40,479 bases of DNA, from positions 1-40,479 of the forward strand of contig JABMPJ010000132.1 in the NCBI GenBank assembly GCA_013203785.1. The letters run 5' to 3'. Source of the DNA: Lentisphaerota bacterium. Its GTDB lineage: Bacteria > Verrucomicrobiota > Kiritimatiellia > UBA8416 > JABMPJ01. A program made the position numbers and the translations under genes. Of the stretch, positions 1 through 40,479 are shown piece by piece (position 1 is the first letter of the stretch; the number at the start of each line of letters is the position of its first letter). The notes beneath the pieces are model-generated. The model ran no database searches. It was not told the DNA's origin and saw only the letters and a list, made by a program, of their open reading frames with translations.

Positions 1-69
1 CTCGACCCCTACAAGCTCAGGACGCTCATTGATGCAAAACAACGCTCAATCTTCAGCAAGCTTCGGTAA
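1..69 (+). CDS. 3' tail of an unidentified gene entering from the left edge
   Basis: Frame 1 is open from base 1 to a TAA at 67-69 and gives 22 residues, beginning LDPYKLRTLID and ending FSKLR. The stretch has no start codon, so it can only be the end of a gene lying mostly outside the window. The lysine- and arginine-rich helix-like tail loosely resembles the C-termini of some IS transposases, but 22 residues cannot settle that. An overlapping reading frame at 29-346 has no recognisable domain and looks less plausible. Confidence 0.25.
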   Translation, partial: LDPYKLRTLIDAKQRSIFSKLR

Positions 70-133
70 CATCAATTATGGCGCAGCCATGTCTCTCGCG
101 GGACATGCTTCGGTAACCTTTTATTCTGGCGCA
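60..133. repeat. Pair of imperfect direct repeats near the left edge
   Basis: Two copies of the pattern GCTTCGGTAAC, 9 or 10 variable bases, then GGCGCA lie at 60-85 and 107-133, 47 bases apart. The first overlaps the end of the leftmost reading frame. Repeats of this kind can mark insertion-sequence ends, but no matching inverted end or target duplication is visible here. Confidence 0.4.
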
Positions 134-681
134 ACGCGGTGGAGACACGGGTGTGCGCTTTTTCTAAATGCCGCACGCAGAGGTGATGAGACAATATCCG
201 ATGTCTCAAGAGATGCCGAACGTGGTGTAGCGTTGACCGTCCCCGGCCAATTATTGGCCGGGGACGGCCAACTCTACAAAGGGAACAGGACGCGCTTTGA
301 GCTCGTTAAGTGTTGGCGTAAACAGACGGCATTCAGGGGGTTCTGAAGTAGAGAGGCACGACCGTGTAGAAGGAGATGGGGTCGCTTCAGGTTGAAAAGC
401 AGATAGAAGCAGCGCATCTGTATTCTCGGCATCAGAGTCAATATTCGATAGCGAGACCGATTCCGAGACTGCCTGCGTTCACCTGCTGGACAGGACTCAG
501 ATCTCGCTGGGCATGAATTCACCAAATCCAAGATGCACCCAGGCAGACAGAACCATAATACAACTTTGTACTAGACGTAGCCTTCTGAATTACATTATTG
601 TTATAAATTGATACTCAAGCCGTCGTGCAAATATTTCTGCAAAACATTTATATACAATATGTTATATAAATTATTGCCGCG
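70..681. other. Intergenic region upstream of glnN without a convincing gene
   Basis: This stretch holds the direct repeats and a long hairpin (237-267) on the left, then a non-coding middle. From about 550 to 680 it is markedly AT-rich, with runs such as TATATACAATATG, just upstream of the sigma-54 promoter of glnN. That is where enhancer sites for an NtrC-type activator would be expected, but I see no clear NtrC consensus. The two small reading frames (29-346 plus, 274-531 minus) have no recognisable features and are not called. Confidence 0.5.
237..267. terminator. Long perfect hairpin, possible terminator without U-tract
   Basis: A 14-bp perfect inverted repeat, CCGTCCCCGGCCAA, with a 3-base TTA centre. 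It would form a very stable stem in RNA of either strand. Neither side carries a run of T, so it is not a classical intrinsic terminator. It could end transcription from the gene to the left or act as a 3' stabilising structure. Confidence 0.45.
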
Positions 682-696
682 TGGCACGGGTACTGC
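682..696 (+). promoter_or_regulatory. Sigma-54 (RpoN) promoter of glnN
   Basis: TGGCACGGGTACTGC matches the -24/-12 consensus TGGCAC-N5-TTGC, with the invariant GG (683-684) and GC (695-696) separated by exactly 10 bases. It lies about 115 bases before the glnN start, so transcription should begin near 708. Sigma-54 control of glutamine synthetase is well established in other bacteria, so the position fits the function. Activation would need an NtrC-type enhancer-binding protein, which is not encoded in the window. Confidence 0.8.
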
Positions 697-809
697 GATA
701 GGCTGAAGCCGAGTTGTTGTCTCAAGACCAGCCGGCGAGACGGTGGATCGGGAGCAGCGAGGGAGAGAACGGCCTGTCTAGGCAGATTGCTATTAAGGAG
801 ATGAGTCTG

Positions 810-2867
810 ATGAGTGTGCTTGATTTCTATGGTGAGAATGTATTCAGCATCAAGACGATGCGCAGCTACCTCTCTGAGGGGGCCTATGCGTCGCTCTCAA
901 AGACCATCTGCGAGGGGGCCTCGCTCGATCCGTCGATCGCGGACGAGGTGGCCGACGCGATGAAGACCTGGTCCATGGAGAAGGGCGCCACACACTTCAC
1001 GCACTGGTTTCAGCCGCTGACGGGTGCCACAGCCGAGAAGCACGACTCGTTCGTGACTCCGGATCGTGAAGGCGGGGCGGTCTGCCAGTTCTCGGGCAAA
1101 GAGTTGGTTCAAGGCGAGCCCGATGCCTCCAGTTTCCCGTCGGGGGGGCTGCGCGCTACGTTTGAAGCGCGGGGCTACACCGGCTGGGACCCCAGCAGCC
1201 CGGCCTTTATCAAAGAGGGCGATAACGGCGCCACGCTCTGTATTCCGACCGTATTCTGCGGCTATCACGGTGAGGCGCTGGACAAGAAGGTCCCGCTGCT
1301 GCGCTCCATGGCTGCGGTATCCAAGCAGGTCTGTCGCCTCGGCAAACTGTTTGGAATTAAGGACGAAGGCAAGGCTTACGCCACCTTGGGCGCCGAGCAG
1401 GAGTACTTCCTGATCGATAAGGATTTCTACCTGGACCGTCTCGACCTGCTCCAGACCGGCCGGACCCTGTTCGGTCGCGAGCCCTCCAAGCATCAGCAGA
1501 TGGACGACCACTACTTCGGTGCCATCAAGCGGCGCGTCATGGAGTTTATGTGCGACTTGGACGCCGAGCTGTGGCGCTTGGGCGTTCCGGCCCGCACCCG
1601 CCATAACGAGGTTGCGCCAGCGCAGTTCGAGCTGGCCCCGATGTTCGAGGAACTCAACCTCGCGGTCGACCACAATATGATGGTGATGGAAGTCATGCGC
1701 AATGTGGCTGACAAGCATGGGTTTGCCTGCCTGCTGCACGAGAAACCCTTCGCCGGCATCAATGGGTCCGGCAAGCACAACAACTGGGCCGTCGCGGGTC
1801 CGGATGGAAAGAACTGGCTGACACCTGGCTCCAATCCGCACGAGAACGCCAAGTTCCTGACGATGATTTGCGCATTGATCAAGGCCGTGGACGAGCACGC
1901 CGACTTGCTGCGCTCCTCCGTGCAGGGCGCGGGTAACGATCACCGCCTCGGTGCCAACGAGGCCCCCCCAGCGATTATCTCAATCTTCCTGGGCGAGCAG
2001 CTCGCGGACGTGATCGAGCAGATCGAAGCGGGCGGAGCAAAGAGTTCGAAGGATGGCGGCACGATCAAGATCGGGGTCAGCCATCTTCCCGAATTGCCGC
2101 GGGATGCCACCGACCGCAACCGGACCTCACCCTTTGCCTTCACCGGCAATAAGTTCGAATTCCGTGCCGTGGGATCCAGCCAGAGCTGTGCCGGCCCCAA
2201 CATCGTGCTCAACACGATCGTCGCCGACTCACTCGACTTCATCTGCACCGAACTGGAAGCCGCCGCAGGCAAGGACTTCAATGAGGCCCTGCAGTCCGTT
2301 TTGGCGGGCATCATCACGAAGCACAAGCGCGTGCTCTTCAACGGCGACAACTACACCGCCGAATGGCACGCCGAAGCCGCGAAGCGCGGGCTGCCCAACC
2401 TACGCACGACGCCTGAAGCGCTGAATGTGATGAAGACGGAGTCGGTTGCGGCCCTCTTTGAGAAGCACGGCGTGCTTTCAAGGCCCGAACTCAACTCTCG
2501 CTACGAGGTCTATCACGAGAATTATGAGACCACGATCGGGATTGAGGTGAGCTGTGCGCTGACGATCGCAAAGACAATGATTGCACCGGCCGCCCTGGCG
2601 TACCAGGCCGAGCTGGCCGAGACGATCGAGAAGGTCAACGTGGCTGGAGCCTCGAACGAGGCCGCCAAGGGCGTACTGACGGCCGTCTGCGCAGAGACGG
2701 ACAAGCTCTGCAAGGGTATTGCGGCCCTCGAGGCCGTTCAGGGTGACGCGGCCAAGTCCATCGCCGCCATGGGCGAACTTCGTGCGGCAGCGGACGAACT
2801 CGAGGGATTAGTGCCTTTCGATGCGTGGCCACTGCCGTCCTATGCGGAGATGTTGTTTATTCTCTAG
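810..2867 (+). CDS. glnN: Glutamine synthetase type III (GSIII)
   Basis: Cytoplasmic enzyme that condenses ammonia and glutamate to glutamine using ATP, the entry step of the GS-GOGAT pathway. At 685 residues it has the length of the dodecameric type III family (about 700), not types I or II (about 350-470). Catalytic-domain signatures are visible: [11 protein letters not shown] at 265-275 and the ATP/glutamate-site motif GINGSGKH at 316-323. The start at 810 is chosen because AAGGAG at 795-800 lies 9 bases before it. The ATG at 801 would have no spacing, and the TTG at 714 would add a tail lacking family similarity. A sigma-54 promoter at 682-696 suggests induction under nitrogen limitation. 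gltB and gltD follow on the same strand, so both halves of the pathway are adjacent. Confidence 0.95.
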
Positions 2868-2901
2868 TAGACGTAGACGATCGGGATTGTGAATCACGCA
2901 C

Positions 2902-2932
2902 GACCCGCCGCCCTTCAAAGGGCTGGCGGGTC
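2902..2932 (+). terminator. Hairpin between glnN and gltB
   Basis: GACCCGCC at 2902-2909 pairs with GGCGGGTC at 2925-2932, and GCCCT/AGGGC extends the stem inside with a single bulged T. No T-run follows. It is probably a weak terminator, or a processing or attenuation point that lets glnN be expressed more strongly than the downstream gltBD genes. Confidence 0.55.
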
Positions 2933-2962
2933 CTGCTGTCAAAAAGGGGCGGGGGCTAGGCG

Positions 2963-5900
2963 ATGGAAGAGGACGGCGGCCAGATACACCAGCGATGGGG
3001 GCGGTTTGCGGCCAAGCAGGGCCTGTATTCCCCAGAATACGAACACGATGCCTGCGGTGTAGGCTTCCTGGCCAACGTCAACGGCAAGCCCACTCATGCG
3101 ATCATTGAGCGCGGCATCGAGGTACTTAAAAACCTCCTGCACCGCGGTGCCACCGGAGCCGATACCAGCACGGGTGACGGGGCCGGGCTTCTTTTTCAAC
3201 TCCCCGACAAGTTCTTTCGCCGCATGGCCCCGAGCCTGATGTCCGACCCCCTACCGCCGGCCGGCGCCTACGGAGTGGGCATGTTCTTTCTGCCGCGCGA
3301 CGAGAAGCTGCGCGTGGCCTGCTGTCGTCTGGTCGAAGAGACCGTCGAATCCGAAGGCCTCACCTTCCTGGCCTGGCGCGAGGTGCCCACCGACGGCAGT
3401 GTCCTGGGCGAACAGGCGCGCGTCGATGAACCCTCCGTTATGCAGAGCTTTATTGGCAGCGACACGCTGCGTGACGATGACCTGGAGCGCAAACTCTATG
3501 TGGTCCGACGCCTGATTGAGAAGCGCGTCGAGGCGGAGTATCCCAGCGACCGCATGTTCTACGTGCCGAGTTTTTCCTGTCGCACGATCGTCTATAAGGG
3601 CCTCATGATGGCCACACAGGTGCCGGGCTACTATGCCGATCTCGGTCAGCCAGATGTGGAGTCAGCCGTGGCCGTGGTACACCAGCGCTACAGCACCAAT
3701 ACCTTTCCCTCCTGGCCCCTGGCCCAGCCCTTCCGCACCCTCGCGCACAACGGCGAGATCAACACGCTGCGGGGCAACTTGAATGGCATGCGCTCACGTG
3801 AGCGCAATATGACCTCAGATGTATTTGGCGATGACATGCCCAAGGTGATTCCTGTGATTCAGCCCGGCGGCAGCGACTCGGCCGCGCTGGACAACACCCT
3901 CGAGCTCCTCGTGCGCGGGGGGCGCTCAATCGACCATGCGCTGATGATGCTGGTGCCCCAGGCTTGGGGCAGCAAGTACCCCATGGGGCCAAACCTGCGC
4001 GGGTTCTTTGAATACCACGCCGGGATCATGGAGCCGTGGGATGGTCCGGCCGCCTTGGCGTTCACAGACGGACGCTTCGTGGGGGCACTGCTCGACCGCA
4101 ACGGACTGCGACCGGCGCGCTATACCCTCACCAAAGACGGCTTCTTCGTCTTCGCCTCTGAGGCGGGTGTGCTGGATCTTCCCGCAGCCGACACAATCGA
4201 GCGTGGTGCGCTGCGACCAGGACAGATGCTGATGATTGATCTGGAGCACGGTCACATTCAAAAGGACGCCGAGGTCAAGACCCAACTCGCGCGACGCCAG
4301 CCTTACCGACGCTGGGTCGAGGAAAACCACCTTCTGATCCATGGCCTCTTCAACGACATGAATGCGATTGAGCCGGATCGCAAGACCCTGCTCACGCGCC
4401 AGCGCCTGTTCGGCTACACACGCGAGGACCGCACGATCATTCTGGGCGACATGGCCATGAAAGGCAAAGAGCCGGTCGGGTCAATGGGCTCCGATCAACC
4501 TCTGGCCGTCCTCTCTGAAAAGCCGCAGCTACTCTATTGGTACTTCAAGCAGCTCTTCGCCCAGATCACGAATCCGGCCATCGACTCCATACGCGAAGAG
4601 CTCGTGATGTCGCTCACGACCTTCATGGGCACCACCGACCGGATTCTGACGGAGACACCACGCCACGCGCGCCTGGTCAAGTTGCGCCATCCCATTCTTT
4701 CCGACGACGACTTGGAGCGTGTCCGCTCGTTGAAGCAGCCCGATTTCGAAGCGCTGACCATTCAGATCGGCTTCCCCGCAGGCGGTAACGGCACGGCCCT
4801 CAAAGCCGCCCTCGAACAGATCTGCTCGCTCGCCGAGAATGCCGTCATTCGCAACCATGTCCGCTTCATTGTATTGAGTGATCGCGACCTGCCCGAAGAG
4901 ATGACGCCAATGCCCGCACTGCTGGCCGTATCGGCGGTCAACCAGCACCTCGTTCGCCTGGGTGCGCGAACGCCCATGAGCATCATTCTCGAAACGGGTG
5001 AGGCGCGCGAGGTCATGCACATGGCCCTCCTGCTCGGATACGGTGCCTCAGCAATCAACCCCTACCTGGCCCTCGAGATTGTGGCGGATATGGTGTTGCG
5101 CAATGAGCTTGATAAGCCCCTCAGCGTGCCGAGAGGCATGGAGAACTATGTCAACGCCCTCTGCGTCGGCTTGCTGAAGGTTATGTCGAAAATGGGCATC
5201 TCGACCCTGCGCAGCTACCGCAGCGCCCAGGTCTTCGAAGCCGTTGGCTTGAACGGCCCGCTCGTGAACACCTATTTTCCAGGTACGGCGTCGCGGATTG
5301 AAGGTATCGGACTGGACGAAATAGCGAGCGAAGCCAACGCCCGCTACAACACAGCCCATCCGACCAGCGGCTACGAAGATAACCTGCTGCCTAGCGGCGG
5401 CATGTATAAGTACCGCAACGACGGCGAGCGCCACCTCTGGTCGCCAGACGCTATCGCCCTGCTACAGCGAGCTGCGCGAGAGGAGAATTATGACTATTTC
5501 AAAGAGTACTCGCATCTGATCAACGATCAGGAAAAGCAGCAGATTACGCTGCGCGGTCTGCTCAAGTTCAAGACCGGTACCCCGATTCCACTCGAAGACG
5601 TCGAGCCGGCCAGCGACATCATGAAGCGCTTTGTCAGTGGTGCCATGTCCTTTGGTTCGATCAGCCGCGAGGCGCACGAGACACTGGCCATTGCCATGAA
5701 CCGTATCGGCGGCAAGAGCAACAGCGGCGAGGGCGGCGAGGATCCCGCTCGCTTCGAACCGCTGCCCAATGGTGACAGCCGCTGTAGCGCGATCAAGCAG
5801 GTGGCCAGTGGCCGCTTCGGCGTCACATCCGGCTATCTGGCTAGCGCCAAAGAGCTACAGATCAAGATTGCGCAAGGCGCCAAGCCCGGTGAGGGCGGCC

Positions 5901-7531
5901 AGCTGCCGGGGCATAAGGTGAACGAAGAGATTGCCCGCGTGCGCCACTCCACGCCCGGCGTGACGTTGATCTCACCCCCGCCCCACCATGACATCTACTC
6001 GATCGAAGATATTGCCCAGCTGATCTACGATCTAAAATGCACCAACTTGGACGCGCGCGTCTCGGTCAAACTGGTCTCCGAGGTCGGCGTTGGAACGATC
6101 GCCGCTGGCGTGGCCAAGGCGCATGCCGACATGATCCTGATCAGCGGGTACGACGGCGGCACCGGTGCCTCGCCCCTCTCCTCAATCAAGCACGCTGGTA
6201 TGCCCTGGGAGCTGGGCCTCTCCGAGACCCAGCAAACCCTCGTCCTGAACGGCCTGCGCAGCCGCGTGCGGCTCCAGACCGATGGCCAGATGCGGACCGG
6301 ACGCGATATCGTGATCGCAGCCATGCTCGGCGCCGAAGAGTACGGCTTTGCTACCAGCGCACTGGTGGTGTGCGGCTGCATTATGATGCGCAAGTGCCAC
6401 AGCAATACCTGCCCCGTCGGCGTGGCGACGCAAGATCCCGAGTTGCGCAAACTCTACACCGGCAAGCCGGAACATGTGGTGACCTACATGCGTATGCTGG
6501 CCGAGTCCGCTCGCGAGCTGATGGCCGAGCTGGGTTTCCGCACCATTGATGAGATGATCGGCCGCTCCGACTGCCTTGAGATGAATGAAGCTATCGACTT
6601 CTGGAAAGCGCGCGGGATTGACTACTCCCGCATTCTGCATCGGCCCGAGGCCCCCAACAGCGAGGTGCGCTGCACCATCCAGCAGGACCATGGGGTTGAG
6701 GGTGCCCTCGATCTGGAGTTGATGCCCCGCCTGAAGGAAGCGATTGAGAAGAAGATGCCGATCCACATCAAGCTGCCCATTCGTAACGTTAACCGAACGG
6801 TCGGCACGATCATTTCCGGCAAGATTGCCAAGCGCTACGGTGACGCCGGCCTGCCCGAGGACACGATCACGCTGGAGTTTAAGGGCGCGGCAGGCCAAAG
6901 CTTCGGGGCCTTCTGCTGCAAAGGCATGACCCTGATTCTGGAGGGCGAGGCCAACGACTACCTTGGTAAGGGCCTCTCCGGCGCACGCATTATCGTGAAG
7001 CCGGAGCCCGACTGCGGATTCATACCCGCCGACAACATTATTGCCGGCAACGTCCTCTTGTACGGCGCCACCAGCGGCGAGATCTATGTCAACGGCCAGG
7101 TCGGCGAGCGGTTTGCCATTCGCAACAGTGGTGCCCACGCTGTGGTCGAGGGGGTTGGCGACCACGCCTGCGAGTACATGACCGGTGGACGGGTGGTTAT
7201 TCTAGGACGTACCGGCGTTAACTTCGGGGCCGGCATGAGCGGCGGCATCGCCTACGTCCTAGATGAAGACGGCATGTTTGATAACAACTGCAACTTGGAC
7301 ATGATTGACCTCGAGCGCGTGGAGTTTGAGGCCGATATTGCCGAGCTTTATGGCCTGATCGAAGGCCACGTCACTCATACCGGCAGCGCTCTGGGCTGCA
7401 AGATCCTGGAGGAGTGGGAGCACTACAAACGGCAATTTGTTAAGGTCTTTCCAACGGAGTATCGCCGCGTGCTCGGCCAGATGATGCAGGATGACGAGGC
7501 CACTGAACGGGAAGAGAAGGTGTTTGAGTAA
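2963..7531 (+). CDS. gltB: Glutamate synthase (NADPH) large subunit
   Basis: Alpha subunit of glutamate synthase. It splits glutamine and passes the ammonia through an internal tunnel to 2-oxoglutarate, giving two glutamates. At 1522 residues it is full length. The order is a class II glutaminase domain (about 31-430) whose nucleophile should be Cys31 after removal of a 30-residue propeptide (context EHDACGVGF), then the central domain, the FMN-binding synthase domain (about 830-1200, with GGTGASP), and the C-terminal beta-helix GXGXG domain (about 1270-1470). The 3Fe-4S cysteines fit C1139-x5-C1145-x4-C1150. The stop codon TAA shares its last base with the ATG of gltD, which implies translational coupling. 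Confidence 0.97.
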   Translation: MEEDGGQIHQRWGRFAAKQGLYSPEYEHDACGVGFLANVNGKPTHAIIERGIEVLKNLLHRGATGADTSTGDGAGLLFQLPDKFFRRMAPSLMSDPLPPAGAYGVGMFFLPRDEKLRVACCRLVEETVESEGLTFLAWREVPTDGSVLGEQARVDEPSVMQSFIGSDTLRDDDLERKLYVVRRLIEKRVEAEYPSDRMFYVPSFSCRTIVYKGLMMATQVPGYYADLGQPDVESAVAVVHQRYSTNTFPSWPLAQPFRTLAHNGEINTLRGNLNGMRSRERNMTSDVFGDDMPKVIPVIQPGGSDSAALDNTLELLVRGGRSIDHALMMLVPQAWGSKYPMGPNLRGFFEYHAGIMEPWDGPAALAFTDGRFVGALLDRNGLRPARYTLTKDGFFVFASEAGVLDLPAADTIERGALRPGQMLMIDLEHGHIQKDAEVKTQLARRQPYRRWVEENHLLIHGLFNDMNAIEPDRKTLLTRQRLFGYTREDRTIILGDMAMKGKEPVGSMGSDQPLAVLSEKPQLLYWYFKQLFAQITNPAIDSIREELVMSLTTFMGTTDRILTETPRHARLVKLRHPILSDDDLERVRSLKQPDFEALTIQIGFPAGGNGTALKAALEQICSLAENAVIRNHVRFIVLSDRDLPEEMTPMPALLAVSAVNQHLVRLGARTPMSIILETGEAREVMHMALLLGYGASAINPYLALEIVADMVLRNELDKPLSVPRGMENYVNALCVGLLKVMSKMGISTLRSYRSAQVFEAVGLNGPLVNTYFPGTASRIEGIGLDEIASEANARYNTAHPTSGYEDNLLPSGGMYKYRNDGERHLWSPDAIALLQRAAREENYDYFKEYSHLINDQEKQQITLRGLLKFKTGTPIPLEDVEPASDIMKRFVSGAMSFGSISREAHETLAIAMNRIGGKSNSGEGGEDPARFEPLPNGDSRCSAIKQVASGRFGVTSGYLASAKELQIKIAQGAKPGEGGQLPGHKVNEEIARVRHSTPGVTLISPPPHHDIYSIEDIAQLIYDLKCTNLDARVSVKLVSEVGVGTIAAGVAKAHADMILISGYDGGTGASPLSSIKHAGMPWELGLSETQQTLVLNGLRSRVRLQTDGQMRTGRDIVIAAMLGAEEYGFATSALVVCGCIMMRKCHSNTCPVGVATQDPELRKLYTGKPEHVVTYMRMLAESARELMAELGFRTIDEMIGRSDCLEMNEAIDFWKARGIDYSRILHRPEAPNSEVRCTIQQDHGVEGALDLELMPRLKEAIEKKMPIHIKLPIRNVNRTVGTIISGKIAKRYGDAGLPEDTITLEFKGAAGQSFGAFCCKGMTLILEGEANDYLGKGLSGARIIVKPEPDCGFIPADNIIAGNVLLYGATSGEIYVNGQVGERFAIRNSGAHAVVEGVGDHACEYMTGGRVVILGRTGVNFGAGMSGGIAYVLDEDGMFDNNCNLDMIDLERVEFEADIAELYGLIEGHVTHTGSALGCKILEEWEHYKRQFVKVFPTEYRRVLGQMMQDDEATEREEKVFE

Positions 7532-8976
7532 TGGGAAAAGAACGCGGATTTATGGAGCATGAGCGGCTCGACCCCGGCTATAGGCCCATCGAGGAACGCG
7601 TCGAGGACTACGGGGCCGTCGAACGTCAGCTTACGGATAAGCAGCTCGTGGTGCAGGCCACACGCTGTATGGACTGTGGTGTGCCTTTTTGCTGCACCAC
7701 GGGCTGTCCGCTCGCCAACGTGATTCCAGAGTTCAATGATTTGGTCTACCAAGAGCGCTGGCCCGAGGCGCTTGACATGCTGCTCCTGACCAATCCTTTC
7801 CCCGAATTTACCGGCCGGATTTGCCCCGCGCCCTGCGAGACCTCTTGTGTCCTGGGGATCAACAAGGAACCCGTCGCCATCCGGCAGATTGAGGTCTCGA
7901 TCGTTGAGAATGCCTTCCGCCGCGGTGTCTTGAAAGCCAATCCCCCGCCCCAGCGACATGAGGCCCGCATCGCCGTGGTCGGTTCCGGTCCGGCCGGCCT
8001 GGGTGTAGCCGACGTCCTCAACCGGTACGGCTACAACGTCGTCGTCTACGAGAAGAATAGGAACCCGGGCGGGTTGCTGCGCTACGGCATTCCGGATTTC
8101 AAGCTAGAGAAATGGGTGGTCGAGCGGCGCATCCAGCTCATGCAGGATGAAGGCGTGGTTTTTGAAACCGGTGTCGAGATCGGGCGCGACCTCTCCTCAC
8201 ATTACTTGCGCGACCGGTTCGATGCAATCGTTCTCACCGGCGGGGCCGAACAGCCGCGTGATCTGCCTATCCCCGGCCGCGATCTGAAGGGCATTCACTT
8301 CGCAATGGATTTTCTGACCCAGCAGAACCAGCGTAACGGAGGTGAGACCGTCACCCAGACCGAGATCAGCGCCAAGGGTAAACATGTGGTCGTCATCGGC
8401 GGTGGTGACACCGGGTCCGACTGTGTCGGCACATCCAACCGGCAGGGTGCCCTGAGTGTGACCCAGTTGGAGATCATGCCCGAACCGGCTGGCGAGCGTC
8501 CGCCCGAGACCCCGTGGCCGCTCTGGCCCGCCAGTCGCCGTGACTCCAGCAGCCACCGCGAAGGCTGTGAACGGCGCTGGTCCGTACAGACCGAATTCTT
8601 TGAAGGCACCGACGACCACGTCAGTCAGCTCAAATGCTGCGAGGTCGAATGGGTCACTCCCAAGGATGGCGGCCGCCCGTCGCCGAGAAAGGTCAAAGGC
8701 TCCGATTTTCTCCTTCCGGCCGATCTTGTGCTGCTCTCGATGGGCTTCGTAGGCCCGGGACCCAACCGACTGGTGGATGACTTGGAATTGAAGCTCGATC
8801 CGCGCGGCATGATCCAGCGTGACGCTGACCACAAAACCAGCCACCCCCGCGTCTTCGTGGCCGGTGACATGACCCACGGTGCCAGCCTAGTCGTACGCGC
8901 CATCAACGACGGATGCGAAACCGCCCGGAGCGTGGTCCAGTGGCTCGAATCGAAAGAGGCCCAACCCACGACTTGA
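7531..8976 (+). CDS. gltD: Glutamate synthase (NADPH) small subunit
   Basis: Beta subunit of glutamate synthase. It oxidises NADPH and sends electrons through FAD and 4Fe-4S clusters to the large subunit. It has 481 residues, the usual length. Cluster-binding cysteines sit near the N-terminus (C46, C49, C54/C55, C59, then a second group in RICPAPCETSC). The FAD-binding Rossmann motif GSGPAG begins near residue 151, and the NADPH-binding motif GGGDTG lies near 290. The start codon overlaps the gltB stop by one base. The stop codon lies inside the -35 box proposed for the following tRNA promoter. Confidence 0.96.
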   Translation: MGKERGFMEHERLDPGYRPIEERVEDYGAVERQLTDKQLVVQATRCMDCGVPFCCTTGCPLANVIPEFNDLVYQERWPEALDMLLLTNPFPEFTGRICPAPCETSCVLGINKEPVAIRQIEVSIVENAFRRGVLKANPPPQRHEARIAVVGSGPAGLGVADVLNRYGYNVVVYEKNRNPGGLLRYGIPDFKLEKWVVERRIQLMQDEGVVFETGVEIGRDLSSHYLRDRFDAIVLTGGAEQPRDLPIPGRDLKGIHFAMDFLTQQNQRNGGETVTQTEISAKGKHVVVIGGGDTGSDCVGTSNRQGALSVTQLEIMPEPAGERPPETPWPLWPASRRDSSSHREGCERRWSVQTEFFEGTDDHVSQLKCCEVEWVTPKDGGRPSPRKVKGSDFLLPADLVLLSMGFVGPGPNRLVDDLELKLDPRGMIQRDADHKTSHPRVFVAGDMTHGASLVVRAINDGCETARSVVQWLESKEAQPTT

Positions 8977-9000
8977 CAATTCCGCCATGACGCGTACATT
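8973..9000 (+). promoter_or_regulatory. Sigma-70-type promoter for the tRNA locus
   Basis: TTGACA at 8973-8978, a 16-base spacer and TACATT at 8995-9000 give a perfect -35 and a fair -10. The predicted start near 9007 lies upstream of both the degenerate tRNA copy and tRNA-Thr. The -35 box overlaps the last codons of gltD. CGCGT/ACGCG at 8991-9005 also forms a short hairpin followed by TCTTTT, so the same bases might act as a weak gltD terminator. Confidence 0.5.
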
Positions 9001-9062
9001 ACGCGAGTCTTTTCTACGGGCCAGCGAAGCTCCCCACGGGCTGTGCACAGCCGAAGAAATAG

Positions 9063-9134
9063 GCCAACATAGCTCAGTTGGTAGAGCATCCCGCATGTGC
9101 GGGAAGGTCGTCTGACACGGGCTACGTTGACCGA
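9063..9134 (+). pseudogene. Degenerate tRNA copy (tRNA-Thr-like 5' half)
   Basis: The first 26 bases (9063-9088) are identical to the 5' half of the intact tRNA-Thr starting at 9147, including the acceptor 5' strand and the whole D-arm. The anticodon arm then differs (TCCCG/CGGGA around CATGTG) and is one base short, so the loop lacks the invariant U33. The block AGGTCGTC is shared again in register. After it the T-arm and the 3' acceptor strand are unrecognisable, with no GGTTCGA and no complementary TGTTGGC. It should not fold into a working tRNA. It is best read as a decayed or partial duplicate. Confidence 0.65.
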
Positions 9135-9146
9135 ACAATAGCATGG

Positions 9147-9222
9147 GCCAACATAGCTCAGTTGGTAGAGCAGCTCACTCGTAATGAGCAGGTCGTCGGT
9201 TCGATTCCGACTGTTGGCTCCA
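9147..9222 (+). tRNA. tRNA-Thr, anticodon CGT
   Basis: A complete 76-base cloverleaf. The acceptor pairs are GCCAACA with TGTTGGC. The D-arm is GCTC...GAGC. The anticodon stem is GCTCA/TGAGC with loop CTCGTAA, giving anticodon CGT for the threonine codon ACG. The T-arm is GTCGG/CCGAC with TTCGATT, and the discriminator T is followed by an encoded CCA. Confidence 0.95.
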
Positions 9223-9236
9223 CAGGCCCTAAGTTA

Positions 9237-9539
9237 ATGGCGGATTCCGGTTATATCTACATTCTCCAGAGCGAGAGTGGCGATCACCAGTACATCGGAA
9301 GCTGCCTAGATCCTGATCGACGCCTCGCCGAGCATATGAGCGGCCACGTCAAGGCTACCGCAGGCAAGGGCCCATGGCGACGAGTTGGCCTGCTTCAGTT
9401 CCCCACCGCGACCTTGGCACGCAAGGCGGAACACTGGCTCAAGCGGCTTCGGAGACGAGAGTACACAGAGATGATCCTCGCTGGCACCTTCGAATGGCCA
9501 GAGAGGTTTGGCGCCGTTATACCATCCCGCCGCGTGTAG
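9237..9539 (+). CDS. Small GIY-YIG endonuclease family protein
   Basis: A 100-residue stand-alone GIY-YIG domain of the small URI/YhbQ type. The paired motif is seen as YIYIL near residue 6 and YIGSC about 13 residues later. It is followed by the conserved arginine region DPDRRLAEH and the metal-ligand glutamate in ARKAEHW. The ATG at 9237 is chosen because the longer in-frame reading from 9078 runs through the tRNA gene, and its first 53 residues are translated tRNA. The gene starts 14 bases after the tRNA CCA and may be carried on the same transcript. Its target is unknown. Relatives are described as DNA-repair-like or mobile-element-linked nucleases. Confidence 0.85.
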   Translation: MADSGYIYILQSESGDHQYIGSCLDPDRRLAEHMSGHVKATAGKGPWRRVGLLQFPTATLARKAEHWLKRLRRREYTEMILAGTFEWPERFGAVIPSRRV

Positions 9540-9564
9540 ACTGTTCACAGGAGTTCGGCCGTAC

Positions 9565-10644
9565 CTACTTGGCATCAAACGTAGCACCTTCTGAGCGCGC
9601 CAACGTTTGGGACGCAGGAACGATCAGGTGGCCCGTGACTTCGACACATCGTCGCTTCCATGGACGACTGGTTTCGCGCTGGGCCTGAAGTCGGCGCAGG
9701 GCCTGACGCGCCATGCCGCCAAACGGCTGGCGATAGGTAGGAATGCCCGCGCCCACGGCTTCGTCCAGTCCGTCAATACCGTAGACCTGCCATGATGTGC
9801 CCAGCATCGACTTGACTCGTAAAGCCAGCGTATCATTCACGCATAGCACGGCACGCGTGCCGCGACGCGCGACGGGAAACCACTCGTGCCGTGCAGCGGC
9901 CAAGACCTCCACTGTATTGCCCTTCCAGGGGACACGAACGATCTGGTGGGTCAGCCCTCCATCGCGGCAGGTCTCGGTGAAGGCCTGCTCGCGAAGCCGG
10001 TCGCTGTCGGCATTCAGGCCCGCGTGGCTGACAAAGATAAAATCGGTGAATCCAGACTGACGGGCGTGGGTCATCAGCGTGGTGATAGCGTCGCGGTTGT
10101 CCATGCCGACAAAGTCAACCCGCGGTCCGGGCAGCATGCGGTCGATAAAGACGACATTGACCCCCAGGACCCGCACCCGTTCAAACAGGTCGCTAGCCGT
10201 CGAGGCCCCCCCCGGCCAGACCACAAAATTAGCGATTCCTTCGCGCACCAGATGCGCCGCCGCGTGGCGTTCGCGCTCGACGTCGCCGTCGGTCAGCTTC
10301 AGGATCAGGAACGCGCCGATCCGCGTCAGCGCGGCCTCGAGCGACTGCACGAATTCCTGGGCGAAGGGGTCACGCACGGCGCTTAGCAGGGCGACATATT
10401 TGATCGGATTGGGGTTGCCGCGGACCTGATCGGAGACGCGCGTCCCGCTGCCCTGCACGCGCTTCAGCACGCCGCGATGTTCGAGTTCGGCATAGGCCCG
10501 TCGGACCGTGACGCGACTGGTACCACTGCGTTCAGCCAGCTCGCGCTCGGGGGGCAACACATCGCCGGGCGCGTAATGTCCGTCGAGAATGGCGGCGAAA
10601 ATATCATCGCACAGGCGCTGTGTTCGTGATGGGGTCGCGGTCAT
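9565..10644 (-). CDS. GntR-family regulator with LacI-type sugar-sensing domain
   Basis: Transcription regulator of 359 residues. The N-terminal winged helix-turn-helix of the GntR family covers about 8-76 (LPPERELAERSGTSRVTVRRA is the recognition region). It is fused to a periplasmic-binding-protein-like sensor (about 85-345), as in AraR of Bacillus. Such proteins usually repress catabolic genes until a sugar binds. It follows the kinase-HAD gene by 30 bases on the same strand, so the two form an operon and the regulator probably controls that operon. It ends 25 bases from the convergent GIY-YIG gene. Confidence 0.9.
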   Translation of the reverse strand: MTATPSRTQRLCDDIFAAILDGHYAPGDVLPPERELAERSGTSRVTVRRAYAELEHRGVLKRVQGSGTRVSDQVRGNPNPIKYVALLSAVRDPFAQEFVQSLEAALTRIGAFLILKLTDGDVERERHAAAHLVREGIANFVVWPGGASTASDLFERVRVLGVNVVFIDRMLPGPRVDFVGMDNRDAITTLMTHARQSGFTDFIFVSHAGLNADSDRLREQAFTETCRDGGLTHQIVRVPWKGNTVEVLAAARHEWFPVARRGTRAVLCVNDTLALRVKSMLGTSWQVYGIDGLDEAVGAGIPTYRQPFGGMARQALRRLQAQRETSRPWKRRCVEVTGHLIVPASQTLARSEGATFDAK

Positions 10645-10674
10645 GTCGTCGGGTTGTTCTTGTGGAGCTACGGG

Positions 10675-12588
10675 TTACGCCTCGGGATCGATTCCGAATA
10701 GCGGCAAGAGGGCGGGCAGTTGTGAGAAGTCCGGCACGATAACATCGGCACCGGCCCGGATCAAGCGGGCGCGCTTGGTGGGGCATCCGCCATAACGGCG
10801 CACTTCGTCACTGGCAACGCCCACACAGAATCCGCCGCTCCGCCGGGTCTCGCGCATCTCGACGGGCCCGTCGCCGAAGGTCACGAGCGTGGCCGCCGCA
10901 TCGCTACCCACGCTTTGCAGTATCCGGTCGAGCACGTCTCGCTTGGCTTCGCGGGTAATGTCACCGACGGCACCGTAGATGCCACCGCCGAAGAGGTCGG
11001 CGTATCCAAGCGCCTCAGCCTCTGCATGAACGTCCGCCTCATCCGTTCCACTGGCCAGGTAGAGCTTTACGCCGTTGCGATGCAGGACATGCAATAGGGC
11101 GACGGCATTCTTAATCGTGAAGTCTTCGATACCCAGTTCGTGGCGCTGCAGCTTGACTAAGCGAAGGTTGACCTGCTCCATCAGAGCGTCGTTGTAGACC
11201 TTCTTATAGTCCTCTGAACGCAGAATCTCGTCGTACGGGACGCACCCGAACTCGCGGACCATGCGGGTCAGTCCCCCCATCTGCACGAGGGTCTGCACAC
11301 CGGTCGACTTGTCGATGTAGTCCCGCACGCGGGCGAGCACCTGTCCATAGAGCGATTCGTCGGCACTGTCGAAGCGCGGGCCCAGAATGGTGCGAACCAT
11401 CATGGGCTCCATGACGGCCTCCCAGCCCTGGCGCAGTGACGAGATGGTCCCGTCATGATCGAAGATGGCGTGGGTTATACGAAGGTTCGGGCGCAACGCT
11501 GTTGCGATCTCGATTTCGGTTGCGGGAATGAAGACCGCGCCGCGCGGGTCGTCGGCGAGCTCAGGGTTGAAGACGTAATCTGGCGCGCGGCCGGCCTCCA
11601 GGATTTCGTCCGCCGTGGCGAAGCCAGTCTGGCGCAGCTTGCGCACGGCAACGCCAGCGGTGAAACCACCCAACTCGGCCGCGACGGCCGGCGGCTGGCC
11701 CGCGGCCAGCGCCAGCGCAATACCGGCCAGGGCGGCGTCACCAGCGCCCACGCTGTCGACGGCATCCAGCACCTGCAAGCCGGGAATCTCGCATAGACCG
11801 GTCTCATCGAAGACCACGCAACCGCGGGCACCGCGCGTGACAAACACGGGGCGCTGCCAGCGGCGATAGATCGTCTCGGCCGCGCGGACCGCTTCGTCAC
11901 GCAGGACCAGAGCATCCGGTGCACGCTCAATGCCGATCAACCGCGCCGCTTCGTGATCGTTGAGCTTGAGGCAGGCACCAGGATAGGCGTCGCCATGATG
12001 CCGGCTGTCCACCAGGAACGGGATGGTGGGATGGCGCTCGATCAAGGCATTGAGCATCGCACGGAACGACTCCGTATGGATCCCGGCCCGGACCTGTTGA
12101 TTCACGATCACCAGATCGATCTCGGGTAAAGCCGCTTCCACATCCGCGATGAGGGTCTGCGCATCGGCGTCGGAGAGGGTATTGAAATTCCCGAAATCAA
12201 GACGCTGGGTCTCTTCGTCCGCAACGTGGGGTTTCACATAAGCCAGCGTCGACCACCCATCGGCAATGGTGCGCATGCCACTGGCCTCAATGCCGTCAGC
12301 TTCCAGGAGCCGCATCATTTCGCGGCCCCATGGATCGTCACCCACCGCCCCAAAGGCGCGCACCGTGCCGCGCCCCGTTGCGCGACAGTTGGCCGCCACG
12401 TTTCCGGCGCCACCGAGCGAACAGCGGCAGTGCGCGACCGGCAGCGTCATGTGTCCCGTTTCGAGCGACACTTCGGATGCTGCAGGATCGACGAACCAGT
12501 ATACATCCAGACAGAAATCGCCGACCACGGCCAGGCGCACGCGTGGCAGTTCATCCACCAAGGCATACAGTGCTTCACATGCTATCAT
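10675..12588 (-). CDS. PfkB-type sugar kinase fused to HAD-family phosphatase
   Basis: A 637-residue fusion. The N-terminal half (about 15-335) is a ribokinase/PfkB-family kinase most like heptose-7-phosphate kinases (RfaE/HldE type): GDFCLDVYW near 23, a GGAGNVAAN glycine motif near 58, and the catalytic GAGD motif near 280-283. The C-terminal half (about 370-637) is a HAD hydrolase with the nucleophile motif DHDGT near 376-380, ASGTDEAD as motif II, and GDGPVEM near 570 as the acidic motif. A kinase and a phosphatase in one chain suggest a two-step sugar phosphate conversion, or control of a phosphorylated intermediate. The start at 12588 has an AGGAG 8 bases upstream. The longer reading from 12645 lacks such support. 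The substrate is unknown. Confidence 0.85.
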   Translation of the reverse strand: MIACEALYALVDELPRVRLAVVGDFCLDVYWFVDPAASEVSLETGHMTLPVAHCRCSLGGAGNVAANCRATGRGTVRAFGAVGDDPWGREMMRLLEADGIEASGMRTIADGWSTLAYVKPHVADEETQRLDFGNFNTLSDADAQTLIADVEAALPEIDLVIVNQQVRAGIHTESFRAMLNALIERHPTIPFLVDSRHHGDAYPGACLKLNDHEAARLIGIERAPDALVLRDEAVRAAETIYRRWQRPVFVTRGARGCVVFDETGLCEIPGLQVLDAVDSVGAGDAALAGIALALAAGQPPAVAAELGGFTAGVAVRKLRQTGFATADEILEAGRAPDYVFNPELADDPRGAVFIPATEIEIATALRPNLRITHAIFDHDGTISSLRQGWEAVMEPMMVRTILGPRFDSADESLYGQVLARVRDYIDKSTGVQTLVQMGGLTRMVREFGCVPYDEILRSEDYKKVYNDALMEQVNLRLVKLQRHELGIEDFTIKNAVALLHVLHRNGVKLYLASGTDEADVHAEAEALGYADLFGGGIYGAVGDITREAKRDVLDRILQSVGSDAAATLVTFGDGPVEMRETRRSGGFCVGVASDEVRRYGGCPTKRARLIRAGADVIVPDFSQLPALLPLFGIDPEA

Positions 12589-12623
12589 TGACAGCTCTCC
12601 TCGTTCGGGGCTACTTTGCCCAT

Positions 12624-12660
12624 TGGTATTACAACATAAGACCATTTACCATGATCGGTA
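12624..12660. promoter_or_regulatory. Operator-like inverted repeats before the kinase-HAD operon
   Basis: TACCATGATCGGTA (12647-12660) is a dyad with TACC/GGTA arms. TGGTA at 12624-12628 forms a second inverted pair with TACCA at 12647-12651. The cluster lies 36-72 bases upstream of the kinase-HAD start, where an autoregulated GntR-type repressor would bind. No footprint or second genomic copy supports it, so the assignment is tentative. Confidence 0.3.
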
Positions 12661-12718
12661 GCCGCGGTCAAGTGTGGGGAAGGCCGTCGGCAGATAAACA
12701 CCCACGGGAGCATACGCC

Positions 12719-13807
12719 GTGACATCAAGAGAACGTGTCCATGCCGCGCTGCGGCGCGAGCCCGTCGACCGGGTGCCCATCTTCATGTGGTATCACCCTG
12801 GAACCGTCCAGCGCCTGGCCGAGGCGCTCGAACTTCCGTCTGCGCAGCTCTCGGAAGCGCTGGGCGATGATATACGCCAAAGCTGGGTGGGCAACAACAG
12901 CGCCATGGAGGGGACGCGCCTGGCCAAGGACGGCAACCGCTTCACCGATCCATGGGGCATCGAGTGGGTCAAAGCGGGACCGTTCAATGAGATTGCGCGG
13001 CCCCCCCTGTGCGGTGCCACATCGGCCGAGATCGAAGCCTACGCCTACCCAACCGACCAGATCGAGACGCTGGTCATGCGGATGGAGGAGGTGGTTGCGT
13101 CCGGGAACGAGTGGTTCCTCGGCTGTGATGTCTCGCCGTGCGTATTTGAGATGGTGAATCGTGTGCGCGGCATGGAGGACGCCATCATGGACCTTGCTGC
13201 GGAGCCGGAGCAGGCCGCGCTCATGCTCGGCCGCGCTGCTGAGTTCTCGGTACGCTTGGCTGAAGTGGCACTCTCGCGCTACGCCGTCGACTGGCTGTGG
13301 ACCGGTGATGACGTAGGGGGACAGGACAGCATGATCATGAGTCCGGCCTGTTGGCGTGAGCTGATTGGGCCGCAACTGCAACGCGTGGTCGACGTGGGGC
13401 GGACACACGGCGTGTGGGTCGCCTATCATTCGTGCGGCAGCATTCGGCCGATCATTCCGGATCTAATTGAGATGGGGGTGGACGTCCTGAACCCGATCCA
13501 GTGCAACTGTCCTGGCATGGACCCATTGGAGCTGAAGCGTGAATTCGGTGCGGACCTGGCTTTCATGGGTGGGGTCGATACGCAGGAGATCCTTCCGCGC
13601 GGTAGCGCAGACGACGTCTACCGCGCCACGCGCCGGTTGGTGGACGGCATGACCACAGGGGGGGGTGGCTACATTCTGGCTGCGTCACATACCGTGCCGC
13701 CCGAAACACCGCTCGCGAACATTTTTGCGATGTATGATGCAGCCGGGTTGTCGCGCCAAGCGATCATGGACGCCGCCGCGATGGTTCGGGCACGTCCGCT
13801 GGCGTAG
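12719..13807 (+). CDS. URO-D superfamily protein, possible corrinoid methyltransferase-like
   Basis: A 362-residue protein of the uroporphyrinogen decarboxylase/methylcobamide methyltransferase fold. A true HemE role is unlikely given the catabolic neighbours. Residues H237 and C239 (context AYHSCGS) match the H-x-C zinc motif of MtaA/MtbA-type methyltransferases, followed by further cysteines in QCNCPGMDP. It may therefore move a methyl group, but no corrinoid protein is encoded nearby. The GTG start is supported by GGGAG 8 bases before it. It is divergent from the kinase-HAD operon and convergent with a PhyH gene. Confidence 0.75.
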   Translation: MTSRERVHAALRREPVDRVPIFMWYHPGTVQRLAEALELPSAQLSEALGDDIRQSWVGNNSAMEGTRLAKDGNRFTDPWGIEWVKAGPFNEIARPPLCGATSAEIEAYAYPTDQIETLVMRMEEVVASGNEWFLGCDVSPCVFEMVNRVRGMEDAIMDLAAEPEQAALMLGRAAEFSVRLAEVALSRYAVDWLWTGDDVGGQDSMIMSPACWRELIGPQLQRVVDVGRTHGVWVAYHSCGSIRPIIPDLIEMGVDVLNPIQCNCPGMDPLELKREFGADLAFMGGVDTQEILPRGSADDVYRATRRLVDGMTTGGGGYILAASHTVPPETPLANIFAMYDAAGLSRQAIMDAAAMVRARPLA

Positions 13808-13840
13808 GCATCGGTGCTGATCGCCCTCTGTCTTCCCTGC

Positions 13841-13863
13841 GGTCCGTCCGATCATCCCGGACC
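13841..13863. terminator. Hairpin between convergent genes
   Basis: GGTCCG at 13841-13846 pairs with CGGACC at 13858-13863 around an 11-base loop, between the convergent URO-D-like and PhyH genes. A bidirectional stop is plausible from the position. There is no T-tract. Confidence 0.35.
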
Positions 13864-13872
13864 GGGCGACAC

Positions 13873-14709
13873 CTAACGCTGCTCGTGCACCTTCTCGGGG
13901 TCCACGCCCGCTTCTTCGATGCTCACAGCACGGAACGGCGGACGGGCAAATCGTTCTGTCGGGACCTTGCCGATAGGATTGAGTCGATAGGTGTCCTCGC
14001 CGCGACAGAGATACGCCTTGAAGTTAGGATTGACGCTCAAATCGTTCTCCACCTCGGTCGACGAGTAGCGGATCGTGAATCCGGCGCGTCGCCGCGACGA
14101 CGGGTTCGCCGGTGACCCGTGCACAGCACGGTCATCATGCAGCGACGCTTGGCCAGCCTTCAGGCATAGGGAGACGGCCGTGTCTTCCGCAAAGGTGCCA
14201 TGCTCAAGCTCCAGGGAGAGCACGGAGTCTGTCTCCGCCGACCGGCGGTGCTTGATGAGGCCAGCCTTGTGCGAGCCAGGGATGATCTGCATAGCACCAT
14301 TTTCTTCGTCCGCATCATCGAACGCTAGCCACACGGTCACGCTGTGCTGTGGATGCATGGGCCAGTAGTAAGCATCCTGATGCCACCCTACCGTGGCCAT
14401 GGCATGGGGCTCCTTGACAAAGAAACTGCTGGCCCAACAGTAGAAATTGGGCCCAAGAATGCCCTCCACGAGATCGTGCACCTGCGGATTCATGACGATA
14501 TCGTAGAGATAGCGGCTCGTCTCGTGCCATTCCCGAATATCCTTGGACGTCTCGCCCGGCTGCAGGAGTGCCAGCAAGCGGGGCAGCTCGGTATTCAATG
14601 CATCCATGTCGTCGCGGGAATAGATCGCGGGCAAACCCAACAGGTACCCCTGTTCACTGAAGAACTGCTTCTGACTCTCTGAAAGTGTCACGCCCCTTGT
14701 TGCCGTCAT
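13873..14709 (-). CDS. Phytanoyl-CoA dioxygenase (PhyH) family protein
   Basis: A 278-residue Fe(II)/2-oxoglutarate-dependent oxygenase of the PhyH family. The metal triad is visible as H110-Q-D112 (VGWHQDAYYW) and a distal histidine, most likely H197 (RAVHGSPAN). The arginine-rich strand at about 206-214 would hold 2-oxoglutarate. Proteins of this family hydroxylate, or by hydroxylation demethylate, small molecules. The substrate here is unknown. A GGGAGG 6 bases before the ATG supports the start. It is convergent with the URO-D-like gene and divergent from the GH116-type gene. Confidence 0.88.
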   Translation of the reverse strand: MTATRGVTLSESQKQFFSEQGYLLGLPAIYSRDDMDALNTELPRLLALLQPGETSKDIREWHETSRYLYDIVMNPQVHDLVEGILGPNFYCWASSFFVKEPHAMATVGWHQDAYYWPMHPQHSVTVWLAFDDADEENGAMQIIPGSHKAGLIKHRRSAETDSVLSLELEHGTFAEDTAVSLCLKAGQASLHDDRAVHGSPANPSSRRRAGFTIRYSSTEVENDLSVNPNFKAYLCRGEDTYRLNPIGKVPTERFARPPFRAVSIEEAGVDPEKVHEQR

Positions 14710-15138
14710 TGCCTGCCTCCCGTGGAAATCGCGTCGGTCATACGTTTGTCCTTTTGATCATGAGTCAGCACGGTTGGGCTCTTCTGCCTAATCCTGCGTT
14801 CTTGTCAATATCAGGGCTCTTACGGGGCGCATGAAAGCGCTCCATAGCATCAAACACAAGCACTTTCGTGCCATCAAGAGAACAATTGGCTGGAAGAATC
14901 CAATCCAATCTATATTGTATCAAGTGTTCATTTGGGAGCAGGCATCATGATTTGAACCCCGCCGTAGCCCATTGCTCTTGTTCTGGTTGGTCGGATGAGG
15001 GGAATGAAAGCAGCAGGGGAGAGGCTCGATCAGTGTCCTTCTGTGCGACGGATTTTTTCCGGCTCCCATGTGCCCGGCTTGTGACATGAACTGACAGTGT
15101 GAACCCACCAGGACAAATGGGACAATCAGGAAGAGACC
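14710..15138. other. Divergent intergenic region between PhyH and the GH116-type gene
   Basis: This 429-base stretch must carry promoters for both flanking genes, but no clear -35/-10 pair stands out. It holds TGAGTCA at 14761-14767, which partly resembles the operator repeated at 24893-30972. It also holds a hairpin GCAC-TTTC-GTGC near 14860, two copies of GGGCTCTT 38 bases apart near 14776 and 14814, and CTATATTG at 14910-14917. I see no gene in it. Confidence 0.4.
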
Positions 15139-16773
15139 ATGCATACTCCAACGGATAGCCTGTACTGGATCGAGGCTCAGGATTTCTCGCTATCGAATTT
15201 TGCGCGGCAGGAGGGGAAAACCGCAGACATCAGCATGATCGAGGATGCGGTGTTGGCGAGCCAGGGACGTCTCGTGACGCGGTTCCAGCAGCCGGGGCAA
15301 TTCCTGGAGTATGCGTTCCGCGAAGACCGCGATGGCCTATGGCCTTACCAGGTGTGGCTACGCTACGCCTCGCCCTGTCCCGGCACCCGCCTGCCGATCA
15401 CGCTCAACGGTCATCCGGTCGACGCCTCGCTGCTCCCTGCCAGCGGCGACTTCCACACGAAGTTCCGGTGGGAGAAGGTGGCCATGATCGAGGTGGCCAA
15501 AGGCAATCATGCCTTGCGGATGACGATCGAGACCGGCGTGATTCACCCCGACGTGCTGGTCCTGACTCCCACGGATGAACCCATCACGTCCGGTGCCTGC
15601 GAGCGCAAGATTCTGGATGGCGCGGCCACGATTGAGGTCGCGGTCAGTCGCGAGCATACGAGCGTAGACCGGCTGTGGATGGAAATCGAGCGCAACGGCG
15701 TCCCGCTGGGCGGCCTGGGCACCGGCAAGGTCGAGCTATGCCAGGACGGTGGTCTTGCGAACGCGAGCATCAACAATAATCAGGACGCCCCGATGACGAC
15801 ACTGCCCGGCAGTTTCTTTGTGGCGCGGGAAGTGGATGCCTCGGGAAACGCCACGGTGCGCCTTCTGGAGAAGGGGCGCTCACCCCTACCTGAAATCAAG
15901 AACCTGACCTATCACGGCTGCTACCCGTTCGCCGAAGTACGCTATGAGGATACCGCCCTGCAAACGCAGCTGACTTTGGAGGCCTTCTCCCCCATGGTGC
16001 CGTACAACGTTCCGGACTCCACGGTGCCTGCAGCCTGTTTCCGTTTCAAGGCGCACAACCCGGGTCTTTCAGCGCTGACGCTGACCCTCGGCTTCTCCTG
16101 GGAGAACCTGATCGGCTGCGGCGGTGTAGGCTTGAAACCGGAGTACGGCCCCGGCGCGGCGATACGTGTCGAAGGCAAGAATTATTGGGTCTGGAATGAC
16201 CGGACCGGTAACAATCAGGAGACCTGCCAAACGGACCAAGGCACCGGATTGCGCTTTGTGAGCTCGCCATGCGCCTACGATTCCAGTGCGGGCGAATACG
16301 TCGTGCTGTGTGCGCATGACAAGGCGGTGCGAACGGCGGTAACCACCTCCTACAACGTTGAGGCTGATATCGCAGCACTGCTGGAGGACCTGCGATGGAT
16401 GGCAGCATCTGTGCCGGAAACGTTGCTGCAAACGCCGGGCGAGGAAGGCACGCGACACCCGGCCGGCATCGTGTGGGCGGATGTAACGCTCGCGCCTGGT
16501 GACACGCAGGCCGTGACATTTGTACTGGCATGGCATTTCCCACACGCGCGAGATCGCTTCGGTGAGGATGGCGGCGTCCAGTACACGCAGCGCTTCCCTG
16601 ATGCGACGTCCGTGGCCGACTACGTGTTGCGTGAGCGTGAGCGGTTGGCCGCCCATGAGGCCTCGACGACCAAGAGCGCCCCATTGTCGAAGCGGACCGT
16701 TCCCGCCGCCAGATCCTCCACATCGAACAGCTCATTCTCCCGGCGCACCTTCTGCGCGGCAATGTGGTTGTAG
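15139..16773 (+). CDS. GH116-type (GBA2-like) protein, truncated: catalytic half missing
   Basis: Residues 1-150 form a jelly-roll-like lead (WIEAQDFSLSNF). From about 175 to 505 the chain matches the N-terminal beta-domain of bacterial GBA2/GH116 enzymes (NGVPLGGLGTGKVEL, GFSWENLIG, LAWHFPHAR). The similarity stops at VADYVLRERERLAAHEAS, just before the alpha-helical catalytic domain should begin. The last ~39 residues come from reading the convergent Gfo/Idh gene on its opposite strand and are not native. Intact relatives run roughly 400 residues further. With the catalytic toroid gone, glycosidase activity is not expected. The start has AGGAAG 5 bases upstream, and no signal peptide is seen. 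It is either a deletion pseudogene or an assembly join. Confidence 0.85.
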   Translation: MHTPTDSLYWIEAQDFSLSNFARQEGKTADISMIEDAVLASQGRLVTRFQQPGQFLEYAFREDRDGLWPYQVWLRYASPCPGTRLPITLNGHPVDASLLPASGDFHTKFRWEKVAMIEVAKGNHALRMTIETGVIHPDVLVLTPTDEPITSGACERKILDGAATIEVAVSREHTSVDRLWMEIERNGVPLGGLGTGKVELCQDGGLANASINNNQDAPMTTLPGSFFVAREVDASGNATVRLLEKGRSPLPEIKNLTYHGCYPFAEVRYEDTALQTQLTLEAFSPMVPYNVPDSTVPAACFRFKAHNPGLSALTLTLGFSWENLIGCGGVGLKPEYGPGAAIRVEGKNYWVWNDRTGNNQETCQTDQGTGLRFVSSPCAYDSSAGEYVVLCAHDKAVRTAVTTSYNVEADIAALLEDLRWMAASVPETLLQTPGEEGTRHPAGIVWADVTLAPGDTQAVTFVLAWHFPHARDRFGEDGGVQYTQRFPDATSVADYVLRERERLAAHEASTTKSAPLSKRTVPAARSSTSNSSFSRRTFCAAMWL

Positions 16774-17390
16774 GTGCCCGCCATCGCATAGACGGGACGA
16801 GGGTGCCCCATCAACCAGAGCGCCAGGTCCAGACGATGCACACCGAGATCGATCAAGGCACCGCCCCCCGATAATTCCTTCTGCCCGAACCAGCCGCCGA
16901 ACTTCGGCAGGCCGCGACGACGGTGCCACACCGTTCGCCCAAAGTAGACATCGCCAAGCACACCAGCCTCGACCTGCTGCTTCAACGCCCAGGATTGATC
17001 CGTGAATCGGAACGAGAAGTTCACCATCAGCCGTTTCTGCGCCCGTTTGGCGGCGGCAACCATTTGCCTCCCCTCGCTGGCGTTCAAGGCGATCGGCTTC
17101 TCGCAGAGCACGTGACACCCCGCCTCCAGCGCCGCCAGAGTCAGGGGGTAATGAAACTTGTTGGGTGTGGCCACACTGACGATATCGAGCTTCTCCTTGC
17201 GTAGCATCTCAAGCGGATCGGTATAGCGCAGGGCCACACCCAAGACCTCGGCACGCTCGTCCAACAGGGCTGCATTGGCGTCTGCGACCGCCACAACGTC
17301 GGCCCGTGGATGGTCCTTGTACCTCAGGACATGCCCCCGCCCGGCCCCCAGCCCAATGACCCCCACACGAAGATTCCGTTCACTGCTCAT
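16620..17390 (-). CDS. Gfo/Idh/MocA-family oxidoreductase, C-terminus truncated
   Basis: NAD(P)-dependent sugar or inositol dehydrogenase family. The Rossmann motif GLGAGRGH begins at residue 13, the EKP motif sits in CEKPIALN, and GGALIDLGVHRLDL is the substrate-pocket helix. Native sequence runs to about residue 250 (EASWAANR) and is then followed by 5 foreign residues (SRSRNT region) read from the opposite strand of the GH116-type gene. Intact members have about 340-380 residues, so about 100 are missing. AGGAGGGG precedes the ATG. It lies 93 bases after the ThuA-like gene on the same strand, a common pairing. Activity is doubtful because the missing part completes the sheet domain. Confidence 0.85.
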   Translation of the reverse strand: MSSERNLRVGVIGLGAGRGHVLRYKDHPRADVVAVADANAALLDERAEVLGVALRYTDPLEMLRKEKLDIVSVATPNKFHYPLTLAALEAGCHVLCEKPIALNASEGRQMVAAAKRAQKRLMVNFSFRFTDQSWALKQQVEAGVLGDVYFGRTVWHRRRGLPKFGGWFGQKELSGGGALIDLGVHRLDLALWLMGHPRPVYAMAGTYNHIAAQKVRRENELFDVEDLAAGTVRFDNGALLVVEASWAANRSRSRNT

Positions 17391-17483
17391 GATTGCTCCC
17401 CTCCTCCCGCACTCATCATCTCTACCATCTAAGATCTAAGATCTCGCCGCAAGCGCGGCCGACATAAGCCGACGGCGTCTCCT

Positions 17484-18248
17484 CTACCGTTTACGTCGGG
17501 TGGCCTTGACGGGCTTGACCACGGATTCGCGTGGTTCGGCGTAGTCGCAGGAATCAGAAAGTTGTACCGTGGCGGCGGCCCAGCGGACGGCGTTGCGCAG
17601 CACCGTCTGCACATTGACATCCTTGAAGGTTGGGTAGGTCTCGTGCCCAGGACTGAAGTAGAAGACTCGACCATGGCCGCGATTGAAGCAACACCCGCTG
17701 CGAAAGACTTCGCCGCCCTGGAACCAGCTCAGGAAGATCAGTTGATCGGGTTCGGGAATGTCGAATCGCTCACCATACATCTCTGACTCAGGCAACTCAA
17801 AACAGTCACCGATGCCCTGTGTAATAGGATGGCTCGGTGCAATATTCCACAGGCGCTCCCGCTCGCCAATGTCACGCCACGTGAGCGAGCAATTCGTCCC
17901 CATCAGCAGTTTGAATGGCTTGCTGAAGTGCGCCGAGTGGATGGCGATGAATCCCATACCCTCCAGCACGCGGGTCTGAACCCGTTTGGCTATCTCATCC
18001 GTCACGTCGCCGTGCGCACAATGGCCCCACCATAGCAGGACGTCCGTGCGGTCCAGCACCGCTTGCGTCAGGCCATGCTCGGGCTCATCCAGGGTGGCCG
18101 TACACACCTTCATGTCGCGCTGCTCAGCCAGGGGCGCCGCGATGGCATGGTGAATCCCCTGGGGGTAATGCTTGAGCACCGCTTGCTTGTCGGCACGCTT
18201 CTCGTGCCGAAACTCGTTCCATACTGTTACGCGAATCTTCCTGGCCAT
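17484..18248 (-). CDS. ThuA-like protein (trehalose-utilisation family)
   Basis: A 254-residue protein of the ThuA family, which has a glutamine-amidotransferase-like fold. Family members are linked to conversion of 3-keto sugars together with Gfo/Idh dehydrogenases. Visible family features are the N-terminal TVWNEFRHE strand, [26 protein letters not shown] and the C-terminal [11 protein letters not shown]. The ATG at 18248 is preferred because AAGGAG lies 6 bases before it. The reading can be extended to 18302 without support. It is the first gene of a unit with the truncated Gfo/Idh gene and is divergent from an AraC regulator. Confidence 0.88.
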
Positions 18249-18318
18249 GGTCATCTCCTTGTGTCGCACACGCGTTGTCGTGACGGGGCCGCCGCGCGGC
18301 ACGGCGCCTTCCGCACTG

Positions 18319-18340
18319 TCTGGCGCTATGGTGCGCCAGA
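18319..18340. promoter_or_regulatory. Perfect inverted repeat upstream of the ThuA-like gene
   Basis: TCTGGCGC (18319-18326) and GCGCCAGA (18333-18340) are exact complements around a 6-base centre. It lies about 70 bases upstream of the ThuA-like start. It may be a dimeric repressor site or a leader hairpin. Confidence 0.45.
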
Positions 18341-18379
18341 TCGGATCTCTTCGGCGATGGCAAACACTGGCACTCGTCC

Positions 18380-18398
18380 GATATAACTAGGATATAAC
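18380..18398. promoter_or_regulatory. Tandem GATATAAC direct repeat, candidate AraC-type site
   Basis: GATATAAC occurs at 18380-18387 and again at 18391-18398, exactly 11 bases apart, about one helical turn. Tandem half-sites on one face of the helix are typical for AraC-family proteins. It lies between the ThuA-like and AraC genes. Confidence 0.45.
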
Positions 18399-18517
18399 CG
18401 TGATTCCAGCGCGGGGTGAGGCCGCACCCCCTGAGTCCACCCCGCTTCTTTCATAAAACAGCATGATCATCATATCTTTCTCGCCTGTTCACACATTATA
18501 GCACACCGACGTGAGAC

Positions 18518-18555
18518 TCGACACAGAGGGCTCTCTCAGGTATAAGCCCCTGAGA
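18518..18555 (+). promoter_or_regulatory. Promoter of the AraC gene embedded in an inverted repeat
   Basis: TCGACA (18518-18523), a 17-base spacer and TATAAG (18541-18546) give 5 of 6 matches in both boxes. The -10 box lies in the centre of the inverted repeat TCTCAGG (18534-18540) / CCTGAGA (18549-18555). A protein bound there would block the promoter, which suggests autorepression. The start would fall near 18553, about 45 bases before the ATG. Confidence 0.55.
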
Positions 18556-18596
18556 TTGGGACATAACCCGTCTTGATGTGGGCACAAGGGACGACA

Positions 18597-19502
18597 ATGA
18601 ATGAACGCATGTTCCGCGCCGAGGCGGCATCGATCCTGAGTGATCAGATCGAACGCCTTCAATCGGACACATACCGCCTGCGCGTCCCCGCTACGGCCGT
18701 GCTGATGCGCCGCGAAAAGGGCCGCCATTTTCACATCGTTCCGGAGTTGGTCGTCCAGTTGGAGGGACAAGCTGTGCTGGAGTTGCCCGATGGACGGCTC
18801 ACGCTCGACAAGGGTGATATCTGTCTGATTCCCAGAGGGGTGCCGCATCGTGAACGCGTTGTGTCACGGCGCGGCGCGTTTCGCAATCTGGTTGGGATTC
18901 CGGTCCAGAGCGCCGTATGCTTCCACGTCGGTGTGGCGGGCCCGGACGACGGGCCTGCCGTCGAGCCCGGTCTCTGCCAGCCGCTACCGGACGCACAACG
19001 GGTCTTCGCGTTTGCCGACGACATTGCTACGCTCTACCGCTCACGATCAGTAGCGGCGCAGGCCACCACACGCGGGTTGCTCCTCGCCATGCTGGGCACA
19101 CTGGTTTTGGGACTGACATCGCCAGCCAGTAACCCCGTCTGTGAGCACTTCAAGGTTTCGCAGTGCCGACAGCTGATGGGATCACACCTGGGCGACCCCG
19201 CATTAAGCGTAAAGTACCTCGCCGCCAGGCTGCACTGTTCGGCCGACTATCTCTCGCACCTCTTCCACGCCAACACCGGCACGCGGCTTTCGGCCTCCAT
19301 CAATCTGCAGCGCATCAATCAGGCGCAGTATCTTCTCAAGCAGTCCAGCATGAACGTGGCTGAGATCGGTCATTCGTGCGGCTACGCAGACCCCTCCTAT
19401 TTTGCACGCGTCTTCAGGAGATTAACGGGCTGCACGCCACTGGCCTTTCGCAGAAATGCAGCACTGTGGAACGCCTTCGCCCAGCCCGAGTGCAACAGTT
19501 GA
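18597..19502 (+). CDS. AraC-family transcriptional regulator
   Basis: A 301-residue regulator. The N-terminal cupin-like sensor (about 35-105) has HFHIVPELVVQLEG and KGDICLIPRGVPH. The C-terminal pair of helix-turn-helix motifs covers about 185-285 (LSVKYLAARLHCSADYLSHLF, then NVAEIGHSCGYADPSYFARV). The ATG at 18597 has AAGGG 6 bases upstream, whereas the TTG/ATG at 18573 has none. It is divergent from the ThuA-like/Gfo-Idh unit and probably controls it. It is convergent with the sulfatase gene. Confidence 0.92.
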   Translation: MNERMFRAEAASILSDQIERLQSDTYRLRVPATAVLMRREKGRHFHIVPELVVQLEGQAVLELPDGRLTLDKGDICLIPRGVPHRERVVSRRGAFRNLVGIPVQSAVCFHVGVAGPDDGPAVEPGLCQPLPDAQRVFAFADDIATLYRSRSVAAQATTRGLLLAMLGTLVLGLTSPASNPVCEHFKVSQCRQLMGSHLGDPALSVKYLAARLHCSADYLSHLFHANTGTRLSASINLQRINQAQYLLKQSSMNVAEIGHSCGYADPSYFARVFRRLTGCTPLAFRRNAALWNAFAQPECNS

Positions 19503-19564
19503 GCGAGTTGGTGAAAGGACCCGGCCATCAAGTTCGTGTTCGATCCGCAGCGAATGATCGCGGC

Positions 19565-20956
19565 CTAGGCGTAGTGCGACCAGAATGTTTCGCCCATGGG
19601 ATGCTGGCGCTCTTCCCAGGCATCCCTGAATACGGCCAACTGGTCGCGCAGTGACGCAATGCGGGCCGCCTGCGCCGGATCGGCGGCCAGGTTGTTGAGC
19701 TCGTTCGGGTCGTCGACGAGATCGAAGAGCTGTGTGCTTCGACTGGTTGCCAACCGGCATTCGATCAGCTTGTAACGACCATCCTTGACGCTGCGCATGG
19801 TGTCGGTGTAGGCAAAATAGAGTGAGTCGCGATGTACCACCGCGTTGTTTCGGATGGAGGGAAGCAGGCTCTGGCCCTCCACGCTTGACGGGACAGCAAT
19901 CTCAACGAGGTCACACAGGGTCGGAAAGATGTCGAGCAGGTAGGCATAGGTGTCGCGCTGCTCGCCCTTCGGAATCCCGGGACCGGCAAAGATCAAGGGA
20001 ACACGAATGCTGTGCTCATAGTGGTTCTGCTTCCCAAAGAGTCCATGTTGGCCCACCGCCAGTCCGTTATCGCCGGCAAAGACAAAGATCGTGCGGTCGA
20101 GCTCGCCGCGGGCCTCCACCGCATTGATGACTCTGCCGATCTCATGATCGAGATGTGTGATCATGGCGTAGTACTCGGCCAGGTGACGCCGCACAAGGGC
20201 TGGCGTGCGCGGATAGGGCGCGAGGACTTCGTCCCGGATGGTCCGTATGCCGAGATCGAAGGGGTGCTCATCCATGTAGTTGGCCGGCAAGGTCAAACGA
20301 TCGGGGTCGTAGAGCTTCAGGAACGCCTCCGGCATGGATCGTGGATCGTGCGGGGCCATGAAAGAGATGTACATAAAGAAGGGGGCATCTGCGGTATAGG
20401 TTTCGAGGAACCTGACGGAAGCATCGCTAAAGAGCTCGGACGAGTGCTTGCCCGGCGTCAGGTGATCGGTGATGAGGGGTGTGGCCTTGTTGGAGGCGGA
20501 GGGATTGGCTATCCAGTTCCGGGCCAGGTTGTACTGGCCGGTCGGATCAAAATGGCAGGCCGGCACGTTCCAGTGATCCCACATGCCGCCAAAAAAGATC
20601 TCATCACCATCGCTGAAGCTGCGCGCGAAGGCCGCCGGGCCATTGTGCCATTTCCCGGTCCCAAAGGTCCGGTAGCCCGCCGCCTGCAGAGACTCTCCGA
20701 GCGTGATGTGCGTAGCGGGAATGGATTGTCCCTCCCCCGCCAGATGGAAGAGCGTGCGGCCGGTATGCAGCATGGCGCGGCTGGGCATACAGACCGCCCC
20801 GCTGGTGCCGCTGGGTATATGGGCCTGCCTGAAGGTCGTCCCCATGCCGACCAATCGGTCGATATGGGGCGTCTTGATTTCGCTATTGCCCAATGCCGCA
20901 ATCGTGTCGAAGCGTTGGTCGTCGGTAAAGAAGAAGACAATATTGATCGATGACAT
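19565..20956 (-). CDS. Type I sulfatase (formylglycine-dependent), no signal peptide
   Basis: A 463-residue alkaline-phosphatase-superfamily sulfatase that removes sulfate esters from sugars. The nucleophile motif C56-M-P-S-R with downstream TG (CMPSRAMLHTG) is the Cys-type formylglycine site, which needs an FGE or anSME maturase not encoded here. Metal ligands are D12 and D13 at the N-terminus and DNG in the VFAGDNGL motif, with GKQNHYEHS as the lysine/histidine segment. The chain starts MSSINIVFFFTDDQ directly at the core strand, so no export signal is present and the enzyme should act in the cytoplasm. The URO-D-like gene lies 198 bases upstream on the same strand. Confidence 0.93.
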   Translation of the reverse strand: MSSINIVFFFTDDQRFDTIAALGNSEIKTPHIDRLVGMGTTFRQAHIPSGTSGAVCMPSRAMLHTGRTLFHLAGEGQSIPATHITLGESLQAAGYRTFGTGKWHNGPAAFARSFSDGDEIFFGGMWDHWNVPACHFDPTGQYNLARNWIANPSASNKATPLITDHLTPGKHSSELFSDASVRFLETYTADAPFFMYISFMAPHDPRSMPEAFLKLYDPDRLTLPANYMDEHPFDLGIRTIRDEVLAPYPRTPALVRRHLAEYYAMITHLDHEIGRVINAVEARGELDRTIFVFAGDNGLAVGQHGLFGKQNHYEHSIRVPLIFAGPGIPKGEQRDTYAYLLDIFPTLCDLVEIAVPSSVEGQSLLPSIRNNAVVHRDSLYFAYTDTMRSVKDGRYKLIECRLATSRSTQLFDLVDDPNELNNLAADPAQAARIASLRDQLAVFRDAWEERQHPMGETFWSHYA

Positions 20957-21007
20957 AGACCCTCATCCCTGTGCAGCACCGGGCCGACTTCAGCGGCCGG
21001 ATACCTC

Positions 21008-21038
21008 TTGGATAGTAGTCCCGCTAAATGGCAGCGCA
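21008..21038 (-). promoter_or_regulatory. Candidate sulfatase promoter with a shared TAGTCCCG motif
   Basis: On the minus strand, TTGCGC is followed after 16 bases by TACTAT, a modest sigma-70-type pair about 60 bases before the sulfatase start. Inside it, TAGTCCCGCTAAAT (21016-21029 on the plus strand) recurs with one base deleted at 23606-23618, ahead of the Gfo/Idh gene. A shared regulator site is possible. Confidence 0.35.
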
Positions 21039-21154
21039 AGACCCAAAATCAAGAAGGACGAGTGCGCGAGGTGTGCCCCCCCGTATCGCATTGGCGCTCG
21101 TTCTACAGAAGCATCCGGACCTCAGTCCGTGAGCCTCAACCTGGCCGACGTGTG

Positions 21155-22450
21155 TCAGGCACCGGCCTCCTCCATAGCAATGGCGGTCCACTCCCAGAGG
21201 CGTTGTGGTTCGTAGCGGACCGTAGAGATATCCTTCATGATGAGCTCAATGTGGCACTGGCCATCGGCCTGGTCGAGGAAAGCCCGAATGTCCTGCCGTG
21301 CCCGGTCGGGATGCCAGGTGTCGGTAGCCAATATGGCCGGGCTCGGCTTGCGGCTGATCACGTAGTCTGCCCCAATCTCCTCCACGGCGCGCTGACTGTT
21401 ACACCAGGGGCTGACGGAGATCTTACGTAGATTGGGGATACGGCGCATGAGATCGATCTTGCCGTCGAGGGGCTCGCAGCAGCCATAATAGGTTGCGCCC
21501 CAGCGGGCCAACCAGCGCAGGTCATGCTCGATCGCGAACTCCCAATGCATCTGCGGAGAGACTTCAGAGAATATCTGCGCATTGGAGCAGCCCCACATGT
21601 TGTGCGGCTTGATATGGTCGGCGTCGCAACCATCGCCGGGCAGTTCACTACTATAGCCGTAGCCGCCCGAACCAATGCGTACATTGGCGGCATTGAGATC
21701 GAGCAACTTCAGGTCCGTGAACTGGTCCAGCTGGAGCATCCACGCCTCCACCATGCGCTCGACCGCCGCATGCACAAAGTCGGGGCGGTCAATCATGTCC
21801 ATCATCGCGGCCTCGATGCCGTACCAGCGAATCAGATAGTCCCACGGGGTAAACCAGATGTGAGACTGGCCGACCTTCTTCACAGGCAGGATGCCGTCGT
21901 ACACATCGCTCATCACCTCGTAGCGGTAGGCTGTTTCCGCTTCGTTGTGAATGACCTTCGGCATCTGGATCTTCTCGAGGTCGGCTTCGTCTTTGATCTG
22001 GACCTTGAAGTGTCGCGAGACGACCGTGCTACTTTCGTCCGTCTTCACAATATCAACGTCTTCAATGATGCCGAAGTCGGCGCCGTGCACCGCGAGAGGA
22101 CAGGGCCGGTAGCTATCAACCACCATGTCGCCCGGCAGATGGTGCCACTGGTAGAGTTCACGCCGCAGTGCCGCCTCTTGATCGCGTGCCCAGGGGTGCG
22201 TGCAGTGCAGCGTCAATTCGTCGTCGACATTCATCTCGTTCCAGCAGATCTCGTTGACCCAAACCATCGGCCGCTCAGATTTAAGTTCATTGAGGGTCGT
22301 CCAGAGGCGAGCCTTCTCGGCATGCACCGGCAGCGCCGCGATTTCCGCCAGCCGTGAGGCCAACTCGCGCAGCTGCGCCTTGTCTTCACTGCCTATCTCG
22401 ATGGCATCCGCCCCTGAAGGCGCTTCGTGGTGGCTGGAACTATATGACAT
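21155..22450 (-). CDS. URO-D superfamily protein (divergent group)
   Basis: A 431-residue protein with a URO-D/methylcobamide-methyltransferase-like barrel. The C-terminal part is the clearest, with MHWEFAIEHDLRWLARWG, then YYGCCEPLDGKIDLM and LRKISVSPWCN. The position of the zinc-type H-x-C motif is taken by Y-x-C-C, so the metal site differs from that of the 12719-13807 protein. It is longer than HemE (about 350) and unlikely to make heme. AGGAG lies 6 bases before the ATG. It heads a minus-strand unit with the sulfatase and is divergent from an AraC regulator. The function is unknown. Confidence 0.7.
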   Translation of the reverse strand: MSYSSSHHEAPSGADAIEIGSEDKAQLRELASRLAEIAALPVHAEKARLWTTLNELKSERPMVWVNEICWNEMNVDDELTLHCTHPWARDQEAALRRELYQWHHLPGDMVVDSYRPCPLAVHGADFGIIEDVDIVKTDESSTVVSRHFKVQIKDEADLEKIQMPKVIHNEAETAYRYEVMSDVYDGILPVKKVGQSHIWFTPWDYLIRWYGIEAAMMDMIDRPDFVHAAVERMVEAWMLQLDQFTDLKLLDLNAANVRIGSGGYGYSSELPGDGCDADHIKPHNMWGCSNAQIFSEVSPQMHWEFAIEHDLRWLARWGATYYGCCEPLDGKIDLMRRIPNLRKISVSPWCNSQRAVEEIGADYVISRKPSPAILATDTWHPDRARQDIRAFLDQADGQCHIELIMKDISTVRYEPQRLWEWTAIAMEEAGA

Positions 22451-22660
22451 GGCACTCTCCTCTTATCTCCCGTGATGATGTCATACATCGATCAGATCGG
22501 TACATGTAGAATACGACTATTCGTATGTATCCAAATGACGTGCGACCACTCTATACATAGGTGTATTAAAACTATATTGTGTTGATATAGAGGAGGCGGA
22601 TAGTGCGTTATAGCATTAATAATACTTGCATACAGCGATGGTCACGCCATAGTCATCGGC
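22451..22660. promoter_or_regulatory. Divergent control region with four inverted repeats
   Basis: Between the URO-D-like gene (minus) and the AraC gene (plus) lie four exact inverted repeats. They are CGATC-A-GATCG (22489-22499), ATACGA-CTAT-TCGTAT (22511-22526), ATACA-TAGG-TGTAT (22553-22566) and CTATAT-N7-ATATAG (22572-22590). The density of dyads in about 100 bases is unusual and suggests several bound dimers. The adjacent AraC protein is the obvious candidate, but no clear promoter boxes could be assigned. Confidence 0.5.
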
Positions 22661-23518
22661 ATGGCGCAGCATGAACGAGTTTCGGATGGCGATCGCCACT
22701 GGCGGGAGTTTGAGGACATCGACATTCTGTCGATGTTACACGTGCATCTTCTCTGTGCCTATCGCATGACGCTGGGGCCGGAATGGTCTCGTCGCGACGT
22801 GCTCGACGCCAAGAACCGCCTCTACTATGTTCTGGATGGAGGCGGTGAGATGATCTGCGGAGGCCAGAAGACGGCTCTGTTACCCGGCCACCTCTACCTT
22901 ATTCCTTCCGGAGCGCGACGCACCTACGGTTGCGAGAGGCGTCTTGAACTTTACTGGAGTCATTTCACGATGCGACTGCATTCCGGGCGGGACGTTTTTG
23001 AGGGGGCTGACAACGCCCTGGAACTCCAGCCCACAAATCCGGCCAAGGTTGCCCGTCAATTCAAGGAGATGGCAGCTAGTTTTGAAGACAACGCCGCCGC
23101 AACGGTTTTGTCACGCTCGGGGATTCTGATGCAGCTCGTGGCGCCATTTCTCAATGCCGTCGACCCGCTCGACCTACAGCGTCGCCTTTCTGCGATGCTG
23201 CCTTTCCAGTCCCTGCTGACTGAGATAGAGGCACACTGCCATGCGCCGGTTGATATCCCTCGCCTGGCAGCGAGCATAGGCATGAGCGCCTCGCACTTCA
23301 CCCGACGCTTTACCGAAGCCCTGGGTGTCTCCCCCGGTCGCTACATCCTGCGACGTCGAATCGAGGAGGCACAGCTTCGGCTGGTGCAGGGCGATGAGAA
23401 GCTCGAAACGATTGGCATCGCACTCGGCTTCTGCGACGGGTTCCATTTCTCCCGTACCTTCAAGAAGCTGACCGGTATCTCCCCCAGTCACTATCGCGCC
23501 ATGGTGAGGCAGCCGTAG
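22661..23518 (+). CDS. AraC-family transcriptional regulator
   Basis: A 285-residue regulator. The N-terminal sensor has a cupin-like strand set (RLYYVLDGGGEMICGG, LLPGHLYLIPSGARR). The C-terminal AraC DNA-binding domain covers about 190-283, with DIPRLAASIGMSASHFTRRF as the first helix-turn-helix and LETIGIALGFCDGFHFSRTF as the second. The ATG at 22661 has no clear Shine-Dalgarno sequence, so the start is uncertain by a few codons. It is divergent from the URO-D-like/sulfatase unit. The Gfo/Idh gene follows 180 bases downstream. Confidence 0.9.
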   Translation: MAQHERVSDGDRHWREFEDIDILSMLHVHLLCAYRMTLGPEWSRRDVLDAKNRLYYVLDGGGEMICGGQKTALLPGHLYLIPSGARRTYGCERRLELYWSHFTMRLHSGRDVFEGADNALELQPTNPAKVARQFKEMAASFEDNAAATVLSRSGILMQLVAPFLNAVDPLDLQRRLSAMLPFQSLLTEIEAHCHAPVDIPRLAASIGMSASHFTRRFTEALGVSPGRYILRRRIEEAQLRLVQGDEKLETIGIALGFCDGFHFSRTFKKLTGISPSHYRAMVRQP

Positions 23519-23605
23519 GGCGATCGGCGGCAGGCGACATGCCTCAGAAGCTGGTGAATATGAGCCCGGAAGGTGATAGCGCCGCCATCTACGTTGCATG
23601 GGAAA

Positions 23606-23661
23606 TAGTCCCGTAAATTCACGATGCCTCGCTTGACATGGCGTTGGCTTCCTGCTAGCAC
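23606..23661 (+). promoter_or_regulatory. Candidate promoter of the Gfo/Idh gene
   Basis: TTGACA at 23633-23638 is a perfect -35. The -10 is poor: TAGCAC at 17-base spacing, or TGCTAG at 14. The motif TAGTCCCGTAAAT (23606-23618) lies just upstream and nearly repeats the element in front of the sulfatase gene. GGGA-N5-TCCC at 23600-23612 is a small dyad overlapping it. Confidence 0.4.
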
Positions 23662-23700
23662 ATGGCCCCGCGTCGGGATTTACCCGACCGGGAGAGAACA

Positions 23701-24786
23701 ATGCAAACGTATGATTGTGCTGTGTTGGGACTGGGCGCCATGGGCCGAACACACGTGGCAGCCTATCGTGAATCGCCGTGGGTTCGCAAGATCTACGGCT
23801 ACGAACCCGACCCGGAACGGGCCGCGCAGCTCGGCCGCGACTTGAAGCTGGACGACACGACCAGCGATCTTGATGCGCTGCTTGCGAATCCCGAGATCAA
23901 GCTGATTTCGATCGCCAGCATCAACACAGCACATGCCGAGCAGGTCGAGCGGGCGCTCGAGGCCGGCAAAGCTGTGATCTGCGAGAAGCCTATGGGCGAG
24001 ACGCTGGCCGACGCTCGACGCATGGTCGATGCTCAGGAACGCACGGGAGGCTTTTTGCAGATCGGCTTCGAGCTTCACTATTCAGAACTCTATCGCCGCA
24101 CCAAGCAGTGGATTGACGCCGGACTCATCGGACAGGTGGTCAACAGCCACTGCCGCTACTACTCCAGTGAATTCCACAAGAAGAACAGCTGGCGCAGCCT
24201 GAGCAGCGGCACGCTGATCGGAGAGAAGCTCTCACACTATCTCGACCTGCAACGCTGGTGGACGGGCAGCCCGGTCACCGACGTCTACGCCATGTCGGCA
24301 CCCAACGCGGTCGCTTACTTCAACCATCCCGACAATCACCAAATCAACATGCATTTTGCAAACGACGCCATCGCGCAACTCAACTTCGTGATGCACCTCG
24401 GCGAGACTGATATCGGTGACCCGCTGCAGGATTACGTGGCGAAACAGGAAGATGACGGCCACGCCCTACAGTACCATATCTTCGGTACCGAGGGCGCCAT
24501 CGAGACGGACGTGTTCCGCCGCCGCCTGCGGCGCTGGCGCTTCTCCGACGGAGCAGAGCAGCTCGTGAGCGAGATCGTTGAAACGGTCACCTACGAGCAG
24601 AGCGAGGATGCCGCCTGGATGCACAACACACACGGCCAAAACGTTCACCTCGCGGAGGTCATCGGCAAAGGGCTGCCGCCAGAACTCCCGGTTCAGGACT
24701 CGTTTGAGACCATGCTGTGCGGATTCGCGGCGGAACAATCTGGACGCGAGCGACGTCTCGTCGCGATCGACGACATCCGCCCCTGA
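23701..24786 (+). CDS. Gfo/Idh/MocA-family oxidoreductase
   Basis: A complete 361-residue NAD(P)-dependent dehydrogenase of the glucose-fructose oxidoreductase family. The nucleotide-binding motif GLGAMG occupies 10-15, and the family EKP motif is at 95-97 (CEKPMGETL). The helix GEKLSHYLDLQRWW carries the usual catalytic-pocket histidine region. The start at 23701 has GGGAGAG upstream, while the longer reading from 23662 adds 13 unsupported residues. It probably oxidises or isomerises a sugar or sugar acid released by the surrounding hydrolases. Unlike the copy at 16620-17390 it is intact. Confidence 0.93.
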   Translation: MQTYDCAVLGLGAMGRTHVAAYRESPWVRKIYGYEPDPERAAQLGRDLKLDDTTSDLDALLANPEIKLISIASINTAHAEQVERALEAGKAVICEKPMGETLADARRMVDAQERTGGFLQIGFELHYSELYRRTKQWIDAGLIGQVVNSHCRYYSSEFHKKNSWRSLSSGTLIGEKLSHYLDLQRWWTGSPVTDVYAMSAPNAVAYFNHPDNHQINMHFANDAIAQLNFVMHLGETDIGDPLQDYVAKQEDDGHALQYHIFGTEGAIETDVFRRRLRRWRFSDGAEQLVSEIVETVTYEQSEDAAWMHNTHGQNVHLAEVIGKGLPPELPVQDSFETMLCGFAAEQSGRERRLVAIDDIRP

Positions 24787-24892
24787 TCGCCACTCGTCCT
24801 GTCGACGGCCTTAGGGCGGGCACCTGCTAACGGGGTATTCGAGATTGCCCACCGTATTCAATGCCAAAGGAGTCGTCCTTCTAGCTGCTATA

Positions 24893-24911
24893 TGACTGAG
24901 TCAATATAGTG
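24893..24911 (-). promoter_or_regulatory. Operator site 1 (TGACTCAGTCA)
   Basis: Read on the minus strand, 24903-24893 is TGACTCAGTCA. Together with its upstream flank it gives CACTATATTGACTCAGTCA, which matches 17 of 19 bases of the site overlapping the GntR-gene promoter at 30962-30980. The core is a dyad of TGACT and AGTCA around one base. It lies about 215 bases upstream of the DUF4838 gene. Confidence 0.6.
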
Positions 24912-24974
24912 AATATCGCGCCTATACATGGGTTGTACCTGAATATATTGAATTAAATATGTTGTATTTAGATA

Positions 24975-25003
24975 TTGTTATGACTCAGTTGTTTTGGAAT
25001 AAT
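24975..25003 (+). promoter_or_regulatory. Promoter of the DUF4838 operon with operator site 2 in the spacer
   Basis: TTGTTA (24975-24980), a 17-base spacer and AATAAT (24998-25003) form a plausible sigma-70-type promoter. The spacer begins with TGACTCAGTTG (24981-24991), a copy of the repeated element. A bound repressor would exclude RNA polymerase. Confidence 0.55.
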
Positions 25004-25115
25004 ACGGACTCTGCTGGAGAAGAGTGGGGTTTGGATCTGTCTGGTGTTGATAGAGCGATCTTAACTTGTTCGTGCCCATCAAGTTGGTAGAGAATGACCG
25101 AAAGGTGGAGAAGCT

Positions 25116-27479
25116 ATGCTCACTTTGACAAGAGCAAACTACATCCTGCGGATGTTCGTAGTGGGGCTTGGCATGTCTATAGCGGTGCAGGCCAGGAGTG
25201 ATGATGCGCTGGTGCTCGTGCGAGACGGGCAACCATCGGCAACGATTGTGGTGTCAGAGAACCCGCGATGCGGCGTAACCTTGGCTGTCGCGGAGCTTGA
25301 GACCTATGTCGAGAAGATGACCGGCGTACGGTTGCCGGTGGTGAGCGATTCTGCGTCGGTGCAGGGCCTGCGCGTCTTGATTGGCGAGTCGGCCGCGACA
25401 CGTGCCCTCGGATACAGCAACGCGACGTTTGAGGCAGAGGAGTACTGCGTCAGGGTCAGCGACGACACCCTCATGATTCTTGGGCATGACCAGGACATCT
25501 ATGGCGAGATCTCGTATGAAGCGGACGGTGTCTACCCCGGGTTTGAGTGGTACCACGAGATGGGCACGTTGTGGGGCGTATTCGATTTTCTCGAGCGGGC
25601 TTGCGGCGTGAGGTGGTACTTCCCCGGTGAGCTGGGGCTTGTGGCACCTCGGCAGGCCACCTTACGTGTGGGCCACATCGACCGGCAACGGCGGCCCTGG
25701 GCGCGTCATCGCTGGGTGGTGCCGCGCCCCTTTCCCAAGTCGCTCTACTGGTATGAGGGTCTCGATCCGGTTACCGTGGCTGATCTAGCCGACCGACCCA
25801 CAGCCAACCTCTGGTGGCTGCATTTGCGCGTGCGCAGTGAGCCGGTCTCATTTAGCCACGCCTATAGCGCGGCCCTTGAGGAGTGGCGAGAGACGCACCC
25901 TGAGTATCTGGCGCAAGGCTACGACCTCGACAAGGTGCACTACATGCAGCCGGCTTTTCACAAACCAGAGGTGCTGAAAGCGGTGGCCGACATGGCCATT
26001 GCGCATTTCGATAAACCGCTGGAGGAGCGGTACACAGAGCGCATGTGGGTGGCGAGCCCGGAGTTTTTCGGGATCTCCCCCATGGACAACAATAACTGGT
26101 GCAAGAGCCCTGAAGCGCGTGCCCAGTTCCCCAGTGAGCCCCCCGACCGCTACTGGTGTGGCTATGCCAGTCACCACGTCTGGGACTTCGTCAACGGCGT
26201 GGCGCGCCTCGTGGCCGTTAAGCACCCGGACAAGTGGATGGGCTGCTTTGCCTATGCGAAGTACCAGGAGCCCTATGAGGGAATGACCCTTGAGCCGAAC
26301 GTAGCGGTTCAACTCTGCCGTCCCCTCTCGCGCTACTGGCATCCGGCATTGATGAATCAGCACGAGCGGACGCTGGAGCAATGGGTCAAGCTCAAGCCGC
26401 AGCGCCTCTACCTGTTCGACTACTTTCTTTTTCCGCAGCACCGGCATCAGAACCTGTTTCCAGGCTGGTTCCCTCGCCTGGTAGGGTCCGATATGGCGCG
26501 CATGAAGCGCATCGGGCTACGTGGCGCCTACAACGATATTTCCTGTAGCGCTATCGCTGGTCGCCAGTGGCGAGACAAAGAGTGGGTGCCCCACTTCTGG
26601 GTCAACCCGATGCTGGACCACATTAATCTCTATATCTGGTTCAAGTATCTGGATGATCAGTCCGAAGATGTCGACACCCTTCTGGACGAGATGTGCGACA
26701 CGCTTTACGGCCCGGCAGGGCCCTCTATCCATGAGTTCATCGATCGTGTGGAGCGGATTGCCTCCTGCTGGCCCAACTATGCGCGCACCCTGCACAACGT
26801 GGCCCATCTCAACGGCGAAGACTCATGGCAACACCTCTGCCCTCCCGCGCGACTCAAGGAGTTTGGCGAGCTCATGGCCTCGGCCCACGCGGCCGCAGAG
26901 ACCACGGAGCAGAAGGCGCGTGTCGCCCTGTTTGATGCGGGCGTGTTTCAGATGATGCAAAAATCGTCAGACACGTGGCATGCCGCAAACCACGTCCTCA
27001 CCCCCGAGAACTCGCGGCCTCTCGCACGCGACTGGAAGCTCAGACTTGACCCCGAGAAAAGGGGTGAAGCTGCAGCGTGGTTCCTACCCGATCTTGACGA
27101 TGCTGACTGGTCCACGGCGTCGACCCACACGACCCTGGAGAAGCAGGGCCACGAGAACTATAAGCACGCGTGGTACCGAACCCGCATCACGGTTCCCGAG
27201 GAATGGCAGGGCCGCGTGATTCAGATCAAGCTGGGCGCCGTTGACGAGAGTTTCAAACTGTGGGTCAACGGAGCCATGGCCGCTGAGTTCACGTTTGATC
27301 CTGTCGATCCCCGGAGCTGGGACCGCCCCATGTGGTTCGATATTTCGAAGTACATGAAGGCAGGTGAGGACGGCCAGATCGCGCTACTGGTCGAAAACCT
27401 GTCGGGTCAAGGCGGACTGTGGAAACCTTCCCATATTGTGGCCGACCCGATCCAGCTTCGAGACAAGGGCGAGTTCTAG
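25116..27479 (+). CDS. Secreted DUF4838-family glycoside hydrolase-like protein
   Basis: A 787-residue exported protein. The signal peptide occupies about 1-27 (hydrophobic core FVVGLGMSIAVQA). It is followed by a small alpha/beta domain typical of alpha-glucuronidase-like enzymes (about 45-120, LAVAELETYVEKMTGVRLPVV), then the DUF4838 barrel region (about 140-560, with VRWYFPGELGLVAP and FAYAKYQEPYEGMTLEP). The C-terminal galactose-binding-like beta-sandwich covers about 645-780 (WYRTRITVPEEWQGR, FKLWVNGAMAAEF). DUF4838 proteins are common in polysaccharide loci of PVC and Bacteroidetes bacteria, but their reaction is not well defined. GGAG 5 bases before the ATG supports the start. The GH29 remnant follows 58 bases later, so they share an operon. 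Confidence 0.85.
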   Translation: MLTLTRANYILRMFVVGLGMSIAVQARSDDALVLVRDGQPSATIVVSENPRCGVTLAVAELETYVEKMTGVRLPVVSDSASVQGLRVLIGESAATRALGYSNATFEAEEYCVRVSDDTLMILGHDQDIYGEISYEADGVYPGFEWYHEMGTLWGVFDFLERACGVRWYFPGELGLVAPRQATLRVGHIDRQRRPWARHRWVVPRPFPKSLYWYEGLDPVTVADLADRPTANLWWLHLRVRSEPVSFSHAYSAALEEWRETHPEYLAQGYDLDKVHYMQPAFHKPEVLKAVADMAIAHFDKPLEERYTERMWVASPEFFGISPMDNNNWCKSPEARAQFPSEPPDRYWCGYASHHVWDFVNGVARLVAVKHPDKWMGCFAYAKYQEPYEGMTLEPNVAVQLCRPLSRYWHPALMNQHERTLEQWVKLKPQRLYLFDYFLFPQHRHQNLFPGWFPRLVGSDMARMKRIGLRGAYNDISCSAIAGRQWRDKEWVPHFWVNPMLDHINLYIWFKYLDDQSEDVDTLLDEMCDTLYGPAGPSIHEFIDRVERIASCWPNYARTLHNVAHLNGEDSWQHLCPPARLKEFGELMASAHAAAETTEQKARVALFDAGVFQMMQKSSDTWHAANHVLTPENSRPLARDWKLRLDPEKRGEAAAWFLPDLDDADWSTASTHTTLEKQGHENYKHAWYRTRITVPEEWQGRVIQIKLGAVDESFKLWVNGAMAAEFTFDPVDPRSWDRPMWFDISKYMKAGEDGQIALLVENLSGQGGLWKPSHIVADPIQLRDKGEF

Positions 27480-27537
27480 CCATAGGCCGCGATCATGTGC
27501 GCCTTGTGCTCCCATCCAGATATGAAGGGCTAGAGCC

Positions 27538-28101
27538 GTGAAGAGTGAAAACAAGGAACGCCTATCCAGAGAGCAGTTGCAGGCATGGGAGCAGTTCGGA
27601 TACGGCATGTTTATCCACTTCGGAATGAGCACCTATTTAGGCGAGGTATGGGTGGATATCCCTGCGATTCTGACCCGTGACTATAAGAACAGGCTCTACA
27701 GTGACATCAGAAAGTGGCAGCCAGAAACGGCTATAGTGATGAACCATGGCATTGGTAACGGTTCCGAACTCAACATTGATAAAGCCTGGCCGACGGACAT
27801 TATCACAATCGAACGGTTTCTGCCTGACAGCATGGCCTATCATCAGAAAGTCAGAACCATCGAAGGCCATGAATACTATCTACCGGGAGAAGTATGCGAC
27901 CCAATCGGCAAAGACTGGTTCTACACCCCGGACGATCAGCTACGCAGCGACGCGGAGCTGCTGGGCATGTACCTGGTGACCAGGGCGCGCGGCGCTAATC
28001 TGCTCCTTGATGTTCCACCGGATAAGCACGGTCTATTGCCAATCCCCACGGTCGACAGCCTCATGAGGCTCCGAAAACAGATCGACTCTGTGGGGGGGTG
28101 A
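27538..28101 (+). CDS. GH29 alpha-L-fucosidase remnant with in-frame internal loss
   Basis: Only 187 residues against about 400-450 for GH29 alpha-L-fucosidases. The N-terminus has the family opening YGMFIHFGMSTY (about 22-33). Residues from EVWVDIP onward match the second half, including the aspartate of VWVD, which corresponds to the region of the family nucleophile, then QPETAIVMNHG, AWPTDIITIERFLP and the normal C-terminal NLLLDVPPDKHG segment. The roughly 150 residues between them, most of the barrel, are absent although the frame is kept. The breakpoint is near 27634-27648. Activity is not expected. GTG start with GAAGGG 8 bases upstream. Its stop lies one base from the stop of the convergent exported-protein gene. 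Confidence 0.85.
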   Translation: MKSENKERLSREQLQAWEQFGYGMFIHFGMSTYLGEVWVDIPAILTRDYKNRLYSDIRKWQPETAIVMNHGIGNGSELNIDKAWPTDIITIERFLPDSMAYHQKVRTIEGHEYYLPGEVCDPIGKDWFYTPDDQLRSDAELLGMYLVTRARGANLLLDVPPDKHGLLPIPTVDSLMRLRKQIDSVGG

Positions 28102-28102
28102 T

Positions 28103-29488
28103 TCACTGTATGGTTATCATGGTACCCCTGGGCTCACGACCCACAGCAATGAAGCCAGCCAGGCTGCTGTAGGGGCCGCCAGCGATCCGCTTGGTTCCGG
28201 GATCAACCGTCGCCGCCAACTCGACCCACTGGGTTCCGTTGTACTGCCAGAGCTTGAGGTCCTCCTCATCCAGACCAATGGCCGCCAGAGCCGCATCATC
28301 ATACCGGACCCACAAGTGGCCCGCGCTGCCGCTGACCCCATCCAGGCTCCAGACGCCTGCCGAAACGATGCCGGGCGGGACAAGGGCGTGATCGGCGGCA
28401 TAGAGCACTCCTGTTAGAATGCCGCTGCCAGCCGTAAAGAGCATTTTCAGGCTATTTACAAGGAAGGGTCCGGCTTCTTCGCCCCAGTAGTAGGTATTCC
28501 CGCTGCTGACGGGGAACGATGGCAAGAGCAGTCGGCCGTGGTTCTGCGCAAACCAGCCGTGGTCGGTGGTGTTGTCGGAGAGGCCTGTGGTGCCGGAGAA
28601 GGTCGAAAGGTCCAGATCGCGATCCGTGCCGTAGCCGTCTGCCTCAACACGTCCGCTGTTCTGCAGGTTGCCGGTCAGAGCGATCGTTCCCCATCCGCGC
28701 AGCAATCTTTCCTGGGTGGAGCTATAGCCGAGCTCCAAGGCTATGCCCGCGCCACTCTCTTCCACGATGGTGCCCGTGCCGTTGGTGTCTCCGATGTTGA
28801 GGACGCTCACAGGCTTAAGGTCTACGCCCATCACAAAACTGCATCCATTGGAAAGTACGACCGAGCCTCCCGTCAGGTTGTAGGTCCCTGCGGAGCTGAC
28901 GTCACTATAGGCCCCGATCTCGAAGACGTCCTTCACGTGGACGCTGCCACCGCTCTGGGATACGAACCCATGCCCGAAGATGCCCAGCTCCAACTCGTCG
29001 ATAAGCAGTTGTCCGCTCACCATGTTGTAGGCGGCGGGGCTCACCAAGGCTCGGCCAATGTCGAGATTGTGCACCGTAACGGTGCCGCCGTACTGATTGA
29101 ACGTGCCAGGAGCGAGAGAGGCGATGAACATGTAGTTGACGGCCTGGAGGCTGCCGCTCTGCATATTGATCGTTCCTTCGCCTCCAGAGGCTGATCCAAG
29201 GCTCAGATTATTGCAGATGGCGCCGAGCTCAGTGATCTCGGCAATGGCGTTGGTGGCGCGGGCGGGCTGGCTCACATTCGGAGCGCCCAGATAAGCGGTG
29301 TCCGCAGCCGTGGGCTGCACGCCAATCCAATTGGCATTGTTGGTCCAATTTCCCGACGACGGCGCTTCAGTGGTCCAGTACAAATTTGCCGCGTCGGCGT
29401 GGGCAGCATCAAGGAACAACGCCAAAGCAAACACGAGCGCGATATGCTGCGAAGTCCTGCCTGACGTCTGTCTGTAGTGGTGTCGCAT
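28103..29488 (-). CDS. Exported beta-repeat protein (autotransporter-repeat-like)
   Basis: A 461-residue protein of unknown function. An N-terminal signal peptide (about 1-33, IALVFALALFLDAAHADA) precedes a W-rich opening, TNNANWIGVQ, typical of secreted repeat proteins in PVC bacteria. From about 90 to 260 run imperfect repeats of roughly 30-35 residues with glycine-rich turns (FNQYGGTVTVHNLDIG, YNMVSGQLLIDELELG, YNLTGGSVVLSN), as in autotransporter-associated beta strands. The C-terminal ~120 residues form a separate domain (HLWVRYDDAAL, LKLWQYNGTQWVEL). No PEP-CTERM or anchor motif is seen. The ATG at 29488 has GGGAG 6 bases upstream, while the ATG at 29512 has none. It may bind or present polysaccharide at the surface. 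Confidence 0.75.
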   Translation of the reverse strand: MRHHYRQTSGRTSQHIALVFALALFLDAAHADAANLYWTTEAPSSGNWTNNANWIGVQPTAADTAYLGAPNVSQPARATNAIAEITELGAICNNLSLGSASGGEGTINMQSGSLQAVNYMFIASLAPGTFNQYGGTVTVHNLDIGRALVSPAAYNMVSGQLLIDELELGIFGHGFVSQSGGSVHVKDVFEIGAYSDVSSAGTYNLTGGSVVLSNGCSFVMGVDLKPVSVLNIGDTNGTGTIVEESGAGIALELGYSSTQERLLRGWGTIALTGNLQNSGRVEADGYGTDRDLDLSTFSGTTGLSDNTTDHGWFAQNHGRLLLPSFPVSSGNTYYWGEEAGPFLVNSLKMLFTAGSGILTGVLYAADHALVPPGIVSAGVWSLDGVSGSAGHLWVRYDDAALAAIGLDEEDLKLWQYNGTQWVELAATVDPGTKRIAGGPYSSLAGFIAVGREPRGTMITIQ

Positions 29489-29559
29489 CGTCTTCTCCCT
29501 ATCCAGTTTCATGGCTTGGAATCGTAGCGCCTATCGCGCAGCGGGAATTCTACCATCTA

Positions 29560-29580
29560 GTCACCTTGGTGACCCAGTTA
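29560..29580. promoter_or_regulatory. Dyad GTCACCTTGGTGAC overlapping operator site 3
   Basis: GTCACC-TT-GGTGAC (29560-29573) is a perfect 6-2-6 inverted repeat. It overlaps TGACCCAGTTA (29570-29580), a copy of the repeated element that continues AACAAT, much like the site at 30972-30962 (TGACCCAGTCAACAAAT on the minus strand). Both lie just downstream of the predicted transcription start of the exported-protein gene. Confidence 0.55.
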
Positions 29581-29600
29581 ACAATTTCAAACATATCGTC

Positions 29601-29629
29601 ATAATATCCATGTAAAGAAGGTATGTCAA
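29601..29629 (-). promoter_or_regulatory. Sigma-70-type promoter of the exported-protein gene
   Basis: On the minus strand, TTGACA (29629-29624), a 17-base spacer and TATTAT (29606-29601) give a perfect -35 and a 5-of-6 -10. Transcription should begin near 29594, about 106 bases before the ATG at 29488. Confidence 0.65.
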
Positions 29630-29663
29630 ACATATAAAAGCCTACTGGTGCATATATATTGAA

Positions 29664-29681
29664 GAATGACTCATTCATATA
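29664..29681 (+). promoter_or_regulatory. Operator site 5 in a perfect palindrome
   Basis: GAATGA-C-TCATTC (29664-29676) is an exact 6-1-6 dyad. TGACTCATTCATATA (29667-29681) differs by one base from TGACTCAGTCATATA at site 1 (minus strand, 24903-24889). It lies upstream of the -35 box of the exported-protein gene. Confidence 0.5.
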
Positions 29682-29816
29682 AAGACGTCAGGCGAGCGGG
29701 CCCAGCCTCCATGATTACAGTGTCATCCGGAGACGACAAGCCGCGCGCACCGACACCCCAACCCACAGGGCGAGGTGTCTTGTTTGGTCGGCGTCGCTCG
29801 GTGCGGGTTGCTATGT

Positions 29817-30872
29817 CTACGCTCGGCGCGAGCGCGCGAGCGCGGCAACGGTATCGCCTGAATAGAGCTCCACGGGAAGCATCTCCTGGATGGGCGCGGT
29901 GGCTTTACCCTCTATGAGATCAATCAGCAGGTCCATGGCTCGGAAGCTCAACTCCTGAGGGTGCTGATCGATGGACGTCAGGCGGCTTTCCGAAAACTCG
30001 TCGAGTCGGCCGTACCCCGTGACGGACATGTCGCGGGGGATGGACAGGCCTCGCTCCTTCAGGGCCGCAATGGCCAGCATGGCATTCTGGTCTCGATCGA
30101 AAGCAATGGCGGTGATCTCCGGGGATACCTTGCAAGCTCTGTCCATGCAAGCGGCAATGTGCGTGTCGTCGACCTGCACGGGGAACAGGTGATCTTCCGG
30201 GTTCTCGATTCCGGCTTCGCGCAGTGCATCAATGAATCCCATGGCACGCTGTCCTGCCAGAGTGTCCTTGAGATGAGTTGCCGGGGCAAACACCGGATTC
30301 GTGTGCCCCATCTCGCAAAGATGGCGGCCTATCAGATAGCCGCCGTGCCGATTATCCGAGATGACCCAGTTCCGCTTGGCTCTATCTTCGCTGCGAGGCA
30401 GCGTATCGACAAACATCACGGGGAATGGTAGGTCCGGGGGAGGAAAGTTTCCAAATGTGATCAGCCCGTCGATTCCTGAATCACACACCATTTGCCAGAA
30501 ATGGTCTTCCTCTTCGCGGGGTGACGGGTGGATGTATTCCGTCCGATAGTGGCGGACAAATGCTGCCCGTTGTCCGCCTCTAAGCAGATGAGGCTGGAAT
30601 GAGATGTTTTGAAGCGCGATCACGAAGGCAATGGTGCCGATCGGGTAATCGGTCGTCTTAGCGACAATGGTTCCAGCACCGCCTCGACAGCGCTTTAGGA
30701 AGCCGCGGTCGACCAGGCGGGCGACGGCCTTGTTGGCCGTCGTCTTGTTGACGCTGAACATTTCGGCCAGCTCGTATTCCGACTGAATCTTTTGGCCACG
30801 CTTCAGATCACCATGACGGAGTTGACCCATGAAATACTCAATGATCTGGTCGCCCTTGGTCGTCCTGCTCAT
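29817..30872 (-). CDS. GntR-family regulator with LacI-type sugar-sensing domain
   Basis: A 351-residue regulator with the same architecture as the one at 9565-10644 but clearly divergent from it. The GntR winged helix-turn-helix covers about 5-72 (IQSEYELAEMFSVNKTTANKAV), and the sugar-binding sensor about 85-340 (DGLITFGNFPPPDLPFPVMFVDT, SVTGYGRLDEFSESRLTSID). ATG at 30872 with AGGG 8 bases upstream is preferred over the TTG at 30896. The gene is divergent from the GH95-like gene. The repeated element TGACYCAKTYR occurs at its own promoter and in front of the DUF4838 and exported-protein genes, so it is the likely regulator of this unit. Confidence 0.9.
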   Translation of the reverse strand: MSRTTKGDQIIEYFMGQLRHGDLKRGQKIQSEYELAEMFSVNKTTANKAVARLVDRGFLKRCRGGAGTIVAKTTDYPIGTIAFVIALQNISFQPHLLRGGQRAAFVRHYRTEYIHPSPREEEDHFWQMVCDSGIDGLITFGNFPPPDLPFPVMFVDTLPRSEDRAKRNWVISDNRHGGYLIGRHLCEMGHTNPVFAPATHLKDTLAGQRAMGFIDALREAGIENPEDHLFPVQVDDTHIAACMDRACKVSPEITAIAFDRDQNAMLAIAALKERGLSIPRDMSVTGYGRLDEFSESRLTSIDQHPQELSFRAMDLLIDLIEGKATAPIQEMLPVELYSGDTVAALARSRRA

Positions 30873-30961
30873 AGATATGGCCCTGCCTGGTATCAAATAC
30901 GTGGCTGAGTTTACGGAACAGGGCGACGGAAGGCAACAGCATTCCCTTCACTCGGATTTGT

Positions 30962-30980
30962 TGACTGGGTCATTATAGTG
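30962..30980 (-). promoter_or_regulatory. GntR gene -10 box with adjoining operator site 4
   Basis: The minus strand reads CACTATAATGACCCAGTCA. TATAAT (30977-30972) is a perfect -10 box, and TGACCCAGTCA (30972-30962) overlaps its last base and extends toward the transcription start. No good -35 is present (AATTTG at 17 bases). The layout fits autorepression. Confidence 0.5.
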
Positions 30981-31002
30981 CCTGTTTTCCCTTTCAAATT
31001 TC

Positions 31003-31031
31003 TTGATGATGGGCATTCATAAGTCTATATT
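31003..31031 (+). promoter_or_regulatory. Sigma-70-type promoter of the GH95-like gene
   Basis: TTGATG (31003-31008), a 17-base spacer and TATATT (31026-31031) form a reasonable promoter 34 bases before the first ATG. The operator at 30962-30972 lies about 30 bases upstream of the -35 box. Confidence 0.5.
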
Positions 31032-31064
31032 GAGGTATGAGCTGGATCTATTGAATCGGTTATC

Positions 31065-33593
31065 ATGCTGGAAGAGAAGTGGATGATGGAGAATGGAGCC
31101 GCATTGCCGGGTGGGGATCGTCAAGGTACCGGTGTCCTGCACGAGGGGCATTGGCTTTCGCAGCCTGCGCTCAACTGGCAGGACGGTCATGTGCTGGGCA
31201 ATGGCGATGTGGGCGCTGTGGTGTGGGGCTCGGCTGAGCGGGTCAGCATCGGCATCTCCAAGCACGATGTGTGTGATCTGAGGACGGACACTGAGCATGG
31301 TACGCGCTGGTCCCGGACCTACCCCGAAATTCGTGAACGGGTCCTCAAGGGGGAGCGCGAATTTCTTTACGAGCAGGTCGAAAAGACCCGCGAAGCGGTC
31401 GACCGCCTCGGATACGGCTACAGGAAGACCGATTCGCGACAGATTCCATTGCCGTGCGGAAGGCTGTGCCTGGACGTGTTGCGTAGTCTCCCTGCGAAGT
31501 CGTTTAGGCAGGGACTATTGTTTGAGGATGGCGAATGCGTTGTTCAAATCGTGCCCACACACAATGGCAAGTCATGGATTCCCGAGCACGTCATCACGCT
31601 TCGCCTGTTTGTGCATGCCGAAACCAACGTGGTGTTCGTGGCGCTCTCTTCGCCGGCGCAAAGGCGCATCGGCTGGCTGCTTGATAGAGACGTCGATAAT
31701 GATCGCCCGGCGCCATCCTACCGTATCGATCAGCAAGAGGGCGCGGGTAATGCCTGCGTGCTGGCAGATCCCGTGCGCGGTGGGATTGGGTACGCGCTGG
31801 CTTTGACGGCGAGAGCGACGGAGTGGGATGCAGCGGCCTGTCCGCACGGCATCATGGGAACCCTGACCTTTGGCGGGGAGGCGGGAGATGCCGTCTTTGC
31901 GTTGGGGGTTGCTTCGGCCATTGATGCCGGGGAGGCACGGGCGGCGGATGCTCTGGCGCTTGAGCTCAGCGAGCAGGCTTCGCGTGCCGATATCGGGCAG
32001 CTATCCACATCGCACCACGCATGGTGGCGGAATTTCTGGGCCCAATCGTCGGTAGCTTACGGTGTGGGTGATTTTGAGACGATGTGGACGATGGGGCTGT
32101 ACGCATTGGGGTCCGCCACCCGGCCGGACACGTCCCCGCCACATTTGCAGGGCATATGGAGTTTGAATGACCGGCCGGCATGGCACTCTGACTTTCATTT
32201 CAACACCAACATCCAGGAGTGCCACTGGTTGGCGGGAGGGGCCAATCATCCCGAGCTTCAGGCGGCACTGGTGCGCAAACTCGTCCACGACTGGCGTGAC
32301 GAACTGCGTCGCTATGCGCGTGAGCAATTCGGGGCGTCCGGCTTGGCCGTGCCCGTCAACGTCGACCGGCTGGGGCGGGCCATCACGGGCTGGCCATTGG
32401 CGGGCGAGTTGTCACTGACGGCGTGGACCGCCCAACATGTGTGGTGGCAGTGGTTGTACACGGGGGATCGTGACCTGCTCCATGAGGATATCTATCCCTT
32501 CCTGAGGGAGTGCTGCGACTTCTATCTGGATGTGATGGTGCGGGACGACCGGGGCATCTACAACATTGAGGTCTCTCACTCTCCGGAGCAGTACACCGCA
32601 GAGCATCACCAGCGAGCACCGCATGGCGTGCTGGGACGCAATCCCACGATCGATATTGCGGCCATTCGCTATCTATTCAACGCCACGGTGGAGGCGGCGG
32701 GCTGTCTGGATATTGACGATTCATCGGTCGCAACCTGTCGAGAGGTTCTGTCGCATCTGCCTGAGATTCCTACCCAGGACGGGATTCTCATCGATATGGA
32801 ACGCGCCCTCTTGCCTGAAGATGATGTGCCGGGCTATTTTCCCCACTGTCATCGGCACCCCAGCCGTCTCATGCCCATCTTCCCCTTTGGGGAGATTGGA
32901 CTACACAGCGGCCCTGAGATGTTGGCGTTGGGGCGGCGCTCCTTTGCCGAGTTCAGGCAGTACGCCTATGCGGGCCGAGAGTCTCACTTCATTGAGCATG
33001 GTTTCACCGGGTGGTCGCTGTCATTCCAAGCCTGTATTGCCGCGAGGCTGGGGTTGGCGGAGGAGGCCGAAGCCTGTCTCCGGGAGCTATTCGACTACTA
33101 CACGCTGAACGGCCTGCTGACCAGCTGCGACAGTCTGATGCGGGGCAAGGGAAACTACAGAAGGCATGGCGGAAACACGGGCGGTGCCGTGTTTCAGCTT
33201 GATGCTCTTCTCGGAGCTGGCGCCGCGCTCACGGAGATGCTGGCACACAAAGCAGGGGACACCATCTACCTGTTTGCCGGTGTTCCGGCGACACGTTCGG
33301 CCAGCTTCAAGGATCTGCGTTTGCCGGGCGGTGTGATGGTGAGCGCCGAGTGCGGACCCTATGGCGTCACGTGGGTACGCGTGCGGGTCGAGCATCCGTC
33401 TGAGATCATACTGGCCAATCCCTGGCCCGGCGACAAGGCGACCGTCATGGGGAACCTCTCTGATGAGGCCCGCCCCCGAAGCGGTGAGACGCTCATGTGG
33501 CACGCTGAGCCGGGCACGATCTATTGCTGCGAACGTTACCATCCGCCCAAAGGCCAACGTCTGACACCGGCGGAGTGCTGTGCGGCCCTATAG
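31065..33593 (+). CDS. GH95-like glycoside hydrolase (alpha-L-fucosidase/galactosidase type)
   Basis: An 842-residue protein related at distance to GH95. The order is an N-terminal beta-domain (about 20-270), a helical linker, the (alpha/alpha)6 toroid (about 330-730) and a short C-terminal beta-domain. LQGIWSLNDRPAWHSDFHF leads into N380-T-N382, matching the paired asparagines of the family active site. E508 in SHSPEQ corresponds to the general acid glutamate. TGWSLSFQACIAARLG matches the conserved helix following. No signal peptide is visible, so it may act inside the cell on imported oligosaccharides. The start may be ATG 31065, or 31083, which has GGAAG 9 bases upstream. It probably removes alpha-fucose or alpha-galactose, but the exact sugar is unknown. 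Confidence 0.82.
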   Translation: MLEEKWMMENGAALPGGDRQGTGVLHEGHWLSQPALNWQDGHVLGNGDVGAVVWGSAERVSIGISKHDVCDLRTDTEHGTRWSRTYPEIRERVLKGEREFLYEQVEKTREAVDRLGYGYRKTDSRQIPLPCGRLCLDVLRSLPAKSFRQGLLFEDGECVVQIVPTHNGKSWIPEHVITLRLFVHAETNVVFVALSSPAQRRIGWLLDRDVDNDRPAPSYRIDQQEGAGNACVLADPVRGGIGYALALTARATEWDAAACPHGIMGTLTFGGEAGDAVFALGVASAIDAGEARAADALALELSEQASRADIGQLSTSHHAWWRNFWAQSSVAYGVGDFETMWTMGLYALGSATRPDTSPPHLQGIWSLNDRPAWHSDFHFNTNIQECHWLAGGANHPELQAALVRKLVHDWRDELRRYAREQFGASGLAVPVNVDRLGRAITGWPLAGELSLTAWTAQHVWWQWLYTGDRDLLHEDIYPFLRECCDFYLDVMVRDDRGIYNIEVSHSPEQYTAEHHQRAPHGVLGRNPTIDIAAIRYLFNATVEAAGCLDIDDSSVATCREVLSHLPEIPTQDGILIDMERALLPEDDVPGYFPHCHRHPSRLMPIFPFGEIGLHSGPEMLALGRRSFAEFRQYAYAGRESHFIEHGFTGWSLSFQACIAARLGLAEEAEACLRELFDYYTLNGLLTSCDSLMRGKGNYRRHGGNTGGAVFQLDALLGAGAALTEMLAHKAGDTIYLFAGVPATRSASFKDLRLPGGVMVSAECGPYGVTWVRVRVEHPSEIILANPWPGDKATVMGNLSDEARPRSGETLMWHAEPGTIYCCERYHPPKGQRLTPAECCAAL

Positions 33594-33610
33594 CGTCGAT
33601 TGCCGGGGGC

Positions 33611-34375
33611 TCACTTGTTCGTCACGGTGAGCTTGCCGTCGGGGCCCATCTCGGAGTTAGCGCCTTCCAAAGCCGCTTTGGCCTGACGCGCGGAAGCCGT
33701 CTCGAGATTCAGCGTCTCGCGCAGGGCGGCGCTAACGGCCGCCGCCAGCATTTCCGATCCCTCCGCCGTCACATGGTAGATGTCCCGCCAGACCGTCGCC
33801 CTATCCATGGGGTCCATCAGCGCGAACAAATCGTTCGTCGGAATCTTTTCGTCCGTCACAACCTGCGCGGCAATGGCGTTGAGCGCCTTGACCGTTTGCG
33901 TGGTAGCAGGATCCTTGGACGGCGTGGTGCTGGCCCAGATAATGGGCGTACCGGGCTCCCGTTCTCTGATCAGTGCGATGGCGGCCCGAAGCCGCCTTTC
34001 CCAATCAGTGCGGTCGCTCTTCAGACTATGCAGTCCGTTGTTGATGTGGATCGCGGCATAGTCGTATTCGTCCAGATAATAGGCCAGTGCACGGAGGTAG
34101 CTTCGATCGCACAAGCACTGTGATGTGGTGAAAACGCTCACGGTGGCTATGCCGGCGAGGCCCTGACAGACCCCTTGTTGGTACCCCTTGCAGATCGAGT
34201 CGCCGACCAACAGGATGCGGGGGAGGCTGTAGTCGTTGGCGTTGAACGCGTAGGAGGAAATCCATGATGTCGCGTCTCGCTTGGGCCCCATCTGATCCGG
34301 GGCCTCTTCCTCGGCCCGCCCAGCACTCAGCATGAAAAGGGCTCCCGCGAAAATGAGCCACAACATACGTTTCAT
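33611..34375 (-). CDS. Secreted SGNH/GDSL-family hydrolase (putative carbohydrate esterase)
   Basis: A 254-residue exported esterase-like protein. The signal peptide occupies about 1-21 (LWLIFAGALFMLSAGRA). The catalytic serine is S60 in LLVGDSICKG (block I). The oxyanion asparagine is N112 or N113 in HINNGLH (block III), and D198/H201 in WRDIYHVTAEG form block V. Such enzymes often remove acetyl groups from polysaccharides, which would suit this locus. It ends 17 bases from the convergent GH95-like gene and is divergent from the third URO-D-like gene. Confidence 0.87.
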   Translation of the reverse strand: MKRMLWLIFAGALFMLSAGRAEEEAPDQMGPKRDATSWISSYAFNANDYSLPRILLVGDSICKGYQQGVCQGLAGIATVSVFTTSQCLCDRSYLRALAYYLDEYDYAAIHINNGLHSLKSDRTDWERRLRAAIALIREREPGTPIIWASTTPSKDPATTQTVKALNAIAAQVVTDEKIPTNDLFALMDPMDRATVWRDIYHVTAEGSEMLAAAVSAALRETLNLETASARQAKAALEGANSEMGPDGKLTVTNK

Positions 34376-34587
34376 ATGGATCCTTACACTGTGTAGACTT
34401 GGCAGCCTGCGGCGCTTACCATCAGTCGAAGATCAACATCCGCTTTGTGTTCAAATGTGCCAAATGCAAGCCATCCTTGCCATGCCTTTTCTCTATCACG
34501 ACCGGTCTTGTGCCTGCTAGCGTTAAATGGGTCTTGCGGAGACGGCGGCAGCCCCGCGCTGGCTGGCGTCCCGGGAGGTCGCCCACA

Positions 34588-35718
34588 ATGGGAAAGAGCG
34601 CCACCATGACTGAACGCGAACGATTTCTGATGCAGATGGCTCCCAACCCTTATGATGCGGCCCCGAATTGGGAGTTCGGCTTCTGGGACGCGACATTGCC
34701 AGCCTGGCATCAGCAAGGGCTACCCATCGACGTCAACTCGCAGAGTGCGGCACACCGCTATTTTGGCTTGGAGAATCCCCATTTTGGGAAGGGATACTTT
34801 CTACCGACCGGCGCTACGCTGTGCCTGTATCCCTCCTTGCCAGCACGCAGCCTGGGCGTTCGAGACGGACACGAGCTGCTGATCGATGGCGACGGAGTTA
34901 CGTACATGCAGATGCAGGAGGGCGCGCGCACGATCCCGCACTATGTGGACCACACGTTGAAGAGCCGCAAAGAGTGGGATGAGTTGTACAAGCCGAGGCT
35001 TGATCCGACAACACCGGGCCGTTTTCCCAACGTGGATTGGGAGGCCATCCATCAGGATTTCGACGCGCGTGGCGCCCCCCGGTTCCTCTATCTGGATGGC
35101 TTCATGGGATACCTTCGGAACCTGATGGGCTTCGAGGCCTTTGCCATGCTGCCGTATGACGATCTGGACCTGTTTGAAGAGATGGTCGAGACGCTGACCA
35201 GGATCAAAGAGGCCCACCTCGATACGTTGCAGGGCCATGTGCAGATCGAGATGGCGCATTTTTGGGAGGATATCTGCTACAACGCCGGCCCGATCGTCAA
35301 TCCGACGGCCTTTCGCAATATTGTGGTGCCGCGTATGAAGCGCATATCGGACCGTTTACGCGCCGAGTTCGGGTGCCGCTACGTGAGCGTTGACTGTGAT
35401 GGCAACTTCCTGGCCCTGCTTGACGGGTGGATCGAGGCTGGCGTCAACAGCATCACGCCGTGCGAAGTCGATGCGGGCATGGATATTCTGATGCTACAGG
35501 AGCGCTATGGGGATCGATGCACCTTTCAGGGCGGCATTCAGAAGAAGACCTTGATCTCAGGACCTGATGCGATCGACGCCGAGCTACAGCGTGTGTTGCC
35601 CGCCGTCCGGCGTGGCGGCTACCTGCCACACCTAGACCACGCCTGCCCGGCCAATGTGCCCCTCGATAACTACCGATACTACGTGCGACGGAAACGAGAG
35701 CTGCTGGGGTGCGCCTGA
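34588..35718 (+). CDS. URO-D superfamily protein (third copy)
   Basis: A 376-residue barrel protein of the uroporphyrinogen decarboxylase superfamily, in the group with YVSVDCDGN, a conserved tryptophan helix, and NSITPCEVDAGMDI followed by CTFQGGIQKK. The H-x-C motif of methylcobamide methyltransferases is replaced by V-D-C, so a different metal site or reaction is likely. ATG 34588 has GGGAGG 9 bases upstream. The downstream ATG 34606 is an alternative, and the open reading upstream to 34399 has no family similarity. It probably shares a transcript with the GH63-like gene 115 bases downstream. Confidence 0.75.
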   Translation: MGKSATMTERERFLMQMAPNPYDAAPNWEFGFWDATLPAWHQQGLPIDVNSQSAAHRYFGLENPHFGKGYFLPTGATLCLYPSLPARSLGVRDGHELLIDGDGVTYMQMQEGARTIPHYVDHTLKSRKEWDELYKPRLDPTTPGRFPNVDWEAIHQDFDARGAPRFLYLDGFMGYLRNLMGFEAFAMLPYDDLDLFEEMVETLTRIKEAHLDTLQGHVQIEMAHFWEDICYNAGPIVNPTAFRNIVVPRMKRISDRLRAEFGCRYVSVDCDGNFLALLDGWIEAGVNSITPCEVDAGMDILMLQERYGDRCTFQGGIQKKTLISGPDAIDAELQRVLPAVRRGGYLPHLDHACPANVPLDNYRYYVRRKRELLGCA

Positions 35719-35833
35719 CGGATCCGGTCTGAGCGCCCGGCACTGACCAGGGGCACGCTCTTGCCGAACGACGGAATTCATATCTACGAAAGGAACGGGG
35801 GCGAATGCCATTGGCTTTCGCGCGATTCCGCTG

Positions 35834-37360
35834 TTGCCCCTGCCCGACGGGGGGCGATTCGATGACAAACTTCCGATCACCACACTGTGCGAACTGGGAC
35901 CACACGATTCGGCCGGAGCGTACCACCACGTGGCCTTTCAGGTGCCGATCACACGTGACGCCCTGCACAGGTTTTTGCGTCTGGAGCTGATCTCGGGCAA
36001 CGGCATGATTGTGCCAGCTTTCCAGCCGGGTGAGGCCGCCACGGTGCACGTCGAGTGGACCTTTGATGGCGCGATCCTCGACGCGCGGGTAACGAGTGAC
36101 CGGCCCCTGGATCTGCTGGTGCTCCTGAATGGATGTCTGCAGCCCGCTACGGTCGCGGCCGTCACCGCCGAATCGGCATCCCTGGAGCAAAGCGGCTGGG
36201 TCGTTCATGCGGGGGTGCAGGGCCAGCGGAAGGGCGAGGCGGCCGAGAGCAGTCTGGAGCGGTTGGAGGCCCGACTGCGGGGCCTGCCACTGGTGGCGTC
36301 GGACGCCCCCCATTGTGTCGCGGGGCATTGCTTCCGTCTGAGGCCAGGCGTACTGGTTCATCTAAGCCTGGCGGAGGTTCCGGTGGTTGCCGAGCCCCGG
36401 CGCATTGAGGAACGCCTGGAGGCTGGCCGACTGGCCATGCAGACACGTCAGATGCGCAGTGCGGGGGCGGCCGATTGGGTCGAAGAGCCAGGTGCGGCGG
36501 CGTGGTTGAGAGCCGAGGCGGAGCGAGTAGCCGCGCGCTTGCGCGAACAGCTCTTCGATCCGGAGGTGGGCTACTACCAGAACCGCTTCTTTGATGGCCA
36601 TTTTTCATCCGTTAAGACCATGGACCTGTTCTACCCCCTGCTGGCGGAGGTGTGCAACGATTCCGTGCGTGACCGCTTGCACGCGATGCTGCTTGATCCG
36701 CTACAGTTCTGGGGCGAGAACGTCATTCCGACGGTCAGTCGCGACGATCCGGCCTACGGGGACGAGGTCAACCGCGAGCCCTACTGGAAGGGCAACTACT
36801 GGCGCGGCAACATCTGGCCGCCGACCAACTACATCACCTATCTCTCTGTCCGGATGGCGGGCTGGACAGATGTGGCGTCGGAAATAAGCGCCAAATCCCG
36901 GCGGCTATTCATGGAGGACTGGCTGCCGCGACACCACGCCAATGAGAACTACCCGCCCGAGGGCGGCACCGCACGCACATGGATGTTTGCCGGAAACGGC
37001 GGGCGCGATCCGCACTATCTCTGGGCGGGGCTGCTACCGCTCATCGCCTTGGAGGAACTCTTCGCCGTTGAGGATGTGGGAGAGGGCCTGCGCTTTGGTT
37101 CGCTGGACCCGCTCTCCTGGGGGGCGTGGGAAGGTTTCCTCTACGGCGGTCGGCGCGGAAGCGTGTGCTGCAACGCCAACGGGCTCTCTCTGGAGATCGC
37201 CGACTGGCTGCGGGTGACGAGTGATGGACCGATCGCGGTCCGTGAATTCCGACGGGAGGGGGCGCGAACCCGCTTCCGGTACAGCGCCCAGAAGCCGGTC
37301 GCCCTGGAGATCGTGTGGGACGGCCGACAGGAGCACCTGAACCTCCCCAAGAGGGCATAG
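35834..37360 (+). CDS. GH63-like (trehalase/MGH-type) hydrolase with likely internal loss; start uncertain
   Basis: A 508-residue protein. The N-terminal ~200 residues form a beta-domain. From about residue 225 the chain matches the C-terminal half of the GH63/mannosylglycerate-hydrolase toroid (LFDPEVGYYQNRFFDG, LDPLQFWGENVIPTVSRDDP, YWRGNIWPPTNYITYLSVR, ANENYPPEGG with the likely base glutamate). The first half of the toroid is missing: the segment with PVSR-W, the RSQPP loop and the D-SPM-D general-acid motif, about 250 residues. The break is near 36470-36510 (about residues 213-226). Activity is doubtful. The called TTG start has no ribosome site. The frame stays open back to 35747, and the ATG at 35805, which has AGGA and GGGGG before it, is in another frame. 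A 5' frameshift or loss is therefore also possible. Confidence 0.75.
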   Translation: MPLPDGGRFDDKLPITTLCELGPHDSAGAYHHVAFQVPITRDALHRFLRLELISGNGMIVPAFQPGEAATVHVEWTFDGAILDARVTSDRPLDLLVLLNGCLQPATVAAVTAESASLEQSGWVVHAGVQGQRKGEAAESSLERLEARLRGLPLVASDAPHCVAGHCFRLRPGVLVHLSLAEVPVVAEPRRIEERLEAGRLAMQTRQMRSAGAADWVEEPGAAAWLRAEAERVAARLREQLFDPEVGYYQNRFFDGHFSSVKTMDLFYPLLAEVCNDSVRDRLHAMLLDPLQFWGENVIPTVSRDDPAYGDEVNREPYWKGNYWRGNIWPPTNYITYLSVRMAGWTDVASEISAKSRRLFMEDWLPRHHANENYPPEGGTARTWMFAGNGGRDPHYLWAGLLPLIALEELFAVEDVGEGLRFGSLDPLSWGAWEGFLYGGRRGSVCCNANGLSLEIADWLRVTSDGPIAVREFRREGARTRFRYSAQKPVALEIVWDGRQEHLNLPKRA

Positions 37361-37411
37361 GAATCGGACCTGTGTGATTCTGAGCCAGCCCACTTGAAAC
37401 AGACGCCTCTC

Positions 37412-37440
37412 TTCATTGCCACGCATGTTCATGCTATGAT
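37412..37440 (+). promoter_or_regulatory. Candidate promoter of the second PhyH gene
   Basis: TATGAT at 37435-37440 is a good -10. At 17 bases upstream lies only a weak -35, TTCATT (37412-37417). The start would fall near 37447, at the foot of the hairpin described next. Confidence 0.4.
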
Positions 37441-37443
37441 ATA

Positions 37444-37521
37444 CCCACCACTCGACATCGGCGTCGCCTCCCGAGCGGGATCAATGGGCGTACGAGGCGA
37501 TGAACGATGGTAGGTGGTGGG
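37444..37521 (+). promoter_or_regulatory. Strongly structured 5' leader of the second PhyH gene
   Basis: Three nested stems share one axis. CCCACCAC (37444-37451) pairs with GTGGTGGG (37514-37521), CATCG (37456-37460) with CGATG (37505-37509), and TCGCCTC (37464-37470) with GAGGCGA (37494-37500). Small internal loops separate the 20 base pairs, and the apical loop has 23 bases. It sits between the predicted transcription start and the PhyH ribosome site at about 37553. It matches no riboswitch class I recognise. A regulatory leader or a binding dyad are both possible. Confidence 0.5.
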
Positions 37522-37566
37522 ACAAGCAGGCTGGCAAGCTGCGAAAGAGAACAGGAAAGAGATAAC

Positions 37567-38457
37567 ATGAGAGACTACACGACAGAACGACAGACGTTTG
37601 AGCGGGATGGTGTGGTGATTATCAAGGATGTCTTGACGGAGGCGGACTTTGCACCGGTGCAGGCAGAGCTGGAAGCATTTGTCGATCAGCGCGCCCGCGA
37701 GCTGAAGGCCGCAGGGAAACTCGACAACCTGTGTGAAGGACTCGATTTTGGGTATCGTATCGTTGGGCTGTATGCTCAGTGCAAGGAGATCGTCTCTGGG
37801 CTGGACATCATGGAGATGCGGTCGAAATCCATGTTTGATTTTATCCACACGGAGCGCCTCCTGGATCTGGCCGAGGCTTTTCTCGGCCCGGAGCTCACAT
37901 GCAACCCGATTCAGCATCTGCGGGCCAAGATGCCGATTTCAGTAGATGGCAGCAATGCATTCATGAACGTGCCTTGGCATCAGGATGCGGCCGTGACGCT
38001 GGAAGAGGCCGACCCGACCAGTGTCTACACGTTTTGGATGCCGATGATTGATGCCAACCGCGAGACGGGCTGCATGGAGGTCATTCCGGGGTGCGGGCCG
38101 ATCGGACTGATGAACCATATCCCCGGAGCCTACGGCACCGAAGTGGACCCCGCCGTCCTACCGGACACCGAGCCGGTGACCGCGGCGTGCCCGCGGGGGG
38201 GCGTGGTTGTGATGAATAAGCTGACCCCTCACCACGGCATTCCAAACGTATCTGATCGGGCCCGCTGGACGATCGACCTGCGCTACCAAGTCACAGGTCA
38301 GCCGACCGGTCGCTCGTTCCATCCCGACTTTCCCGTCCGCAGCCGCGCCAACCCCGCATCGGTAAAGCGGGACTATGCCTGGTGGTGCCAAGCATGGGAG
38401 ACGGCTCTGGTTACCTCAAAGGGCATGGGCGGTCATCGCGTGACCAAGGCAAAGTGA
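37567..38457 (+). CDS. Phytanoyl-CoA dioxygenase (PhyH) family protein
   Basis: A 296-residue Fe(II)/2-oxoglutarate oxygenase. The metal ligands are H138-Q-D140 (NVPWHQDAAV) and a distal histidine, H222 or H223 (LTPHHGIPNVSD). The arginines in the following strand (RARWTIDLRY) would bind 2-oxoglutarate. The ATG at 37567 with AGGA about 10 bases upstream is preferred. The reading from 37507 lies inside the structured leader. It is only distantly similar to the PhyH at 13873-14709, differing in length and in the residues around the motif, so the two probably act on different substrates. Confidence 0.9.
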   Translation: MRDYTTERQTFERDGVVIIKDVLTEADFAPVQAELEAFVDQRARELKAAGKLDNLCEGLDFGYRIVGLYAQCKEIVSGLDIMEMRSKSMFDFIHTERLLDLAEAFLGPELTCNPIQHLRAKMPISVDGSNAFMNVPWHQDAAVTLEEADPTSVYTFWMPMIDANRETGCMEVIPGCGPIGLMNHIPGAYGTEVDPAVLPDTEPVTAACPRGGVVVMNKLTPHHGIPNVSDRARWTIDLRYQVTGQPTGRSFHPDFPVRSRANPASVKRDYAWWCQAWETALVTSKGMGGHRVTKAK

Positions 38458-38727
38458 CCTTATAGGGCCCCCTCCATCGGGACAACCGGGCGGCGCGGCA
38501 ACAACCGGGCGGCCATGCCCTCCTCCCCGCAGCTTGATCTTGCGACGTCAGGAGGCACGCCGCCCGATGATGCGCCATTCTGTCTCACTCTTCATGCCCG
38601 AAACCCCATCCGGGACAGGATGTCTCAGTTGTCAGGCGCGGCGCAGCGCCAGAACTAAATCCACATACATATGTAATCAACTTATTGCCAATACATTACG
38701 CTGTTAGTCATCGGAAGTAACACCGCT
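38458..38727. other. Intergenic region before dnaK with repeats and a hairpin
   Basis: ACAACCGGGCGGC occurs twice, at 38482-38494 and 38501-38513. The second copy forms an imperfect hairpin with GCCGCCCG at 38569-38576, extended inside by GCC...TCCT pairing with AGGA...GGC, giving about 15 base pairs over 38506-38576. It may end the PhyH transcript. No T-run follows. The remainder (38580-38727) turns AT-rich before the dnaK promoter. No CIRCE inverted repeat (TTAGCACTC-N9-GAGTGCTAA) is present. Confidence 0.45.
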
Positions 38728-38742
38728 TGGCACGCGCATTGC
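38728..38742 (+). promoter_or_regulatory. Sigma-54 (RpoN) promoter of dnaK
   Basis: TGGCACGCGCATTGC matches the -24/-12 consensus almost perfectly: TGGCACG, 4 bases, TTGC, with GG (38729-38730) and GC (38741-38742) separated by exactly 10 bases. The predicted start near 38754 gives a leader of about 35 bases to the dnaK ATG. No competing sigma-32-type promoter was recognised. Confidence 0.75.
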
Positions 38743-38788
38743 GTATGTTCTGAACCGCATTCTTTGGATTAAGAAAGGAAGAGACAGT

Positions 38789-40479
<1,691 letters not shown>

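Follow-up and report, generated by a model that had tools for sequence, protein, structure and literature searches.

The regulatory systems closest to the one described here are AraR of Bacillus subtilis, which governs the arabinose regulon, and GalR of the Escherichia coli gal operon. The combination of a GntR-type winged helix with a LacI-type domain characterises the AraR subfamily within the GntR regulators (PMC4494728). The FadR, HutC and YtrA subfamilies generally use operators of the form GT-Nx-AC and carry C-terminal domains of other folds than that of the regulator discussed below, and in the solved complexes of the GntR family an Arg-G interaction is the main base contact (PMC4494728). 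AraR possesses R41 and R45 within its recognition helix, and its paired palindromic operators, which must be in phase, form a small DNA loop (PMC4218819). The GalR operators are located 113 bp apart and enclose the gal promoters, with repression being best at full helical turns (PMC4693257). Our search of a partial collection of papers returned no literature on operators of the type described here in Lentisphaerae.

The regulator, its homologs and the predicted targets

The gene at 29817..30872 (minus strand) of the window, by which we mean the whole analysed stretch of 40,479 nt, encodes an AraR-like hybrid regulator. It is composed of an N-terminal GntR winged helix-turn-helix (residues 9-65; PF00392, E 1.2e-7), which matched the AraR DNA-binding domain 4egy (E 1e-5), and a C-terminal LacI/GalR-type periplasmic-binding sensor domain (PF13377, E 1.3e-21; PF00532, E 1.5e-15), with the AraR sensor 3tb6 among the matches. 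Comparison with GntR-type structures showed that in its recognition helix (VNKTTANKAV) Lys43 and Asn47 occupy the positions of the two usual arginines. No close relative of the protein was found elsewhere in its own genome. Scanning of contigs for homologs gave no matches with a single-protein query and did give matches with an alignment query. Of 388 genomes sampled from the phylum, 16, counting that of the window, contain homologs with 27-39% identity; according to their names the genomes found with the alignment query are mostly Lentisphaerae and Victivallales MAGs, and a homolog from the same order as the window genome occurs in one other genome. The recognition helix of the homologs follows the pattern (N/D)KxTAN(K/S/R)AV.

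The predicted targets encode a DUF4838 protein with a GH2-type sugar-binding domain (25116..27479, plus strand), a short GH29-like (alpha-L-fucosidase) protein that is predicted to be co-transcribed (27538..28101, plus strand), an exported repeat-type protein of 469 amino acids for which no Pfam or NCBIfam match was found (28103..29512, minus strand) and a GH95-like glycosidase (31065..33593, plus strand). The second of these had been annotated initially as a fucosidase: its N- and C-terminal parts are GH29-like, but the polypeptide is only 187 amino acids long and the middle section is absent. The product may lack activity or may be another kind of protein. For the GH95-like gene, an in-frame ATG at 31083 may be the actual start codon, as a better ribosome site is present there (GGAAGAG precedes it). 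In Lentisphaeria, the divergently oriented neighbours of the regulator genes often encode a DUF1559/N-methyl pseudopilin and a large glycosidase-like protein (GH10-, GH42-, GH123-, GHL6- or CBM9-type). The theme of the targets is polysaccharide use, with no single sugar indicated and nothing that points to fucose or galactose in particular, and no arabinose genes were recognised in the window. A conserved fucosidase link, considered by way of the homologous locus L097, was rejected since the two proteins are not alike.

Probable operators in the window and in other genomes

The element TGACYCAKTYR had been reported initially at five positions around the regulator gene, and all five were recovered as exact matches at the same coordinates and on the same strands. 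The element is a palindrome, TGACY-N-RGTCA, and the window contains 7 exact matches to TGACYCAKTYR versus 0.22 expected from shuffled sequences. In addition, we found a sixth site just before the GH95-like gene, which was absent from the earlier five and has two mismatches to the palindrome. All six sites are intergenic and they form three pairs, located at the promoters of the DUF4838 operon (pair A), the exported-protein gene (pair B) and the divergent regulator and GH95 genes (pair C). Scores given below in bits are from a motif model that was trained on upstream regions of homologs only and never saw the window. Applied to the window, this model returned exactly these six sites as the top two of each intergenic region, the third-best positions scoring 1.8 (A), 3.7 (B, a register shift) and 0.6 bits (C).

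Pair A consists of the upstream operator A1 (24893..24903, minus strand, TGACTCAGTCA, 15.0 bits) and, 88 bp away, operator A2 (24981..24991, plus strand, TGACTCAGTTG, 8.5 bits), which is the weakest of the six. The predicted sigma70-type promoter of the DUF4838 operon (24975..25003, plus strand, TTGTTA-17-AATAAT, 9/12) is not enclosed by this pair and overlaps A2, an operator situated within the -35/-10 spacer. Position 25062 was considered as a seventh site but was dropped because it reached only 1.8 bits. Pair B, with a spacing of 97 bp, comprises B1 (29570..29580, plus strand, 11.3 bits) and B2 (29667..29677, plus strand, 13.3 bits), and encloses the predicted promoter of the exported-protein gene (29601..29629, minus strand, TTGACA-17-TATTAT, 11/12), the best of the region. 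Pair C, spaced by 90 bp, is formed by C1 (30962..30972, minus strand, TGACCCAGTCA, 14.4 bits) and the newly found C2 (31052..31062, plus strand, TGAATCGGTTA, 12.9 bits). These operators enclose the predicted promoter of the GH95-like gene (31003..31031, plus strand, TTGATG-17-TATATT, 9/12), and C1 overlaps by one base with the -10 box of the regulator gene as read from the sequence (TATAAT, 30977-30972, minus strand). With a start at ATG 31083, operator C2 would sit in an untranslated leader. Both in pair B and in pair C one operator (B1 and C2) begins 20 nt past the -10 box of the exported-protein or GH95-like gene, and the same distance recurs in the 90-bp class of Lentisphaeria loci. In the latter loci the enclosed promoter is directed away from the regulator. 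The initial annotation had placed sites in the spacer of the DUF4838 promoter, at the start region of the exported-protein gene and against the -10 box of the regulator gene. An independent consensus promoter scan, which located the DUF4838, exported-protein and GH95-like promoters given above at places expected from the pairs, backs these promoter positions. The sequence similarity claimed for A1 and B2 was somewhat too high, as the best 19 bases share 16 positions and not 17.

The earlier description of the element as exclusively non-coding holds within the unit around the regulator but not across the window. Two exact 11-mers (8459-8469 and 8646-8656) are located 187 bp apart inside the open reading frame 7531-8976; both are probably due to chance, though two in one gene are unexpected. 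Matches at 31235 and 24579 also lie in coding DNA and were likewise treated as chance.

The same palindrome, in the form TGA-N5-TCA, is found upstream of the homologs' own genes (27-39% identity, mostly Lentisphaerae). Allowing one mismatch, it occurs in 10 regions, whereas permuted palindromes of the same composition occur in a mean of 0.6. Since the palindrome template came from the window, we also performed a template-free enumeration of every 5-base half-site with spacers of 0-8 in 38 homolog upstream regions. The top result was AGTGA-N5-TCACT, present in 18 of the 38 regions against 3.0 expected; TGACT-N1 was found in 13 of 38 against 2.6 expected. The top nine hold AAGTG-N7, TGACT-N1, TTGAC-N3, ATTGA-N5 and TGACC-N1, each of which represents this palindrome in another register. 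Fitting of the homolog-only model began from the consensus TGAMYNRKTCA, so that the half-site enumeration serves as the template-free evidence and the model as predictive evidence. Among 29 regulators with the TAN helix, 23 have an upstream site of at least 11 bits, versus 2 of the 9 others; even 10 bits is attained by only 5.5% of random segments. No pair is detectable for about half of the homologs, among them the only same-order homolog (L060) and two of those with the highest identity (L096 and L099). The sites in front of the L065 regulator gene (TGCCGGGTTA, AGCCGGTCTA) appear to have decayed or moved, while the enclosed promoter looks intact and the recognition helix is unchanged; possibly the operator is altered or autoregulation was lost. 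L115 harbors the same 89-bp pair with equal scores twice, about 5 kb apart (at -5274/-5185 and -260/-171 relative to the regulator), as though a copy of the regulatory region had been placed at a second target.

Genome-wide occurrence was scored by pattern searches. The exact 11-mer has 22 matches in the 4.0-Mb genome of the window, 15 of which are outside contig JABMPJ010000132.1, versus 14 for the reversed-pattern control, which places the rest of the genome at background. The initial annotation had named a background frequency of the element across coding DNA as evidence against the proposed regulon, and such a frequency was not what we found. A degenerate pair pattern gave 5 hits in the whole 4.0-Mb genome and 0 with the reversed control. 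Four of the five are in the unit, one of them using the spurious third partner at 25062, and the regulon thus appears to be local; except for one stray match, the paired form is confined to the unit. The single-site palindrome is near background (17 places versus 11 in the control) and single sites outside the unit were therefore not counted as regulon members. The core of the initial annotation, a single operator family that would be read by the 29817-30872 regulator and would control this gene and its neighbours, is upheld by the palindromes upstream of the homologs' own genes and by the confinement of the pairs to the unit.

Pair spacing and alternative explanations

The spacing of the pairs was compared for 39 representatives with less than 70% identity, the window included, with no limit set on spacing. 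The 20 pairs obtained are 85, 89 (three times), 90 (three), 91 (two), 99 (two), 100, 101 (three), 102 (two), 103, 108 and 111 bp apart. The clusters near 90 and 101 bp, followed by two pairs at 108 and 111 bp, are separated by steps of about one helical turn. Pair B of the window, at 97 bp, is slightly short of the 99-103 cluster. Two-fold cross-validation, repeated ten times, placed 163 of 173 held-out spacings within 84-112 bp and none at 92-98, and 43% of the regions had a pair versus 2.4% in a Markov null. Few other pairs were found within 10 kb (89, 91, 97 and 112 bp). A uniform spacing null was rejected (0/5000), which is only a guide because the relatives are not independent. The spacings do not fix the helical period, the fit being flat (0.65-0.67) over 10.1-11.9 bp; setting the phase to zero gives a turn of about 11.1 bp, similar to in vivo fits for the lac loop of 11.08 and 11.6 (PMC1762422) and about 11 (PMC8501960). 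A strict regulator-independent pair pattern, underpowered in 36 genomes, gave 4 hits (87, 99, 102 and 104 bp) versus 1 hit in each of two flanking spacing ranges, both at one spot. A pair 104 bp apart that adjoins a pseudopilin gene in L155 (G409:C222:9450-9564) was detected by a genome-wide pattern of this regulator-independent kind.

The strongest rival to looping, which we nevertheless consider rather unlikely, is that the sites are operators of this regulator at which each dimer acts alone, and that the spacing reflects back-to-back packing of two promoters. The architecture of the Lentisphaeria loci would allow this: the operator nearer to the regulator overlaps the -35 box of that gene's own promoter and the farther one is located downstream of the divergent promoter, so either could work by itself, and single-box promoters are known for AraR in B. 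subtilis as well (PMC4218819). However, pairs A and B of the window are at single promoters with no divergent gene and still keep 88 and 97 bp. Moreover, relatives differ in spacing by steps of about one helical turn and avoid intermediates, with one fully supported clade of the regulator tree holding spacings of 91, 101/102 and 111 bp; parsimony requires at least nine changes of spacing class on this tree. Far less probable is that the element belongs to another regulator, such as the AraC-type protein (22661-23518) or the first GntR/LacI hybrid (9565-10644). Both are indeed encoded in the window, but in other genomes the palindrome accompanies homologs of the 29817-30872 protein and is located at their own promoters, and the first hybrid has no operator pair that we could find nearby and possesses an ordinary SRVTVR recognition helix, for which reason it is expected to recognise another operator. 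One could suspect a degenerate 11-mer picked by eye that clusters by chance, as the consensus derives from the very sites it describes and has two more matches in coding DNA, but this is refuted in practice by the homolog-only model and the template-free enumeration, and the permuted-palindrome controls speak against it as well.

A proposed looping repressor and its relation to known systems

From the comparative data and what is known of the family, the 29817-30872 product very probably binds the six sites, and with only slightly less confidence it can be regarded as a repressor. That paired dimers close a DNA loop, which we infer from the operator spacing, is rather likely, and the occurrence of the same pairing in distant Lentisphaerae relatives suggests that the genes are switched off by a small DNA loop. 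Induction of the regulated genes by a sugar is likely as well. The best overall explanation, to which we assign a probability of about 0.78, is a repressor of which two bound dimers pair through a promoter loop, as in AraR or GalR. Each dimer of the GntR/LacI hybrid would occupy a TGA-N5-TCA palindrome. The operators would act as pairs, with spacings of 88, 97 and 90 bp, placed at a sigma70-type promoter or around it. When joined via their LacI-type domains, two dimers would hold the DNA in a loop of 8 or 9 turns and shut the promoter, and binding of a glycan-derived sugar or oligosaccharide to the LacI-type domain would open the loop. The unit controlled in this way would be local, consisting of the DUF4838/GH29-like operon, the exported protein, the GH95-like glycosidase and the regulator itself.

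More broadly, we lean towards the view that the protein represents a large undescribed branch of GntR/LacI hybrids in Lentisphaerae and their neighbours, with the new operator TGA-N5-TCA, Asn/Lys in place of the DNA-reading arginines, and pairs locked at 8, 9 or 10 helical turns that serve generally as a looping switch for clusters of secreted glycosidases and pseudopilins. If so, the natural evolution of the spacing records the helical repeat of looped DNA, and the loci form a natural comparative data set on operator phasing as a constraint on repression loops. They would further provide a readable operator code and a rule for finding regulons (paired TGA-N5-TCA, 8-10 turns) in little-studied glycan-degrading bacteria that have many such regulators. 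The Arg-to-Lys/Asn change, found together with an altered operator, is relevant to the GntR recognition code.

Similar to the GalR/HU loop, the proposed complex involves two dimers with LacI-type sensor domains, their pairing being a prediction here, and the enclosing geometry of gal fits window pairs B and C. Unlike the present regulator, GalR has a LacI-type helix-turn-helix without a GntR wing, and the gal loop spans 11 turns and needs HU. The FadR, HutC and YtrA subfamilies share a homologous DNA-binding domain. AraR resembles the window regulator in combining a GntR winged helix with a LacI-type sensor, in having carbohydrate genes as targets and in its self-regulation, which is predicted in our case, and the paired palindromes with clustered spacing correspond to the operator trait of its subfamily, in which promoters under strong repression carry palindromes that are paired and in phase. 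In contrast to AraR proper, the operator is TGA-N5-TCA instead of ATTTGTACGTACAAAT, Lys43 and Asn47 replace the arginines of the recognition helix, and pairs of the window type are 85-111 bp apart, whereas those of AraR are closer, at about 40 bp. Because looping AraR-like repressors are already known, the system is best described as a variant of these, set apart by a new operator, an altered recognition helix, phased spacing over longer distances and a large number of members.
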